Source: Mesonia sp. HuA40 (GTDB lineage: Bacteria > Bacteroidota > Bacteroidia > Flavobacteriales > Flavobacteriaceae). From it: DNA of 64,000 bases. Numbering within the stretch: position 1 is the first letter of the stretch; each line of letters opens with the position of its first letter. The notes beneath the pieces are model-generated. The model had not been told where the DNA came from, ran no database searches, and saw only the letters and a list, made by a program, of their open reading frames with translations. Shown in pieces: positions 1 to 64,000 of this stretch. Both the position numbers and the translations under genes were made by a program. The stretch is from positions 1 through 64,000 of the forward strand of contig NZ_VRLT01000029.1 of assembly GCF_008017835.1 (NCBI RefSeq), read 5' to 3'.

Positions 1-77
1 TGTTGTTTTGTTGTTTTGTTGTTTTGTTGTTTTGTTGTTTTGTTGTTTTGTTGTTTTGTTGTTTTGTTGTTTTGTTG
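1..77. repeat. Octanucleotide tandem repeat, about 9.6 copies
   Basis: An 8-bp unit (TGTTGTTT on the plus strand) is repeated head to tail without a visible mismatch from the window edge to base 77, so the true copy number may be larger. A partial echo of the unit lies near 139-154. Units of 8 bp are not a multiple of three, so gain or loss of one copy would shift any reading frame passing through it. Confidence 0.95.
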
Positions 78-80
78 CAT
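1..80 (-). CDS. Start of a possible phase-variable gene (partial, leaves the window)
   Basis: On the minus strand an ATG at 80-78 is followed immediately by the octamer repeat and stays open to the window edge. The repeat is read as a recurring eight-residue unit, QQNNKTTK. Nothing of the body of the gene is visible, so function cannot be given. A start codon placed directly before an out-of-frame-length tandem repeat is the classical layout of slipped-strand phase variation, but the ATG could also be chance in AT-rich DNA. No TAnnTTTG promoter box is evident just upstream (81-160). Confidence 0.3.
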   Translation of the reverse strand, partial: MQQNNKTTKQQNNKTTKQQNNKTTKQ

Positions 81-304
81 GTTAATAAAAAGTTGATTAG
101 GTGTTTAAGGTACAAATAATTATTTTATTACACAATAAGGTTGTTGTTTTGTTAATGTTATTTTAATAAATTAACATAAAAACATCTTTTTTTCTGCAGC
201 AGCAGAATGTTAAAGGATGTGTATGAAAAAAGAAATCTATTTTTTTTTGACGTTTCTTCGGAAGAAACTTTGAGAATATTAGAATAGGCTCACTACTAAA
301 GGTA

Positions 305-580
305 ATGCCTGATTTTTACAATCATATCTCGAATTTTTCACTTTGTATTATTTTTTACATAACTCTTGGGTACGTTGGTGTAATGTTCGGTATGACATTT
401 AAACACTTAATTTTAATTGGGGCATTTATTTTATTCTTAACTATAATAATAGAACTTCTAATACCATTTTTAAATACGCCTGACAAAACTGATGCCGTAT
501 ATGGAATACTAGGAGTGCTCTTAGGATTTGGGTTTCTTTATGTAATAAAAAACTATGGATTGAAAAAAAACAAATTATAA
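305..580 (+). CDS. Small VanZ-like membrane protein (hypothetical)
   Basis: This is a 91-residue protein with about three hydrophobic segments (roughly 10-28, 32-55 and 66-83) and a basic C-terminus. The pattern IIIELLIPFLN followed by a short acidic turn (DKTD) and a G-rich last helix (GILGVLLGFGF) resembles the last two helices of VanZ-family proteins, but it is shorter than usual and the match is only by eye. The ATG is preceded by AAAGG at 298-302. The gene ends 13 bases before a structured element at 594-711, a geometry like an integron cassette. Function unknown. Confidence 0.6.
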   Translation: MPDFYNHISNFSLCIIFYITLGYVGVMFGMTFKHLILIGAFILFLTIIIELLIPFLNTPDKTDAVYGILGVLLGFGFLYVIKNYGLKKNKL

Positions 581-593
581 AAACGAAAGCACA

Positions 594-711
594 ACAATAG
601 CTATAAGTAATTGCTTGTTCTCGCCTACTTCTGAAAACCCTCTCGGATTTTCAGTTTGGTGCATACTTGTAAAGTTATGTGCTAACCCACGCAACTACTC
701 ATAGGTACTGT
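594..711 (-). other. attC-like or RNA-like structured element
   Basis: Two arms, 594-613 and 692-711, pair over 20 positions. On the minus strand there are 16 Watson-Crick pairs, three G-U wobbles and one mismatch; on the plus strand the wobbles become A-C mismatches. Inside, 631-640 and 645-654 form a 10-bp hairpin with a GAGA (GNRA-type) loop on the minus strand, again with one G-U wobble. The asymmetry says the minus strand is the folded molecule, as single-stranded DNA (integron attC sites fold from the bottom strand) or as RNA. Similar non-coding elements beside small ORFs recur in Bacteroidota genomes as far as I recall; this is not verified. Confidence 0.55.
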
Positions 712-831
712 ATTAAATAACAAGTATTTTAATTAAAATTTTATAGAGATAGTTTAAATGTAGTTACTCCTTCTATTGAAATATACATAAGAGTAAATAA
801 AACAAGTCACCCAAAATATGATGATCGGGAA

Positions 832-1251
832 TTGGTGAAAAATTTTGTAATTGAAACACTAAAATTAGAATTACCTAAAAGCGAATATTATGAGTTGAAT
901 TTGATGTCAAAAGATTATTCAACCGTAAATAAAGCATTAGAAATTATCCTATCTAAGAAACACAAAAACCCAGAATGGATTGTTGCAGCACCCAATGAAA
1001 TTTTAATTTCTGAAAGTAAATACACCCTACTAATATCCATTACCGGTAGTTATGGTGATTCATATCGTGGCGTATTATTTTGCTCTGTAATTAATAATAA
1101 GGATAAAATTATTGAGTATGTAGAAAGATATACTCTTAATGGAAGTCCGTTAAATAAAAACAAAATTCAGAAAAGAATTAAAAAAGCAATAGCAGAAATA
1201 GTATATAAGCAACAGTATAAATTACGGCTTAAACTTCAACTCAAAACTTAA
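832..1251 (+). CDS. Hypothetical protein, probably 5'-truncated
   Basis: The first available start is TTG at 832, giving 139 residues, but the frame is open without a stop back to 733 and encodes plausible protein there (for example PSIEIYIRVNKTSHPKYDD just before the TTG). No ATG exists in that stretch. The sequence upstream of 733 is the tail of the structured element. The simplest reading is a gene whose 5' end was lost when the element arrived. The product is soluble and basic at its C-terminus, with a strand-rich middle (TLLISITGSYGDSYRG). I do not recognise a family. Its last 30 bases overlap the convergent gene ending at 1222. Confidence 0.5.
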   Translation: MVKNFVIETLKLELPKSEYYELNLMSKDYSTVNKALEIILSKKHKNPEWIVAAPNEILISESKYTLLISITGSYGDSYRGVLFCSVINNKDKIIEYVERYTLNGSPLNKNKIQKRIKKAIAEIVYKQQYKLRLKLQLKT

Positions 1252-2034
1252 AGTTTCACTCGTTTTTTTAGAGCTGATCTTTTTTCCTTTGGATATAGAA
1301 GAATAGTCAAAAAGAGGCACTTCTAAAGATCTTTTTTTCGCTGCTGCGGAATAATATTTATCTCTAGAAGGATGAATTGGATAAACACCATGAAAAATTC
1401 CAGAAGTTGACTTTTCAACCAATCGAATTAACAATCTTATTGCATCATTTTGCTCTATAAGATTTACCGGAGCATCAGGATTCTTCATATTTTCTCTTCC
1501 TGCCAAATATTTTACAGGGTGCCTATCTTCTCCTACCAAACCTCCAAAACGAACAACTGCCGTGATAAAATTCTCGCTGCTTTGCCAAAGATTTTCCACT
1601 TCTATCAACTGTTGAGCGGTAGAAGAGGTTGCGTTAGGAATATCATTTTCTTTGTAAGTTGGAAAATTTTCTTCCTCTTCAAAAATCGAAGTCGAACTTA
1701 CATAAATTACGTGCTTTACCTCACTCTTTTCTACTTCCGTAAAAAGGTGATTCATTTTTTTTACAAAATTTTCTTTTGGGTTTTTTCGCAAGCCTGGAGG
1801 CACATCTATAATTAGACAATTAATGTCCTGTAAAAACTCATCTACCTCGCCTATAATTGAATCTTCAGTAAGTTTCACAACGTGAGCTGAAATACCAATA
1901 TCTCGCAGCTTATTTATTTTACTTTTTCGAGTAGTTGTACCTTTTACTCGATAACCCAATCGCAAAAGTTCTTTGGCCAAGGGAAGGCCTAACCAGCCAC
2001 AACCTAATATTCCTATTACCGGTTTTTCTTTCAT
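1222..2034 (-). CDS. NAD(P)-binding SDR-type protein, YeeZ-like
   Basis: This 270-residue protein opens with a Rossmann motif, GILGCGWLGLPLA (residues 8-20), followed by KGTTTRKSK, the usual signature of the YeeZ-like branch of extended short-chain dehydrogenases. VKHVIYVSSTSIF near 105-118 is the strand carrying the SDR catalytic serine region; a canonical YxxxK is not obvious (TYKEND follows). The substrate is unknown. It overlaps the upstream 90-residue gene by 4 bases, so the two are probably co-transcribed and translationally coupled. Confidence 0.85.
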   Translation of the reverse strand: MKEKPVIGILGCGWLGLPLAKELLRLGYRVKGTTTRKSKINKLRDIGISAHVVKLTEDSIIGEVDEFLQDINCLIIDVPPGLRKNPKENFVKKMNHLFTEVEKSEVKHVIYVSSTSIFEEEENFPTYKENDIPNATSSTAQQLIEVENLWQSSENFITAVVRFGGLVGEDRHPVKYLAGRENMKNPDAPVNLIEQNDAIRLLIRLVEKSTSGIFHGVYPIHPSRDKYYSAAAKKRSLEVPLFDYSSISKGKKISSKKTSETLSFELKFKP

Positions 2035-2303
2035 TTTTGTTTATTTTTAAACTCTAAATACTCTTTGTCTTTGCGTTTAAAATCAAAAAAAGCTACCAAA
2101 CAACCAAAAAGGCTATGAGTTAGTAAGAAAAAGAACCAACGCAATGCATTGAGTTCACTCATTTGAAAATTGGCATTTACCAATTCAATAAAAGTGGATA
2201 CTGGAAAGGCAAAGATCAAAAATCCGTAAAGAAAAACATAGTATCTGGGCGACTGTCGCTTTTTCTCCCATTGCGCTATTCGTTTCTTAAAATCCTTTGA
2301 CAT
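2031..2303 (-). CDS. Small membrane protein, hypothetical
   Basis: The 90-residue product has a basic N-terminus (KKRIAQWEKKRQS), two hydrophobic helices (about 22-42 and 53-74) and a charged C-terminus, which suggests a two-pass inner-membrane protein. It sits 4 bases after the M28 peptidase gene and overlaps the SDR gene by 4 bases, so it is the middle gene of a tight minus-strand operon. No functional motif is visible. Confidence 0.75.
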   Translation of the reverse strand: MSKDFKKRIAQWEKKRQSPRYYVFLYGFLIFAFPVSTFIELVNANFQMSELNALRWFFFLLTHSLFGCLVAFFDFKRKDKEYLEFKNKQK

Positions 2304-2307
2304 AAGT

Positions 2308-4593
2308 TTATTTTAATTCTATAATTTGTTGGGTTATGATGGCATCATTCAAAATAAAAGGCTTTGGCATTTGGTCTGTACTTCGTGGTTCAATCGTAAA
2401 TTTTTGCTGACTTAATAGGTTGTTACTTGCTTCAAACAGCGTTAATTGAGCCGCATTGTCTTTGGGCAATTCAATTTCTATTCGCAACGTGTCGTTATCT
2501 ACCACATAGTAGGTTAATAAAGACTCTCGTTTATTTTTATAGTACGCTAAGGCGGAATTTTTAATCGTTTTTTCATTTATTTTAAGACTTAAAACCTCAA
2601 GATCTTTAGGTTTAGTAATCTCAATTCGATTAAGGTCACGCTGGGGTGTAATAGTTAGTTTATATCTTGTACTGATTGAATTTGAGTATTTACTTTTTAT
2701 GCTAATTTGGGCGGGTTTAAACGGGAGAATGGGCGCTTGTTTTTCAAAAGTAAATGGCATTTGGTATTTACTATCAAACAAACTGGCTTTTTGTATGCGA
2801 TCTTGAGCATCAAAAATTTGCTGAGTAAAACTATCAAGATGCTCGTCATAACTGTACCAGTTAGCCTGATTTTCATTTACATTAAAAACATAAAGCAAAC
2901 TATTGGGTTTAGGTCGTAGTTCATTAAAGTCACTTTTTAAGTGAATAACAATTATAGCCAACAATCCGATAAAAATAAAAGCAAAACCTACCGGTTTTTT
3001 ATACTCTAATTCTAACCACGAAGCTTGCCACCCTACAAAGATAAAATATATTAGTAAGGTACTTGCAGGCAGTATTTTTAACCCTAATCCGACTGGAAAA
3101 AATTGAACTAAAGGCGCAAAAATTAAAAGTGAAGGAAGGCCAAGCAGAGCTAAGATAAATAGGTTTTTAATTTGAAAAAGACGCAAACCAAAGGCTGCCA
3201 AAGCAAAGTAAAATGCAAAAATAAAATAAAACGCTCCGGGTAATATAAAAGCTATTAAAGTACAAATTAATAAAATCAACACAATTCCTGGTAAAAGTGT
3301 GCTGGTACGCTGATTAAAATTTGAGCTTTTTTTAGGATAAAATAAAAAATGAGCTAAAGCAAAACTCAGGGCACTAATAGCCAAAATATACCAATGTCCA
3401 TTATAAGTAAAACCGTTTAAATTTTCTTGAACACTGGGGTAAATTAGTTTAGAAACAAACCATATGAGCCAAGAAAAACCTAGACCAAACATCAAGAAAA
3501 GTAGTAAGCTCTTGAATGATTTTGTTACCTCTGCAAAAGAAATTAATTTTTGTCTAAATCCGTAAAGGCATAAGGCGATTAATACTATCCAACCCAAAAT
3601 TAATAAGGGAAAAATATAAGCAAATGGAAAGTAAACCATTTCAATAACAGGAAGATCAAAGTAAACCATATCTTCCTCACTTGGTAATGTTGCCAAGTCA
3701 ATCTCTGCAAAGTGCGGTAAAAGTTGCTCCAAATAACTAGCTTGATGCAACAAAGAAGTATCATCTAAATTCTTTGCAGTGTCATTTGCCGTGTGATAAT
3801 CAAAATGATCATCAATAAAAGCAAAGAAAAAACTAGGTATTTCTTTTTGTTCTCTAAAAACAGTTGCATCAGTATCGTTGGGTAGTTTTTTATAAACACT
3901 ATACATTAGTGAGTTGGCTAATGGGTATTTTGTTCTAGCCTTTGAGAACTCACTTATTAAAGTTTTGTTACCACTATTACTTTCTATTATAGTATTTGAG
4001 GGACCCCCGCTTCCTCTGGCTTCAAAATTGAGCACTAGCCCAATCTCATCTGCCCAAGGATGATCATCAACAAACAGGGCAGCTCCGTTTAAGCCTACCT
4101 CTTCTGCATCGGTAAATAAAATAATGATATCATTTTTAGGCTTATTTTCTTGAGCCAAAAAATTCCTCAAAACCTCTAAAATTGTTGCTACTCCAGATGC
4201 GGCATCGCTAGCGCCAAATGAAGAGTGCACTGCACTATCATAGTGTGTCATAACTAGAAGGGCCTTTCTATCTGGTTCACTACCCTCTATTCGAGTAATT
4301 ATATTTTCTGGAGCAGTAAATTGACCTACTTCATTTAAGACATAATCTTTTTGTGTATGAACACTTAGACCTAAAGATTGTAATTGCTCTACTATGTATT
4401 TTTTTACTTGACCGTGGTAAGAAGTTCCTATACTATGCGGCTCTTTAGCAATTATCTTTACGTGTTGTTTAGCCTTTTCTAAATCGAAATGCTCTAGCTG
4501 ACTATCATTTCTTGGTGTAAGGCTATAAAAACTAAAAAAACAAACTCCAACAAAGAGTAAGTACACCAACAGGCTGCTGATTTTTTTTTTCAT
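2308..4593 (-). CDS. Membrane-anchored M28-family metallopeptidase
   Basis: A 761-residue protein with an N-terminal hydrophobic anchor (about 8-25), a periplasmic M28 aminopeptidase domain (about 35-300), a block of six to nine transmembrane helices (about 315-550) and a C-terminal beta-rich domain. Two-zinc ligands are visible: H117 and D119 (MTHYDS), D130 (GASDAASG), E164/E165 (TDAEEVG), E191 (NFEARG) and the late His in DYHTANDT. The layout matches the FXNA/vacuolar-protease-like branch of M28. Cellular role unknown; peptide or protein turnover at the envelope is an inference. It starts one base after the zinc-finger gene. Confidence 0.9.
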   Translation of the reverse strand: MKKKISSLLVYLLFVGVCFFSFYSLTPRNDSQLEHFDLEKAKQHVKIIAKEPHSIGTSYHGQVKKYIVEQLQSLGLSVHTQKDYVLNEVGQFTAPENIITRIEGSEPDRKALLVMTHYDSAVHSSFGASDAASGVATILEVLRNFLAQENKPKNDIIILFTDAEEVGLNGAALFVDDHPWADEIGLVLNFEARGSGGPSNTIIESNSGNKTLISEFSKARTKYPLANSLMYSVYKKLPNDTDATVFREQKEIPSFFFAFIDDHFDYHTANDTAKNLDDTSLLHQASYLEQLLPHFAEIDLATLPSEEDMVYFDLPVIEMVYFPFAYIFPLLILGWIVLIALCLYGFRQKLISFAEVTKSFKSLLLFLMFGLGFSWLIWFVSKLIYPSVQENLNGFTYNGHWYILAISALSFALAHFLFYPKKSSNFNQRTSTLLPGIVLILLICTLIAFILPGAFYFIFAFYFALAAFGLRLFQIKNLFILALLGLPSLLIFAPLVQFFPVGLGLKILPASTLLIYFIFVGWQASWLELEYKKPVGFAFIFIGLLAIIVIHLKSDFNELRPKPNSLLYVFNVNENQANWYSYDEHLDSFTQQIFDAQDRIQKASLFDSKYQMPFTFEKQAPILPFKPAQISIKSKYSNSISTRYKLTITPQRDLNRIEITKPKDLEVLSLKINEKTIKNSALAYYKNKRESLLTYYVVDNDTLRIEIELPKDNAAQLTLFEASNNLLSQQKFTIEPRSTDQMPKPFILNDAIITQQIIELK

Positions 4594-4594
4594 A

Positions 4595-4945
4595 TCAAGA
4601 GTTGTTTTTTACCAAAGCAAAATAATCGTTTTCAAGGGGTAAATAACCTTGATCATAGACAAAATAATAAACCGTTCCTTTCTTTGTGGTATAAATACTG
4701 GTAAAATAAGTAAAATCAAAACCTAAGTTTTCTAGTTTCTGCTTAGTGGTTTTAGATTTCTTTTCGGGATTTAAGCGCTGCAGTATACGGTAGTTCTTGC
4801 GTAATCTATTGTTCACATTACGCATAAGGTTATTAGCGTCTTTATTAAGTCGATTATTATAGGCGTTTCTGCAGTAATCACCACAAAATTTTTTATCTGC
4901 GCGGCCGCGCATGGCCTCACCACACTCTACACATTGTTTTTGCAT
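4595..4945 (-). CDS. Small zinc-finger protein, hypothetical
   Basis: The 116-residue protein starts with a probable zinc site: CVEC at residues 5-8 and CGDYC at about 21-25. A basic, Asn-rich helix follows (NNRLRKNYRILQRLNP), then a predicted alpha/beta tail. Such short CxxC...CxxxC proteins are common in Bacteroidota, usually annotated as hypothetical; nucleic-acid binding is plausible but not shown. It lies one base ahead of the M28 gene and so is likely co-transcribed with it. Confidence 0.75.
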   Translation of the reverse strand: MQKQCVECGEAMRGRADKKFCGDYCRNAYNNRLNKDANNLMRNVNNRLRKNYRILQRLNPEKKSKTTKQKLENLGFDFTYFTSIYTTKKGTVYYFVYDQGYLPLENDYFALVKNNS

Positions 4946-4982
4946 AGCTTAAATATACTAATTTTTAAAGCAAAAACAACGC

Positions 4983-5012
4983 ATAAAAAAAGCACCATAA
5001 AAATGGTGCTTT
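4983..5012 (-). terminator. Rho-independent terminator of cspA
   Basis: Arms 4989-4998 and 5003-5012 form a perfect 10-bp stem with a 4-base loop. On the minus strand it is followed by a run of T (A-run at 4985-4991 on the plus strand). It lies 24 bases after the cspA stop codon and separates cspA from the zinc-finger gene. Confidence 0.9.
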
Positions 5013-5035
5013 AAGAAAACTTAAAATAATAAATA

Positions 5036-5230
5036 TTATTCAATCACGCGAACTTCTGTCGCAGTCATTCCTTTTCTTCCTTCACTTTCAACGTACTCTA
5101 CACGGTCCCCTTCGTTCAAAGAGTCACCTTCTAAACCAGTTACGTGCACAAAGATATCTCTACCTGTATCTTCGTTTGTAATAAAACCATAACCTTTTGA
5201 TTCGTTGAAAAATTTAACTGTACCTTCCAT
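5036..5230 (-). CDS. cspA: Cold shock protein (CspA family)
   Basis: This 64-residue protein has both RNA-binding motifs of the cold shock domain: KGYGFI (RNP1-like, residues 12-17) and DIFVHV (RNP2-like, 25-30). It binds single-stranded nucleic acid and acts as an RNA chaperone. I chose the ATG at 5230 rather than the upstream start at 5260, because family members begin MxGTVKFF and because the promoter -7 box at 5258-5265 covers the longer start. It has its own promoter and terminator, so it is monocistronic. Confidence 0.95.
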   Translation of the reverse strand: MEGTVKFFNESKGYGFITNEDTGRDIFVHVTGLEGDSLNEGDRVEYVESEGRKGMTATEVRVIE

Positions 5231-5257
5231 TGTAAAAATAAAATAATTAATAATGCA

Positions 5258-5286
5258 CAAAAGTACAATATAAATTGAGAAACCAA
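5258..5286 (-). promoter_or_regulatory. Promoter of cspA
   Basis: On the minus strand TTG (5286-5284) and TACTTTTG (5265-5258) are separated by 18 bases, matching the Bacteroidota sigma consensus TTG-N17..23-TAnnTTTG. The expected transcript start leaves a leader of roughly 22-25 bases before the cspA ATG. Confidence 0.75.
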
Positions 5287-5292
5287 ATTTTT

Positions 5293-5574
5293 TTAATCCA
5301 AATTATTTTCTTTTTTTTTATAAAATTTTAAATCATCAACCCTTTTTTCTTTCATTTTTTTAATATTTTCTGGGGTTAGCATATAATCTTTTAGGCTCCT
5401 ACTTTTTGATCTTTGGTACAAAAAAAGTGGCATTACAATAAATATTCCTAAAACTAGCGAAGAACCTATTAGAACATTTGCCAATTTTTCATATATTTCA
5501 TTTTGCTGCATAATTAAGCCTGCTGCTAAGCCCAAAACCATTAAAATAAATAAGAGTTTAATTGCTGTTTTCAT
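5293..5574 (-). CDS. Small membrane protein, hypothetical
   Basis: The 93-residue product has two hydrophobic helices (about 5-22 and 33-53) followed by a highly charged cytoplasmic tail (KKMKEKRVDDLKFYKKKENN). It starts 7 bases after the CLC channel gene and is probably its operon partner. No known domain is recognised. Confidence 0.75.
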   Translation of the reverse strand: MKTAIKLLFILMVLGLAAGLIMQQNEIYEKLANVLIGSSLVLGIFIVMPLFLYQRSKSRSLKDYMLTPENIKKMKEKRVDDLKFYKKKENNLD

Positions 5575-5581
5575 TAGATTA

Positions 5582-7351
5582 TTAATAAGTGATTAATTTT
5601 CGGCGGTAAGCCGTTAAGAGTTTAGATTTAGAAACAAAACCTACATATTTTCCCTGTTTAAGAACAGGAAGATTCCACGCAGCACTGTTTTGAAATTTCA
5701 ACATAATTTGTTGCATACTATCTTGCTCATAGTCTATAAAATCTGGTGGGTCGTGCATTAAAAATTCAACTACGACAGATTCATATTTGTCTTGATCAAA
5801 CATAATGTCTCTAATATCATCTAGTGTAATTACACCTATCAATTTTTCATCCTCATCGACCACTGGATACAAGTTTCTTTTTGACTTTACCACTGCTTTA
5901 AATAGCATATCTTTTAAGGTCATTCCGGGTTTTAAGATAATGAAATTAGTTTCTATTATCGAATCTAGATTTAATAAAGTTAAAACCGATTGATCCTTAT
6001 CTAAAGTAAGTAGTGCGTTCTTTTCTTTTAGTTCTTTTGTATAGATATTACTTTCTTGATAAGATTTTGAAATCATAAAAGCAGTACCTACTACAAGCAT
6101 CAAGGGTATAAATAATTGATAACCTCCAGTGACTTCGGCTATTAAAAACATCGCTGTCAAAGGTGCTTGTAAAACTCCAGCCATAAGTCCGGCCATACCT
6201 AACATGGCAAAATTATTATTAGGTAAGATATAACCTAATTGCTTACAGAAATTAACATAAAAGCTACCCAAAACCGTTCCTAAAAACAAGACGGGGGCAA
6301 AGACTCCTCCCACCCCTCCACCACTTAAGGTTACCGCGGTTGCTAGTGGTTTTAAGAATATAAGGCCTACCATTAAACTTAATACCACCCAAGTAGATTG
6401 TTGGTCTCGAAAAAGAAAGCTGTCTAAGGCCGTTTCATAATCTTGACCAATGATTTTATTCATAAATTCAAAACCTTCACCATATAAAGGAGGAACCAAA
6501 TAGGTTAAAACACCCAAAATCATACCGGCCAAAATAACACGAAATATTGGTTTTTGTACTTTACGGAATTGATTTTCGGTTTTAAAATAAACCATTGTAA
6601 AATATATGGAAACCAATCCGGCAAAAAGGCCAAGAAAAATATAAAAGGGTAAGTTACCTATTTCAAAATGCTGAATCTCATTCAGGTTTACAATATACTG
6701 CTCTCCTATTAGTAATAATCTTGTAAGAACCGCCGAAACCGATGCAATAAGTAAAGGCAACATAGAAGTAAAGGTTAATTCTAGACTAAAAACTTCAAGA
6801 GCAAATAGAATAGCCGCAATAGGGGCTTTAAAAATAGCCGAAAGGGAACCGGCTGCTGCACAGACCAGCAAAAGTTTTCTGGTTTGTGCTTTCATATGAA
6901 AAAGGTCACTTATACCAGAACCAAAGGCAGCTCCCGTTGCAACAGATGGCCCTTCTAAACCCACAGAACCACCAAACCCTACTGTTAACGGTGCTGTAAT
7001 TAAAGAGGTAAACAAATTAGAACGATTTACTTTGCCTTCTTTTTTACTAATAGCAAACAAAGCCATGGGGATACCATGCGTTATTTTATGCTTGATTACT
7101 ATTTTTTTTACTAAGAAGGTAAGTAAAAGACCTAATAACGGAAAAATAAAATACCAATAACTATGGTAACTAGCCACTACTCCATCTTCGAATATAGCAG
7201 ATATAAAATGAGTTAAATTTTTAAGTATTATAGCAGAGAGGCCAGCCGCCAAACCAACCAGCATAGCCAAGAAGTTGATAAAATTCTTATCTGAAATATT
7301 TTTATACCGCCATTTTAAAAAGCGCTTAAAGAATTTCTTATTACTAGGCAT
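5582..7351 (-). CDS. CLC-family chloride channel/antiporter with CBS domains
   Basis: A 589-residue protein with an N-terminal CLC membrane domain (about 20-435) and two C-terminal CBS domains (about 460-589). The anion-path motifs are present: THGIP (91-95, in place of GSGIP), GLEGPS (131-136) with the gating Glu133, and GGVFAP near 350. FALEVFS lies where the second, proton-coupling glutamate sits in H+/Cl- exchangers, so antiport is possible but not proven. CBS domains usually sense adenine nucleotides. The following 93-residue membrane protein is 7 bases away. Confidence 0.93.
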   Translation of the reverse strand: MPSNKKFFKRFLKWRYKNISDKNFINFLAMLVGLAAGLSAIILKNLTHFISAIFEDGVVASYHSYWYFIFPLLGLLLTFLVKKIVIKHKITHGIPMALFAISKKEGKVNRSNLFTSLITAPLTVGFGGSVGLEGPSVATGAAFGSGISDLFHMKAQTRKLLLVCAAAGSLSAIFKAPIAAILFALEVFSLELTFTSMLPLLIASVSAVLTRLLLIGEQYIVNLNEIQHFEIGNLPFYIFLGLFAGLVSIYFTMVYFKTENQFRKVQKPIFRVILAGMILGVLTYLVPPLYGEGFEFMNKIIGQDYETALDSFLFRDQQSTWVVLSLMVGLIFLKPLATAVTLSGGGVGGVFAPVLFLGTVLGSFYVNFCKQLGYILPNNNFAMLGMAGLMAGVLQAPLTAMFLIAEVTGGYQLFIPLMLVVGTAFMISKSYQESNIYTKELKEKNALLTLDKDQSVLTLLNLDSIIETNFIILKPGMTLKDMLFKAVVKSKRNLYPVVDEDEKLIGVITLDDIRDIMFDQDKYESVVVEFLMHDPPDFIDYEQDSMQQIMLKFQNSAAWNLPVLKQGKYVGFVSKSKLLTAYRRKLITY

Positions 7352-7387
7352 GGTTTAAACGTTTTCACAGCCTTAACTAAAATAGCA

Positions 7388-7417
7388 AAAAAAACCTGCT
7401 TTCGCAGGATTTTTTTT
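7388..7417 (-). terminator. Terminator of aspS
   Basis: The core stem CCTGC/GCAGG (7395-7399 and 7404-7408, loop TTTC) is extended by facing A and T runs, so it can work in both orientations. On the minus strand it immediately follows the aspS stop codon and precedes the CLC gene. Confidence 0.88.
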
Positions 7418-9164
7418 AAAGGGTTGTTTTTAGGTTTAACTCTTTTAGTTGTTCTTCATCTAAGGGCGCCGGGGCATCTATCATTACATCTCGACCAGCA
7501 TTGTTTTTAGGAAAAGCGATAAAGTCTCTTATACTTTCTTGCCCACCTAGAATTGCCACCAATCTATCTAAGCCAAAAGCTAAACCACCGTGCGGTGGGG
7601 CTCCATATTGAAAAGCATCCATTAAGAATCCAAATTGTGCCTGGGCTTCTTCGGGACTAAAACCTAGGTAGTCAAACATTTGAGATTGTGTTTCTTTATC
7701 AAAAATACGTATTGAACCCCCACCTATTTCATTACCGTTAAGTACTAAATCATAGGCGTTGGCTTTTACCGCACCAGGGTCTGTTGCTAATAAAGGTAAC
7801 TGTCCGGGTTTTGGAGCTGTAAAAGGATGATGCATAGCGTGATAGCGATTAGTCTCTTCATCCCATTCGAGCAATGGAAAATCGATTACCCACAACGGAG
7901 CAAATTCATCGGGTTTTCTTAGACCCAAACGCTCGGCCATTTCCATACGTAAGGCACTAAGTTGCGCACGTACTTTGGCAGTTTCGCCAGACAATATACA
8001 AATTAGATCGCCTGGTTTGGCCTGTGTTTTATGGGCCCAAGCTTCTAAATCCGATGCATCGTAAAACTTATCTACAGAAGACTTAAAACTACCATCTTTA
8101 TTGTATTTTACGTAAACCATTCCTTGTGCTCCTACTTGTGGCCTTTGCACCCATTTAATCAATTTGTCAATTTCTTTACGGCTATAATCGGCGGCACCTG
8201 GTACAGCAATACCCACTACTAATTCGGCATCATTAAATACTTTAAACGCTTTATGTTTTGCAACCTCATTCAATTCGCCAAACTGCATTCCAAACCGAAT
8301 ATCTGGTTTATCATTCCCGTATAAACGCATAGCCTCATCATAGGTGATTCTAGGAAATTTCTCAACGTCTACCCCATTAATTTCTTTTAACAGGTGCTTA
8401 GTAAGCGATTCAAATATAGTAAGAACCTCTTCCTGCTCTACAAAAGCCATTTCACAATCAATTTGTGTAAATTCTGGCTGCCGATCTGCGCGCAAGTCTT
8501 CGTCTCTAAAACATTTTACGATTTGAAAATACTTGTCTAAACCACCCACCATTAGCAGTTGCTTAAAAGTTTGCGGACTTTGTGGTAGTGCGTAAAATTC
8601 ACCTTCATTCATACGACTGGGCACTACAAAATCTCTTGCGCCTTCTGGTGTAGACTTAATTAAATAAGGTGTTTCTACCTCGATAAAACCTTGGTTCGCC
8701 AGAAAGTTCCTAACTGCCATACTTACTTGGTGACGAAAAACTAGCTTATTTTTAACAGGATTTCGCCTAATGTCTAGGTATCGAAATTTCATGCGTAAGT
8801 CTTCCCCGCCATCGGTTTCATCTTCAATGGTAAAAGGTGGTGTTTTTGCGGCATTTAACACCTCTAACTCCTGCACGAGAATCTCTATTTCTCCGGTTGG
8901 CAGGTTTGGGTTTTTAGATTCTCGCTCAATTACTTGACCTTTAATTTGAATTACAAATTCTCGCCCTAAGGTTTTAGCCAAATCCATTACAGACTCTGGA
9001 GTGCGTTCTTCGTCGAAGATTAGCTGGGTAATTCCGTAGCGATCTCGCAAATCAACCCATATCATAAATCCTTTATCTCTTACTTTTTGTACCCAACCAG
9101 ATAGTGTAACCTGTTGACCCTTATCTTGAATCCGTAAAGACCCGTTTGTATGTGTTCTGTACAT
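7416..9164 (-). CDS. aspS: Aspartyl-tRNA synthetase
   Basis: This 582-residue class II synthetase attaches aspartate to tRNA. It has the N-terminal OB-fold anticodon-binding domain (about 1-110, [19 protein letters not shown]), class II motif 2 ([16 protein letters not shown], about 217-232), the bacterial-type GAD insertion (about 285-410) and motif 3 ([10 protein letters not shown], near 530). The length is normal for the bacterial type. It is monocistronic, with a terminator right after its stop codon. Confidence 0.97.
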
Positions 9165-9183
9165 TTTTTGCCGAAATTTTTGA

Positions 9184-9218
9184 CAAAAATAAGAAGTAAC
9201 TTAAACTCATGCTACCAA
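9184..9218 (-). promoter_or_regulatory. Probable promoter of aspS
   Basis: On the minus strand TATTTTTG (9191-9184) lies 19 bases before the aspS ATG and fits TAnnTTTG. A TTG at 9218-9216 is 24 bases further up, slightly longer than the usual spacer, so the upstream element is less certain than the -7 box. Confidence 0.5.
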
Positions 9219-9375
9219 TTTAGAAAATAAAAATAGGCGTAAATCAAAATTAAATAAAAATATAATGCCTTGATGTTCAGCTTTTTACATACTTAATGTT
9301 AAGTTTATGTTACCAAATAGTTTATTTATTGTAAATTTTAATTATCTTAGATAATAAGTTATAAAAGATATACAG

Positions 9376-9732
9376 ATGAAAAATTTAATTTTAGGTACGT
9401 TTCTCTTAGCAGGAATAACGCTATTTGCGCAAAATACATCTCCCGATTTCGAACAAGAGGACACCTTAATAAGAGGTACATTTTATTATGAAGATGGCGC
9501 AGTGAAACAAGAAGGAACTTATAAAGATGGGAAGCTACATGGGCAATGGGTTATGTATGCACCAGATGGATCTAAAATGGCTATCGCCCATTATGAAAAA
9601 GGTAAGAAAGTTGGACTTTGGTTTTACTATCAAGACCAAGGTTTAACGCAAATAAATTACACAGACAATAGGGTAGCCGAGGTGAGCGAATGGAAAGATA
9701 GAAACATCGTTTACAGCCAATCCAACAATTAA
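9376..9732 (+). CDS. Secreted MORN-repeat protein
   Basis: The 118-residue product starts with a Sec signal peptide (MKNLILGTFLLAGITLFAQ). Its body carries three MORN-like units: GTFYYEDGAVKQEGTYKDGK, LHGQWVMYAPDGSKM and KVGLWFYYQDQG, of the kind found in YwqK-type proteins. These form a beta-hairpin solenoid; the role is unknown. The gene has a strong terminator and is not linked to neighbours. Confidence 0.85.
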   Translation: MKNLILGTFLLAGITLFAQNTSPDFEQEDTLIRGTFYYEDGAVKQEGTYKDGKLHGQWVMYAPDGSKMAIAHYEKGKKVGLWFYYQDQGLTQINYTDNRVAEVSEWKDRNIVYSQSNN

Positions 9733-9742
9733 ATGATTCAAG

Positions 9743-9769
9743 GCTGCCAATATTGGCAGCTTTTTTTTT
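9743..9769 (+). terminator. Rho-independent terminator
   Basis: A perfect 18-bp palindrome at 9743-9760 is followed by nine T at 9761-9769. It ends the transcript of the MORN-repeat gene. Confidence 0.93.
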
Positions 9770-9859
9770 GGCATGATATTTTCTAAATAAAAACAAAAGC
9801 TATAGTCCGATGCATTATTGTACATTATAGAACTATATTGGTGTCTATTATTAAGAAAT

Positions 9860-9892
9860 TTGAAGATTAGAAACTGGCTTTTTGTATTTTTG
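9860..9892 (+). promoter_or_regulatory. Promoter of hflX
   Basis: TTG at 9860-9862 and TATTTTTG at 9885-9892 are separated by 22 bases, matching the Bacteroidota consensus. The -7 box ends 18 bases before the hflX ATG. Confidence 0.65.
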
Positions 9893-9910
9893 AATTAAGA
9901 AAAAAGATTT

Positions 9911-11134
9911 ATGTTAGAAAAAGAAAATATTGAATATGAAAAATCTGTACTTATTGGGATTATTACTCAGCATCAAGATGAAGAAAAATCCCGTGAGTAT
10001 CTTGATGAATTAGAATTTTTGACTTACACGGCTGGCGGGGAAGTATTAAAACGTTTTACCCAAAAATTAGATGTTCCTAATCCAAAAACGTTTATTGGAA
10101 CAGGTAAGATGGAAGAGGTGAAACAATTTGTAGATGCCAATGATATAGGAACAGCTATTTTTGATGATGAACTGAGCCCCGCTCAACAGAAAAACATTGA
10201 GAAAATTTTAAAATGTAAGGTAGTAGATCGTACCTATCTTATTCTTGATATTTTTGCACAGCGTGCAAAAACCAGTTATGCTCGTACACAAGTTGAATTG
10301 GCACAATATGAATATTTATTGCCTCGTCTAGCGGGATTATGGACACACTTAGAAAGACAACGCGGGGGAATTGGAATGCGAGGACCAGGAGAGACCGAAA
10401 TAGAGACCGATAGACGTATAGTACGTGATAAAATATCGCAATTAAAAGACAAGCTTAAAACAATAGACAAACAAATGTCTGTTCAACGAGGCAATCGTGG
10501 ACAGCTGGTTCGTGTAGCTTTAGTTGGGTATACTAATGTTGGTAAATCAACCTTAATGAATGTCATAAGCAAGAGCGATGTTTTCGCAGAGAACAAATTG
10601 TTTGCGACTTTAGATACCACGGTACGTAAAGTGGTTATACGCAATCTTCCTTTTTTATTAACCGATACGGTTGGTTTTATTAGAAAGCTACCCACCCAAC
10701 TGGTAGAGTCTTTTAAATCTACGCTAGACGAGGTGCGTGAAGCAGATTTGTTATTGCACATTGTCGATATTTCGCATCCTAATTTTGAGGATCATATTGA
10801 ATCGGTAAACCAAATTTTAAGTGAGATAGAAGGCAAAGATAAACCTACTATTATGGTCTTTAATAAGATTGATGCCTATGAACCCGAGACCATTGATGAA
10901 GATGATTTAATAACCGAAAAAACTAAGGCTCATTATTCTCTTGCAGAATGGAAGCGTACTTGGATGAATAAAGTGGGTGATGATGTGCTCTTTATTTCTG
11001 CTATAAATAAAGAAAATATAGAGGAGTTTAGAAAAAAAGTTTATGAAGCTGTTCGTGAAATTCATATCACTCGCTTCCCGTATAACAATTTCCTGTATCC
11101 TGAATATGATGCGTATACCGGAGAAGAGCAATAA
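9911..11134 (+). CDS. hflX: Ribosome-associated GTPase HflX
   Basis: This 407-residue GTPase splits or rescues stalled 70S ribosomes under stress. The HflX N-terminal domain (about 15-180) ends with the diagnostic RGGIGMRGPGETEIETDRR stretch (about 156-174). The G domain follows: P-loop GYTNVGKST (about 205-213), DTVGF switch II and NKID for guanine specificity. Length and motif order are standard. It has its own promoter and terminator. Confidence 0.97.
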   Translation: MLEKENIEYEKSVLIGIITQHQDEEKSREYLDELEFLTYTAGGEVLKRFTQKLDVPNPKTFIGTGKMEEVKQFVDANDIGTAIFDDELSPAQQKNIEKILKCKVVDRTYLILDIFAQRAKTSYARTQVELAQYEYLLPRLAGLWTHLERQRGGIGMRGPGETEIETDRRIVRDKISQLKDKLKTIDKQMSVQRGNRGQLVRVALVGYTNVGKSTLMNVISKSDVFAENKLFATLDTTVRKVVIRNLPFLLTDTVGFIRKLPTQLVESFKSTLDEVREADLLLHIVDISHPNFEDHIESVNQILSEIEGKDKPTIMVFNKIDAYEPETIDEDDLITEKTKAHYSLAEWKRTWMNKVGDDVLFISAINKENIEEFRKKVYEAVREIHITRFPYNNFLYPEYDAYTGEEQ

Positions 11135-11163
11135 AAAAAGCGGCCAAATGGCCGCTTTTTTTT
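11133..11163. terminator. Bidirectional terminator between hflX and the DUF5689 gene
   Basis: The GC-rich stem GCGGCC/GGCCGC (11140-11145 and 11150-11155, loop AAAT) is flanked by seven A on the left and eight T on the right, so it can end the plus-strand hflX transcript and the minus-strand transcript of 15488-11185. Confidence 0.93.
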
Positions 11164-11184
11164 ACCTTCTTGTAGCAATTTTAA

Positions 11185-12591
11185 TTATTCAAAATCTACC
11201 GTAATGTTGTTTAGCTCGTATGTCCCATCTTGAGCTTGTTGAGTGCTTCCAATATATTTGAAGGCAATATAGGCTTTCCCTTCTATACAAGAAAGATCAA
11301 CAACTCCAGAACTCACTACATTTTTGTAAAATTCACCATCATCAACAACGGTGGCTGCAGACAATTCGCCCCAATCGGCGTCATTAATAGTATTCACGTC
11401 GCCATCCCAGTTGGTAGACAACACCACTCTTAGGTTACTATCGTCTGAAAAACTATTTGAAGTATCAAACATAAGCGTTTCGTTGTCTTGTGTATCGAAG
11501 TCTATTTGTGGTGTAATTAACCATGCAATATTGCTTTGGTCACCTGAGTTAAATGCTTGCATTCTAACAGCTTTACCCATTGAAGGTACATTTTCGCTAT
11601 CAGTAAAAACCTCCCAAGAACGCGAACCTGCTTCTGCATAGTTTACCCATCCACTTATATTTGCAGGACCGTTTGCCTGAGCTTCAAAATCTTCATTTAA
11701 AATATTTTGACTTCCTTGAGTAGCTGCAATACCACAATCATAAGTAAGCGGATCGCAACGTTCTGCATTCATATTATAATCGGCCGGTGAATTTATAGCG
11801 ATAATATATTTTTCATCGCGATAATCCCTAGATAACACTCCGTTTAAGGTACCACTGCCCTTAGGTAATTTTAAGCCTTTAAAATCGGCAAAAGTACTTG
11901 TACTTAAAGTGGTTGTAGCATCAGCTGTACAACTCTCTAGAATACGCTCGCCATCAAAACTATCTTCAGATTCAGAAGCAAAACTTAAATTTGCATCTAT
12001 TTGTGCTTTGGTAAACTGCACATTATCCAATTGGATGAATAAGTTCTCATAAGCATCAGAAAACTGATTTATACTGATAGGTAACGGAACTATTTCGGCA
12101 ATTTCTGTACTTCTTATGATTTGATTTTCAAACTGAGCAGGTGCTTTATCAATAAAATTACCGTCTGGCACCCCTAGGGTTACCACTCCGTTTGAAACCC
12201 CAATCGTAAATCCGTCAAGGCCAACATAAATCTTTTGTCCTACTTGGTAACGCGTATATAAAGAGTTTACAAATAAAGCAACTTTAATACCTGCTGTTGG
12301 GTTTTCTGGTTTGTTTTGTAGAATAATCTCTCTAAAAAAGTTACCCGCTTCGTCTGAAGAAATCACGTAACCTTCTAAATATTGGTTGGTTTCTGAATAA
12401 GTAAATTGCTCGCTATCGTTTTGAGCAAACTCACCTAGAACAGACTCAATAGAAACGATTGTACCAGGAATCTCAATATCTTTAACATCTGTATTAGGCA
12501 CATCGTAATCATCATCTTGCACACACGAAGTGGCAAATCCTGCTAAAAGTAGCGAAAGGAATAAGAATTTTGTGAATGGTATGGTTTTCAT
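11185..12591 (-). CDS. DUF5689 lipoprotein with choice-of-anchor J domain
   Basis: A 468-residue lipoprotein: signal peptide ending in FATSC, then a DUF5689 region (about 40-260, with IESVLGEFAQND and YLEGYVISSDEAGNFFREI) and a C-terminal jelly-roll, choice-of-anchor J/cleaved-adhesin-like domain (about 295-468, EDFEAQANGPANISGWVNYAE). It is the distal gene after a TonB-dependent receptor, 20 bases downstream, so it is probably the surface-exposed ligand-binding partner. With the divergent nuclease it forms a likely acquisition locus. The ligand is unknown; nucleic acid or phosphate is inferred from context. Confidence 0.88.
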   Translation of the reverse strand: MKTIPFTKFLFLSLLLAGFATSCVQDDDYDVPNTDVKDIEIPGTIVSIESVLGEFAQNDSEQFTYSETNQYLEGYVISSDEAGNFFREIILQNKPENPTAGIKVALFVNSLYTRYQVGQKIYVGLDGFTIGVSNGVVTLGVPDGNFIDKAPAQFENQIIRSTEIAEIVPLPISINQFSDAYENLFIQLDNVQFTKAQIDANLSFASESEDSFDGERILESCTADATTTLSTSTFADFKGLKLPKGSGTLNGVLSRDYRDEKYIIAINSPADYNMNAERCDPLTYDCGIAATQGSQNILNEDFEAQANGPANISGWVNYAEAGSRSWEVFTDSENVPSMGKAVRMQAFNSGDQSNIAWLITPQIDFDTQDNETLMFDTSNSFSDDSNLRVVLSTNWDGDVNTINDADWGELSAATVVDDGEFYKNVVSSGVVDLSCIEGKAYIAFKYIGSTQQAQDGTYELNNITVDFE

Positions 12592-12611
12592 AATCGTGTT
12601 GTATTTTCTAA

Positions 12612-15488
12612 TTAAAATCTTAAGTATAAATTTAAATAATAAGTTGTTCCGTAGCCAAAGAAGTAGCGGTTACCAAAAATTGGTCCGTTTTCCCGAGCCT
12701 TATCTTCGGCTAAATTAGTGAAGTTAGAATTCCTGGATTGTTCAAAACCACCAGTTTTATATTCTGTATCAAAAACGTTGTTTATGGTTGCAAAGAATCC
12801 AACAAAATACTGATTTATTTTCCAAGATTTACCGCCAACGATGTTTACAAGTGTATAATCGCCAAAGTTTTCTTGAGCTAGCAATTGTTTTGCTTTGGCA
12901 GGATCATAGTCATTTCTAGGTAAACCGTCATAATCTAAATCGAAGTTAGCCGATCTGTTCAATGAAGAAATATCGATGTAAGCATCGTCAAAGTAGTTTG
13001 CCGTTACACCAATCCACCAGAAATCTGGATCTCTATATTCAAAACCTACTTGGAAAGCTTTTTCTGGTCCTCCCGCCACGTGATAGTCTTTTAAATTTGT
13101 CTTACCATCACCAAAACGTACTTCTCCTTTTTCGTTTACATTTGGCATTGCAGGATTAAAGTCATCACTGGTTAAATATAGATCTGGATTATTAGTATAG
13201 ACATATTGGCCGTAAGATCCCGCAGCCTTAAGCTTAATGGTAGGGGTAACTTGAGCTTCTATACCAAACTCTGCCCCCATATTTCTTCTATCAATACCAG
13301 TAACCACTTCTTGCACAAAAGCGTCTCCTTCATCTATACCAAAACCAGAAAGATCTTGCGTAAAGTAGAAACCGATATCTGTACCGTCTTGAAAACCTGT
13401 GTAAAAACCTGTTAATCTTGCTTTCACTTTTGGCGTTCTATAAATATAACTCAGGTCTGCTGAAGTGATTTTCTCTGATTCTAACCCGGTTACAACATTA
13501 TTATTTTGTCTAGCATTGCTAAAAGAGTTTCTTATATTAGGAGCTGTGGTGTAATATCCTGTATTAGCGCTAACCAAATGACGACCTGAAACTTTATAAG
13601 TAGCTCCGGCTTTTGCCCCAAAATTAGTAAAATCTAATTTTTCACTTTTACCAAAACTATTATCTAAAAAGTAACCATTTTTATATTTACCATCACGTTG
13701 GTATGTTGTATTTGAAACGTTTCCGGCAATATAGCCATCTACCCTTTTATACTTGAATTGGGCTTGTGCAAAAGCAGTAGCAACATTAGCTCTAATATCA
13801 TAATTGTATTTATAGCGATCTCCTTCTCTCGCAATTCTGTTAGGATTGTTGACATCACTTTGAGCTAAGTCATTGATTCCTGAAGTTTCAATATTTTGAG
13901 GCTCTTCGGCAAAGAAGTCGACATCTAAATAACCAGTACCTCCCAGTAAATCTTTAACTTCGGCATAGTTCTCACTTAGCAAGCCTCTGTAGTTTAAAGA
14001 TGCGTTTAAGGTGATATTTTGGTTAACATCTGAAGTAAAAATGGTATTTGCCGTAAACTGGGTATCATCTTGCCTGTCGTTTTGGATAATATAAATAGAA
14101 TTTCCGCCCTTTGCTCGTGCAATCGCGTTGGCTTCATACAAACGGTTCCAGTTAAGTTGCCCGTCATTTACAAAGGCCTCTCTAGCTAAGTATGCAGCTT
14201 GATAATCTTTTGCTTCTGGGTTAGGAAAACGCAAATGGTAACTGGGTAAATTTTGGTAATATTCTGGTGTAGGGTTATTGCTTCCGCCCACATAGCTTAT
14301 TTGCCCATCGCTACTTTCGACAATACGCGTACCTCCGTTATCAATTCTTGAGTTGGCAATTTTACCGGTTTGAAAAGCCACGTTGGTATTTAGTTTGGAT
14401 TTATCTGAAATGTTCCAGTAGTGATTTAACATGACCACTGGCTCTTCTATTTCTTTAACTCTAGAATTTCTAATTTCTCCATCTTGATATCCCCATAAAG
14501 GATTGTATTCGACACCCTTTAAGTCTTTCACCTCTTGTGTAATAGCCGTTGCTTTTCCTCGTCTATTAGGTGTAAAAAATGCAGTTAAATTTAAACTATG
14601 ATTGGGATTGATTTGTTTTTCAACTGCAGCAAAAAATGAATTAGCGTCATAAAGCGTACCGTCTTTAAAACCTTCTTCACCAAATCGGCGAGAAGCCAAA
14701 AAGGTATAAGACCAACCATTATTTAAAAGTCCAGAGCTGTAGCTTGCCATCACCCTTCCTTGGTAAGAACGGTTTGAAGCAGCATAAGAAACACGCCCAC
14801 CTTTTCTGTATTGAGAAGCACGCATAATCATATTGGTTGTACCCGCAACACCACCAAAAGTATACTCATTAGCTTCTAGACCCATGGTGAAAATTTGGTT
14901 TCGTTGTACATCATTCAATCCGCCCCAGCTAGACCATTGCGGTCTACCGTCAAATTGTTTGTTCATTTCTATACCATTAATAAGCACTTTACCATTTTCA
15001 TTATCAAAACCTCTAGGTCTAAAAAAGGTAGCACTAAAATCAAAGGCAGCAGCATTAAGGTAAGTATCTCGAGAAGCTTGTAAAAGTCCCGATAAGTTTG
15101 AAGCTGAACTTTCGTCTTCATCTAACTCACTTGCGCTAAGTGAAATTACACCTATTTGCAAATTTTCCTCATTTACATCTACCTTTAAACTTATGGTTTC
15201 AAGATCTAAGGTAGCGTTTTCATTAATGATTACGGGAAAACGTTTACTGATGTAGCCCTCTTTTACAAAAGAGACAACCTGCTCTCCCAAGGGCAATTCA
15301 TAACGATCAAAAATAAATTCTCCCTTAGCATTTGTTTTTAGACTAAGTGTGGTTTCTTCAACACTTACTTCTACATCGGGTAATTCTTCATTAGTAATTG
15401 CGTCAACAACTTTTCCCTTAACTATGGTTTGCGCCCATAGACTAGAAGAAATAATCATTAGAGCAAAAAGAAATAATCCTTTTTTCAT
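12612..15488 (-). CDS. TonB-dependent receptor, carboxypeptidase-like N-domain
   Basis: A 958-residue outer-membrane protein. The signal peptide (1-19, ending SSLWAQ) is followed by a carboxypeptidase-regulatory-like domain (about 22-105, IVKGKVVDAITNEELPDVEVSV), a plug domain (about 115-230, with FDFSATFFRPRGFDNENGK and GGLNDVQRNQIFTMG) and a 22-strand-type barrel ending in YLNLYLRF. It imports a ligand with energy from TonB-ExbBD. The substrate is unknown. The downstream lipoprotein and divergent nuclease suggest that nuclease products may be the cargo. Confidence 0.92.
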   Translation of the reverse strand: MKKGLFLFALMIISSSLWAQTIVKGKVVDAITNEELPDVEVSVEETTLSLKTNAKGEFIFDRYELPLGEQVVSFVKEGYISKRFPVIINENATLDLETISLKVDVNEENLQIGVISLSASELDEDESSASNLSGLLQASRDTYLNAAAFDFSATFFRPRGFDNENGKVLINGIEMNKQFDGRPQWSSWGGLNDVQRNQIFTMGLEANEYTFGGVAGTTNMIMRASQYRKGGRVSYAASNRSYQGRVMASYSSGLLNNGWSYTFLASRRFGEEGFKDGTLYDANSFFAAVEKQINPNHSLNLTAFFTPNRRGKATAITQEVKDLKGVEYNPLWGYQDGEIRNSRVKEIEEPVVMLNHYWNISDKSKLNTNVAFQTGKIANSRIDNGGTRIVESSDGQISYVGGSNNPTPEYYQNLPSYHLRFPNPEAKDYQAAYLAREAFVNDGQLNWNRLYEANAIARAKGGNSIYIIQNDRQDDTQFTANTIFTSDVNQNITLNASLNYRGLLSENYAEVKDLLGGTGYLDVDFFAEEPQNIETSGINDLAQSDVNNPNRIAREGDRYKYNYDIRANVATAFAQAQFKYKRVDGYIAGNVSNTTYQRDGKYKNGYFLDNSFGKSEKLDFTNFGAKAGATYKVSGRHLVSANTGYYTTAPNIRNSFSNARQNNNVVTGLESEKITSADLSYIYRTPKVKARLTGFYTGFQDGTDIGFYFTQDLSGFGIDEGDAFVQEVVTGIDRRNMGAEFGIEAQVTPTIKLKAAGSYGQYVYTNNPDLYLTSDDFNPAMPNVNEKGEVRFGDGKTNLKDYHVAGGPEKAFQVGFEYRDPDFWWIGVTANYFDDAYIDISSLNRSANFDLDYDGLPRNDYDPAKAKQLLAQENFGDYTLVNIVGGKSWKINQYFVGFFATINNVFDTEYKTGGFEQSRNSNFTNLAEDKARENGPIFGNRYFFGYGTTYYLNLYLRF

Positions 15489-15543
15489 TTTCTTAATGTA
15501 GTTTTCTTAATTATTAAACTATTTGTGCCTAATTTAGCAAATG

Positions 15544-15551
15544 CAAATTTA
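15544..15551 (-). promoter_or_regulatory. -7 box for the TonB receptor operon
   Basis: TAAATTTG on the minus strand fits TAnnTTTG and lies 55 bases before the receptor ATG. No clean TTG is seen at 17-23 bases upstream, so the assignment rests on the -7 element alone. Confidence 0.4.
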
Positions 15552-15616
15552 CATTAAATACTTGCATAACCTACGTAACACGTAAAATTTAAATATTTGT
15601 TAAAATACGAAAAATT

Positions 15617-16702
15617 ATGAATAAGCAGTTTCTTTTATTGGTTTTAGGTCTCTTTCTAATTGGTTGCGGACCCACAGGAACAACCACAAACAGCAGTAAT
15701 ACCAAAAAAAGCTATCAAGTAAATACAATTGCATTTTATAATCTAGAAAACTTATTTGATGCAGAAGACGACCCTAGTAAGAATGATGAATATTCTCCTA
15801 TTATGGAGATGGATGAAGGGCTTCGCCAATCTGTTTATGAAAAAAAATTAAAAAATATGGCTTCTGTTATCAAGCAAATTGGTAGCGATGTAGCGCAGAA
15901 CGCTCCCGCCGTAGTTGGAGTTTGTGAGATCGAAAACAAAAAGGTGCTAATAGACTTACTTAATGAGCCCGATTTATTACCTTACAATTATCAAATTGTA
16001 CATTATGAGTCACCAGATCGTCGTGGGATTGATGTAGGATTGATTTATCAGAAAGACCTTTTTCAAGTTTCTAATAGCGTTTCACACGAATTAAAAATTT
16101 TTAGAAGCGACAATCCCGATAAAAAAGTGTATACCAGAGACCAGCTTGTTGTGAGTGGTTTTTTGAATGGAGACAAAATGCACTTTATTGTTAATCATTG
16201 GCCTTCCCGTAGTGGCGGTGAAGCACGAAGCAGTTATTTAAGAGAGGCTGCAGCCGATTTAAATAGAAAAATAGCCGATTCTTTACTTGCCATAGACCCA
16301 TATGCAAAAATTATTACTATGGGTGATTTTAACGACGGGCCTTACAATAAAAGTATTAAAGAGAATTTTGGCGCTAAAGCGGAAAAAGAAACTACTAAGC
16401 TAAAAGAGTTCTACAATCCATTTGAGAGTATGCAAAAATCTGGAATAGGAACAATTGCTTATCGAGATAGCTGGGATTTATTTGACCAAATGTTACTAAG
16501 TCACGGATTTTTAGATAAAGATTATAGCACTTATAAATATTACAAAGCAGGAGTATTTAATCCTCCTTTTCTTGCTACTCCGCGCGGTAAATATAAAGGA
16601 TACCCCTTTAGAAGTTTTTCAAACGGAGGTTTCTCTGGTGGTTACAGTGATCATTTTCCTGTATTTGTGTACCTAATTAAGGAAATAGATACTTCTCTTT
16701 AA
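15617..16702 (+). CDS. Lipoprotein endonuclease/exonuclease/phosphatase (EEP) family
   Basis: This 361-residue protein has a lipoprotein signal (FLIGC, Cys17) and an EEP domain with the usual active-site series: FYNLENLFD (Asn, Glu), GVCEIENK (Glu), RRGIDVGLIY (Asp), FIVNHWPSR (His), ITMGDFND (Asp, Asn) and YSDHFPV (Asp-His). The fold cleaves phosphodiesters in DNA, RNA or lipids using Mg2+. As a lipoprotein it should act outside the cytoplasm. It is divergent from the TonB receptor/DUF5689 pair, which suggests joint function in scavenging nucleic acid phosphate or nucleosides. Confidence 0.92.
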   Translation: MNKQFLLLVLGLFLIGCGPTGTTTNSSNTKKSYQVNTIAFYNLENLFDAEDDPSKNDEYSPIMEMDEGLRQSVYEKKLKNMASVIKQIGSDVAQNAPAVVGVCEIENKKVLIDLLNEPDLLPYNYQIVHYESPDRRGIDVGLIYQKDLFQVSNSVSHELKIFRSDNPDKKVYTRDQLVVSGFLNGDKMHFIVNHWPSRSGGEARSSYLREAAADLNRKIADSLLAIDPYAKIITMGDFNDGPYNKSIKENFGAKAEKETTKLKEFYNPFESMQKSGIGTIAYRDSWDLFDQMLLSHGFLDKDYSTYKYYKAGVFNPPFLATPRGKYKGYPFRSFSNGGFSGGYSDHFPVFVYLIKEIDTSL

Positions 16703-16718
16703 TTAGAAATTTAAGTAA

Positions 16719-16747
16719 AAAAAAATCCGGTTTAACCGGATTTTTTT
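16719..16747. terminator. Bidirectional terminator between convergent genes
   Basis: A near-perfect palindrome (AATCCGGTT, one base, AACCGGATT) sits between an A-run and a T-run. It serves the EEP gene on the plus strand and the small membrane protein gene on the minus strand. Confidence 0.93.
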
Positions 16748-16750
16748 ATT

Positions 16751-17191
16751 TTAAAACCATTGATTCCACGGAATCATCAGTAAAATAGCTATCAAAGCTA
16801 AAGTATAAAATATCGCTAGAGTTTTTAATTTTGGTGTAGATGACAACTTCTTTTTATGTTTTGAGTAACCCATCGTAATTAATACAACGGCAATAATCAT
16901 AAGCGTAGGATGCTCTACATTATAAAGACGCAATAAAGGATCTTTCATTATTGTTCCCACCTCTAAGTTATCTTGAAACCAAAGTATTTTGGGTGATTTA
17001 AAAAACAAAACGATACCTAAGAGTAATTGAATGTGTGATGCAATAAGCGCAAATAAAGAAATTCTAAAATCATTTGGCGAATAGCTGCGTTTTGTAAAAT
17101 AGCCAGCTAGTGCGTTTATCGTTGCCAAACCGACTACGAGTAATACCAAATAAGCCCAAAAAGAGTGAAAATGAAATAAACCTGTGTACAT
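16751..17191 (-). CDS. Four-helix membrane protein, possibly haem-binding
   Basis: The 146-residue product has four hydrophobic helices (about 11-30, 44-62, 92-108 and 123-141). Histidines lie at conserved-looking places: FHFHSFW (7 and 9), ASHIQLLLG and NVEHPTLM. Homologues in Bacteroidota are often named cytochrome b-like; haem binding is only inferred from paired histidines. The gene stands alone between two terminators. Confidence 0.7.
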   Translation of the reverse strand: MYTGLFHFHSFWAYLVLLVVGLATINALAGYFTKRSYSPNDFRISLFALIASHIQLLLGIVLFFKSPKILWFQDNLEVGTIMKDPLLRLYNVEHPTLMIIAVVLITMGYSKHKKKLSSTPKLKTLAIFYTLALIAILLMIPWNQWF

Positions 17192-17226
17192 TGTTTTTGT
17201 TGTAAATATACGGAATAATTTTAGGC

Positions 17227-17265
17227 AAAAAAGAATCGGTTCTTTTATTGCTAAAAGAACCGATT
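17227..17265 (-). terminator. Terminator of the receptor/repeat-lipoprotein operon
   Basis: A 13-bp perfect stem (17234-17246 with 17253-17265, loop 6) is followed on the minus strand by C and six T. It ends the minus-strand operon 21490-17295 and isolates the small membrane protein gene. Confidence 0.93.
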
Positions 17266-17294
17266 TAAAAAAAATAGGCTAAATCAATTTAGGT

Positions 17295-18935
17295 TTACTC
17301 TTGTAAAACCCAAGCGCCATTTTCTTTGATTACATACATAGTATCTACACCAGAGCTACCGTTGTAGTATGCATAAGAAACTGCGTATTTTTGACCTTCT
17401 TCTGCGTCGGGATTAATGTCATTTAAAACAACATTTATCGCCTCTAAAATCATATCATTGGTCCAGAAGTTTTTATTACCCTCTCTTAAGTCAAAGTTTT
17501 TATATCTTCCCGCACTACTAGCCGGATCTGGATACTTCTCGGCTAACTCGCTTTCTATGGTTAAGTAATCAGCCTCGGTAAGGGTGTAATTAATGGTATT
17601 ATCGGGTACCCAAGTACCATCTTCAAAACCAAACTGCAAGCTTACCTCTTGAATACTTTCGTGTCGGTTCCACATACCCATTTCATAATAATAATAATCA
17701 CCGCGCGTTTGGGTTTCATCGCCATTATAATAGTTATATACCAAGAATATAGCATCTCCTTCTTGAACGTATGGGAACATTTTATTCAAGAAAGCTGGAA
17801 GGTAATTTTCTGGTTTGTCTGAGTTACTAAAGTTATTGTAACGTCCTGGACTTCCCATTTCATCATAATCTGCTGCTTGTAAATTATAGGCAGCATCATC
17901 TTTTACCCACTCGCTACCATCAAACATATAAAAATGCTTGTAAGTGTTGCTTTCGCCTGTAATTCCAATGGTTTTAAGAGCAACCGTTTTAACTCTCCAA
18001 CGAGCTGCATCTGATGAAGTAGACTCATACTTTAATGCAATGTTGATGGTCTCACCTTCATAAGCAGAAAAGTCATAATTTTCACTTAAGATAAAGTCAT
18101 TACTTGAACCGGTTGGGGTAGTTGCCAAGTTAATCTCTGTCCAAGTCGCGGTATCTACATCATTTGTATAATCTGTAGCTACTAAAATCTTAAGTAAAGA
18201 CATATCTGTTGCATAGTTGATAGCTTGATCAATTTGGAAACGCAAATCGGTTTCATTGGTTAAATCAATGCTTGGAGAAACCAACCAGTCAATATTAGCT
18301 TGGGGACCAGAATTAAATCCGTTTCCTTGTATATAATCTGTTCTAGACTCCCAACCTTCTGCTCCTAGTTTATCTTCAATCGCCCATCCTTCTAAACTAT
18401 TAGCAAAATTGTAATTAATAAAATCGGCAAAACCAACAACAGGGTCCTCGATATATTGATCGTACTCTACTAATAACACATCACCTTCTTGAGCATTTGG
18501 CATTTGAGCACTTAACACTTGATCTATACCCTGTTCAATATTAGCATTGGGGTAAAATCCATTGGCGTCGCTACCTGTTAAAGCATAATCTGCTTTAGTA
18601 AGCTCATAATTCATAGCTCCAGTGTAGTCGCTTAATCCGTCTTTTCTACCTACATATAAATTATAATTAACCATTACGGTAGATCCAGTACCCCAATATG
18701 GGTATTGATTTTCTAAAACGGTAGGAATAAGTTGTTTTGCTTCGTCTTCAGAATTAAAGCTAGTAAAATCTAACTCTAAAAGATCTGTATAGTCATCTTC
18801 GGTTAAGGTGTAGTTTGCCTCTCCTTTAACTTCCTCTTCTTGCGCATCTATTTCATCATGGATATCCTCCATCGGCTCACAGCCCATAAAAAGGACACCA
18901 AGTAGCGCTGCGTATAAAAATTTTATATTTTTCAT
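17295..18935 (-). CDS. Lipoprotein with four internal repeats and a choice-of-anchor J domain
   Basis: A 546-residue lipoprotein (lipobox LFMGC, Cys19). Four related units of about 52-80 residues are visible, each starting Y-x-L-(T/Q)-x-x-D-Y and ending with E-G-(D/Q/S)-x-x-x-V-x-Y-x-x-Y: residues 42-93, 110-161, 350-402 and 450 to about 530. A jelly-roll, choice-of-anchor J-like domain (about 172-325) lies between units 2 and 3. It follows a TonB receptor gene by 14 bases and is presumably its surface partner. Ligand unknown. Confidence 0.85.
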   Translation of the reverse strand: MKNIKFLYAALLGVLFMGCEPMEDIHDEIDAQEEEVKGEANYTLTEDDYTDLLELDFTSFNSEDEAKQLIPTVLENQYPYWGTGSTVMVNYNLYVGRKDGLSDYTGAMNYELTKADYALTGSDANGFYPNANIEQGIDQVLSAQMPNAQEGDVLLVEYDQYIEDPVVGFADFINYNFANSLEGWAIEDKLGAEGWESRTDYIQGNGFNSGPQANIDWLVSPSIDLTNETDLRFQIDQAINYATDMSLLKILVATDYTNDVDTATWTEINLATTPTGSSNDFILSENYDFSAYEGETINIALKYESTSSDAARWRVKTVALKTIGITGESNTYKHFYMFDGSEWVKDDAAYNLQAADYDEMGSPGRYNNFSNSDKPENYLPAFLNKMFPYVQEGDAIFLVYNYYNGDETQTRGDYYYYEMGMWNRHESIQEVSLQFGFEDGTWVPDNTINYTLTEADYLTIESELAEKYPDPASSAGRYKNFDLREGNKNFWTNDMILEAINVVLNDINPDAEEGQKYAVSYAYYNGSSGVDTMYVIKENGAWVLQE

Positions 18936-18949
18936 AAGTCTATGTGGTT

Positions 18950-21490
18950 TTAAAATTTAATTTTAGCCCCTAAGGTATAGGTTCTTCCAAAGCCGTACCA
19001 TACCAAAGCATCTTGGTAACTAGAAGTTCTTCCATCACGGGCATCTGCGATATATTCTGTATCAAGTAAGTTGTTTACGTTACCAATTATCGTTGCATCT
19101 AAACTTCCTAATTTAAAGTTATGAACTAATCCTAAATCTACCAAACCGTAAGATGGTGCTTCCCATGCCTGCTTACTGTTGGCATTTGTACGGTTATTCG
19201 GATCGAAATCTGCGAAATAATCATCGTAGAAGTTATAATCTAAACGTAAGGTTGTGCTAGGTAAAACATCGTAGTCAACGCCTAAACCAAATGTGGTTTG
19301 AGCCGCATCTCCCACTTTCAGGTCTTCGATGAAAATATCTATGGTATTCACTAGGTTTTGCTCATCGTCAAAAATCTCTACTCCTTTTACATCATCTTGC
19401 CATTTCCAGTCACCAATAGAAGCCATTGCTCTAAGGGTTAAATTATCAAATGGTCTGTAATCTACATCTAATTCGATTCCTTGGTGAATTGCATTAATTC
19501 CTAAAATATTTGCACTACCAAAAGAACCATCTGGGTTATTAAAAGATCTAGTTAAAGTTCTATCTTTCCAATTGGTTCTATATAAGTTTAAATTCACGCG
19601 TAGGTTGTTAGCTCTATAACCGTAACCTAACTCGGCACTAAAAATCTTTTGATTTTCTGCATCTTCGTTGATGTCATTTTGAAAGTTTAAGAAAACCGCT
19701 CTAAAGAAAGGAGCTCTTTCAAAATATCCTACGTTAGCGAATACATTGTGATGGTTATCAATGTTATAGTTTGCACCACCTTTTGCGCTATAACCAAAGA
19801 AGTTTTGAAAATCTGTTTCTTGCTCTGGATCTGAATCTAAATAGTTGAAATAATCGATTCGCTTGTAAGAAGTATTAGATGCAGCTAAAGATACAAACGC
19901 AGACAAATCATTTTTAGAGTATTCTGCTTGTGCAAAAACACCTTCCCAAAGTACAATACCATCGTTGTAATAACTTATCTTATCATCAACTTTAGCATTA
20001 TTCACAGGATTGTTTACATTGCTGTCATCATTAAAAAACTGACCTCCTAACAGGTCTTTAACGCTCTGAAAGTGCTCTCCTTTATAATATCTTAAATCTA
20101 CACCAGCCATTAAGTCGATATCATCTGTAAGCTCTGTACTTAAAGTAGAAAGCGCACCGTACCAAGAATGGTTGTTATTTGAATCTCTAATTATGGTCTC
20201 TGAACCTAATGCGCCACGATCAACGTTTTCTTGTACAATTAGATCTAAATTTACAGGCTGTAAGTCTCCGTTTCTATAAGGCGAGTTATCTATACCAAAT
20301 TTGTTTGTTCCAGAGTATCCGCTACCTCCTCCTGTACCGAAAGAAGCATAAACAGCGGTAGATAAATCTGTTTTATCACTGATATTCCAAAAGTGATTTA
20401 AAGAGATTTGTGGTTTGTGGTAGAAGTTATCTTCTACGTTATATTCTTGACCGTTTTTATACCCCCAGTCTCTATTAAAACGAATTCCGCGTTCGCTGCG
20501 TTGAAAGGTTTCAATAAGCTCGCGGTTTTGGCGTTGTCCATGTCTTTGTGGCGCACCAAAAGCGGTAAATGAAAGTTGGTGATCTTCTCCTATTTCTTGA
20601 GCTAAGTTCACAAAATAGGAATACCCTTCAAATTTTGTTCCATCTACAAATCCGTTTCCAGATGTTTTTGAAGCTGAGATAGTTGCTGCAAAACCACTAT
20701 CTAATCTTCCTGTAGAAACTGTTGCTCCAAATTTTTGGTAACCATCGTTACCTGTTGTAGCAAAAAAGCTACCTCCTTTTTTAACATCGGTAGTTTTTGT
20801 AATAATGTTTACCGTTCCACCAATAGAAGGAACAGCTACTTTTGAAGCCCCTAAACCTCTTTGCACCTGCATAGAACGTGTAACATCTGCAAGACCTGCC
20901 CAGTTACTCCAATAAACTCTACCGTTTTCCATATCATTAACAGGAACCCCATTAATCATTACAGCGATGTTCTCTGAGTTAAATCCGCGTAAGCGAAGTT
21001 CTGAATCTCCAAAACCTCCACCACCTTTGGTTGCATACACACCAGGAGTAGATTTTAAAATTTCTGGAAATTCTTGATTCCCTAATTTAGTTTCGATATC
21101 TTGTGCTTTTATGGTAGAAACCGCAACGGGTGTTTTTCTATCTATCGCTAAAGAATAGGTTGTAATTAGAATTTCATCTAATGCGCTGTTGTCTGCCTCC
21201 AGGCTAATTTCTCCTAGTTCTAAAGTTTGACCGTTAGTAAGGGTAAACGGAATTTCTTTTTTCTTAAACCCTACGTAAGAAACAACAAGTTTTCCATTAG
21301 ATTTATCCGCTTTAAGCGAAAAGTTACCGTCAAAATCTGTTGTTGCCCCCGCGTTGGTACCAAATACCATCACGTTGGCTCCAGGTAGTGGCGTGTTCAT
21401 TTCTGAGTCGGTTACGGTACCTTTAATTGTACCTTGTGCCATCAAGAAAGATGTTACCAAGAACATCCCAACCAAAATTAAGTTTTTCAT
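18950..21490 (-). CDS. TonB-dependent receptor
   Basis: An 846-residue receptor with signal peptide (ending FLMAQ), carboxypeptidase-like domain (about 20-100, GTIKGTVTDSEMNTPLPGANV), plug (about 118-230: TPVAVSTIKAQDIE, LRLRGFNSENIAVMINGVPVNDMENG, GGTVNIITKT) and a barrel to the C-terminal GAKIKF. It is the first gene of a two-gene operon with the repeat lipoprotein. It is distinct from the receptor at 12612-15488, since only the overall architecture is shared. Substrate unknown. Confidence 0.93.
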   Translation of the reverse strand: MKNLILVGMFLVTSFLMAQGTIKGTVTDSEMNTPLPGANVMVFGTNAGATTDFDGNFSLKADKSNGKLVVSYVGFKKKEIPFTLTNGQTLELGEISLEADNSALDEILITTYSLAIDRKTPVAVSTIKAQDIETKLGNQEFPEILKSTPGVYATKGGGGFGDSELRLRGFNSENIAVMINGVPVNDMENGRVYWSNWAGLADVTRSMQVQRGLGASKVAVPSIGGTVNIITKTTDVKKGGSFFATTGNDGYQKFGATVSTGRLDSGFAATISASKTSGNGFVDGTKFEGYSYFVNLAQEIGEDHQLSFTAFGAPQRHGQRQNRELIETFQRSERGIRFNRDWGYKNGQEYNVEDNFYHKPQISLNHFWNISDKTDLSTAVYASFGTGGGSGYSGTNKFGIDNSPYRNGDLQPVNLDLIVQENVDRGALGSETIIRDSNNNHSWYGALSTLSTELTDDIDLMAGVDLRYYKGEHFQSVKDLLGGQFFNDDSNVNNPVNNAKVDDKISYYNDGIVLWEGVFAQAEYSKNDLSAFVSLAASNTSYKRIDYFNYLDSDPEQETDFQNFFGYSAKGGANYNIDNHHNVFANVGYFERAPFFRAVFLNFQNDINEDAENQKIFSAELGYGYRANNLRVNLNLYRTNWKDRTLTRSFNNPDGSFGSANILGINAIHQGIELDVDYRPFDNLTLRAMASIGDWKWQDDVKGVEIFDDEQNLVNTIDIFIEDLKVGDAAQTTFGLGVDYDVLPSTTLRLDYNFYDDYFADFDPNNRTNANSKQAWEAPSYGLVDLGLVHNFKLGSLDATIIGNVNNLLDTEYIADARDGRTSSYQDALVWYGFGRTYTLGAKIKF

Positions 21491-21522
21491 TTTAAAGACT
21501 AATTTTATTTATTTTGTCGCTG

Positions 21523-21530
21523 CAAAAGTA
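21523..21530 (-). promoter_or_regulatory. -7 box for the second TonB receptor operon
   Basis: TACTTTTG on the minus strand, 32 bases before the receptor ATG, fits TAnnTTTG exactly. A TTG at proper spacing is not evident. Confidence 0.5.
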
Positions 21531-21600
21531 ATCAAAAAAAGTCTTTTTATTTTAGGAATTCTTAACAATAATATTAATTTAAGGTTAACGAATGTGAATT

Positions 21601-22893
21601 CTATAAATTTAGGTCGTCTAACTTAGCAGTTTTAATGTTGTTGAGTTCTTTCTTGATAGGTTCAATAGCCAAGAAATATTCTGGCTTCAAGCTTTCTTTT
21701 AAAGGTTCTGAACTGGGTAAGTTTTGTTTGTAAGGATCTACTTGTTTACCGTAAACCCAAAATCTGTAACATACGTGAGGACCCGTTGCCAAGCCTGTAC
21801 TACCCACAAAACCTATCACATCACCTTGTTTTACGCGCTGGCCTACTTTCACGTTTCGCTTAGACATATGCAAGTATTGAGTTGTATACTTCTCATTGTG
21901 TCTTACTTTTACATAATTACCATTACCACGGGTATAGCTAGACTTGATAACTACCCCATCTGCCGTCGACCAAATAGGGGTACCATGAGGAGCAGCATAA
22001 TCGGTTCCTTTATGAGCTTTCCACCTTTTTTGTACTGGGTGAAATCTTCTTTTTGTAAATCGTGAAGAAATTCTAGAAAATTGCAAAGGTGCTTTTAAAA
22101 AAAAGCTTTGTAAGGAGTTGGCTTCGTCATCATAGAATTTAGAAAAACCTGAAATGCTATCCTTTCCAAATTTAAAAGCGTAATACGGATTGTCGTAATG
22201 AGTAAGAACAGCAGCTTCAATTCCGGCTAGACCGGCATAAATGGTATCATTTATATATTTTTCTTTATAAATGACCTTAAAATGATCTCCTTTTTGAAGC
22301 TTAAAGAAATCTACCTTCCATTGATACATACCCGATAGTTGATCGGCTAGGGCGAGACTCAAGCCTTCTCGATCCATGGCAGCCGACAAAGAAGATGCGA
22401 TTACCCCGCTAGCTTTTCTTCTTTTTATAGTAACTGGTTTTTTGCCTTTTTTAGCATAGATGCTATCTTTTAAGAAAATAGTAGTATAATTAATGCGGTC
22501 GTGCTCATAGACTAAGGCCTCGATTTGGCCGGTAGTGTCTTTTGTTTGCAAAACGGTATAAGGTTTACCAGCATTAATTCGAGCCACATTAAAAACATCT
22601 TTAATTTTATCTGAAATGACAAATACTTGTGCTGGAGCTACCCCATATTTATCTAAAATAGCGCCGAAACTATCACCAGGTTTAATAGTATCCCGTTTGA
22701 CATTATAATTATTTAGCACCAAATCGTACTCTTTTATAACTTTAAGCTTCGCAACCTTTTTTTCAACAAGAGCTGAAGATTTCTTGTCGGATTCACATTT
22801 AACACTTAAAAATGGTGCACTAAGTAATAAGACGTAAAAGAGATATTTGGGCAAGATTTTTGTTTTTTTACTGAATAATTTATAAGTTTTCAA
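21601..22893 (-). CDS. M23-family peptidoglycan endopeptidase
   Basis: A 430-residue envelope protein: N-terminal hydrophobic segment (about 15-32), a LysM/OapA-like region (about 60-230, with TIKPGDSFGAILDKYGV), and a LytM domain (about 265-385). Zinc-site motifs are HKGTD (His294, Asp298), YLHM (His342) and GPHVCYRFW, where the usual HxH reads H373-V-C375, so Cys replaces the third metal ligand. It probably cuts peptidoglycan cross-links. It follows the DUF3108 gene by 44 bases in one operon. Confidence 0.9.
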   Translation of the reverse strand: MKTYKLFSKKTKILPKYLFYVLLLSAPFLSVKCESDKKSSALVEKKVAKLKVIKEYDLVLNNYNVKRDTIKPGDSFGAILDKYGVAPAQVFVISDKIKDVFNVARINAGKPYTVLQTKDTTGQIEALVYEHDRINYTTIFLKDSIYAKKGKKPVTIKRRKASGVIASSLSAAMDREGLSLALADQLSGMYQWKVDFFKLQKGDHFKVIYKEKYINDTIYAGLAGIEAAVLTHYDNPYYAFKFGKDSISGFSKFYDDEANSLQSFFLKAPLQFSRISSRFTKRRFHPVQKRWKAHKGTDYAAPHGTPIWSTADGVVIKSSYTRGNGNYVKVRHNEKYTTQYLHMSKRNVKVGQRVKQGDVIGFVGSTGLATGPHVCYRFWVYGKQVDPYKQNLPSSEPLKESLKPEYFLAIEPIKKELNNIKTAKLDDLNL

Positions 22894-22937
22894 AAATATT
22901 TAAACGTTAGCTGATTTACAAAAACTAACAAGCTTTT

Positions 22938-23723
22938 TTATCGTTTTTGAAATTGAATGGGGTGCTTTAAGTTCTTGTAGTCTTCTAAATCTGCTTCAAG
23001 AGAACCAACTGCCAATTTTGCTTTTATTTTTATAGGCGCTTTATTTTCATCATCACTTACCCAAAAAGTTAAGCTTTCTTCTTCTTCAAAGACTCGACCA
23101 GCCTGAACGTAAGGTCTAAATTTAAGCGCTTGAACGTATCCGAATTTTGTTTTTACCCGGTCTCTACCTAGAAATACAGTCTTAAAAAGATAATTTTCAT
23201 TATCAAAAAATAAATTTAATTTGAAATCATCTCCTTTTTGTAATGTTGATCTGTCTATTTTTTCTCTTAGGTAATAAAACACTGAGAGCATATCTTGAAC
23301 ATTGGGTTTAATATCAAAACTTTCTTTTTTATTATACTTCTTATCGTGCACAAGCACGGTTTTTTGTTCATGATCAAAAAATAGCTCCTTATTTTTGGTA
23401 TGACCACCTTCATTGATTTTACGAATAAACCGCACTGGTTTTTTGCTTTCTTTATCTATAAAAGTCTGATAATCATCATCAACCTCAAAAAACAGGTGAA
23501 GCAATCCGGTTGATTTCCCGCGCCCTCTTACATGGTAAACCTCTCTACCTTCATACATTTGATCTTTTACACTTAGTGTGGCATAGCTCGCATTGAACCA
23601 ACCATAGTGAATCCTAAATTTAAAATATTCATCACTTTCAAAGGCGCTAAATTCCTGGGCTTGAGTATTGAGAGAGCTTGTCAATATACCCAAAAAGATA
23701 ATTAATTTAAGTTGATTAATCAT
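22938..23723 (-). CDS. DUF3108 periplasmic protein
   Basis: This 261-residue protein has a signal peptide (ending in NTQAQ) and the DUF3108 pattern: YGWFNASYATLSV, a central strand-rich region with VYHVRGRGKSTG and a C-terminal LTFWVSDDENKAPIKIKAKLAVGSLEADL. The family is periplasmic and of unknown function, often found near envelope genes. Here it is the first gene of an operon with the M23 endopeptidase, which suggests a role in cell-wall or outer-membrane maintenance. Confidence 0.88.
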   Translation of the reverse strand: MINQLKLIIFLGILTSSLNTQAQEFSAFESDEYFKFRIHYGWFNASYATLSVKDQMYEGREVYHVRGRGKSTGLLHLFFEVDDDYQTFIDKESKKPVRFIRKINEGGHTKNKELFFDHEQKTVLVHDKKYNKKESFDIKPNVQDMLSVFYYLREKIDRSTLQKGDDFKLNLFFDNENYLFKTVFLGRDRVKTKFGYVQALKFRPYVQAGRVFEEEESLTFWVSDDENKAPIKIKAKLAVGSLEADLEDYKNLKHPIQFQKR

Positions 23724-23759
23724 GTAACAAATTTTTAATTAAGTTTACAAGTACCGTTC

Positions 23760-23789
23760 CAAATTTAGGAAAACAAAAAACCCCACCAA
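23760..23789 (-). promoter_or_regulatory. Promoter of the DUF3108-M23 operon
   Basis: TTG (23789-23787) and TAAATTTG (23767-23760) on the minus strand are exactly 19 bases apart. The upstream half overlaps the stem of the small-RNA terminator, so the new promoter begins inside the end of the previous transcript. The leader to the ATG at 23723 would be about 30 bases. Confidence 0.7.
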
Positions 23790-23806
23790 ATACATGATGG
23801 GGTTTT
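23771..23806 (-). terminator. Terminator of the small RNA unit
   Basis: Arms 23777-23788 and 23795-23806 form a 12-bp stem on the minus strand with one G-U wobble, which would be an A-C mismatch on the plus strand. A T-rich run follows on the minus strand (A-rich 23771-23780). The asymmetry supports minus-strand transcription. Confidence 0.85.
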
Positions 23807-23888
23807 CCGCTTATTAACCAACTAAAACTTAAATTTATGAAAAAAATTCTTCAAAAATTACCTTCTAAGGAACCACCCTCAAAAGGCT
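23771..23888 (-). ncRNA. Candidate small RNA, about 115 nt
   Basis: A strong promoter (23892-23921) and a strong terminator (23771-23806) on the minus strand enclose about 115 bases without a convincing ORF. The start near 23888-23886 is estimated from the -7 box. The operon downstream has its own promoter, so this looks like an independent small RNA rather than only a leader. The alternative is an attenuated leader of the DUF3108 gene. I cannot assign a known RNA family. Confidence 0.6.
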
Positions 23889-23891
23889 CGG

Positions 23892-23921
23892 CAAAAGTAC
23901 GACTATTTTACATTACTGCAA
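23892..23921 (-). promoter_or_regulatory. Promoter of the candidate small RNA
   Basis: TTG (23921-23919), a 19-base spacer and TACTTTTG (23899-23892) on the minus strand match the Bacteroidota consensus exactly. Confidence 0.75.
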
Positions 23922-23999
23922 GCCTTTAAATTCACTTTAACCTTATTTTAATATAGTTAACAATTTATTAACAATACAATTAAAGTTAAGAGCTATAAT

Positions 24000-25169
24000 T
24001 TAGCTTTTATCTAATGTACCCCTTAAAGCTTGTTCACGCTCAATAGACTCAAATAAGGCTTTAAAGTTTCCTGCGCCAAAGCCTTTTGCACCCATTCGCT
24101 GTATTATTTCAAAAAACAAGGTAGGTCTGTCTTGCACTGGTTTGGTGAAAATTTGTAAAAGATAGCCTTCTTCGTCTGCATCAACCATAATACCTAGACT
24201 TTTTAGACGCTCTAAATCTTCGCGCAACTCGTGGCTAAATTCCTCTAATCTTCCTGGTACTGCTCTATAATATTCATCTGGCGGAACAGATAAAAACTCT
24301 ACTCCTCGCGCACGCAAATCGGAAACTGTTTTTATTATATCATCTGTACTTACTGCAATATGTTGTACACCCGCACCTTCATAAAAGTCTAAATACTCCT
24401 CGATTTGTGATTTTTTTATGCCTTCTGCGGGTTCATTGATAGGGAATTTTATACGCCCGTTGCCATTACTCATTACTTTACTCATTAAGGCAGAATATTC
24501 GGTATGTATCTGTTTGTCATCAAAAGACAAGAAATTTACAAATCCCATTACGTCTTCATACCACTTTACCCAAGTATTCATTTCATTCCAGCCCACATTA
24601 CCTACCATATGGTCAATAAACTTAAGTCCAACAGGTTCTGGTTTAAAGTCTGATTCCCAAATTTTATAACCGGGCAAGAAAGTACCCTTAAAATTTTTAC
24701 GTTCTACAAACATATGTACGGTTTCACCATAGGTATAAATACCAGCCTTTACCACTTCACCGTTTTCATCTTTTTCTACTGTTGGTTCGAGAAAAGACTT
24801 TGCGCCCCTTTTTGTGGTTTCTTCATACGCTGCACGTGCATCTTCTACCCATAGAGCAATCACTTTTACCCCGTCACCGTGTTTAACAATATGGTCGTTT
24901 ACTTTGCTTTTTGAATTTAAGGGTGAAGTTAAAACTAGTCTAATTTTATCTTGAACCAACACATAAGAAACGGTGTCTTTGCTACCTGTTTCTAAACCTT
25001 TGTACGCTAAAGATTGGAAACCAAAAGCCGATTTATAAAAATGGGCCGCTTGTTTGGCATTTCCTACATACAATTCAACATAATCTGTTCCTAAAAGCGG
25101 CAAAAAATCCTGCGCGCCATCAAAAATCTTTTCTAATCCGTAATTTACAGATTCTATCTTTTTACTCAT
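24000..25169 (-). CDS. hppD: 4-Hydroxyphenylpyruvate dioxygenase
   Basis: A 389-residue non-haem iron dioxygenase that converts 4-hydroxyphenylpyruvate to homogentisate in tyrosine degradation. Two VOC modules are visible (about 22-165 and 182-370). The iron ligands of the C-terminal module appear as His in FIDHMVGNVGW, His in VQHIAVSTDD and Glu in LFFEIIQRMG. The gene follows hmgA by 31 bases, giving an operon for two consecutive steps. Confidence 0.96.
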   Translation of the reverse strand: MSKKIESVNYGLEKIFDGAQDFLPLLGTDYVELYVGNAKQAAHFYKSAFGFQSLAYKGLETGSKDTVSYVLVQDKIRLVLTSPLNSKSKVNDHIVKHGDGVKVIALWVEDARAAYEETTKRGAKSFLEPTVEKDENGEVVKAGIYTYGETVHMFVERKNFKGTFLPGYKIWESDFKPEPVGLKFIDHMVGNVGWNEMNTWVKWYEDVMGFVNFLSFDDKQIHTEYSALMSKVMSNGNGRIKFPINEPAEGIKKSQIEEYLDFYEGAGVQHIAVSTDDIIKTVSDLRARGVEFLSVPPDEYYRAVPGRLEEFSHELREDLERLKSLGIMVDADEEGYLLQIFTKPVQDRPTLFFEIIQRMGAKGFGAGNFKALFESIEREQALRGTLDKS

Positions 25170-25200
25170 TACAATTTAATTTTGTCTGTTGTTTTATTAT

Positions 25201-26358
25201 TTAAGCCAACCAAGATTTAAAATAATCTTCATCGGCAATTTTCATAGCTTCCTCTGTTACTTGTAGCGGCTTAAAAGTATCTACCATTACCGCTAATTCT
25301 TCGGTTTTAACCTGACCTATACTTCGCTCTACCGCTCCGGGGTGCGGCCCGTGTGGGATTCCTGCAGGATGAAGTGAAATATGCCCCGCTTCAATATCGT
25401 TTCTACTCATAAAATCACCGTCTACATAGTACAGCACCTCATCGCTATCTATATTAGAATGGCTGTAAGGCGCGGGGATAGCCTCTGGATGATAATCATA
25501 TAATCTAGGGCAGAAAGAGCACACCACAAAAGCATCTGTTTCAAAGGTTTGATGAACTGGTGGCGGCTGATGTATACGACCTGTAATAGGTTCAAAATCG
25601 TGAATTGAAAATGCATAAGGATAATTATAACCGTCATAACCTACCACATCAAACGGATGGGTGGCATAGGTCATATCAAAAATTTCTCCTTGCTTTTTTA
25701 CCTTTATAAGAAAGTCTCCCTCTTCATCGTAGGTTTCTAATTCATAAGGCTGCCTAATGTCTCGTTCACAAAATGGGCTATGCTCTAATAATTGCCCAAA
25801 ATGATTGCGGTAACGCTTAGGCGTGTACATAGGCCGGCTAGACTCTACAATAAACAAACGGTTTACCTCATCATCAAAATCTATTTTATAAATAGTTCCT
25901 CGTGGTATAAGTAAATAATCTCCATATTTAAAATCAAGGTTACCCAATTGGGTTCTTAACTTACCCGAGCCTTGATGTATAAAAATCATTTCATCCTCAT
26001 CGGCATTTTTATAAAAATACTCTTTGGTACTTTGTTGAGGCGCCGCTAAAACAATACTACAGTCTGAGTTGGTTAAAACGGTTTTCCTACTCTTTAAAAA
26101 ATCTGGCTCTGGTCGCGTTTGAAATCCGCGAAAGCGATAAGATTTAATATTGTTTTTAATGGCCACTTTTGGCTTAACGCTGTAAGGGTCTTTAACCGCC
26201 TTAACTTGAGTGGGTCTGTGCTCGTGGTACATATTTGAAGACATACCATCAAAACCTATAGTACCAAACAACTGCTCGTAATACAATTTACCATTGGGTT
26301 TTTTGAAAATAGTATGTCGCTTGGGCGGAATTTTTCCTAATTTATGATAGAAAGGCAT
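25201..26358 (-). CDS. hmgA: Homogentisate 1,2-dioxygenase
   Basis: A 385-residue cupin-type iron dioxygenase that opens the homogentisate ring to maleylacetoacetate. The Fe-binding set is visible near the C-terminus: HSNIDSDEVLYY (His and Glu six residues apart) and GIPHGPHPGAVE (His). The ring-binding region HPFDVVGYDGYNYPYAF is also typical. It is shorter than the human enzyme but normal for the bacterial branch. First gene of the hmgA-hppD operon. Confidence 0.95.
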   Translation of the reverse strand: MPFYHKLGKIPPKRHTIFKKPNGKLYYEQLFGTIGFDGMSSNMYHEHRPTQVKAVKDPYSVKPKVAIKNNIKSYRFRGFQTRPEPDFLKSRKTVLTNSDCSIVLAAPQQSTKEYFYKNADEDEMIFIHQGSGKLRTQLGNLDFKYGDYLLIPRGTIYKIDFDDEVNRLFIVESSRPMYTPKRYRNHFGQLLEHSPFCERDIRQPYELETYDEEGDFLIKVKKQGEIFDMTYATHPFDVVGYDGYNYPYAFSIHDFEPITGRIHQPPPVHQTFETDAFVVCSFCPRLYDYHPEAIPAPYSHSNIDSDEVLYYVDGDFMSRNDIEAGHISLHPAGIPHGPHPGAVERSIGQVKTEELAVMVDTFKPLQVTEEAMKIADEDYFKSWLA

Positions 26359-26507
26359 AGGGCAAATTTTAGTTTTAAGTTTGTTAAAATAAAGCTAATT
26401 TTACAAATATCGGTATTTTTATGGAATATATAAACCGAATTACAAACAGAGCAGTGCTTTATTATTTTTTATAGATTTAAGGTATGAAGCTATAAAAATA
26501 GAACCGC

Positions 26508-28766
26508 TTAGAACGCGTAGCCCAAACTAAAAAACCACTCGCTTTTATTACGCTCGGGCGACTGGGTATACCTTATTTCAATGGGACCTAAAATTGTTTC
26601 AAGACCATAACCAAAAGAAAAGCCCGTATAGTCTGGTAAGCTTAACCAATTGCCGGTTTCAAACAAATCATTTTCTACATTGGCCATCGCATAGCCTAGG
26701 GTAAAATGATTTTTTGGTAAAAATTCTATATCGGCATTTATTTGACCCTTGATATAACTGTCTGCCGATAGGCTCACAAAATCATAACCATAAAAGGGTA
26801 CAAAATTATTTATAGGTTTTGCGCCATACCCTCCTAATACAAAATCGAGGGCACCCATACTGTTTTTCCCGATCCTAAAACCAGCCTCAGAATCTACCTT
26901 AAATCGCAACCAAGGATTTACGGAAAAGGTATAACCTAAATAACCACTAGCGATTGAAAACTCAGAAAACGCATAAGTTTCTTTTTGCGCAAATAGATAC
27001 AAATTAAAATTTGCTTTAAATTTAAAACCTCGGGTAGGAAAATGAGCATCGTCAAAAGTATCGTAATACAAATAACCCAGTACACTGTATACGTTACTCT
27101 CCTCAAGAATGGCAAAAGGCAATGATTGTTGATTTTCTTCACCAAAAATAGTTTCGGTTTCAATTCTTGTATATTTATGCTCTGCCCCTACACCAAACTT
27201 AAAGTGTTTAGATAAAAAAGTCTCGGCGTAAAATTGATTTGTAAAATCAAAATAATGCACATCTACCATATTTACATCGAGATTGGGTATATCTATATTT
27301 TCGTTTATGGTTTTAAAGGCAACGTTTTTATTAAATTGATTTACTCGAGAATTTAAACCTAAACTCCAGTAAACTCCTTTGTCAAGATAATATTGAAAAT
27401 CATACCTAAAATTATCTCCGGCAATACCGTCGAATGACAAAATATCATTGGAAAAGAGCAAGCTTTTATGTGTAAAATTGACCAATGCAGCACTACGGTA
27501 GAGCTCGTCAAAATGCAGCCCAAATCGCAAAAAAGTATCGGTCTTATTCTCGGTCACTTCAAGTATTAAATCAAATTTATTATCTGGCTGTGGCAATAAC
27601 CTATAAGTGATTCGCTTAAAGTTTCCTGTTGCCGAAATATTTTGTAAACCGTCATTGAGTTGGGTGTAAGCTATTTTTTGATTTTCATTTATTTTTAAGC
27701 GCCCCCTGATGTAGTTTCTAGGATATTTACTACTTCCCATAATAGCAATATTTTGAATAAATAGGGAATCTCTTGGCTGTAAGTCTTTATGTTTATAATT
27801 CAGCTGCTTCTGTTTTTTTGCAATTTCTTGAAAGATTGATCTATATTCTGCCGCAACTTTTTCTCCTTCTTTTATAATTTGTTTCCCTTTATCAAAAGAC
27901 AAAACAGTGTAAGCACTTATATCTGGTTTTATATAAACATCTGTCTCTAGACGTTTCTCTTTCATATCATGGATCGTTCTAAAATTATTGATTTGAGTAA
28001 AAATTTCTAGTACCGATTGCAACTTATCTCTGTTTACCAAACTATCTTGTACGTCTATACCTATTATATAATCTAGATTTTTTGCACGCAACAAGCGCAC
28101 TGGGTAATTATTGGTTACCCCACCATCTATTAGTAATTGACCATTAATTTCTACTGGACTAAATAAGGTTGGTAGTGCACCACTAGCACTTACAGCTTCG
28201 GGCAAACCACCTTTATCTAACACTACTTCTTTTCCGGTCTCTACATCTGTCGCCATACAGAAAAAGGGTATAGGTAGTTTTGAAAAGTCTTTTATATCTC
28301 TTACTGGGTGCATCAATTGGGCTAATAAATTATAAAAATTTTGTCCTTTCGAGAGACTAGAAGGTAAACTCAATTTAAATTGATTAAACGGTAGGATCAA
28401 AGCATAGCGCTCGGAATCATTCTTCTCGTAAAAAGACTTTGCATTTCTAGGAACTTGATCTTGCAGAAGTTGTTCAAAATTAACCGAATTAAAAATTGAA
28501 TCAAGCTGGTGGGCTGTATAGCCTGTTGCGTACAAAGAACCTACTATAGCACCCATACTTGTACCGGCAATATAATCTACCCGCATCCCCGATTCTTCAA
28601 TAGCTTTTAATACACCTATATGAGCCAGTCCCTTTGCTCCGCCTCCACTTAATACTACACCAACTCTTGGGTTTTCTGGTATAGATTTATGCTCTTGAGC
28701 CACTAATTGCACCACCCAAAAACAAAATAATAAGAATATAAGTGAAGGTTTATTCATGATTTTCAT
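26508..28766 (-). CDS. Patatin-like phospholipase with BamA-type barrel (type Vd-like)
   Basis: A 752-residue protein with signal peptide (ending in VQLVAQ), patatin domain (about 32-230), a POTRA-like segment (about 335-405) and an outer-membrane barrel (about 410-752, ending SEWFFSLGYAF). The hydrolase motifs are VLSGGGAKGLAHIG (oxyanion loop), GTSMGAI (nucleophile Ser in GxSxG) and DGGVTNNYP (Asp). This matches the PlpD/FplA architecture, where a barrel exports its own lipase. It overlaps the uvrC end by 17 bases. An internal ATG at 28757 is an alternative start. Confidence 0.92.
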   Translation of the reverse strand: MKIMNKPSLIFLLFCFWVVQLVAQEHKSIPENPRVGVVLSGGGAKGLAHIGVLKAIEESGMRVDYIAGTSMGAIVGSLYATGYTAHQLDSIFNSVNFEQLLQDQVPRNAKSFYEKNDSERYALILPFNQFKLSLPSSLSKGQNFYNLLAQLMHPVRDIKDFSKLPIPFFCMATDVETGKEVVLDKGGLPEAVSASGALPTLFSPVEINGQLLIDGGVTNNYPVRLLRAKNLDYIIGIDVQDSLVNRDKLQSVLEIFTQINNFRTIHDMKEKRLETDVYIKPDISAYTVLSFDKGKQIIKEGEKVAAEYRSIFQEIAKKQKQLNYKHKDLQPRDSLFIQNIAIMGSSKYPRNYIRGRLKINENQKIAYTQLNDGLQNISATGNFKRITYRLLPQPDNKFDLILEVTENKTDTFLRFGLHFDELYRSAALVNFTHKSLLFSNDILSFDGIAGDNFRYDFQYYLDKGVYWSLGLNSRVNQFNKNVAFKTINENIDIPNLDVNMVDVHYFDFTNQFYAETFLSKHFKFGVGAEHKYTRIETETIFGEENQQSLPFAILEESNVYSVLGYLYYDTFDDAHFPTRGFKFKANFNLYLFAQKETYAFSEFSIASGYLGYTFSVNPWLRFKVDSEAGFRIGKNSMGALDFVLGGYGAKPINNFVPFYGYDFVSLSADSYIKGQINADIEFLPKNHFTLGYAMANVENDLFETGNWLSLPDYTGFSFGYGLETILGPIEIRYTQSPERNKSEWFFSLGYAF

Positions 28767-30546
28767 AAAATTGATATATCAGCTGGGCTTTTGCTAATCC
28801 AACAACCTCTTGAAGCTCCTCAAGACTAGCTTTTTTTACTTTAGAAACCGAGCGGAAATGTTTGAGTAAACTTACCGCCGTTTTTTCACCTATACCTGGT
28901 ATTTCTTCTAAGGCAGTACCTAAAGCAGCTTTACTACGCTTGTCTCTGTGAAAAGTAATACCAAAGCGGTGAGCTTCATTTCGTAATTGCTGTATAATTT
29001 TTAAAGTTTCTGATTTTTTATCTAAATATAAGGGATATTTATCACCTGGGTAAAACAATTCTTCTAATCGCTTAGCTATGCCAATTATTGCAATCTTACC
29101 GCGTAAATTCAAATCGTCTAAAGCTTTTAGAGCCGAATTCAATTGCCCTTTACCCCCATCTATTATAATGAGTTGAGGCAAGGGCTGCTCTTCTTGGAGT
29201 AGCCGTTTGTATCGCCTGAATACGACCTCTTCCATCGAGGCAAAATCATCTGGACCTTCTACCGTTTTAATATTAAATTTACGGTAATCTTTTTTACTAG
29301 GCTTCCCGTTTTTAAATACCACGCAAGCGGCTACAGGATTTGTTCCTTGAATATTCGAGTTATCAAAGCATTCGATATGCCTGGGTTCTTCATTGAGGCG
29401 TAGGTCTTTTTTCATTTGTGCCATTAAACGATTGGTATGCCTATCGGGATCTACCATTTTCATTTGCTTAAATCGCTCTTGTCTAAAGTATTTCGCATTA
29501 CGTAAAGAAAGATCTACAATAGCTTTTTTATCACCCAACTTAGGTACGGTAACTTTTACTCCTTCTACGGTTTTTACAGGAAAAGGTACAAAGATTTCTC
29601 TTGACATGGAGTTAAATCGTTGTCTGATTTCGGTAATGGCCAGCTCAAGCAATTCTTTATCGGTTTCATCGAGTTTTTTCTTAAGCTCAATAGTATGTGA
29701 ACGAATGATGCTCCCGTGCGAAATCTGTAAAAAATTCACATAACCATAACCTTCATCCGAAATAATCGAGAAAACATCTACATTGGTAATTTTAGGATTA
29801 ACTACTGTACTTTTAGCCTGATATTTTTCAAGCACCTCAATTTTCTCCTTAATTCGCTGCGCCTCTTCAAACTGCATATTCTCTGCATAGGTCTGCATCT
29901 GACTTTTAAACTGCTGTAGCGAATCTTTAAAATCTCCTTTTACAATTTGCCGAATATGCTCTATATTTTTATGGTATTCTGTTTCAGACTGTAGGTCTTC
30001 GCAAGGCCCTTTACAATTTCCTAAATGATACTCTAAACACACCTTATACTTGCCTTGTTCTATTTTTTGCTTAGATAAATCAAAATTACAGGTTCGCAGT
30101 TGATAAAGCCCTCTAATAAGCTCTAGCAAGGTGTTTACTGTTTTAAAACTGGTATAAGGCCCGTAATATTCGCTACCGTCTTTTATTAATCTACGTGTTG
30201 GAAAAACCCGAGGAAAACGTTCGTTTTTAATGCAAATCCAAGGATAAGTTTTGTCATCCTTTAACATAACATTAAATCGGGGCTGGTATTTTTTTATAAG
30301 GTTATTTTCTAGCAACAAGGCGTCGGTTTCAGAGTTTACCACAATGTGTTTTATGGTTTTTATCTTCTTCACCATCACCGCAATGCGGTGGCTATCGTGC
30401 TTTTTATTAAAGTAAGAACTTACTCTCTTTTTTAAGTTTTTGGCTTTACCAACATACAAAATCTTCCCGGCCTTGTCGTAATATTGATAAACACCAGGGC
30501 TGCTGGGTAATGTTTTTACTTGTATCGCTAAATCTGGCTGCTCCAT
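28750..30546 (-). CDS. uvrC: Excinuclease ABC subunit C
   Basis: A 598-residue nuclease that cuts both sides of DNA damage with UvrB. Domains in order: GIY-YIG nuclease (about 12-95, GVYQYYDKAGKILYVGKAKNLKKR), UVR motif (about 205-240), RNase H-like C-terminal nuclease (about 375-530, ECFDNSNIQGTNPVA, IIDGGKGQ) and helix-hairpin-helix (about 555-598). I chose ATG at 30546 over the in-frame TTG at 30597, because UvrC proteins begin shortly before the GIY domain and a promoter box lies between the two candidate starts. Confidence 0.96.
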   Translation of the reverse strand: MEQPDLAIQVKTLPSSPGVYQYYDKAGKILYVGKAKNLKKRVSSYFNKKHDSHRIAVMVKKIKTIKHIVVNSETDALLLENNLIKKYQPRFNVMLKDDKTYPWICIKNERFPRVFPTRRLIKDGSEYYGPYTSFKTVNTLLELIRGLYQLRTCNFDLSKQKIEQGKYKVCLEYHLGNCKGPCEDLQSETEYHKNIEHIRQIVKGDFKDSLQQFKSQMQTYAENMQFEEAQRIKEKIEVLEKYQAKSTVVNPKITNVDVFSIISDEGYGYVNFLQISHGSIIRSHTIELKKKLDETDKELLELAITEIRQRFNSMSREIFVPFPVKTVEGVKVTVPKLGDKKAIVDLSLRNAKYFRQERFKQMKMVDPDRHTNRLMAQMKKDLRLNEEPRHIECFDNSNIQGTNPVAACVVFKNGKPSKKDYRKFNIKTVEGPDDFASMEEVVFRRYKRLLQEEQPLPQLIIIDGGKGQLNSALKALDDLNLRGKIAIIGIAKRLEELFYPGDKYPLYLDKKSETLKIIQQLRNEAHRFGITFHRDKRSKAALGTALEEIPGIGEKTAVSLLKHFRSVSKVKKASLEELQEVVGLAKAQLIYQFYENHE

Positions 30547-30550
30547 AGCC

Positions 30551-30578
30551 CAAATATACTGTATTTTCTTACCAACAA
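30551..30578 (-). promoter_or_regulatory. Promoter of uvrC, nearly touching the start codon
   Basis: On the minus strand TTG (30578-30576), a 17-base spacer and TATATTTG (30558-30551) fit the consensus. Only four bases separate the -7 box from the ATG, so the transcript would have little or no leader. Confidence 0.55.
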
Positions 30579-30656
30579 ATAAAAGTGGTGGACTCAATTA
30601 AAAAGAATTTGAAATATCAAATTTTCGAGTATTTTTGACAAAAAATAAAAGTATAC

Positions 30657-30685
30657 GCTAGACGCTTCCGCGGAAAGCAATCTGC
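30657..30685. repeat. Dispersed palindromic repeat, copy A
   Basis: The stretch contains CGCTTCCGCGGAA and flanks shared with copy B at 52809-52838 (GCTAG on the left, TTGC/CTGC on the right). It lies in the intergenic region between uvrC and the RimK operon. The GC-rich palindrome stands out against AT-rich surroundings. Confidence 0.6.
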
Positions 30686-30742
30686 AAATTTTTATAAGCT
30701 TTAAATTTTAAGTACCTTTTCCTTTTTAATATTGTTTTGCCC

Positions 30743-31180
30743 ATGAAAACCACCTCTTCGCCAATTATCGTAGGAAGATGTGATGTAGCCGATTTCCCTT
30801 TGTTAGCAATTAAAGACATTGCTATTAAAATTGATACAGGCGCTTATACCTCATCTATACACTGCAAAGACATTCAGGTAAAGGAGAACAAATTGCATTG
30901 CGTATTTTTAGACCCTGAACATCCCGAATATAACGGCAAATCTTTTGTTTTTGATCAATTTAAACAAAAGAAGGTAAAAAGCAGTAACGGGCAGGTGCAA
31001 CTGCGTTATTTAATAAAAACGCGTATTTTTTTATTTGAACAAGAATACCCAATAGAATTAACCTTAAGCGACCGTGAAGAAATGAATTTCCCTATCTTAA
31101 TTGGTCGTAAGTTTTTAACGCATCGCTTTATAGTTGATGTTAGCAAAGAAAACCTATCAAAATTGAATAAACCTCACTAA
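30743..31180 (+). CDS. RimB-like retropepsin-type protease (DUF/Pfam05618 family)
   Basis: A 145-residue protein with an aspartic-protease-like motif, [11 protein letters not shown] (about 28-38), and the late hydrophobic strand [10 protein letters not shown]. This is the family formerly called ATP-dependent zinc protease and includes RimB of the Pseudomonas rimABK operon, a protease acting on glutamylated ribosomal protein S6. I used ATG at 30743 rather than the TTG six bases upstream. It is 4 bases ahead of rimK, so joint function in S6 modification is likely. Confidence 0.85.
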
Positions 31181-31184
31181 TGAT

Positions 31185-32057
31185 ATGAATATTAAAATTC
31201 TCTCTAGAAACCCAAATTTATACTCTACTCAGCGTTTGGTTGAAGCAGCCAAAAAAAGAAAACATGAGGTAGAGATTATAGACCCCTTAAAATGCGATAT
31301 TGTCATTGAAAAACGCAAACCCAATATTTATTATAAAGGTAAATACCTAGAACACGTAGATGCGGTAATTCCTAGAATCGGTGCTTCGGTTACTTTTTAT
31401 GGCACTGCTGTAGTTAGACAATTTGAAATGATGAACGCTTTTACCACGACGGGATCTGAAGCATTACTGCGTAGTCGGGATAAATTGAGAAGTTTGCAGT
31501 TGCTGTCTAAAGCAAAAATTGGTTTACCAAAGACCGTTTTTACCAATTATTCTAGAGACGTTGAAGGGGTTATCAATCAAGTGGGCGGCACCCCGTTGGT
31601 GATTAAATTATTAGAGGGCACCCAAGGATTAGGAGTTGTTCTAGCCGAAACTAAAAATGCAGCCAGGTCTGTAATTGAAGCTTTTAACGGCTTGCAAGCT
31701 CGTGTAATTGTTCAAGAATTTATCAAAGAAGCTAAAGGTGCCGATATTCGTGCTTTTGTGGTAGATGGGCACGTAGTAGGTGCGATGAAGAGACAAGGAA
31801 AAGAAGGAGAATTTAGATCTAATTTACACCGTGGCGGTTCTGCAGAAATCATAGAACTTTCTGATGAAGAAGAAGTAGCTGCCGTTAGAGCCGCAAAAGC
31901 TATGGGGCTTGGCGTAGCTGGAGTTGACATGCTGCAAAGCTCTAGAGGGCCGTTGATTTTAGAGGTCAATTCTTCTCCAGGTTTAGAAGGTATAGAGAAA
32001 GCTACCAACAAAGATATCGCTAAAAGCATCATTAGATTTATTGAAAAAAATGCATAA
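31185..32057 (+). CDS. rimK: RimK-type alpha-L-glutamate ligase
   Basis: A 290-residue ATP-grasp ligase that adds glutamates to the C-terminus of ribosomal protein S6. N-terminal region [15 protein letters not shown] and [10 protein letters not shown] (about 64-73) are RimK-typical. ATP-grasp motifs are [15 protein letters not shown] (about 144-158) and the metal site [19 protein letters not shown] (about 247-265). The target in this organism is assumed from the family. Middle gene of a plus-strand operon. Confidence 0.94.
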
Positions 32058-32060
32058 ATT

Positions 32061-33029
32061 TTGGGTGAGCTAGATCAAAATAATGCACTGCACCTGTTAG
32101 GGCAAACAATTCAGCCCGGTGAAAGTGCACGTCTCAATTTTAACTCGGCCAAACTATTTACCGCTAGCCCTGTAGAAGTACCTGTAATTATTGAACGATC
32201 AAAAAAGCCAGGGCCCATTGTCTTATTTACCGCTGGTGTTCACGGCGATGAAATAAACGGAATAGAGGTAGTGCGCCAACTTATTTCGAGAAAAATAAAT
32301 AGACCTAAAATAGGAACCATAATTTGTATTCCTGTTTTTAACGTTTTTGGTTTTTTAAATTTACAAAGGGAGTTTCCTGATGGAAGAGACCTAAACCGGG
32401 TTTTCCCGGGCTCAAAAAAAGGTCCGCTTGCCTCGCGATTTGCCTATCAATTCACCCAAGAAATTTTACCAGTAGTAGATTATTGCGTAGACTTTCATAC
32501 TGGTGGTGCTAGTCGATTCAATGCTCCGCAAATACGTATTAGAGAGAATGATGAGCCTTTATTAGAATTGGCTCATATTTTTAATGCTCCTTTTATAGTT
32601 TACTCGAGTACCATTAGCAAATCTTATCGCGCATCTTGCTACCAAGCCAATATTCCTACCTTGTTATTTGAAGGAGGAAAATCTCTAGATAACAATAAAC
32701 AAATCACCCAAATTGGGGTGCAAGGTTGCCTACGTTTATTAGGTCACTTAGGTATGTTAAAAGGTTCATTTGATTTAAAACCTGCCAGCAAACCTCCCAT
32801 TTTGGTAAGCCAAAGTAAATGGATACGCGCCGCACATAGTGGTTTACTGCATTTAAAGGTGGCTTGTGGAAAAAAAGTAGATCAAGGTGAGGTACTTGCC
32901 CAGATTACAGATCCATACGGATCGTTTAGATATTTGGTAAAAGCTAGGTCGTCGGGTTATATAATAAACGTAAACGAATCGCCTATTGTCTACCAAGGAG
33001 ACGCTTTGTTTCATTTATCTATTTCTTAA
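32061..33029 (+). CDS. Succinylglutamate desuccinylase/aspartoacylase family protein
   Basis: A 322-residue M14-fold zinc hydrolase. Zinc motif HGDEINGIE (His and Glu, about 60-68) and DFHTGG (His) are present, with RDLNRVFPG for substrate carboxylate binding. A small beta-domain (about 255-322, HSGLLHLKVACGKKVDQGEVLAQI) is typical of this branch. There is no ATG at the 5' end: rimK's TAA ends at 32057 and the frame opens with ATT (32058) or TTG (32061). Adjacent rimK suggests it might trim acidic tails; that is inference. Confidence 0.88.
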   Translation: MGELDQNNALHLLGQTIQPGESARLNFNSAKLFTASPVEVPVIIERSKKPGPIVLFTAGVHGDEINGIEVVRQLISRKINRPKIGTIICIPVFNVFGFLNLQREFPDGRDLNRVFPGSKKGPLASRFAYQFTQEILPVVDYCVDFHTGGASRFNAPQIRIRENDEPLLELAHIFNAPFIVYSSTISKSYRASCYQANIPTLLFEGGKSLDNNKQITQIGVQGCLRLLGHLGMLKGSFDLKPASKPPILVSQSKWIRAAHSGLLHLKVACGKKVDQGEVLAQITDPYGSFRYLVKARSSGYIINVNESPIVYQGDALFHLSIS

Positions 33030-33032
33030 TAT

Positions 33033-33602
33033 ATGACAAACAAGAATCAAATCCGTAAAATATACAAAAAAAAGCGTCAGGCGCTAACTAAGGAATTATT
33101 AGAAAAAATGAGCTTGGCCATAGCGAATAAGGCGGCCCAATTACCTATATGGGATTTTTCTTTTTACCATATTTTTTTACCTATTGCTAAACAAAATGAG
33201 GTGAATACAGAGTTTATGTTGCACTTGTTGCAGGGTAAAGATAAAAATATAGTACTGGCTAAAAGTGATTTTAAAAATTTTACTTTACAGCATTTCTTGC
33301 TTACGGATACGACTAAAATAAAAGTTAATGCCTATGGTATACCAGAACCTGTTGATGGAATTACAATTCACCCTCAACAGATTGAGGTGGTGTTTATGCC
33401 GCTCTTAGCTTTTGACCTTAACGGAAATAGAGTTGGTTATGGAAAAGGATTTTACGATAGGTTTTTAAACGAATGCCAAGCCAACACAATTAAAATTGGA
33501 CTTTCTTTTTTTGAGGCAAAAGAAAAAATAGATTCCAATGGATTTGATGTACCCCTAGATTATTGCATTACGCCTAGCAAAACCTATCGTTTTAATCATT
33601 AA
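33033..33602 (+). CDS. 5-Formyltetrahydrofolate cyclo-ligase
   Basis: A 189-residue ATP-dependent enzyme converting 5-formyl-THF to 5,10-methenyl-THF. Family motifs: a basic N-terminus (KNQIRKIYKKKRQALT) for phosphate contact and MPLLAFDLNGNRVGYGKGFYDRFL (about 113-136) for ATP and Mg2+. Length is normal. Last gene of the RimK operon, 3 bases after the hydrolase. Confidence 0.95.
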   Translation: MTNKNQIRKIYKKKRQALTKELLEKMSLAIANKAAQLPIWDFSFYHIFLPIAKQNEVNTEFMLHLLQGKDKNIVLAKSDFKNFTLQHFLLTDTTKIKVNAYGIPEPVDGITIHPQQIEVVFMPLLAFDLNGNRVGYGKGFYDRFLNECQANTIKIGLSFFEAKEKIDSNGFDVPLDYCITPSKTYRFNH

Positions 33603-33628
33603 AAAAGCCAACCGAAAGGCTAGCTTTT
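33602..33628. terminator. Terminator between convergent genes
   Basis: AAAAGC (33603-33608) pairs with GCTTTT (33623-33628) around a CC/GG inner stem with two mismatches and a GAAA loop. It lies between the 5-FTHF cyclo-ligase gene and the convergent gene ending at 33646. Weaker than the other terminators here. Confidence 0.6.
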
Positions 33629-33645
33629 AATTGGTGAACTTTAGT

Positions 33646-34248
33646 TTAAAAACTGTATCCAATACGTATATGCAAGTCTAAAAACACATCGTCTTTATCT
33701 ATCTTGTATAAGTATTTATCTTCATCTATAAAAGCGCGCACATAACCAACACCTAAGCCTAACTCGTAGTTAAAATGTTTACCTATGCTGCGTCTAATTC
33801 CCCATTTGGGTACGATTCTTATCTGATCGATAACCTCGAGATTATCTACATTAGACACTACAAACCAATCAGGGTTATAAGCCGTTTGAATAGCCAAAAA
33901 GTTTCCGCTATTTTTAGATGTTTTACGTTTTTTTACCGCTCTTTTCTTAAGGTTATAATACCATCTTGGCTCCGCCGATATCACCGGCGCTAAAGCATAA
34001 TTTACCCGGTTGTTTTCTTGGTAAATACTACCACCAAAAGCGGCCATATCGAGGCCAACTTCAGTTCTTAACGCCAAAGTGTTACTCAAGCCAAATTCGT
34101 ATTGTCCCCAAACCCCTAAAAAGCCCGTTTGAACACTAAAAAAACCGTCTTCTACTTGACCTTCGTTGTTATTTGTTTGAGCGTATAAAGCATTTTGGGT
34201 AAACAGCAAGGACAATACCCCAAGGATAAATAATTTAGTTTTCATCAT
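33646..34248 (-). CDS. Secreted, probably outer-membrane, beta-rich protein
   Basis: The 200-residue product has a signal peptide (ending in LYAQ) and alternating aromatic strands (FSVQTGFLGVWGQYEFGLS, YELGLGVGYVRAF, LDLHIRIGYSF) with an aromatic last residue, which suggests a small outer-membrane barrel. A basic loop (KKRAVKKRKTSKNS) lies near 105-117. No family is recognised. It overlaps the lipoprotein gene upstream by 14 bases. Confidence 0.75.
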   Translation of the reverse strand: MMKTKLFILGVLSLLFTQNALYAQTNNNEGQVEDGFFSVQTGFLGVWGQYEFGLSNTLALRTEVGLDMAAFGGSIYQENNRVNYALAPVISAEPRWYYNLKKRAVKKRKTSKNSGNFLAIQTAYNPDWFVVSNVDNLEVIDQIRIVPKWGIRRSIGKHFNYELGLGVGYVRAFIDEDKYLYKIDKDDVFLDLHIRIGYSF

Positions 34249-34696
34249 CTATTTTTATATAGGTGTTAATTAAGTTAGATTCAAGACTTTCGTCATAAGT
34301 TTCTAAAACTAGTGTTTTTTTGTCAATTACCTCAAATTTCACTTGCTGTTTCATTTCTGAAGTACTGCCGTCAACTTTAACTTCACCCGAGATAAAAATT
34401 TGATTCTCACTCAACTCAACCCAATTGACATTTGCATTGAAAAGCACCTCACAATCATTTGCTGAAGAATTATTTTTGTATAAAACAATTTCTAGTGCAC
34501 CATCTGATTTAAAGTGAAAAGTAGATTGTTTTTCACAAATCGTTAGAGAGCGCCAATCTGTTGATTCCCATTGCCAAGTACCTATTATTGAATTTGTTTC
34601 TAAGGAGAAATCCTGTTCGGATTGAGCATCGTCATCACCATTACATGAAACTAGAAAAATCGATAAAAATAGAGTTAAAAGCGGGTAAAATTTCAT
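34235..34696 (-). CDS. Small lipocalin-like lipoprotein, hypothetical
   Basis: A 153-residue lipoprotein (lipobox FLVSC) with IIGTWQWESTDW, a pattern of lipocalin-like domains, and an alternating strand pattern to the C-terminus. I chose ATG at 34696; the longer frame from 34747 would translate a 13-base A-tract into a Phe run and spoil the signal peptide. It overlaps the downstream barrel-like protein gene by 14 bases, so the two are coupled. Function unknown. Confidence 0.75.
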   Translation of the reverse strand: MKFYPLLTLFLSIFLVSCNGDDDAQSEQDFSLETNSIIGTWQWESTDWRSLTICEKQSTFHFKSDGALEIVLYKNNSSANDCEVLFNANVNWVELSENQIFISGEVKVDGSTSEMKQQVKFEVIDKKTLVLETYDESLESNLINTYIKIDDEN

Positions 34697-34981
34697 AAAA
34701 TTAGTTAATGCAAGTAAAGCTAAAAAAAAAAAAAACGAAACATCCAAGTTTTACCTTACAAAATAGGTTTTTGCTAGATTAATTATGATTCAATCCATCA
34801 AAATTTAGGGAAACCTGTTTTATCTTAACCAAATCAATTCTTTTCAATAGTAGTCACTTTTACTATAGGCAGTTTATAAAATATACATATACTTAATCGA
34901 GAAGATTGACTAAACCAAGTTTCGTTTTTTGAAATTACAGCGTGCAGCCGTATAATTGAGATTGGTAATGTATTAAAATGC

Positions 34982-35587
34982 CTAGTTGTCTTCTTTAGGA
35001 AATGCTTTTTTATTAAAAAGAATCAATAAGATAACCCCTACAGTAATAGCGGAGTCTGCGATATTAAATACCGGCTCAAAGAACGTAAAATAATCGCCGC
35101 CCCAGAAAGGAATCCATTCGGGTAACACCCCGCTCCATAACGGGAAATAAAGCATATCTACCACTTTTCCGTGAAATAGCGTGGCATAGCCACCATTTTC
35201 AGGCATAAAGCTGGCCAATTGATTTATGCTATGGTCAAAGATAATTCCATAAAAAACAGAATCGATAATATTACCCAAAGCTCCGGCGAAAATAAAAGCG
35301 ATACATATAATTAATATTTTTGAGGCTTGTTTTTTTACCGAGTCATACAACCAATAGCCAATACCCGAAATGGCCACCAATCTAAAAAGAGTCAAGAACA
35401 ATTTACCATATTCGCCTGGTATTTGAGCGCCCCAAGCCATTCCATTATTCTCAACAAATAGAATTCTAAACCAATTAAATACAAAAATTTCTTCACCCAA
35501 AACAAAATGAGTTTTAATATAAATTTTTGAAATCTGATCAATCAGTAATATAATAAAAATAAGAAGTCCCGCTTTTTTAAGTGACAT
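34982..35587 (-). CDS. lspA: Lipoprotein signal peptidase (signal peptidase II)
   Basis: A 201-residue, four-helix inner-membrane aspartic protease that removes signal peptides from lipidated prolipoproteins. Conserved boxes are VENNGMAWG (about 49-57), GALGNIIDSVFYG (catalytic Asp, about 101-113) and FNIADSAITVG (second Asp, about 174-184). A longer loop before the last box is normal for Bacteroidota. It lies next to dksA-like and ileS, a common Bacteroidota cluster. Confidence 0.95.
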   Translation of the reverse strand: MSLKKAGLLIFIILLIDQISKIYIKTHFVLGEEIFVFNWFRILFVENNGMAWGAQIPGEYGKLFLTLFRLVAISGIGYWLYDSVKKQASKILIICIAFIFAGALGNIIDSVFYGIIFDHSINQLASFMPENGGYATLFHGKVVDMLYFPLWSGVLPEWIPFWGGDYFTFFEPVFNIADSAITVGVILLILFNKKAFPKEDN

Positions 35588-35691
35588 GGTGTGCAGTTTT
35601 GTTGGCGTAAAAATACAAGATTATTATAAATCTTATACTCAGAAATCAACTCAAATGAATTTAAAATGAAAAGTATTTCTACAAATGATAC

Positions 35692-35732
35692 AAAAAAGGT
35701 TTCGTTTAAAAAGAATTCAAACGAAACCTTTT
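35692..35732 (-). terminator. Terminator of the ileS-dksA-like operon
   Basis: A 14-bp perfect stem (35694-35707 with 35719-35732) with an 11-base loop. On the minus strand T residues form the 3' end of the stem and continue after it. It lies 18 bases after the dksA-like stop codon. Confidence 0.88.
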
Positions 35733-35749
35733 GCAGAATTTTCTGCTAT

Positions 35750-36133
35750 TTATTTTTGCATATTTTTAGCTTCAATACTTAAAGTAGCGTGGGGTACGAG
35801 TAATAATCGTTCTTTTTTAATCAATTTGCCTGTTACCCTGCAAATACCATAGGTTTTATTCTCTATACGAATTAAAGCGTTTTTTAGATCGCGAATAAAC
35901 TTCTCTTGTCGGATAGCCAATTGTGAGTTGGCTTCTTTACTCATTACCTCGCTTCCTTCATCAAAAGCTTTAAAAGTAGGTGAAGTATCATCTGTACCAT
36001 TAGAACTATCGTTCATATAGGCACTTTTATACAGTTCTAACTGCGCTGAAGCCTTTTCAATTTTCTCTAAAATGATGGCTTTAAATTCTTCTAAATCGGC
36101 ATCACTATACCTTTCTTTAATCTCTGTATTCAT
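35750..36133 (-). CDS. TraR/DksA-family protein with degenerate zinc site
   Basis: A 127-residue protein with an N-terminal coiled coil (about 10-90, DLEEFKAIILEKIEKASAQLELYKSA) and a C-terminal DksA-like finger (YGICRVTGKLIKKERLLLVPHATLSIEAKN). Only Cys98 remains of the usual four cysteines: the second position is Thr101 and the later pair is replaced by Ser and Ala. Family members bind the RNA polymerase secondary channel; whether this one does without zinc is unknown. It follows ileS by 4 bases. Confidence 0.88.
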   Translation of the reverse strand: MNTEIKERYSDADLEEFKAIILEKIEKASAQLELYKSAYMNDSSNGTDDTSPTFKAFDEGSEVMSKEANSQLAIRQEKFIRDLKNALIRIENKTYGICRVTGKLIKKERLLLVPHATLSIEAKNMQK

Positions 36134-36137
36134 AGTT

Positions 36138-39100
36138 TTATTTTTTTATAGCAAGACGGGTGTTTACATCATCAAAGTTCACTTCTAACCCATCTTTTAA
36201 CTCATCAACAAGTTCGAGTTTTGCTGTGAGTGTTTCGTTTTTAATATAAGATTCATTGGCCAAGACAGCCTGCTCGACCAGTCCGTCTTTTTGTATTTTT
36301 ACTTCAATTTTATCGGTAACCTCAAATCCAGAATCTTTTCTCAAGTTTTGAATTCTGTTCACCAGCTCTCTGGCGATTCCTTCTTGTTTAAGTTCTGGAC
36401 TAATATGCGCATCTAGCGCTACGGTTAAACCGGATTGCGTAGCAACCAACCAGCCCTCTATATCTTCTGAGGTGATTTCTACGTCATTCAGCTGCAAAAT
36501 AGTTAATTTCCCATTAACTTCTAAATTAATTTCACCTTCCTTTTCTAATTTGGCAATTTTATCCGCCTCAAGGCTACTAATAGCAGCAACAACAGCCTTC
36601 ATTTCTTTTCCAAATTTAGGTCCAAGGGTTTTAAAATTAGGTTTAATTTTTTTAACCAATATTCCCGAAGTGTCATCAATCAATTCAATCTCCTTTACAT
36701 TTACCTCAGATTTGATCAGGTCTTCTACCGCCAATATTTCTTCTCTAACGCTCTCGTCTAATACAGGAATCATCACGCGTTGAAGTGGTTGCCTTACTTT
36801 TATCATTTCCTTCTTTCTTAATGATAACACCAAACTAGAAATTACTTGTGCTTTTTTCATTCTATTTTCAAGTGCCTGATTAATCATACTCGCATCAGAC
36901 GCTGGAAATGTGCTCAAATGTACACTTTCTGGCATATCTGCTAGTGAAACCGCTGTTAAATCTTTGTAAAGTCTGTCCATATAAAATGGCGCTATCGGTG
37001 CCGCTATTTGGGCCACTTTTAACAAACAAGTATATAAAGTTTGGTAAGCCGATATTTTATCTTCTTGGTATTCACCTTTCCAGAATCTTCTTCGGCACAG
37101 ACGCACGTACCAGTTACTTAAATTTTCTTGTACAAAGTCTGAAATTGCGCGAGCAGCCTTGGTAGGCTCATAACTAGCATAATAAGCATCTACATCTTTG
37201 ATTAAGCTATTAAGCTCAGACAATATCCAACGATCAATTTCGGGTCTTTTGGCTAGAGAAACCTCTTCTTCTTTATAGGTAAACCCGTCTATATTGGCAT
37301 AAAGCGCGAAAAAAGAATAGGTGTTGTACAAAGTTCCAAAAAACTTACGACGCACCTCTGCGATACCTTCGAGGTCAAATTTTAAATTATCCCATGGGTT
37401 GGCATTGCTTATCATATACCATCGCGTGGCGTCTGGACCATAGGTAGATAAAGTTTCAAAGGGGTCGGCAGCATTGCCTAATCGCTTAGACATTTTTTGT
37501 CCGTGTTTATCTAATACCAAGCCGTTTGACACTACATTTTTATAGGCTACATCATCAAAAACCATGGTAGCGATGGCGTGTAAGGTATAAAACCAACCTC
37601 TGGTTTGATCTACCCCTTCGGCAATAAAATCGGCTTTTCTTAGTGTTGCTTCGGTGGCTTGCTTATTTTCAAACGGATAATGCCATTGGGCATAAGGCAT
37701 GGCTCCAGAGTCAAACCAAACATCTATCAGGTCGGCTTCGCGTTTCATTGGCTTACCACTAGCCGAAACCAGTACAATTTTATCGACCACATTTTTATGT
37801 AAATCGACTTGATCGTAATTAGCATCACTCATATCGCCTACCACAAAATCTTCAAAGACATCTTTTTCCATAAAACCAGCTTCTACCGAGCGTTTCATTT
37901 CGGCTTTCAACTCTTCTATAGAACCAATAATAATCTCCTCTTTCTTATCTTCTGTACGCCAAATAGGTAGTGGGATACCCCAATATCTCGATCGCGATAA
38001 ATTCCAATCATTGGCATTGGCTAACCAGTTACCAAACCTACCCTCTCCAGTCGAGGCGGGCTTCCAATTTATGGTAGTATTTAATTGGTGCATACGATCT
38101 TTTACCTCGGTTACTTTTATAAACCAAGAATCTAGAGGGTAATATAATATAGGTTTGTCTGTACGCCAGCAATTTGGGTAACTGTGCACATACTTCTCTA
38201 CCTTAAATGCTTTATTTTCTTCTTTAAGCTTAATGGCTATTTCAACATCAACCGACTTATCTGGGGCTTCTTCGGGGGCATAGTATTCATTTTTTACATA
38301 CTTCCCGGCCAATTCTCCCATCTCGGGTCTAAATTTACCTTGCAAATCTACTAAAGGCACTAAATTCTCTTGCTCATCTAGCACCAACATAGGAGGCACA
38401 GGCGGATTAGCTTGTTTAGCGACCAGCGCATCATCTGCTCCAAAAGTGGGCGCGGTATGCACAATACCTGTACCGTCTTCTGTGGTCACAAAATCACCTG
38501 CAATAATTCTAAAGGCATTTTCTGGAGTTTCATAAGGTTTTGCGTAGGGCAGCAATTGCTCATAACGAATACCTACTAAATCTTTACCTAGAAAAGTGTT
38601 GGTCACCAAATAAGGTATTTTTTTATCTCCTTGTTGAAAATTAGCCAAAGCTTTCTCATCTTCAACGCCAACATATTTTTTATCAAATTGCTTATTCACC
38701 AAATTCTTAGCAACTACTAAACTAACTGGCTCAAAGGTGTATTGATTATAGGTTTTAACCACCACATACTCAATTTTTGGACCTACTGTAAGTGCGGTGT
38801 TACTTGGGAGTGTCCAAGGAGTAGTGGTCCAAGCTATAAAGTGCAGGTTTTCAAAGTTGGCTAAATCTGCAGGAAGACTGCTCGCTACAGCTTTAAACTG
38901 TGCCGTTACGGTAGTGTCGGTAACATCTTGATAAGTACCTGGCTGATTTAGCTCGTGTGAGCTTAAGCCTGTTCCTGCTTTTGGTGAGTAAGGTTGAATG
39001 GTATAGCCTTTATATATAAGTCCTTTTTTGTAAATTTCAGACAGTAACCACCAAACGGTTTCCATGTATTTAGGCTTATAAGTAATATAAGGATCATCCA

Positions 39101-39536
39101 TATTTACCCAATAGCCCATTTCTTCGGTAAGTTTTGACCAAACATCGGTATAGCGCATTACGGCATTTTTACAAGCTTGGTTATATTCTTCTACAGAAAT
39201 TTTAGAACCGATATCCTCCTTAGTAATACCCAACTCTTTTTCTACCCCTAACTCTACGGGCAAACCGTGGGTATCCCAGCCGGCTTTACGGTTTACCTGA
39301 AAACCTTTTTGTGTTTTATATCGGCAAAATATATCTTTAATACTTCGCGCCATAACATGATGAATACCTGGTAAACCATTGGCAGAGGGCGGACCTTCAA
39401 AAAAAACAAAAGGCCGATTACCTTCTCTGGTACTTACACTCTTTTCAAAAATTTGATTTTCTTTCCAATAGCTCAGTATCTCTTGTGCTACTACTGGTAA
39501 ATCCAGTTGCTTGTATTCGGTAAAATTTTTACTCAT
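36138..39536 (-). CDS. ileS: Isoleucyl-tRNA synthetase
   Basis: A 1132-residue class I synthetase. HIGH-like motif GLPGIHH (about 54-60), editing CP1 domain (about 190-400, with WTTTPWTLPSNTAL), KMSKRLGN in place of KMSKS (about 680) and a long C-terminal anticodon region fit the eukaryotic/Bacteroidota-type enzyme. No Cys zinc finger is seen at the end. ATG at 39536 is chosen over the in-frame TTG at 39551, since MSKNFTEYKQLDLP is the usual start. Operon with the dksA-like gene. Confidence 0.97.
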   Translation of the reverse strand: MSKNFTEYKQLDLPVVAQEILSYWKENQIFEKSVSTREGNRPFVFFEGPPSANGLPGIHHVMARSIKDIFCRYKTQKGFQVNRKAGWDTHGLPVELGVEKELGITKEDIGSKISVEEYNQACKNAVMRYTDVWSKLTEEMGYWVNMDDPYITYKPKYMETVWWLLSEIYKKGLIYKGYTIQPYSPKAGTGLSSHELNQPGTYQDVTDTTVTAQFKAVASSLPADLANFENLHFIAWTTTPWTLPSNTALTVGPKIEYVVVKTYNQYTFEPVSLVVAKNLVNKQFDKKYVGVEDEKALANFQQGDKKIPYLVTNTFLGKDLVGIRYEQLLPYAKPYETPENAFRIIAGDFVTTEDGTGIVHTAPTFGADDALVAKQANPPVPPMLVLDEQENLVPLVDLQGKFRPEMGELAGKYVKNEYYAPEEAPDKSVDVEIAIKLKEENKAFKVEKYVHSYPNCWRTDKPILYYPLDSWFIKVTEVKDRMHQLNTTINWKPASTGEGRFGNWLANANDWNLSRSRYWGIPLPIWRTEDKKEEIIIGSIEELKAEMKRSVEAGFMEKDVFEDFVVGDMSDANYDQVDLHKNVVDKIVLVSASGKPMKREADLIDVWFDSGAMPYAQWHYPFENKQATEATLRKADFIAEGVDQTRGWFYTLHAIATMVFDDVAYKNVVSNGLVLDKHGQKMSKRLGNAADPFETLSTYGPDATRWYMISNANPWDNLKFDLEGIAEVRRKFFGTLYNTYSFFALYANIDGFTYKEEEVSLAKRPEIDRWILSELNSLIKDVDAYYASYEPTKAARAISDFVQENLSNWYVRLCRRRFWKGEYQEDKISAYQTLYTCLLKVAQIAAPIAPFYMDRLYKDLTAVSLADMPESVHLSTFPASDASMINQALENRMKKAQVISSLVLSLRKKEMIKVRQPLQRVMIPVLDESVREEILAVEDLIKSEVNVKEIELIDDTSGILVKKIKPNFKTLGPKFGKEMKAVVAAISSLEADKIAKLEKEGEINLEVNGKLTILQLNDVEITSEDIEGWLVATQSGLTVALDAHISPELKQEGIARELVNRIQNLRKDSGFEVTDKIEVKIQKDGLVEQAVLANESYIKNETLTAKLELVDELKDGLEVNFDDVNTRLAIKK

Positions 39537-39736
39537 GGCGCTGTCTTTCAAAATAAATTGCGAAATTAAGGATTTTTGTTTAACCTGATAATGAACAAGC
39601 TAAAAATATAAAGTAGCTTGATTATAAGATTGTATGGCTTTTACTTTATTGAAATAATTTGTTCCGTCAAGGAGAAAATGCCTAAACCAACTAAAATAAG
39701 CTTGAATTGAGCATTAAAGTTATGGCGATATTATAC

Positions 39737-39744
39737 TATATTTG
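39737..39744 (+). promoter_or_regulatory. -7 box for the TerB-like gene
   Basis: TATATTTG fits TAnnTTTG and lies 21 bases before the ATG at 39766. The upstream TTG element is not clear. Confidence 0.45.
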
Positions 39745-39765
39745 TAGTCTAAATTGTAACAAACT

Positions 39766-40191
39766 ATGTCATTTTCAGATTTATTCGATTCAGGTTCACA
39801 TAGCAGAAACATTAGCCATTTTGCTTCTATTGTACGTTTAGCCGCTGTAGACGGTGAAATAAACGATGAAGAAAAAGCGGTTTTAGAGCGTTTGGCTAGA
39901 AAACTTGATATAAACGAAGAAGAATATAAACTTATCTTAAAAAACCCTGAAAACATCCCATTTACAGCACCTAATACCAAGATTAAACGTTTAGAACGTT
40001 TGTACGATTTACTCACCTTGGTTTTTGCTGATCATGAAATGGATGAACAAGAAGCTTTTATGATGAAACGCTATGGTATTGCCTTAGGTTTTTCTTCAGA
40101 GGACTCCAAAGCTATCATCAAGCGATCTATCGCTATTTTAGGGGGCAAGTTATCTTTTGATGATTACCTATACCTATTAGAAAAAGAATAA
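39766..40191 (+). CDS. TerB-family protein
   Basis: A 141-residue all-helical acidic protein. The repeated pattern LAAVDGEINDEEKAVLERLARKL (about 26-48) and LVFADHEMDEQEAFMMKRYGIALGF (about 83-107) matches the TerB/DjlA-type fold with an acidic metal-binding turn. Tellurite resistance is the historical label; the function here is unknown. It stands alone and converges on fbp, sharing a palindromic terminator. Confidence 0.85.
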   Translation: MSFSDLFDSGSHSRNISHFASIVRLAAVDGEINDEEKAVLERLARKLDINEEEYKLILKNPENIPFTAPNTKIKRLERLYDLLTLVFADHEMDEQEAFMMKRYGIALGFSSEDSKAIIKRSIAILGGKLSFDDYLYLLEKE

Positions 40192-40214
40192 AGTAGGTTA
40201 ACCTACTTTATTCT
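40185..40214. terminator. Perfect 30-bp palindrome carrying both convergent stop codons
   Basis: Bases 40185-40214 are a perfect inverted repeat centred at 40199/40200. It contains the TAA of the TerB-like gene and the stop of fbp on the other strand. T-rich sequence follows on the plus strand (40216-40219) and A-rich sequence precedes (40181-40185), giving a bidirectional terminator. Confidence 0.88.
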
Positions 40215-41215
40215 GCTTTTTGCATAAATTCTTCTGCTTTATTCACCATTTCTTCGCTTCCACAAAAGAAAGGTACTCTTTCGTGCAAACTCTCTGGCTG
40301 TATATCTAAGATTCGCGTAAAGCCATTACTTGCCTTACCTCCTGCTTGTTCGGCTATAAAAGCCATGGGGTTACACTCATATAGCAATCTTAATTTACCC
40401 TTTGTTGCCTTTTTGCTTTTAGGGTAAATATAAATACCACCCTTAATCATATTCCGATGAAAATCTGAGACCAAAGAGCCTATGTAACGAGCAGTATAAG
40501 GCCTATCTCCTTCTTCTGCTTGACAGTATTTTATATAATCTTTTACCCCTTGAGGAAACTGTGCATAATTCCCCTCATTCACCGAGTAAATATTTCCTGT
40601 TTTAGGAAAACGCATATTAGGATGCGACAAATAATAAGTACCTATAGCCGGATTTAAAGTAAAGCCATTTACCCCGTGCCCCGTGGTGTACACAAGCATT
40701 GTAGAGGTGCCATAAACAATATATCCTGCAGCTACTTGTTGATTACCTGGTTGTAAAAAATCTTCTTTGGTTACCGGTTGCCCCATTGGGGTTACCCTAC
40801 GGTACACAGAAAATATGGTTCCTACAGATACGTTCACATCAATATTTGAACTTCCGTCAAGCGGATCCATTAACAACACATATTTATTATTGTTGTCTTT
40901 ATTCTGACCTTGAATGGTAATAAAATCATCGTTTTCTTCAGATGCAATACCACAAACTATCTCCCTATTGGTAATGGTTTGTATAAATTTTTCGTTGGCA
41001 TAGACATCTAGTTTTTGCTGTTGCTCACCCTGAATATTGGTTTCACCCGCTGCCCCAGTAATGTCTACCAGACCCGCTTTATTCACCTCGTGATTAACCA
41101 CTTTTGCAGCTAGACGAATTGCATTTATTAATCGAGATAATTCTCCCGATGAGTACTTGAACTCAGCCTGGTTTTCAATTATGAACTCCCCCAGGGTTTG
41201 GTTTTTTCTTACCAT
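40208..41215 (-). CDS. fbp: Class I fructose-1,6-bisphosphatase
   Basis: A 335-residue gluconeogenic phosphatase. The metal site [22 protein letters not shown] (about 113-134) and the substrate loop [15 protein letters not shown] (about 236-250) are intact; a C-terminal GGKASNG follows. I chose ATG at 41215 over TTG at 41236, since homologues start near MxRKNxTLGEFI. Divergent from the GNAT gene with facing -7 boxes in between. Confidence 0.96.
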
Positions 41216-41233
41216 TTTGTCGACTTTATGTCG

Positions 41234-41270
41234 CAAAAATAGAAAAAAGACTTTGTAATCGCTATTTTTG
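41234..41270. promoter_or_regulatory. Divergent -7 boxes between fbp and the GNAT operon
   Basis: TATTTTTG occurs on the minus strand at 41241-41234 and on the plus strand at 41263-41270, each 18-20 bases before its gene's ATG. Clear TTG elements at normal spacing are not seen, so the assignment rests on the paired -7 boxes. Confidence 0.5.
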
Positions 41271-41290
41271 TGTAAATCAAAATAAAAACT

Positions 41291-41767
41291 ATGGAAACAA
41301 AGATAAGAAGAGCAACCAAAGAAGATATGGGAAGTGTACTGCGATTAATCAATGAATTAGCGGCTCACGAAAAGAAACCAAATGCAGTAATTTTGACCGA
41401 AGAGCAATTAAAGAAGGATGGTTTTGGCGACCAAAAAATGTTTACCTGTTTTTTAGCTGAGGCGGATGACCAAGTGGTTGGTATGGCTTTAGTGTACTAT
41501 AGATACTCTACCTGGAAAGGAAAAACCGTACACCTAGAAGATCTTATAGTAAATGAAAATTATCGTGGTAAAGGTATTGGTATGCTCTTGTATAAACAAG
41601 TGATGCGTTTTGCACTAGACCAAGGTGTAAAACGAGTAGAATGGGTTGTGGGCGATTACAACACCAATGCGCTTGAATTTTACAAAAGTACAGGAGCTAG
41701 CATAATGACCGAATGGAATACCGTGCAGTTTGACGAAAAATCTATTAAAAACTTCTTGGCAAAATGA
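41291..41767 (+). CDS. GNAT-family N-acetyltransferase
   Basis: A 158-residue GNAT with the acetyl-CoA pyrophosphate loop [18 protein letters not shown] (about 92-109) preceded by the LEDLIV strand; the C-terminal [11 protein letters not shown] is typical. It resembles the diamine/spermidine acetyltransferase-like branch, but the substrate is not determinable. It overlaps the aspartate kinase gene by 4 bases (ATGA), so they are coupled. Confidence 0.9.
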
Positions 41768-43014
41768 TCATATTTAAGTTTGGCGGCGCCTCTGTAAAAG
41801 AGGCGGCTGGCGTCAAGAATATGGTTGAAATACTCAAAAAAACCGGCACAAAGGATAAAATGATTGTGGTTTCGGCAATGGGTAAAACTACTAATGCTTT
41901 AGAATTGGTAATTCAAAACTATTTTGAGTTCAATAAAATCGATTTAACTGAGGTTAAAAATTTTCATGCTCAGATTGCTCAGAGTTTGTTTACCGATACC
42001 AATCATCCAATTTTTGTTACTTTAAACCAATATTGGAAAGAGTTAACCAGGTTTCTCGAGCAAAATTCATCTCAAGGTTACGATTTTGTTTATGATCAAG
42101 TTATTGGTTTTGGTGAGTTAATAAGTACAGCCATAATAAGCGCTTACCTTAATTCAGAAAAAATAAAAAATACTTGGATAGACGCACGAAAACTTATTAA
42201 AACCGATACAACTTACCGCGACGCTCAAGTGAATTGGGAAATCACACAAAAAAATATCAACCATCACATCAAACCCAACGAGTTATTTATAACTCAAGGG
42301 TTTATCGCATCGGCTACCAATAATTGTACTACCACTTTGGGCCGAGAAGGAAGTGATTATTCTGCTGCCATTTTTGCTTATTGCCTAAATGCTAAAGAGG
42401 TAAGTATTTGGAAAGATGTAAGTGGGGTTTACAATGCAGATCCTAGTATTTTTAAAGAGACTATACAATTGAACCAAATCAATTACAATGAAGCCATAGA
42501 GTTAGCTTTTTACGGGGCCTCTGTGATACACCCTAAAACTATTCAGCCGCTTCAAAAGAAAGAGATTCCCTTAATAGTGCGCTCATTTTTTGATTTAACT
42601 TTACCAGGAACAAAGGTCAGTAATGGTCCTAAAATTGTACCTCAAGTACCATGTTATATTGTAAAAGATGATCTCATATTACTATCTATTGCCACCAAAG
42701 ACTTTTCATTCTTTGTAGAGCAAAATATGAGTGAGGTCTTTGCTTTGTTTCATGCTTTTCAAACCAAGGTAGATCTTATTCAAAATTCAGCCATAAGCTT
42801 TTCTGTAGTGGTAGATAACAAATTTAAAAAGTTTGATTTATTAATCGAAAATTTGCAAAAGCGATTCAGGGTAAGTTTTAATAAAGGTGTTAAATTATAT
42901 ACCTTGCGCCACGCTACACCAGAGGTAATAAAAGCAACCGAAAAAGATAAGGTGGTTCTTCTAAAACAAGTGACACGAGAAACGGCACAATTGGTTGTTC
43001 ACGAAAATTTATAA
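41764..43014 (+). CDS. Aspartate kinase
   Basis: A 416-residue monofunctional enzyme for the first step of lysine/threonine/methionine synthesis. The N-terminal kinase motif is KFGGASVKEAAG (about 5-16; family KFGGTSV), followed by TLGREGSDYSAAIFA (about 194-208) for ATP and aspartate binding, WKDVSGVYNADP and the ACT-type regulatory region (about 300-416). Feedback regulation through ACT domains is expected but cannot be read from the sequence. Confidence 0.93.
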   Translation: MIIFKFGGASVKEAAGVKNMVEILKKTGTKDKMIVVSAMGKTTNALELVIQNYFEFNKIDLTEVKNFHAQIAQSLFTDTNHPIFVTLNQYWKELTRFLEQNSSQGYDFVYDQVIGFGELISTAIISAYLNSEKIKNTWIDARKLIKTDTTYRDAQVNWEITQKNINHHIKPNELFITQGFIASATNNCTTTLGREGSDYSAAIFAYCLNAKEVSIWKDVSGVYNADPSIFKETIQLNQINYNEAIELAFYGASVIHPKTIQPLQKKEIPLIVRSFFDLTLPGTKVSNGPKIVPQVPCYIVKDDLILLSIATKDFSFFVEQNMSEVFALFHAFQTKVDLIQNSAISFSVVVDNKFKKFDLLIENLQKRFRVSFNKGVKLYTLRHATPEVIKATEKDKVVLLKQVTRETAQLVVHENL

Positions 43015-43060
43015 CTTAGCAAGTGATTATTCATTTATATTTGCTTTAAACTTATAGCAT

Positions 43061-44881
43061 ATGGGATTTGTTACCGCAAAAGAAGTTGCCAATGGCCTTA
43101 ATCTAAAAAAATTTGGTATTTTAGGTACAGCTATAGGGGCTGGGGTAATGAAAATTACCAAAATTAATAAGCTAAATAAAATTTACGACGATCGTTCGCA
43201 TCTCGCCGGGTTCGAATTTTTAGATTCTAGCCTAAAACATTTAGAAATCGATTTTGAAATTCCTGAAAAGGATTTAAAACGAATCCCAAAAACAGGTCCG
43301 TTTATAAGTATTTCCAATCATCCACTAGGCGGTATAGATGGTATGATTTTGCTACACACCTTTATACAAAAGCGGGACGATTATAAGGTTATTGCTAATT
43401 TTTTACTGCATCGATTAAAGCCTTTAAAACCTTACATTATGCCTGTAAACCCTTTTGAAACGCGCAAAGACATCAAATCAAGTCTTAGCGGTTTAAAAGA
43501 AGCCATACAGCATTTAAAAGACGGTCATTGCCTAGGTATTTTTCCCGCTGGTGAGGTAAGCACCCAAAAAGAAGAAAACTCTATAGTAGACAGAGAATGG
43601 CTACCAGAGGCAATGAAATTAATACAGAAATCTGGCGTACCTATAGTTCCTGTTTATTTTCACGCCAAAAACAGTGCAAGTTTTTACCGCCTATCTAAGT
43701 TAAACGATAGCCTTAGAACAGCAAAATTACCAGGTGAAATGCTGAGTCAAAAACACCGAAAAATAAAAGTTCGTATTGGCAACCCTATAAGTATAGAACA
43801 ACAACAAGCCTACCCTAACTTAGAAGATTTCACCATCTTTCTGCGCAAGAAAACCTATATGCTTTCCAGTGCGTTTGATGACAAAAAGAGTTTATTAAAA
43901 AACATTCCCAAACAAATAAAATTTCCTGCACGAGCTCCCAAAGCAATCGCTAAAGAAACCTCAGAAGTTTTAATGCAAAAAGAAATTAGCTTTTGCCAAG
44001 AAAACGAAAAGCGTTTGTTAGTTAGTAAAAATTATGAAGTATTTCTTGCCGAGAGAAAAGACATTCCCAATATCGTAAAAGAAATAGGACGCTTACGCGA
44101 AATCACATTTAGAGCCATTGGGGAAGGCACAAATAAATCTACAGATTTAGATGAGTTTGACAACTATTACCAGCATCTTTTCTTGTATGACAACGAAACC
44201 CATAAAATTGTCGGGGCTTATAGAATGGGTTTTGGCGCTCAAATTTTCCCTAAACACGGAATAAATGGCTTTTATCTGCAGCAACTTTTTCGTTTTGAGC
44301 CAGAACTACATAAAATGATGAGCGAATCTATAGAGATGGGACGAGCTTTTATTGTTAAAGAGTACCAACAAAAACCTATGCCACTCTTTTTACTTTGGAA
44401 AGGAATAGTGCACTGTACATTAAGGTTTCCAGAACATAAATACTTAATTGGTGGTGTAAGTATAAGCAATAAATTTTCGGACTTCTCAAAATCGATGATG
44501 ATTGAGTTTATGAAATCACACTATTATGATCCCTATGTGGCTCAATATATTCGACCTAAGAAGGAGTATAAAGTGAAATTAAAAGACGCCGACAAAGACT
44601 TTGTTTTTGATGCCAGTCAAGCTGATTTAAACAAGTTTGACAAGCTAATTGACGAACTCGAACCCGATAGTTTACGTATGCCGGTACTCATAAAAAAATA
44701 CATCAAACAGAATGCACGTGTTGCCGCTTTTAACGTTGATCCTTTATTCAATAATTCGGTAGATGGGCTGATGTACATTCGTATTGCCGATTTACCAGAG
44801 AGCACCGTAAAACCAGTGATGGAAGAATTGCAACTAGAACTTGAACAAAAAATAAATAAAGATCAAAATGAGCCTATTTAA
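43061..44881 (+). CDS. Bifunctional OlsF-like lipid acyltransferase
   Basis: A 606-residue fusion. The N-terminal half (about 70-270) is a PlsC-type O-acyltransferase with ISNHPLGGIDG (the His-to-Asp spacing is one longer than HX4D) and FPAGEVS. The C-terminal half (about 325-480) is an OlsB-type N-acyltransferase with REITFRAIGEGT, DEFDNYYQHLFLYD and IVGAYRMGFG. This order is that of OlsF, which makes ornithine lipids by N- then O-acylation; Bacteroidota homologues may use glycine instead. The amino acid used here cannot be told. The PH-domain gene overlaps its end by 14 bases. Confidence 0.87.
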   Translation: MGFVTAKEVANGLNLKKFGILGTAIGAGVMKITKINKLNKIYDDRSHLAGFEFLDSSLKHLEIDFEIPEKDLKRIPKTGPFISISNHPLGGIDGMILLHTFIQKRDDYKVIANFLLHRLKPLKPYIMPVNPFETRKDIKSSLSGLKEAIQHLKDGHCLGIFPAGEVSTQKEENSIVDREWLPEAMKLIQKSGVPIVPVYFHAKNSASFYRLSKLNDSLRTAKLPGEMLSQKHRKIKVRIGNPISIEQQQAYPNLEDFTIFLRKKTYMLSSAFDDKKSLLKNIPKQIKFPARAPKAIAKETSEVLMQKEISFCQENEKRLLVSKNYEVFLAERKDIPNIVKEIGRLREITFRAIGEGTNKSTDLDEFDNYYQHLFLYDNETHKIVGAYRMGFGAQIFPKHGINGFYLQQLFRFEPELHKMMSESIEMGRAFIVKEYQQKPMPLFLLWKGIVHCTLRFPEHKYLIGGVSISNKFSDFSKSMMIEFMKSHYYDPYVAQYIRPKKEYKVKLKDADKDFVFDASQADLNKFDKLIDELEPDSLRMPVLIKKYIKQNARVAAFNVDPLFNNSVDGLMYIRIADLPESTVKPVMEELQLELEQKINKDQNEPI

Positions 44882-45245
44882 TAAATTGCTTGGCAATGCC
44901 AGTGAGATAGATACCGACACCCTAACAGCAAAATACCAACAATTATTAGTTAACAATGAAGTGGTTGAACTGGGCTTCAAACTTGTACGTGATACTTTTA
45001 TTTTTACAGACAAGCGCTTAATTTTAATAGATATTCAAGGTTTAACCGGTAGCAAAAGAGAATATATAAGTATCCCCTACAAAAGCATTTCTCGGTTTTC
45101 GGTTGAAACCGCGGGTACCTTCGATTTGGATGCAGAACTCAAAATTTGGATTTCTAGCGAGCAACAGGCTTCTATTAGTAAACAATTCAATAAGAAAATA
45201 GATATTTATAAGGTACAACAGTTTTTGGCGAGCAAAGTTTTTTAA
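44868..45245 (+). CDS. Bacterial PH-domain protein
   Basis: A 125-residue protein made almost entirely of a bacterial PH-like domain: GFKLVRDTFIFTDKRLILIDIQG (about 36-58), SIPYKSISRFSVETAG and ELKIWISS, ending in a helix (KIDIYKVQQFLAS). Function unknown. Its start lies 14 bases inside the OlsF-like gene, suggesting coupled expression and perhaps a membrane-lipid link. Confidence 0.88.
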   Translation: MSLFNKLLGNASEIDTDTLTAKYQQLLVNNEVVELGFKLVRDTFIFTDKRLILIDIQGLTGSKREYISIPYKSISRFSVETAGTFDLDAELKIWISSEQQASISKQFNKKIDIYKVQQFLASKVF

Positions 45246-45276
45246 CAAGCTTTAGTTTCTTTGTTAAAGCCTTGTT
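45244..45276 (+). terminator. Possible terminator after the PH-domain gene
   Basis: AACAAG-CTTTA pairs with TAAAG-C-CTTGTT with a one-base bulge. The downstream T-run is weak (ATTTAAAT). It could separate the 41291-45245 operon from the SDR gene. Confidence 0.4.
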
Positions 45277-45339
45277 ATTTAAATAAATATTAATACAATT
45301 ACACGCTTTTCTTGCTACATTTAAATAAAAAAGAAGAAA

Positions 45340-45993
45340 ATGAAACAAGAAAAAGTTTTAGTAGCAGGAGCTAACGGAAAAACAGGTAGAGAGATAGTTG
45401 CTTTATTAAAAAATCATGAGGATTATTCGCCCATTGCCCTAATAAGAAAACAAGAACAACAAGCCTTTTTTGACGGTATGCAGGTAGAAACCCGTTTAGG
45501 AGATTTAGAAGGCGATCTAGAACCAGCCGTGCAAGAAATAGATCGGGTTATTTTTGCAGCCGGTTCTGGAAGCAAAACAGGAAAAGATAAGACCACGGCG
45601 GTAGATCAAAATGGTGCCATAAATCTTATCGATAGAGCTAAAGCTGCAGGAGTAAGAAAATTTGTGATGTTAAGCTCTATGGGTGCCGATGATCCAAAAC
45701 AAAACAAAGAGCTAGAGCATTATCTTAATGCAAAGCAAAAAGCTGATGAGCACCTACAAGCTAGCTTTTTAGAATATACCATTGTAAGACCAGGAGCACT
45801 TACCGATGCTGAGAAAACCAATAAAATTAAGGCGGAAAAGAAATTAAACCAATACGGCGAAATTTCAAGAAAAGACGTCGCACAAGTTTTAGTAGACAGC
45901 TTGCCTCCTAATATGCTTAAAAATAAAACCTTTGAAATTATAAACGGAGAATTAGCGACTCCGTTAGCCTTAGAACAATTTGATTACGCTTAA
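45340..45993 (+). CDS. NAD(P)-binding protein, atypical SDR (NmrA/YwnB-like)
   Basis: A 217-residue protein with Rossmann motif VLVAGANGKTGREIV (about 6-20), RLGDLEGD (adenine-binding turn), FAAGSGSKTGKDKT and KFVMLSSMGADDP (about 104-116). This is the atypical SDR group with NAD(P)-binding but an incomplete catalytic triad. Substrate unknown; redox-sensing or quinone-related roles are known in the group. Confidence 0.88.
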   Translation: MKQEKVLVAGANGKTGREIVALLKNHEDYSPIALIRKQEQQAFFDGMQVETRLGDLEGDLEPAVQEIDRVIFAAGSGSKTGKDKTTAVDQNGAINLIDRAKAAGVRKFVMLSSMGADDPKQNKELEHYLNAKQKADEHLQASFLEYTIVRPGALTDAEKTNKIKAEKKLNQYGEISRKDVAQVLVDSLPPNMLKNKTFEIINGELATPLALEQFDYA

Positions 45994-46020
45994 AAAAAGC
46001 ATTGAATTTAGTATTATGGT

Positions 46021-46057
46021 AAAAGCAGTCTTAAACTAGACTGCTTTTATTTTTTTA
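46021..46057. terminator. Bidirectional terminator between SDR and DUF1801 genes
   Basis: A perfect 11-bp stem (46021-46031 with 46038-46048, loop 6) is followed by T-rich sequence. Its right arm overlaps the stop codon of the convergent DUF1801 gene. Confidence 0.88.
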
Positions 46058-46502
46058 TATTTTGTTCATATAGCGCTATCCACTCGTTCACTGTCATTTT
46101 TTGTGCCAACGCTGCGATTAACTCAAATGGAATCCGGTTTATATTTTTAAATCGTATACAACTTTTAGCCATATCTAGTTTAGTTTTTACATACTTGCCA
46201 TACTCATCAACAAACCAATTTTTTAAAGATTCTTTTGCATAGATCCCAGAATGATAAAGGTTTATGGAATTTTTTTGTGAAGCGAAACTTAGAAAAGGAA
46301 GCGGCTCTTTTGAGTTACAATGGTAACCATCTGGATAAATGCTGTGGGGCACGTAATATCCTATCATACCATACTGCATACCTTCTTCAAAGCTTTCTGG
46401 TAAATTATCATTAATTACCTGCCTAAGTTTTTTTAAGGCTTCCTGCCTCTCTTCCGGGGCTTTTTTTATATAAGCCTCTGGTGTTTCTGCCTTTGTGCCC
46501 AT
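46047..46502 (-). CDS. DUF1801 protein
   Basis: A 151-residue protein of the DUF1801 (YdhG-like) family: PEAYIKKAPEERQEALKKLRQVIND, FEEGMQYGMIGYYVP and the C-terminal GKSCIRFKNINRIP-like segment (KSCIRFKNINRIPFEL). The fold resembles iron-chaperone-like frataxin relatives; function not established. Last gene of a long minus-strand cluster, 36 bases after the dehydrogenase. Confidence 0.88.
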   Translation of the reverse strand: MGTKAETPEAYIKKAPEERQEALKKLRQVINDNLPESFEEGMQYGMIGYYVPHSIYPDGYHCNSKEPLPFLSFASQKNSINLYHSGIYAKESLKNWFVDEYGKYVKTKLDMAKSCIRFKNINRIPFELIAALAQKMTVNEWIALYEQNIKK

Positions 46503-46538
46503 AATTATCTATTAAAAATTTTTATCGCAATTCTTTAG

Positions 46539-47480
46539 TTAAAAATTGGCTTTTATTTTATTCGCTATAACTTGTGCTAGTTTAAGTTTACTTTCTAATG
46601 TCCAGCCTGCGATATGCGGACTCAATAATACCTGATCTGCTTGGATAAGGTATTGAAAAGCTTCGGGCAGCTGTTGCTCTTCATTGAAAAAATTTTCGAA
46701 AGAAGATTTTTCATATTCCAATACATCTAAGCCTGCTCCTAGAATTTTTCCCGATTTTAAGGCCTCGACTAAATCTTCTGTAACTACAGATTTACCCCTT
46801 GCGGTGTTTATCAACCAAAACGGATTTTGAAATTTCTGAATAAATGCAGCATCGACCATATTTTTTGTACTGGCGGTTAACGGAGTATGCAAACTTAGCA
46901 CTTGAGCTTTACTTTGCAATTCTTCTAAACTAACCTCAACAGCAAATTCATCTGATAAACCAGATTGGATATCGTGAAAAATCACCTCACAATCAAAACC
47001 GCTTAGCTTTTTAGCGAAAGCCTTTCCCATATTTCCGTAACCAATTATTCCCACTGTTTTCCCTTCTAACTCGATTCCTCTATTAGCTTCTCGTTGCCAT
47101 ATTCCTTGCCGCACTTGAGCGTCTACTCTATTTAAATGATTAAATAAGCTCAACAACATACCTAACGCGTGCTCTCCCACCGCGTTTCGATTTCCTTCAG
47201 GTGCCGAAAACAATTTAATTCCTTTCTTTTCAGCGTAAGCTACATCTATATTTTCTAGGCCTGCTCCTAATCTGCCAATAAATTTTAAATTTTTAGCTTT
47301 TTCTAAAAATGCTTTATCTAGACTAAATCTGCTACGAATAATAATTCCATCATATTGTGCAATATTTTCTTGAACACTCTGCTTTGGCGAATCATAATCT
47401 TCATGATTTGTAAAACCATGGGCTTTTAATTCATCAATCAACAGAGGATGGTTGCGGTCTAGGTGTAAAACTTTATACAT
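46539..47480 (-). CDS. D-2-hydroxyacid dehydrogenase (NAD-dependent)
   Basis: A 313-residue protein with RLGAGLENID (substrate loop, about 74-83), NAD-binding GIIGYGNMGKAFAKKL (about 144-159), LINTARGKSVV with the catalytic Arg and HIAGWT (catalytic His, about 293). It resembles 3-phosphoglycerate or related dehydrogenases without the regulatory ACT domain. The exact substrate is not fixed. It starts 2 bases after the thioesterase stop codon. Confidence 0.92.
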   Translation of the reverse strand: MYKVLHLDRNHPLLIDELKAHGFTNHEDYDSPKQSVQENIAQYDGIIIRSRFSLDKAFLEKAKNLKFIGRLGAGLENIDVAYAEKKGIKLFSAPEGNRNAVGEHALGMLLSLFNHLNRVDAQVRQGIWQREANRGIELEGKTVGIIGYGNMGKAFAKKLSGFDCEVIFHDIQSGLSDEFAVEVSLEELQSKAQVLSLHTPLTASTKNMVDAAFIQKFQNPFWLINTARGKSVVTEDLVEALKSGKILGAGLDVLEYEKSSFENFFNEEQQLPEAFQYLIQADQVLLSPHIAGWTLESKLKLAQVIANKIKANF

Positions 47481-47482
47481 AA

Positions 47483-47881
47483 TTAATCAAAAAAAGGTTG
47501 CGTTATACTGTCTATTATGCGTTGTGGTTTTTGTTTCTTTAAATCTATAAGGCACCAGAGGGTTTTGGCTTGGGCCAATAAAACCATATCTTTTTTAGCA
47601 TAAATTTCTGTGCGCCTTTCACTTTTTACACCCTCATAATTGGCGATCCAAGTTTTCAGGTAAATCTCCTCTCCTAAGAAGGCAGGTTTTTTATATTCTA
47701 TATAATGATTAAGCACTACCCAACCGTAATGTTCTTGAATATGCTTGGGTGCCGTAGCCTTCCAATGTTTTTCACCAACATCTTGCACCCATTGGAGATA
47801 GGCCACATTATTTACATGGTTCAAACTGTCTATCACATCACTTTTTACAAGTAAAGTATCAAAAAATGGAATAGGTTTCAT
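47483..47881 (-). CDS. Hotdog-fold acyl-CoA thioesterase (YbgC/4HBT-like)
   Basis: A 132-residue hotdog protein with D-SLNHVNNVAYLQW (catalytic Asp region, about 17-32) and the central GWVVLNHYIEYKKPAFLGEEIYLKTWI. The family hydrolyses acyl-CoA thioesters; the chain length is unknown. It is 2 bases ahead of the dehydrogenase gene and 57 bases after mgtE. Confidence 0.9.
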   Translation of the reverse strand: MKPIPFFDTLLVKSDVIDSLNHVNNVAYLQWVQDVGEKHWKATAPKHIQEHYGWVVLNHYIEYKKPAFLGEEIYLKTWIANYEGVKSERRTEIYAKKDMVLLAQAKTLWCLIDLKKQKPQRIIDSITQPFFD

Positions 47882-47938
47882 AATATCGATTCGCTTAAAT
47901 AGTTTTTTAGAGCAGTATTAAATCCGTAAAGGAAAGAT

Positions 47939-49291
47939 TTAAAAGCCTAATATAAGTTTAGCAATACTAAAGTAAATTAAAATACCACAGATGTCATTGC
48001 TCGTGGTTATAAAAGGACCGGTTGCCATAGCTGGATCTATACCTTGTTTTTCTAAGATAATAGGCACAAAGGTTCCTATTAAAGAAGCTGTAATAATAAC
48101 CGAAACCAAAGAGACACCCACTGTGAGTCCGAACTCAAAATTTAAACCAAGTAGTAGCATTCCTCCACCAATTAGCAAAATGGCTAATACTGCGCCGTTT
48201 AATAAACTTAAACCAATTTCTTTTAAAAACCTTTTCAACAACGAACCTCTTAGACTATTATTAGCCAAGCCTTGCAAAACAATGGCAGATGATTGTACGC
48301 CTACATTACCTGCCATAGCGGCAATTAAAGGTACAAAAAAGAACAACTCTCCATGTTTTTCCATGGCGCTATCAAAGGTTCCTAACACTTCTACACTTAT
48401 AAATCCGCCTGCCAAAGCTAAAATAAGCCAGGGCAGTCGGGCGCGGGTGAGCTGCCAGATACTACTGCTAGACTCTACATCTTCAGAGATACCAGCCGCC
48501 ATTTGGTAATCTCGCTCAGCTTCTTCTTTTATAAAATCAACTATATCATCAATGGTGATACGACCCACTAGTTTACCCATTTCATTTACCACAGGTATAG
48601 CCTCTAAGTCATATTTTTGCATAATTCTAGCCACTTCATCACCAGGGGTATGCACAGTAACAAAATCTACTTTATCAATATAAACATCACTTATTTGAGC
48701 GTCACTAGGTGCGGTTAAAAGATCTTTTAAAGAAAGCCTACCTTTTAAACGATCTTTGTTATCAACCACATAAATGGAGTGTACTCGGGTTACATACTCG
48801 GCCTGTTCTCGCATTTCGCTCATACAGCCCGTAACACTCCAGTTTTCGTTTACTTTTACTAACTCTTTGGCCATGAGTCCTCCGGCAGAGTCTTCATCAT
48901 AGCGTAAAAGCTCTACAATATTATCGGCGTGTTCTTCGTCTTGGATATGACCAATAACCTCTTCTTTTAGGTTTTGGTCTAGTTCGGCTACAATATCTGC
49001 AGCGTCATCGGTATCCATTTCTTCCAGCTCGCCAGCAATTTCTTCTGCCGTAAGATTATTTAGAATTTTTTCTCGATCGTCTTCATCGAGTTCCATTAAA
49101 ACTTCGGCTGTTTTATCGGTATTAAGAATTTTAATTACATAAGTAGCGTCATCTAGATCTAACTCTTCTAATATCTCCGCGATATCTGCGTGATGAAGTT
49201 CTTCTAGATACAAGCGCAACTCGGCACTGTTTTGCGCCTGCACCCACTCTTCTATTTTTGCGATTAATTCTTTACTGATTTGAAACTGCAT
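47939..49291 (-). CDS. mgtE: MgtE magnesium transporter
   Basis: A 450-residue Mg2+ channel: acidic superhelical N-domain (about 10-130, with [11 protein letters not shown] and [20 protein letters not shown]), two CBS domains (about 135-255) and a five-helix pore (about 280-450, with [15 protein letters not shown]). N and CBS domains close the pore when cytosolic Mg2+ is high. Its start overlaps rsmA by 20 bases. Confidence 0.96.
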
Positions 49292-50129
49292 CGATAGCTA
49301 TTTTTTGCGTTAATTCTATAAACTCTGTATAATGTAACTGCTCTGGTCTTTTATTAAAGATAGCTTCTTCTCGTAAAGTATCTGATAACTGAAAGTTTTT
49401 TAAGCTGTTGCGCAAAGTTTTTCTTCTCTGCTGGAAGGCTTGCTTTACCACTTTAAACAATAAACTTTCGCTAACGGGTAATTCTTGATTTTCTTTTCGA
49501 CGCATATGCATGACGCCGCTATCTACTTTGGGTGGCGGATTAAATACACCTGGAGGCACGGTAAACAGGTATTGCGTCTCATAAAACACTTGTGTTAAAA
49601 CCGATAAAATACCATACACCTTGCTACCGGGTTTTGCACAAATGCGTTGTGCAACTTCTTTCTGAAACATACCTGAAAATTCGGGTACAAATTGGCGTTG
49701 CTCTAATACCTTAAAAACGATTTGAGTAGATATGTTATAAGGAAAATTGCCTGTTATGCCCATTTCCTTACCCTGGTTCAAGGTGGCTAAATCGGCTTTT
49801 AAAAAGTCTTGCTCACTAACGCTAAAATTTTGAAGAGGTAAATTGGGGTGATTTAAGCCAAAACCTGCTTCTAAATAAGCAATAGACTCCCGGTCAATTT
49901 CTAATGCCAATACCTTCAAATTGCGCGCTAACAAATGTTTGGTTAAGACCCCTGTTCCTGGGCCAATCTCTACAACCAAGTCATAATTTGCAGCTTCAAG
50001 CGTTTGAGCAATCTTTAGGGCTGTTTCTTCACTTTTGAGAAAGTGTTGTCCCAAATGTTTTTTGGCTTTTACCCCCGCGTGTTGCGCACGTGATTGCCCT
50101 TTTTTTCTATTTGGCTGCTTTTTTTTCAT
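49272..50129 (-). CDS. rsmA: 16S rRNA (adenine1518/1519-N6)-dimethyltransferase
   Basis: A 285-residue methyltransferase acting in late 30S assembly. A Lys-rich tail (residues 1-20) precedes [12 protein letters not shown] motif [13 protein letters not shown] (about 54-66), ALEIDRE, and catalytic NFPYNIST (about 126-133). Its start overlaps the DUF4286 stop by 4 bases and its 3' end overlaps mgtE by 20 bases, so it sits in a tightly coupled operon. Confidence 0.96.
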
Positions 50130-50434
50130 TGTTCATCGATTATATGAAGCTCAGTAGTAAAGTACACAAATTTATCTTTAAATAGCATTGGGGTTTCGCC
50201 AAGCGGATTTTTGTTTTTAGCACGAAATGATTCTAGTTTTGTTTTGTTTGGTACGGTGTATTGAATAGAGTAGGTATAACCTCCCATCTCTTCTTCTACT
50301 AAAACTCTAGTCATTACCGCTTTAGAGAACGTGTCTAAGCTCAGCATTCGCGGCATATAAGTATGCTTAACCCAGTCTACCCAGGCTTCTTGAATATCTT
50401 CTTGTATATTAACGGTAATATTGAATATAAACAT
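50126..50434 (-). CDS. DUF4286 protein
   Basis: A 102-residue protein typical of DUF4286: [31 protein letters not shown] and [11 protein letters not shown]. The ferredoxin-like small fold is common in Bacteroidota next to rsmA, as here; function unknown. It overlaps rsmA by 4 bases and is 10 bases after the TPR gene. Confidence 0.9.
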
Positions 50435-50444
50435 GGTTGTAAAT

Positions 50445-52226
50445 TTATTTAATCAAATCGCCTCTTAGTTTTCTGTATTTCTGTCTGGCCTCGTTAAAGT
50501 AAATACTATCTTCATGCTCAAACAACAGCTTTTCATAATAGGCTTTGGCCTTATTTTTATCTTTTAACTCCAGCTCATAAATTCTTGCTAGCGCATAAAG
50601 ACTTTCGTCTATATAAATACTTTTCTCCGTTAGGTTTAGGATACTTTTATATGTTGCTATTGCCTTTTCAAATTTTGACAAATTCTCTAGCAAGCTGGCT
50701 TTTTTAAATAACGCATCATCTTCTATTTCTTCACCCACGTGTTCTTGCAAAATCTTTGCTAAAAGCGCTAAGGCTTCATTTGGTTTTTCTTGAAAAGCTA
50801 ATAAATCGGCTTTAGCGAAACGCTTTAAAGCTGTAAATGTGGTGTCTAATACTGCATTGCTATTGGTGTTAATCAAAACACTTAATTGCAATGCATCGTT
50901 GGCAATAAACTTTGAAGTAGCTGTTTTTAAAACGTTTAGTTGCCTAAGTGCCCATTCAAAATCACCTTGATAAAAACTGGTTTTTGCAATTTTAAAGGTA
51001 GCTTCTTCTGCCAAAGCACTATTGGGTAAGTCAAGCTGTACTTGTGAATAATAAATCAAGGCTTGGTTGTATTTATCGGTTTTTACAGCTACATCACCTA
51101 AACGCATTTTCACTTGCCCTGCTGCAAATTTGTCTAAATTTAATTGGTTCAATTTGTCTAATTTCGCCTTAGCTTCTGCATAGGATTTTGTTTTCAATAA
51201 GAAATCAGCGTAAAGCAAATGAATATCAAACCAGTCTTGTAACGGAAGGCTTTGGTACTTTTCAAACACTTGGTTAAAGAGCTGCGCTGTGACCTCAGGC
51301 TCTGCGCGATTCATATTAAGCTCTAGTTTTAAATATTCTGCTTGTAAGATGCGGTAAATCTGATCTTCTTGCGCTATAACATAATTTAATATTTCTTGCG
51401 AGGTGGCGTAGGCTGAATCTTTGGCTTGCTGCGCCAGGTTTAAAAAGCCTTGAATATTATCTTTTTGACTACGCAAATAGAGCGCTTTTTCTTGCGCAAA
51501 GGCTTTTTGAAAATCATTTTGTTGCACATAAAGCCAGCTTAACAGCTCGTTAAAAACCAGCATAGGTTTTTCTTGGTTTTTTGCTAGTATAGCCTGTTGT
51601 AGTTTTTTGTTGGCGGGGTTGTTGGCATCTTCATTAATAAAATCTGAAAAATTGCGTTTTACGGCAAACAAATAGTTGGGTTGATCTACGAGCAAATCTA
51701 GGTAGCTGCCAAACATTTTATCTAAATTTCCCTTCTCTCCATAAATTCTTGCCAACTCTATAGTAAACGAGCTGTTTGCACGTTGTTTAAGAGCCTCTTC
51801 ATAGGTTTTTATAGCCCAATCTAGTAAAGCATATTGTTGAAACATTCTGCCAACGCTATAGGCATAACCCTGATTTTTTGAAACGCTTTCAATTGCCGAT
51901 TGAAAGGCTTCTTGCGCCGCTTCATTTTTATCTTGCAATTGATAATTGTGCCCAAGACTAACCAATAAATTAGGGTAAATTACCTTTGGTTTGTTTTGCT
52001 GCAACAACAAGTCTTCTGCTAGCTTATACTTTTCTAGTTCTTGATAAGTAGCTACTAATTTTTGAACGCTGCGCAGGTCTCTGCTGTTTTGGGCCACAAG
52101 CTTTTCAAAAACCGCTTGGGCTTTTTCAAATTCACCTTGATCAAAATAGTTTTCGCCCAATTGGTAAGATTGAGACCAAAGGGTAAAACCAAATAAAAAT
52201 GCTATTATACTTGAAAATAGGCGCAT
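50445..52226 (-). CDS. Secreted tetratricopeptide-repeat protein
   Basis: A 593-residue protein with a signal peptide (MRLFSSIIAFLFGFTLWSQS) and TPR units along its length, for example YFDQGEFEKAQAVFEKLV, KYKLAEDLLLQ, LDWAIKTYEEALKQ, KYNQALIYYSQVQLDLPNS and FEKAIATYKSIL. It likely serves as a periplasmic scaffold. ATG at 52226 is chosen over TTG at 52253, because it gives a clean signal peptide. First gene of the DUF4286-rsmA-mgtE cluster. Confidence 0.9.
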   Translation of the reverse strand: MRLFSSIIAFLFGFTLWSQSYQLGENYFDQGEFEKAQAVFEKLVAQNSRDLRSVQKLVATYQELEKYKLAEDLLLQQNKPKVIYPNLLVSLGHNYQLQDKNEAAQEAFQSAIESVSKNQGYAYSVGRMFQQYALLDWAIKTYEEALKQRANSSFTIELARIYGEKGNLDKMFGSYLDLLVDQPNYLFAVKRNFSDFINEDANNPANKKLQQAILAKNQEKPMLVFNELLSWLYVQQNDFQKAFAQEKALYLRSQKDNIQGFLNLAQQAKDSAYATSQEILNYVIAQEDQIYRILQAEYLKLELNMNRAEPEVTAQLFNQVFEKYQSLPLQDWFDIHLLYADFLLKTKSYAEAKAKLDKLNQLNLDKFAAGQVKMRLGDVAVKTDKYNQALIYYSQVQLDLPNSALAEEATFKIAKTSFYQGDFEWALRQLNVLKTATSKFIANDALQLSVLINTNSNAVLDTTFTALKRFAKADLLAFQEKPNEALALLAKILQEHVGEEIEDDALFKKASLLENLSKFEKAIATYKSILNLTEKSIYIDESLYALARIYELELKDKNKAKAYYEKLLFEHEDSIYFNEARQKYRKLRGDLIK

Positions 52227-52290
52227 ACTGCTAAAATAGAAAATTGCCTGCAACTACGTTGTATATTTAGCAGTTTTTGTAGCGAATTAT

Positions 52291-52325
52291 AACAAGCCCC
52301 AAGATTACAACAAACGGGGCTTGTT
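52291..52325 (-). terminator. Probable terminator of metG
   Basis: A 10-bp perfect stem (52291-52300 with 52316-52325, loop 15) lies 18 bases after the metG stop codon. On the minus strand only a weak T-rich tail follows (ATAATT). Confidence 0.6.
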
Positions 52326-52342
52326 TAAAATTTTAAGTTATG

Positions 52343-54400
52343 CTACGCAATAGTGCTACCGTTGTTAACTTGAGCTTCATCTGGATTTACAAAAACCAGT
52401 TCGCCCTGTGCATTTTCGGTCATTAAAATCATTCCCTCGCTCAGCGTACCGCGTAATTTTCTAGGCGCTAGATTTACCAAAACCGTTACTTGTTTTCCTA
52501 CCACCTCTTCTGGAGAGAAATGTTCTGCAATACCAGAAACAATGGTGCGGGTATCAAGCCCAGTGTCTACCTTTAATACCAACAGCTTTTTAGTTTTTGG
52601 CATCTTCTCTGCGCTCACAATGGTTCCCACTCGTAGATCTATTTTTGTGAAATCTTCAAAGGTAGCCGTTTCTTTTTGCTCCTCTACACTTTTTTGCTCG
52701 GCTTCATTCATTTTTTTGGTATTCTCTAATTTCTCTAGTTGTTTAGCTATGGCGTCATCTTCAATTTTCTCAAATAAAAGACTAGCTTTACCAATAACAT
52801 GTTGGGGCGCTAGTAACGCTTCCGCGGAAGCGATTTGCGGCCAAGAAATATCCTTTTTTAAATTTAAAATGTTCGATAGCTTTTTGGCGGTAAATGGTAA
52901 AAATGGCTGACAAATACTAGAAAGGGCTGCAGCGACCTGCAATGCTACATACATTACCGTTTTTGTTCTAGCCTCATCGGTTTTAATGGTTTTCCAAGGT
53001 TCTTCATCGGCCAAATATTTATTTCCTAAACGAGCCACATTCATCATTTCGGCTTGAGCTTCTCTAAATCTATATTTTTCTATAGAGCTCGCAATAACCG
53101 CAGGATAAGCGCGTAACTCGGCCAATATATTTTCATCGATTTCATTTAACTGCCCAGGCTCAGGCACCTCTGCATCATAGTACTTATGAGTTAACACCAC
53201 TACCCGGTTGATGAAATTACCTAAAATAGCTACCAATTCACTGTTATTGCGCTGCTGAAAATCTTTCCAAGTAAAATCGTTATCCTTGGTTTCTGGCGCA
53301 TTAGCTGTGAGCACATAGCGCAAAACATCTTCTTTACCCGGAAAATCTTCTAGGTATTCATGCAACCACACTGCCCAATTTTTAGAGGTAGAAAGCTTGT
53401 TGCCTTCTAGGTTTAAAAATTCATTGGCAGGAACGTTATCGGGAAGTATATAACTTCCTTCGGCTTTAAGCATGCTTGGAAAAATGATACAGTGAAAAAC
53501 AATATTGTCTTTTCCTATAAAATGAACCAGCTTGGTATCTTGATCTTTCCAGTAAGGCTCCCAGTCTTTGTTTTCTCTGGCCGCCCATTCTTTTGTAGCC
53601 GAAATGTAACCAATAGGAGCATCAAACCATACATATAGCACTTTTCCTTCTCCTCCGGCAACGGGAACAGGAATTCCCCAATCTAAATCTCGGGTAACCG
53701 CTCTTGGTCGAAGACCATCGTCTATCCAAGACTTACACTGCCCATAAACATTGGGTTTCCAGTCTTTTTTATGACTATCTAGAATCCATTCTTTTAGCCA
53801 AGGCTCGTATTGATCTAATGGTAAAAACCAATGTTTGGTTTCTTTAAGCACAGGAACGTTACCGGTAATGGCCGATTTAGGGTTGATTAAATCGGTTGCG
53901 TTGTGTGAAGTTCCGCATTTCTCACACTGGTCGCCATAACTTTCTTCGTTTCCACATTTAGGGCAGGTTCCTATGACAAAACGATCGGCTAAAAATTGTT
54001 GCGCTTCATCATCATACAACTGTTGGGTAACTTCCTCGATAAACTTTCCTTCTTTATAAAGTTTTTCAAAAAAAGCAGCGGCGGTTTCGTGATGTATTTT
54101 GGACGAGGTACGGGAATAATTATCAAATGCAATTCCAAAATCTTGAAAAGATTTTCTTATGATGCCATCGTATTTATCGACCACGTCTTGCGGACTTACG
54201 CCTTCTTTTTTGGCTTTTATGGTAATGGGCACACCGTGTTCATCGCTACCACAAACAAACACCACGTCTTCACCCTGCATTTTAAGGTAACGCGCATAAA
54301 TATCTGCGGGAACATAAACGCCAGCCAAATGACCTATATGAATAGGACCGTTGGTATAGGGCAAAGCTGCGGTAATGGTATATCTTTTGGGTGTGCTCAT
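52343..54400 (-). CDS. metG: Methionyl-tRNA synthetase
   Basis: A 685-residue class I synthetase. HIGH motif [10 protein letters not shown] (about 18-27), a zinc knuckle [18 protein letters not shown] (about 145-162), KLSTSKNW for KMSKS (about 337-344) and a C-terminal OB-fold tRNA-binding domain (about 580-685, [21 protein letters not shown]). A palindromic repeat at 52809-52838 encodes ASAEALLA in the linker before that domain. Divergent from a lipoprotein gene. Confidence 0.97.
52809..52838. repeat. Dispersed palindromic repeat, copy B, inside metG
   Basis: CGCTTCCGCGGAAGCG (52817-52832) is a perfect 16-bp palindrome; with flanks it matches copy A at 30657-30685. It is read in frame within metG, in a poorly conserved linker, so insertion was tolerated. 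Confidence 0.65.
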
Positions 54401-54420
54401 AGTCTACTTAAATTTAGCTG

Positions 54421-54428
54421 CAAAGGTA
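54421..54428 (-). promoter_or_regulatory. -7 box of metG
   Basis: TACCTTTG on the minus strand fits TAnnTTTG and lies 20 bases before the metG ATG. TTA, not TTG, is found 19 bases upstream of it. Confidence 0.55.
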
Positions 54429-54556
54429 CATAAAGCGAATTGTATTCTAAATTACATTGTTTATAAAATAAAAAAACTATGAAGAATGTTTTAAAAAGTA
54501 TATATTTATGCGAATAAGTTATATATTTACGCCATTAATAATAACTTAATAGAATT

Positions 54557-55144
54557 ATGAAAAAAATTAATTTTTTACTGTTAATTTTCTGTGTTAGCTT
54601 TGGTTTAATTTCGTGTAGTAACGATGATGACGGGGCTTCTACTAGCGACCGTATGATTGTTGACGGCACCTCTTACGAATTAGAAAGTGCCGTTATTTCA
54701 AATTATGGTAGCTTTGGTGGAGTTAATAAATTAGACCTCACACTTGTGTCTTCAGATCTAATTAAAATTGCTGGTGAATACTTCCCTGAACAAGAAAAAG
54801 TATCTGGGCTTTATTTTGAGCTGTACACCGAAGTTGCAGACCAGCTGCCTTTGGGCACGTACACCTACAATGATAACGAAACGGCGGGTACTTTCTCTGC
54901 TGATTCAATGTTATTAATCAATACTAATTGGGCCAATGAAGATGATGCTGAATATATAGGTTCTTTAGCCTCAGGAACTATTGAAGTTTTAAAAAACGGA
55001 CCAACTGAATATGAGTTCACTTTTGACGTGACCACTACAGATGGTAAAAAAGTTACCGGGTATTTTAAAGATAATGATGTTTACCTAGAGGATGATTCTT
55101 GGGATAGACCTTCGGCAGAAAAACAAAAAGGATTTTTCAACTAG
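54557..55144 (+). CDS. Small lipoprotein, hypothetical
   Basis: A 195-residue lipoprotein (lipobox LISC, Cys21; then SNDDDG). Body has alternating strands with MIVDGTSYELESAVISNYG, LPLGTYTYND and EYEFTFDVTTTDGKKVTGYF, a pattern common in small Bacteroidota surface lipoproteins. A C-terminal segment is charged. No function is recognised. No gene is near on the same strand for 200 bases. Confidence 0.8.
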   Translation: MKKINFLLLIFCVSFGLISCSNDDDGASTSDRMIVDGTSYELESAVISNYGSFGGVNKLDLTLVSSDLIKIAGEYFPEQEKVSGLYFELYTEVADQLPLGTYTYNDNETAGTFSADSMLLINTNWANEDDAEYIGSLASGTIEVLKNGPTEYEFTFDVTTTDGKKVTGYFKDNDVYLEDDSWDRPSAEKQKGFFN

Positions 55145-55350
55145 ATTTAAATGAAATTGGTAGCCATTTGAACACCGAACAGCGCAATTTAAAGAGCATC
55201 CGACTTACGGAATTTGAAAGAAAAAACGTAAATTGACTCTCTGAAAGTGATGAATGAAAGCCGACAGGTCTAAAGTGGATAGTCCACGAACTAAACTATA
55301 ATGACCTTAAACTTATAGCGTTTAGATTTTTAACACTAAATAAAAACAAA
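55145..55350. other. Unexplained region with short inverted repeats
   Basis: This 206-base stretch has no ORF of note but several paired segments: CAATTTA/TAAATTG (55185-55191 with 55229-55235), TCCG/CGGA around 55199-55211, GTGGA/TCCAC (55275-55279 with 55283-55287) and GGTC/GACC (55267-55270 with 55303-55306). It may be a leader of the following gene or a remnant of a mobile element; I could not match it to a known class. Confidence 0.35.
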
Positions 55351-55671
55351 ATGAAAAATGTATTTTTTGCTTTAGCTTTTATGCTAATTGGTTCTTTAAG
55401 TTTTGCATCTACCAATGTTGAGAGCAATCTAGATGTGAATTCAGAAAACGTTACTGAATTATTAAGTACCGAATTTAATAATTCTTTGATTTTTACTGAA
55501 AATTTTACTTCCGAAAAATCAGTTGTTGATTTTGGTGAGTTAGGATGCTTGGTGGAAGTTACAATTTATGTGAACGGTGAATATTGGGGTAGCTTTTCTA
55601 CTTGGCACGCTGATGGATGCGGTGCCGCATTAAGAAGTGCAGCAGATATACTTGACCAATTAGGATTCTAA
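55351..55671 (+). CDS. Small secreted two-cysteine protein
   Basis: A 106-residue precursor with a signal peptide (MKNVFFALAFMLIGSLSFA, 1-19). The mature part of about 87 residues is acidic, then carries Cys66 and Cys90 in a strand-rich end (LVEVTIYVNGEYWGSFSTWHADGCG), ready for one disulfide in the periplasm or outside. It is followed by a 13-bp hairpin and the GLPGLI and receptor genes. I do not recognise a family. A secreted peptide effector or ligand is one inference; a plain periplasmic protein is equally possible. Confidence 0.75.
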   Translation: MKNVFFALAFMLIGSLSFASTNVESNLDVNSENVTELLSTEFNNSLIFTENFTSEKSVVDFGELGCLVEVTIYVNGEYWGSFSTWHADGCGAALRSAADILDQLGF

Positions 55672-55686
55672 AGCAATTTACTAACT

Positions 55687-55717
55687 AACCCTAAAGCTTG
55701 TTCAAAGCTTTAGGGTT
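55687..55717 (+). terminator. Strong intra-operon hairpin
   Basis: A perfect 13-bp stem (55687-55699 with 55705-55717, loop 5) lies between the small protein gene and the GLPGLI gene. The following sequence is TAATATT, not a real T-run, so it may act as a leaky terminator or as a stem that protects the first gene's transcript. Confidence 0.65.
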
Positions 55718-55731
55718 TAATATTAAAAATT

Positions 55732-56529
55732 ATGAGACTTACATTATTATTTATTATACTACTTTTTCAGTTACCATTAGTAGCTCAAGAAGAAAAAGAC
55801 TCAACAGATTTCTTGAAAGTAGAATATAAATTTTTTAGAAAATTAACTGAAAGAAGTTTGCCGATAAATGAAATACATTCTCTAAAAAATTATAATTCAG
55901 TTTTGTCAATTTACCAAAAAGAGACAGAAAGTGAATATTTAAAGAATCAAGCCAATGCGGATAGCTACGATGTTACGGCTAATTTTGGTGTGGATGGTTC
56001 TGAAAAAATAATAACATTAAAAGATTTTATAAATGACACCATAATGTCAATTTATCCTGTAATTAGAAAATATAAAAAAGTAGGAGAAAAAATTCCAGAA
56101 ATTGATTGGAAACTAGAAACAGAAACTAAAGAGATTTTAGGTTATAATTGCAAAAAAGCAACTACAAACTATAGAGGTAGAAACTATATTGCCTATTACA
56201 CAACTGAAATACCTTTTTATGATGGACCTTTTAAGTTTAGTGGATTGCCTGGACTAATTCTTTCAGTATCCGAAGAAAATAATAAAGTATCATTTGAAGC
56301 TGTATACATCGAGAGGTCAAAAACTTTGAATGTTATTGAAAACCCTATAAACAAAGAAAAATTAATAAGTTGGAAAGAATATAAAACCGAATATCAGAAA
56401 GCATTTGACAGATTTGGTAAATTTGTTAATAGTAAAATATCTGAAAATAATGACGCAGAAATAAATGTTTCGTTTCCAAGTAAAAATAATTATCCACCAA
56501 CAATTGAAGTATTAGAATTTAATGATTAG
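55732..56529 (+). CDS. GLPGLI family protein
   Basis: A 265-residue protein with signal peptide (ending PLVAQ) and the name-giving motif at residues 171-176, within FKFSGLPGLILSVSE. ILGYNCKKATTNYRGRNYIAYYTTEIPF upstream is also typical. The family is restricted to Bacteroidota, periplasmic, of unknown function and frequently beside TonB-type receptors, as here. Its stop overlaps the receptor start by 8 bases. Confidence 0.93.
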   Translation: MRLTLLFIILLFQLPLVAQEEKDSTDFLKVEYKFFRKLTERSLPINEIHSLKNYNSVLSIYQKETESEYLKNQANADSYDVTANFGVDGSEKIITLKDFINDTIMSIYPVIRKYKKVGEKIPEIDWKLETETKEILGYNCKKATTNYRGRNYIAYYTTEIPFYDGPFKFSGLPGLILSVSEENNKVSFEAVYIERSKTLNVIENPINKEKLISWKEYKTEYQKAFDRFGKFVNSKISENNDAEINVSFPSKNNYPPTIEVLEFND

Positions 56530-59170
56530 ATTAAAATGTATTATTTGTTTATTCATTTTCATAATCTGTTTTAAGTCCTATTCTCAAACCATAAAAGGAA
56601 CAGTATATTCAGAAGATAATAAACCTTTAACTGCTTCAATTCTTTTCAAGGAATACTCTAACTTACAAAGTGTTAAAGATTTTGCTATTGTAAGAAATGG
56701 TATTTTTCAAAAAAAGTTAAAACAAGATTACGAGAAGCTATTTATTGAGGTAAAAGCCGAAGGCTATTATAAACAAACCTTAACTATTGATAAACCAAAG
56801 AAAGAAAAAAGCTATTCATTTGATTTTGTTTTAATCAAAATGCAAGAATATGAACTTGAAGAGGTTGTAGTGGTAGGAAAAAAAAGACGTTTTGAAGTTA
56901 AGGAAGATACCATTTCTTTTAATGTTTCACGATATGTTGATGGTAGCGAAAGAAAAATAGAAGAGGTCATAAGTAAATTACCAGGTGTTGAACTTAATGA
57001 GCAAACTGGCGAGATAAAATATAAAGGAAAATCTATTGAGACCGTTACTTTAGACGGTGATAATTTATTCGGTTTTAACTACACTTTAGGAACAAAAAAC
57101 ATAAATGTAGATATGGTGGAACAAATAGAAGCCATAGATAATTATGCAGAAAACCCACTTTTAAAAGGAATAGAGCAAGGTGGTAAAGTTTCTTTAAATT
57201 TAAAACTCAAAAAAGGTAAAGTAGATGTTTCGGGTAATTTAGACTTTGGTAGTGGGTGGTTTGATGATGGCGACCAAGCTTTTAATTTGAGTTCAAATAT
57301 TTTAGGTATAACCAAAACCTATAAATCTTTTGCAACTTTATCTTATAATAATGTTGGGGTAAACCAGACACCATTTGATTATTTTGGTTTTAGTTTTAAT
57401 GTTGAACAGCAAAAAGAACAAAACTATTTTGCGGAAAAAATAGTACCCGAAACTCGTTTTTCAAATTTGTTAGAAGATAGAAGGGCCAATATAAACAATC
57501 AGTTTTTTGGCAACTACAATGCTATTTTTAAACTAAATCCAAAATTAAGTGTTAAAACAAATTTGTATTATTTGCAAGATAGAATAAGCACAAATCAACT
57601 GTTTCAAAACGATTTTAAAATAAATAATGATTTTTTTACAACAACTGACAATACTTTCATTACCAAAAAACCCCAACAATATCGTGGTGATGTGGAAGTC
57701 AAATACAATACCTCTAAAACATCATTATTGGAATATAATTTAAGACTAAGACAAGAAAATATAGAAACACCGACAACGGTAATTCAAAACCAAACTGATG
57801 AGTTTTCCTCCTTTTTAAACACAGAAGATTTTTATTTTAAACAAGATTTACTTTGGACAAAAAAGCTTTCTGATAAAAAAGCCTTACAAGTTTCATTATT
57901 TCATTCATTTAATGATTTGCCACAAACTTTTAGCATAACACCATCGCTTTTTGATGAAGATGCTTTAATGGACACACAAGATAGTGAGTTTAAAAGGACA
58001 TTTTTAGAAGGAAAAGCAACTTATCTTGGGTCAGGAAAAAGAGATAAATATACCTTTACTTTAGGGGCAAATTTAAATTACTCACCATTTCTTTCAAGAC
58101 TCTATAATTCAGAAGAAATCATTTCAGAAAATAACTTTGATTACACTCAAAATAACATTTTCAATACAGGCGTATATAATTTTAATCGGGGAAAATGGCA
58201 AATTTCGCCGTCTTATTCTTTGAGAGTTTTAAATCAAAATTTAGAACAAAATCTTCAAAATAACGAACAAAGCCAAAATGATTTCATTATTGAACCTGCT
58301 TTAAACTTAAAATACAAATTGAATTCAGTTTCCTTTTTGTCTGGTAACTTAGGTTATAACCAAAATACAAATGCCGAACAGTTTTTTTTCTTAAACCAAG
58401 TATTGATTAACAACCGAACTACCATCAGTAATTTACCAAGTTTAGAATTACAAATTAGTCAAAGATATAGTTTGTTATATTTTAATAATGATTTGTATAA
58501 TCAGTTTCAACTAAATGCAAATGTAAATTATCAAAAATCAACGGGTAACTTTTTCACCAATCAAAACATCACAGCAACTACTACCCAAATAGAATATTTC
58601 TTTTTACCTCAAGACAACAGCAGTTGGAATATAAATATGCAAGTTTCAAAATATATTCCATTTATTGAGTCTACACTTAAATTGACAAGTAATTATATCT
58701 TATCTAACTTTAGAAATATTGTAAATAATTCAGATTTACGACAAAATGAAAACCAATTTTTAAGCAACTCATTTTTTTGGAAAACCGCTTTTGAAATACC
58801 TGTGAATTTTGAAAATACTTTTAGTTATCGATATTCTAATTCAAAAAGTGAAAACCAATTAGCTTTCATTAATAAATCTTGGCAAAATACTTTCAAAATA
58901 ATATTAAAACCCAATAGAAAATGGTTTGTAATATTGTCATCGGATTATTATTTACCAAACACCAAACAATCTGATGAGCAATTTTTCTTTTTAGATGCTA
59001 CATTAAGGCATAGACCTAAAAGCAAAAAATGGGGAGCGAGTTTTACGATGCGAAATATTACCAATGAGAATAATTTTGAACAGGTGCAAACATCAGATAT
59101 CTCAACAACAATTTTTAGAAGTAACTTATTGCCCCGCTATTTTTTATTGAATCTATCGTGGAATTTTTAA
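56522..59170 (+). CDS. TonB-dependent receptor-like outer-membrane protein
   Basis: An 882-residue protein with signal peptide (ending KSYSQ), a carboxypeptidase-regulatory-like N-domain (about 22-110), a plug-like domain (about 115-215: EEVVVVGKKRRFEVKEDTISFNVSRY, VISKLPGVELNEQTGEIKYKGK, VTLDGDNLFGFNY) and a long barrel ending RYFLLNLSWNF. It lacks an SusD-like partner; the GLPGLI gene is its coupled neighbour. AT content and Asn/Lys/Phe richness exceed those of neighbouring genes, suggesting separate ancestry. Confidence 0.88.
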   Translation: MIRLKCIICLFIFIICFKSYSQTIKGTVYSEDNKPLTASILFKEYSNLQSVKDFAIVRNGIFQKKLKQDYEKLFIEVKAEGYYKQTLTIDKPKKEKSYSFDFVLIKMQEYELEEVVVVGKKRRFEVKEDTISFNVSRYVDGSERKIEEVISKLPGVELNEQTGEIKYKGKSIETVTLDGDNLFGFNYTLGTKNINVDMVEQIEAIDNYAENPLLKGIEQGGKVSLNLKLKKGKVDVSGNLDFGSGWFDDGDQAFNLSSNILGITKTYKSFATLSYNNVGVNQTPFDYFGFSFNVEQQKEQNYFAEKIVPETRFSNLLEDRRANINNQFFGNYNAIFKLNPKLSVKTNLYYLQDRISTNQLFQNDFKINNDFFTTTDNTFITKKPQQYRGDVEVKYNTSKTSLLEYNLRLRQENIETPTTVIQNQTDEFSSFLNTEDFYFKQDLLWTKKLSDKKALQVSLFHSFNDLPQTFSITPSLFDEDALMDTQDSEFKRTFLEGKATYLGSGKRDKYTFTLGANLNYSPFLSRLYNSEEIISENNFDYTQNNIFNTGVYNFNRGKWQISPSYSLRVLNQNLEQNLQNNEQSQNDFIIEPALNLKYKLNSVSFLSGNLGYNQNTNAEQFFFLNQVLINNRTTISNLPSLELQISQRYSLLYFNNDLYNQFQLNANVNYQKSTGNFFTNQNITATTTQIEYFFLPQDNSSWNINMQVSKYIPFIESTLKLTSNYILSNFRNIVNNSDLRQNENQFLSNSFFWKTAFEIPVNFENTFSYRYSNSKSENQLAFINKSWQNTFKIILKPNRKWFVILSSDYYLPNTKQSDEQFFFLDATLRHRPKSKKWGASFTMRNITNENNFEQVQTSDISTTIFRSNLLPRYFLLNLSWNF

Positions 59171-59189
59171 TTGAATAAAAAGCACACAC

Positions 59190-59225
59190 AATCCCTTAGC
59201 TTGTAAAGTTGAGGGATTTTTTTAT
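59190..59225 (+). terminator. Terminator of the GLPGLI-receptor operon
   Basis: Arms 59190-59202 and 59206-59218 form a 13-bp stem with two G-U pairs, followed by a T-run to 59225. Confidence 0.92.
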
Positions 59226-59251
59226 CTTACAACTCCAATTAATTTCATATT

Positions 59252-60148
59252 ATGAAGATTCCTAAGGCTTTAAAAAAAGGAGACCGCGTTGCCATAATTG
59301 CTACTGCTAGAAAAGTTAATCCAGAAGACTTAAATCCCGCTTTACGTTTATTAGAATCTTGGGAGCTCGTTCCGGTTTTAGGCAGCAGTATCGGGTTATC
59401 AAGTCACCAATTTGCTGGTACAGATGAGCAACGTGCTCAAGATCTTCAAAAACAACTTAACGATCCAAAAGTACGAGCTATCTGGTGCGCCAAGGGCGGT
59501 TATGGTACTGTACGTATTTTAGATTTAGTAGATTTTACAGCTTTTCAACAAGATCCTAAATGGCTGATAGGTTATAGCGATATAACTGCATTACATAGCC
59601 ATTTAAATAAACTTAAGGTTGCGAGCCTTCACGCTCAAATTTGTCTTGGCATAGAAACAAAAACACCTAATACACAAGCCTCTTTAAAGCAATTGCTTTT
59701 CGCAAAAAATTGGTGCTACACATTTAAAGGTCATAGCCAGAATAAACCAGGTACGGCAAAGGGTATTTTGGTAGGCGGTAATCTTTCGGTTTTGTTTTCG
59801 CTAATAGGCAGTCGCAGCGACTTAGATTTACAACATAAGATTTTGTTTATCGAGGACTTAGATGAGTATTTGTACCATATTGACAGGATGCTACAAAATT
59901 TAAAACGCAACGGGTGGTTCAATAAAATTAGCGGCCTCATTGTAGGAGGTATGAGCGATATGAATGACAATACAATTCCTTTTGGTCAAAGTGCTTTAGA
60001 AATTATTCAAGAAGCCGTAGCCCCTTATGATTTTCCTGTGGCTTACAATTTTCCCGCAGGGCACCTTGAAGAAAATCAAGCTATAGCCTTAGGTAAAAAA
60101 GTGCAACTCGATGTTTCACATAACCAAAGTGAACTAAAATACATTTAA
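59252..60148 (+). CDS. LD-carboxypeptidase (peptidase S66)
   Basis: A 298-residue serine peptidase that removes the terminal D-alanine from murein tetrapeptides during recycling. Catalytic Ser lies in WLIGYSDITALH (about 104-115), Glu in LFIEDLDEYLYHIDRML and His in FPAGHLEEN. N-terminal KKGDRVAIIATA is typical. Length is normal. It stands alone before sdhC. Confidence 0.94.
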   Translation: MKIPKALKKGDRVAIIATARKVNPEDLNPALRLLESWELVPVLGSSIGLSSHQFAGTDEQRAQDLQKQLNDPKVRAIWCAKGGYGTVRILDLVDFTAFQQDPKWLIGYSDITALHSHLNKLKVASLHAQICLGIETKTPNTQASLKQLLFAKNWCYTFKGHSQNKPGTAKGILVGGNLSVLFSLIGSRSDLDLQHKILFIEDLDEYLYHIDRMLQNLKRNGWFNKISGLIVGGMSDMNDNTIPFGQSALEIIQEAVAPYDFPVAYNFPAGHLEENQAIALGKKVQLDVSHNQSELKYI

Positions 60149-60255
60149 AACAACAGGGAAAAACTGATAATTATCAAACTTTAGCAATTGTAAAAACAAA
60201 AGTTGAGGAATAATCAATTGAAAACTGTATTTTAGAAACTTCTAATTGTCTCAGT

Positions 60256-60921
60256 ATGCTTGGGTTTTCCTCTACCATCTCTAGAAAATACTTAATGGCC
60301 ATTACTGGTCTTTTTCTTTGTCTATTTCTGGTAATTCATTTACTAGGAAATTTTCAGCTTTTGCTTCCTGAAGATGAAGCTCAATTACAATATAATGCAT
60401 ACAGTGCCTTTTTATCGGGAAATATCCTGGTTAAAATAATCGCTTACGTACTTTACATCAGTATCATACTGCATAGCATCGACGCTATTTATCTTAGTTT
60501 TAAATCCCGAAAAAGTAAAAAGACTAGGTACCGTTATGATGCTCGTAAAAGAGCCAGTAAGTGGTATTCAAGGCAAATGATGCTTTTAGGAGTAATATTA
60601 TTTGCTTTTTTAGTCATTCATTTTTATGACTTTTGGTATCCGTTTAAATTTGGTGAACTGCCGCTTGACCAACAAGGCAACAAAGATTTGTACCAATTGG
60701 TTATAGCATCCTTTCAGAACATAGGCTATGTGGGTTGGTATAGTGTAGCTATTTTAGCCTTGTTTTTTCACCTTTTGCATGGTTTCTTTAGCGCTTTTCG
60801 CAGCCTAGGGCTTTACCATCCTTATTATGCGCAAATAATAAAGCTAATTGGTGTAATTTTTTCTTTACTGATGTGTATAGGGTATCTAGGCATACCGATT
60901 TATATTTTTATCTCTCGTTAA
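60256..60921 (+). CDS. sdhC: Succinate dehydrogenase cytochrome b subunit
   Basis: A 221-residue five-helix diheme cytochrome b of the single-subunit (type B) anchor, as in Bacteroidota. Haem-ligand histidines are expected among [26 protein letters not shown] and [10 protein letters not shown], all visible in helices. It passes electrons between SdhB and menaquinone. One base separates it from sdhA. Confidence 0.95.
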
Positions 60922-60922
60922 T

Positions 60923-62845
60923 ATGGCAAAATTTATAGCAGCAAAAATACCGGAAGGACCATTGGAAAAAAAATGGCAAAACTATAAAGATCAAGCCAAG
61001 TTGGTGAGTCCAAACAACCGTAAGAAATTAGAGGTTATTGTAATAGGCACAGGGCTTTCAGGCGCTTCGGCCGCTGCTTCTTTAGCCGAAATGGGCTATC
61101 AAGTTAAAAGCTTTTGTTTTCAAGATTCTCCTCGCAGGGCACACTCTGTTGCCGCTCAAGGCGGAGTAAATGCCATGAAAAATTATAAAAATGATGGCGA
61201 TAGCGTACAACGTATGTTTTTTGACACTCTAAAAGGAGGCGACTTTAGAGCACGAGAGGCCAACACCTATAGATTGGCACAATGCTCTGCAGCGCTTATC
61301 GATCAAGCGGTAGCACAGGGAGTGCCATTTGCACGGGAGTATAGCGGTTATCTAAGTAACCGGTCTTTTGGTGGTGTGCAAGTATCGCGTACCTTCTATG
61401 CTCGAGGACAAACAGGTCAGCAACTGCTTTTAGGCGCCTACCAAGCCTTACTAAGACAACAAGCAAAAGGAAAAGTGAAAATCTTTAATCGGCACGAAAT
61501 GTTAGAGCTGGTTTGTGAAAACAATACAGCAAAAGGTATAATCACCAGAAATTTAGTATCAGGTAAGATCGAAAGACATGCGGCTCACGCTGTGGTTATT
61601 GCCAGTGGCGGTTTTGGGAAAATATATTATTTATCCACTTTGGCAATGGGTTGCAATGCATCGGCTATTTGGCGTGCCCATAAGAAAGGTGCGCTGATGG
61701 CAAATCCTAGTTGGACTCAATTTCACCCCACCAGTTTACCTCAAAGCGGAACCTACCAGTCTAAACTTACTTTGATGTCGGAGTCCTTGCGCAATGATGG
61801 CCGAATTTGGGTTCCTAAAAATAAAAAAGACGCCCGAAATCCTAATGAAATTCCTGAATCGGATAGAGATTATTACCTAGAACGCAAGTATCCTTCCTAC
61901 GGTAACTTAGCTCCGCGTGATATTGCCTCAAGAGCCGCAAAAGAACAAATAGATAATGGGTTTGGGGTTGGTGAATTAAAAAATGCCGTTTACTTAGATT
62001 TCGCCAAAGCGATTAAAGATTTAGGTAAAACCACCATCCAAAAACGCTACGGTAATTTATTTGATATGTATGAGAAAATTACAGGGATAAATGCTTTTAA
62101 AGAACCTATGAAAATATCTCCTTCTGCTCATTTTTCTATGGGCGGTCTTTGGGTAGATTATGATTTACAAACCAGCATTGCTGGGTTATTTGCTATAGGA
62201 GAAGCCAATTTTTCAGACCACGGAGCCAATCGTTTAGGGGCCAATTCATTATTACAGGCTTGTGTAGATGGTTATTATATTTTACCCTATACCCTACAAA
62301 ATTATCTCGCCACACAAATTGATAAGCCTAAACCAGTTACGCATAGCCAAGCATTTGTCGATGCTGAAGAGCGGGTAAAAACGCAGCTTCAAACTTACCT
62401 CAACACCAACGGCACTAAGACACCAGATGAGTACCACAAAGAACTTGGTAAAATGTTGTATGATTATTGCGGGTTGTCTCGATCTCGCAAGGGCTTAACT
62501 TATGTTATAAAAGAAATACAGAAGCTTCGAGAAGAATTTAAAACCAATCTTCTTGTTCTTGGTGATACCTATCAAATTAACAGTGAGTTGGAAAAAGCGG
62601 GCCGTGTAGCAGACTATTTTGAGCTCGCCGAATTAATGTGCTTAGATGCGCTTAATAGAGAAGAGTCTTGCGGGGCTCATTTTAGAGAAGAATACCAGAG
62701 TGACGAAGGTGAGGCGGTAAGAAATGATGATGATTATGCCTATACTGCTGCTTGGGAATGGACAGGAAATGCTAGCCAACCCGAATTGCATAAAGAAAAA
62801 TTAGTGTTCAAAAATGTGTCTTTAAGTACACGGTCTTACAAATAA
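60923..62845 (+). CDS. sdhA: Succinate dehydrogenase/fumarate reductase flavoprotein
   Basis: A 640-residue FAD subunit oxidising succinate to fumarate in the TCA cycle. FAD-binding [19 protein letters not shown] (about 40-58), covalent FAD His in [17 protein letters not shown], active-site MPS-like [11 protein letters not shown] and SHFSMGGLW (about 405), with [24 protein letters not shown] overlaps the sdhB ATG (TAATG). Confidence 0.97.
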
Positions 62846-63594
62846 TGCCTATGAAACTTCAATTGAAAATATGGCGACAAAATAATCCTGATGATCTCGG
62901 CAGGTTCAGAAACTATAAGCTAACCGAATTAAATCCCGCGATGTCTTTTTTAGAAATGTTAGACACGCTAAACTTACAATTAATAAAAAATAAAGAACAA
63001 CCTGTAGAATTTGACCACGATTGCCGCGAAGGTATTTGTGGCCAATGTGGCGTAATGATTAATGGTATAGCGCATGGTAAACCTAAGAATATTACCACTT
63101 GCCAGTTACATTTGCGAGAATTTAAAGACGGTGATACTATTGTTATTGAACCTTTTAGGGCCAAAGCCTTTCCTGTTTTAAAAGACCTTAAAGTTGACCG
63201 TAGTGCTTTTGACACCCTTATTGCGTCTGGCGGATATATTGGCGTTGAAACAGGACAAGCGCCAGAAGCAAATACCACTCCCGTACCTCAAGAAATAGCA
63301 GAGCAGGCTTTTGATGCAGCCGCTTGTATTGGCTGTGGTGCTTGCGTGGCCACTTGTAAAAATGAAAGTGCAGCACTATTTGTTGGCGCCAAAATTAGCC
63401 ACTTGGCTGCTTTACCCCAAGGAAAAGCAGAGCGAGAAAAAAGAGTGCTAAATATGGTGAACCGAATGGATGAACTTGAATTTGGTCATTGCACCAATAC
63501 AGAAGCTTGTCAAGTAGAATGCCCACAAGATATCAGCGTACTGCACATAGCAAAGATGAATTATGAATATTTAAGAGCCAAATTAAAAAAGTAA
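62845..63594 (+). CDS. sdhB: Succinate dehydrogenase iron-sulfur subunit
   Basis: A 249-residue subunit with a 2Fe-2S site in CREGICGQCGVM (about 57-68), and two further clusters ligated by CIGCGACVATCKN (about 154-166) and the late CTNTEACQVECP. It links SdhA to the cytochrome b anchor. The ATG overlapping the sdhA stop is used; ATG at 62851 is an alternative two codons in. Confidence 0.97.
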   Translation: MPMKLQLKIWRQNNPDDLGRFRNYKLTELNPAMSFLEMLDTLNLQLIKNKEQPVEFDHDCREGICGQCGVMINGIAHGKPKNITTCQLHLREFKDGDTIVIEPFRAKAFPVLKDLKVDRSAFDTLIASGGYIGVETGQAPEANTTPVPQEIAEQAFDAAACIGCGACVATCKNESAALFVGAKISHLAALPQGKAEREKRVLNMVNRMDELEFGHCTNTEACQVECPQDISVLHIAKMNYEYLRAKLKK

Positions 63595-63600
63595 ATTAAA

Positions 63601-63626
63601 AAAAGCTGCTCTTCCGAGCAGCTTTT
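63601..63626. terminator. Bidirectional terminator after sdhB
   Basis: A perfect 11-bp stem (63601-63611 with 63616-63626, loop TTCC) with A on the left and T on the right of the GC core serves sdhB on the plus strand and the S9 peptidase gene on the minus strand. Confidence 0.92.
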
Positions 63627-63631
63627 GAATT

Positions 63632-64000
63632 TTATAAGGTCTCCTTTAACCAATTGAAAAATTCGTATTGCCAAACCAATGCGTTTTGCGGATTTAGCAC
63701 CCAATGATTTTCTTCTGGTAGATACAATAATTTACTCTTTACGCCCAACAATTGCGCCGCTTGGTAGGCGCTTAATCCTTGTTCAATGGGCACACGGTAA
63801 TCTTTTCCTCCTTGAATAATAAAAATGGGGGTATTCCAATTTTTAACGTGAGTAATAGGGTTAAAGTCATGGTAAGCGCGCTGCGCATCTTTATTTTCAG
63901 TTTCCCAGTAAGCGCCACCAAAATCGTGATTTACAAAAAATAGCTCTTCTGTAGTACCGTACATACTTCGGGTATCAAAAACACCGTCGTGCGCAATAAA
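63632..64000 (-). CDS. S9-family prolyl oligopeptidase, C-terminal part (leaves window)
   Basis: The frame is open to the window edge and reads FIAHDGVFDTRSMYGTTEEL before the first Met at 63964, so that ATG is internal. The visible part is the end of an alpha/beta-hydrolase: IFIIQGGKDYRVPIEQG with the catalytic Asp and LYLPEENHWVLNPQNALVWQYEFFNWL with the catalytic His. The Ser lies outside. It resembles secreted dipeptidyl/acylaminoacyl peptidases of Bacteroidota. Confidence 0.93.
   Translation of the reverse strand, partial: FIAHDGVFDTRSMYGTTEELFFVNHDFGGAYWETENKDAQRAYHDFNPITHVKNWNTPIFIIQGGKDYRVPIEQGLSAYQAAQLLGVKSKLLYLPEENHWVLNPQNALVWQYEFFNWLKETL

Follow-up and report, generated by a model that had tools for sequence, protein, structure and literature searches.

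A small RNA gene between hppD and DUF3108 in Mesonia, conserved in Flavobacteriaceae and predicted to pair with translation starts

Mesonia sp. HuA40 almost certainly carries a small RNA (sRNA) gene on the minus strand at positions 23887-23771 of the window, which is the whole stretch of 64,000 nucleotides of contig NZ_VRLT01000029.1 that was analysed. Comparison with homologues strongly supports an independently transcribed RNA gene ending at a Rho-independent terminator, with expression predicted from the sequence. The RNA probably acts in trans, and is predicted to pair with the starts of mRNAs and thereby to block the initiation of translation. Few trans-acting sRNAs have been characterised in Bacteroidota, whose mRNAs are mostly devoid of a Shine-Dalgarno sequence. 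The RNA described here is a core RNA in a large part of the Flavobacteriaceae; its genomic position and its upstream regulatory site are fixed, and its long seed is invariant. Experiments in a tractable species, Flavobacterium johnsoniae for instance, could test it directly, and it would merit an entry in Rfam. The features of the locus, all in the direction of transcription, are as follows.

24000..25169, minus strand: hppD, the upstream gene
23936..23941, minus strand: GTTAAA element, about 50 bp before the predicted 5' end of the RNA and probably bound by an activator
23919..23921, minus strand: TTG, a -33-like element
23892..23899, minus strand: TACTTTTG, the -7 element (TAnnTTTG) of Bacteroidota sigma-A
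23771..23887, minus strand: small RNA gene of about 117 nt
23860..23887, minus strand: 5' stem-loop with a loop containing GUGGU
23810..23846, minus strand: invariant, mostly unpaired segment UUUUUUUCAUAAAUUUAAGUUUUAGUUGGUUAAUAAG, the presumed seed
23771..23806, minus strand: Rho-independent terminator stem-loop and U-run
22938..23723, minus strand: gene of a DUF3108 protein, downstream; a separate gene with its own promoter near 23755 and a possible target

Read from 5' to 3', the locus consists of the promoter TACTTTTG, the 5' hairpin, a 37-nt unpaired segment and the terminator. The predicted 5' end is G23887, 5 nt past the TAnnTTTG box and at the hairpin base where the homologues also begin, and the predicted 3' end lies within the T-run near 23771. 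A sequence-only reading of this DNA had proposed a promoter of the form TTG-N19-TACTTTTG at 23921-23892, fitting the Bacteroidota sigma consensus (TAnnTTTG; PMC9723704, PMC6847099). The sequence is there with its spacing of 19, and the -7 box is kept: of 124 homologous loci, 106 have TAnnTTTG in the expected 50-nt window, whereas two control windows gave 6 and 4. The TTG part of the proposal is not conserved among the homologues, in line with the report that the -33 signal of F. johnsoniae is weak (PMC6847099). A generic promoter and terminator scan, which missed the real terminator and listed the 5' hairpin (23887-23860), was uninformative because its sigma-70 consensus is not the one used in Bacteroidota.

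Further upstream lies the GTTAAA element (23941-23936), which was absent from the sequence-only reading. In 110 of 112 sRNA promoters (homologues L124-L242) it precedes the -7 box by 41-43 bp; well under 1% would be expected, and the background is 0.63 per kb. Because an activator would be expected to act from a fixed position like this, GTTAAA is the probable site of a putative activating factor. Maribacter-type loci carry a second GTTAAA 10 bp further down, forming the direct repeat GTTAAAGTNCGTTAAAA with a 10-bp period. As a search pattern for a regulon, the combination GTTAAA-TAnnTTTG was too noisy, giving 264 hits against 208 in the control, 16 of them being the sRNA itself. Separately, GTTAAA promoters with the same spacing (L549, L546) recur across Mesonia upstream of genes that by appearance are ruvA-like and class A beta-lactamase-type-like, and these genes may possibly be co-regulated with the sRNA.

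The predicted RNA is strongly folded, with a minimum free energy of -45.2 kcal/mol (z = -7.5) that none of 200 shuffled sequences equalled. In an alignment of 24 homologues both hairpins covary: double changes occur in 15 of 19 pairs, with compensatory changes in all 8 consensus pairs of the 5' stem and in 7 of the 11 pairs of the terminator, whose stem is followed by the U-run. The covariation score of 0.517 compares with 0.224 for shuffled alignments, was matched by 0 of 500 shuffles, and is lost when the partner columns are slid by 1-3 positions. The stem and T-run at 23806-23771, noticed earlier from the sequence alone, are present as AAAACCCCATCA/TGGTGGGGTTTT. The accompanying argument that a wobble in this stem fits only minus-strand RNA is correct, the single pair being U(23797).G(23786), which reads as A.C on the other strand. 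Over the whole alignment, the minus-strand reading contains about 38 G.U cells against about 3 C.A cells, and therefore the minus strand is the RNA.

The opposite orientation would make the plus strand functional, as a small gene or leader that starts at ATGAAAAAAATT, and the minus-strand signals incidental. The plus strand does resemble a flavobacterial gene start (TTAACCAACTAAAACTTAAATTTATGAAAAAA) and holds an ORF of 30 codons. However, neither length nor sequence of this ORF is conserved, the median over 145 homologues being 13 codons, and both the excess of G.U over C.A and the placement of TAnnTTTG (106 loci against 4) belong to the minus strand, which leaves this explanation exceedingly improbable. 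The earlier statement that about 115 bases here lack a believable ORF thus holds, and no conserved ORF exists at the sRNA among these homologues.

The position of the gene raises the question of its independence. Its usual place in the family is between hppD and DUF3108, and it recurs upstream of DUF3108 in relatives; in the window, the upstream gene matches the HPPD N-terminal and glyoxalase-fold families and is the usual upstream neighbour, and the downstream gene matches PF11306 (E 2e-55). Because DUF3108 is the next gene downstream of the sRNA in most genomes, the sRNA could be a cis-acting 5' leader of that gene, either an attenuator or a riboswitch-like element. Against this, in Mesonia genome G155 the sRNA comes after hppD, the gene on its other side is a convergent ribonucleotide reductase gene, and DUF3108 is located elsewhere, and the Kordia copies lie kilobases away from DUF3108, so that these loci split the two genes. 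Moreover, DUF3108 has a promoter of its own after the sRNA terminator, a TTTGGAAYA box followed by TTGTAA at about 23750-23760 on the minus strand, and the TTTGGAAYA box is retained in L067-L070, from genomes without the sRNA. The most conserved part of the RNA is also an unpaired segment. A leader function is very improbable, since DUF3108 is elsewhere in G155 and its own promoter box is kept where the RNA is absent. As a separate observation, positions 24000-26358 of the minus strand hold a homogentisate dioxygenase-like gene together with hppD, an apparent tyrosine-degradation pair upstream of the sRNA.

When 149 genomes of the family were searched, the independent sRNA gene turned up well beyond the genus. 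With a covariance model, about 73 of 249 sampled Flavobacteriaceae genomes match at E<1e-5, and in a sample of the order, matches at this threshold occur only inside the family. Among the matches listed are Mesonia, Flavobacterium, Maribacter, Arenibacter, Zobellia, Cellulophaga, Allomuricauda, Robiginitalea, Kordia, Galbibacter, Myroides, Paenimyroides and others. The sequence-only reading had suggested possible conservation in flavobacteria, to be checked between DUF3108 and hppD in relatives, and had staked itself on conservation beyond the terminator hairpin; conservation is strong, reaches beyond that hairpin, and in matching genomes the sRNA sits mostly at that very place. Each of 16 Mesonia genomes carries exactly one copy. 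Some other genera have two or three copies per genome, in tandem or dispersed (L134, L215 of the Kordia type, L204; genomes G208, G254 and G023), which resembles other multi-copy sRNA families.

The most distinctive part of the RNA is the segment between its two hairpins, unpaired in the consensus structure. Over 38 alignment columns it is 99% identical in 15 Mesonia, where the two hairpin regions reach 82-85% and the linker 64%, and it is 93% identical in the 24 homologues; the overall range for the stem regions is 77-85%. The complement of this segment is a typical flavobacterial translation start, AACCAACTAAAACTTAAATTTATGAAAAAAA. When a 64-nt stretch of the RNA was compared with 16 Mesonia genomes, 46 of the 54 best non-self matches lay antisense at ATG start codons, and for several genes these matches recur in orthologues of different species. 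The reversed stretch gave no matches below E=1e-3, against about 22 for the real one with the sRNA excluded. Predicted duplexes with the starts of 300-370 sampled genes were more stable than all 100 shuffles in Mesonia, and likewise in Flavobacterium; in Maribacter they outdid 97 of the 100.

This enrichment at start codons is partly to be expected, because any antisense of AUG and A-rich codons would show it. It originates in the CAU half of the segment, which beats shuffles only at start regions and not inside genes or further upstream. For the GUUGGUUA half alone, genome-wide enrichment at starts was not found, and its role as a genome-wide binder of start regions was rejected for want of a signal. 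The complementary 12-mer ACCAACTAAAAC occurs 47 times in the genus against 32 for the backward control, 16 of these being the sRNA itself, and is otherwise no commoner; the pattern TAACCAAC...ATGA occurs 311 times against 250, again with the sRNA accounting for 16. A further proposal, that the segment addresses a broad class of SusC/OMP leaders through AACCAAC, was rejected, as this motif is unenriched upstream of sampled genes. The leader of the Mesonia HU gene, TAACCAACAATTAGTTTAAAACAAAAATTATGA (L346 1500-1533), is strikingly conserved in at least seven species and contains the complement of GUUGGUUA.

We infer action in trans from the invariant start-codon-antisense segment together with the matches at gene starts. 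Of the earlier proposal of an independent trans-acting sRNA, the independent gene is thus borne out by promoter, covarying hairpins, conservation and separability, and the trans-acting part is a prediction that we consider probable. In the proposed mechanism, a transcription factor at GTTAAA would switch on the sRNA gene, and the segment, antisense to AACCAACTAAAACTTAAATTTATGAAAAAAA, would pair around the start codons of several mRNAs, UUAGUUGGUUAA being the sRNA stretch presumed to pair with the target. The CAU part would confer a general affinity for AUGAAAAAA-type starts, and the UUAGUUGGUUAAU part would confer specificity. Bacteroidota mostly initiate translation without Shine-Dalgarno pairing, through A-rich unstructured starts (PMC6847099), and for this reason covering the start region should block initiation; the pairing would occupy the A-rich upstream region and the AUG used by these Shine-Dalgarno-poor bacteria, and lower translation.

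Candidate targets in Mesonia are a universal stress protein (Usp), a SixA phosphatase, a thioesterase, CsbD, GldL, lipoproteins and the neighbouring DUF3108, all except DUF3108 being named from their sequences and not by family search. No single one of them is better than a tentative candidate. SixA and Usp were rejected as conserved targets, their sites, checked in 29 genomes each, being kept only in some Mesonia. The starts of DUF3108 pair better than shuffles, with a mean of -5.1 kcal/mol for the Mesonia type, -3.0 for the Flavobacterium type and -1.6 for the Maribacter type, but part of this effect is shared by any MKK start. Across species, the best matches lie mostly at gene starts, some of them in orthologues, with the 12-mer unenriched and the SixA and Usp sites not widely kept. 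A more far-reaching form of the same mechanism would be a family-wide mimic of initiation, in which one core sRNA with a consensus anti-start-region damps many AUGAAAAAA-type mRNAs, mostly of exported proteins, under a dedicated GTTAAA activator; this form is unlikely.

The same pattern, in which GUUGGUUA is the most constant part and yet the pairing with mRNAs is not conserved gene by gene, could also arise if the RNA bound a protein through the GUGGU loop and the GUUGGUUA segment, and titrated or regulated that protein. The GUGGU loop is invariant across the 24 homologues of the core alignment, as a protein site might be, but some copies in Flavobacterium and Paenimyroides have another loop in its place. 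The conserved stretch is, moreover, long, contiguous, unpaired and antisense to a start codon, not a set of short repeated sites, and protein binding as the main function appears distinctly unlikely. At loci L125, L141, L166 and L202, the 5' loop GUGGUU has given way to loops with GUCAUAA or similar, again an anti-start-codon sequence.

Among known systems, the mode of action of the trans-acting sRNA is, by analogy, best read as like that of GibS from Bacteroides. In Bacteroides thetaiotaomicron, a long, unstructured and conserved seed of GibS pairs with start regions and represses them (PMC7366714). Both RNAs are intergenic and low in GC, with their own promoter and terminator, and both carry a conserved seed that is long and single-stranded, for which pairing around the start codon is predicted, with an adjacent gene among the possible targets (PMC7366714). 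They differ in that they share no sequence homology and belong to different orders, that the seed lies between two hairpins in the Mesonia sRNA and at the 5' end in GibS, and that the Mesonia targets are candidates only. Membership of the GibS family RF04182 was rejected, at 22.3 bits against a gathering score of 115. More generally, Rfam 15 at gathering score gave no match in the window and none on the sRNA itself in 8 loci of other genera, and 19 weak matches were dismissed as chance.

The one relevant sRNA that a literature search brought up is Rfp18, studied experimentally in F. psychrophilum; it is reported to be conserved in the genus, and two metalloproteases depend on it for their normal expression (PMC9723704). 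The Mesonia sRNA may be the counterpart of Rfp18 and would then act mainly on metalloprotease mRNAs, for some of them as an activator. By description, both are conserved and structured flavobacterial sRNAs; Rfp18 has a strong structure, is widely conserved across Flavobacterium and is also expressed in F. columnare (PMC9723704), and the Mesonia family is common in Flavobacterium, where it sits between hppD and DUF3108. However, Rfp18 is said there to pair through its third stem-loop, with effects on metalloproteases, and not through an unpaired segment (PMC9723704), and F. psychrophilum is not among the sRNA matches listed. This identity is possible, if somewhat unlikely; as identity and mechanism are separate questions, it is no rival to the trans-acting mechanism in probability. 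The sRNA is best regarded as a new family within a known kind of RNA, one that may include Rfp18. RNA-seq of F. columnare has also yielded unnamed sRNA candidates without Rfam matches (PMC5395568).

Two further comparisons place the start-pairing sRNA more broadly. Like Flavo-1 (RF01705), it is a structured RNA motif frequent in Flavobacteriaceae; unlike it, it is not matched by RF01705 at any threshold tried, that model matching elsewhere in L202. OmrA/B, RybB and MicA are enterobacterial sRNAs that block start sites. With them the Mesonia sRNA shares a conserved unpaired seed, a terminator and several predicted targets among envelope and stress genes. It shares no homology with them, has no Shine-Dalgarno sequence to block, and its seed is long and AU-rich, with an anti-start-codon.
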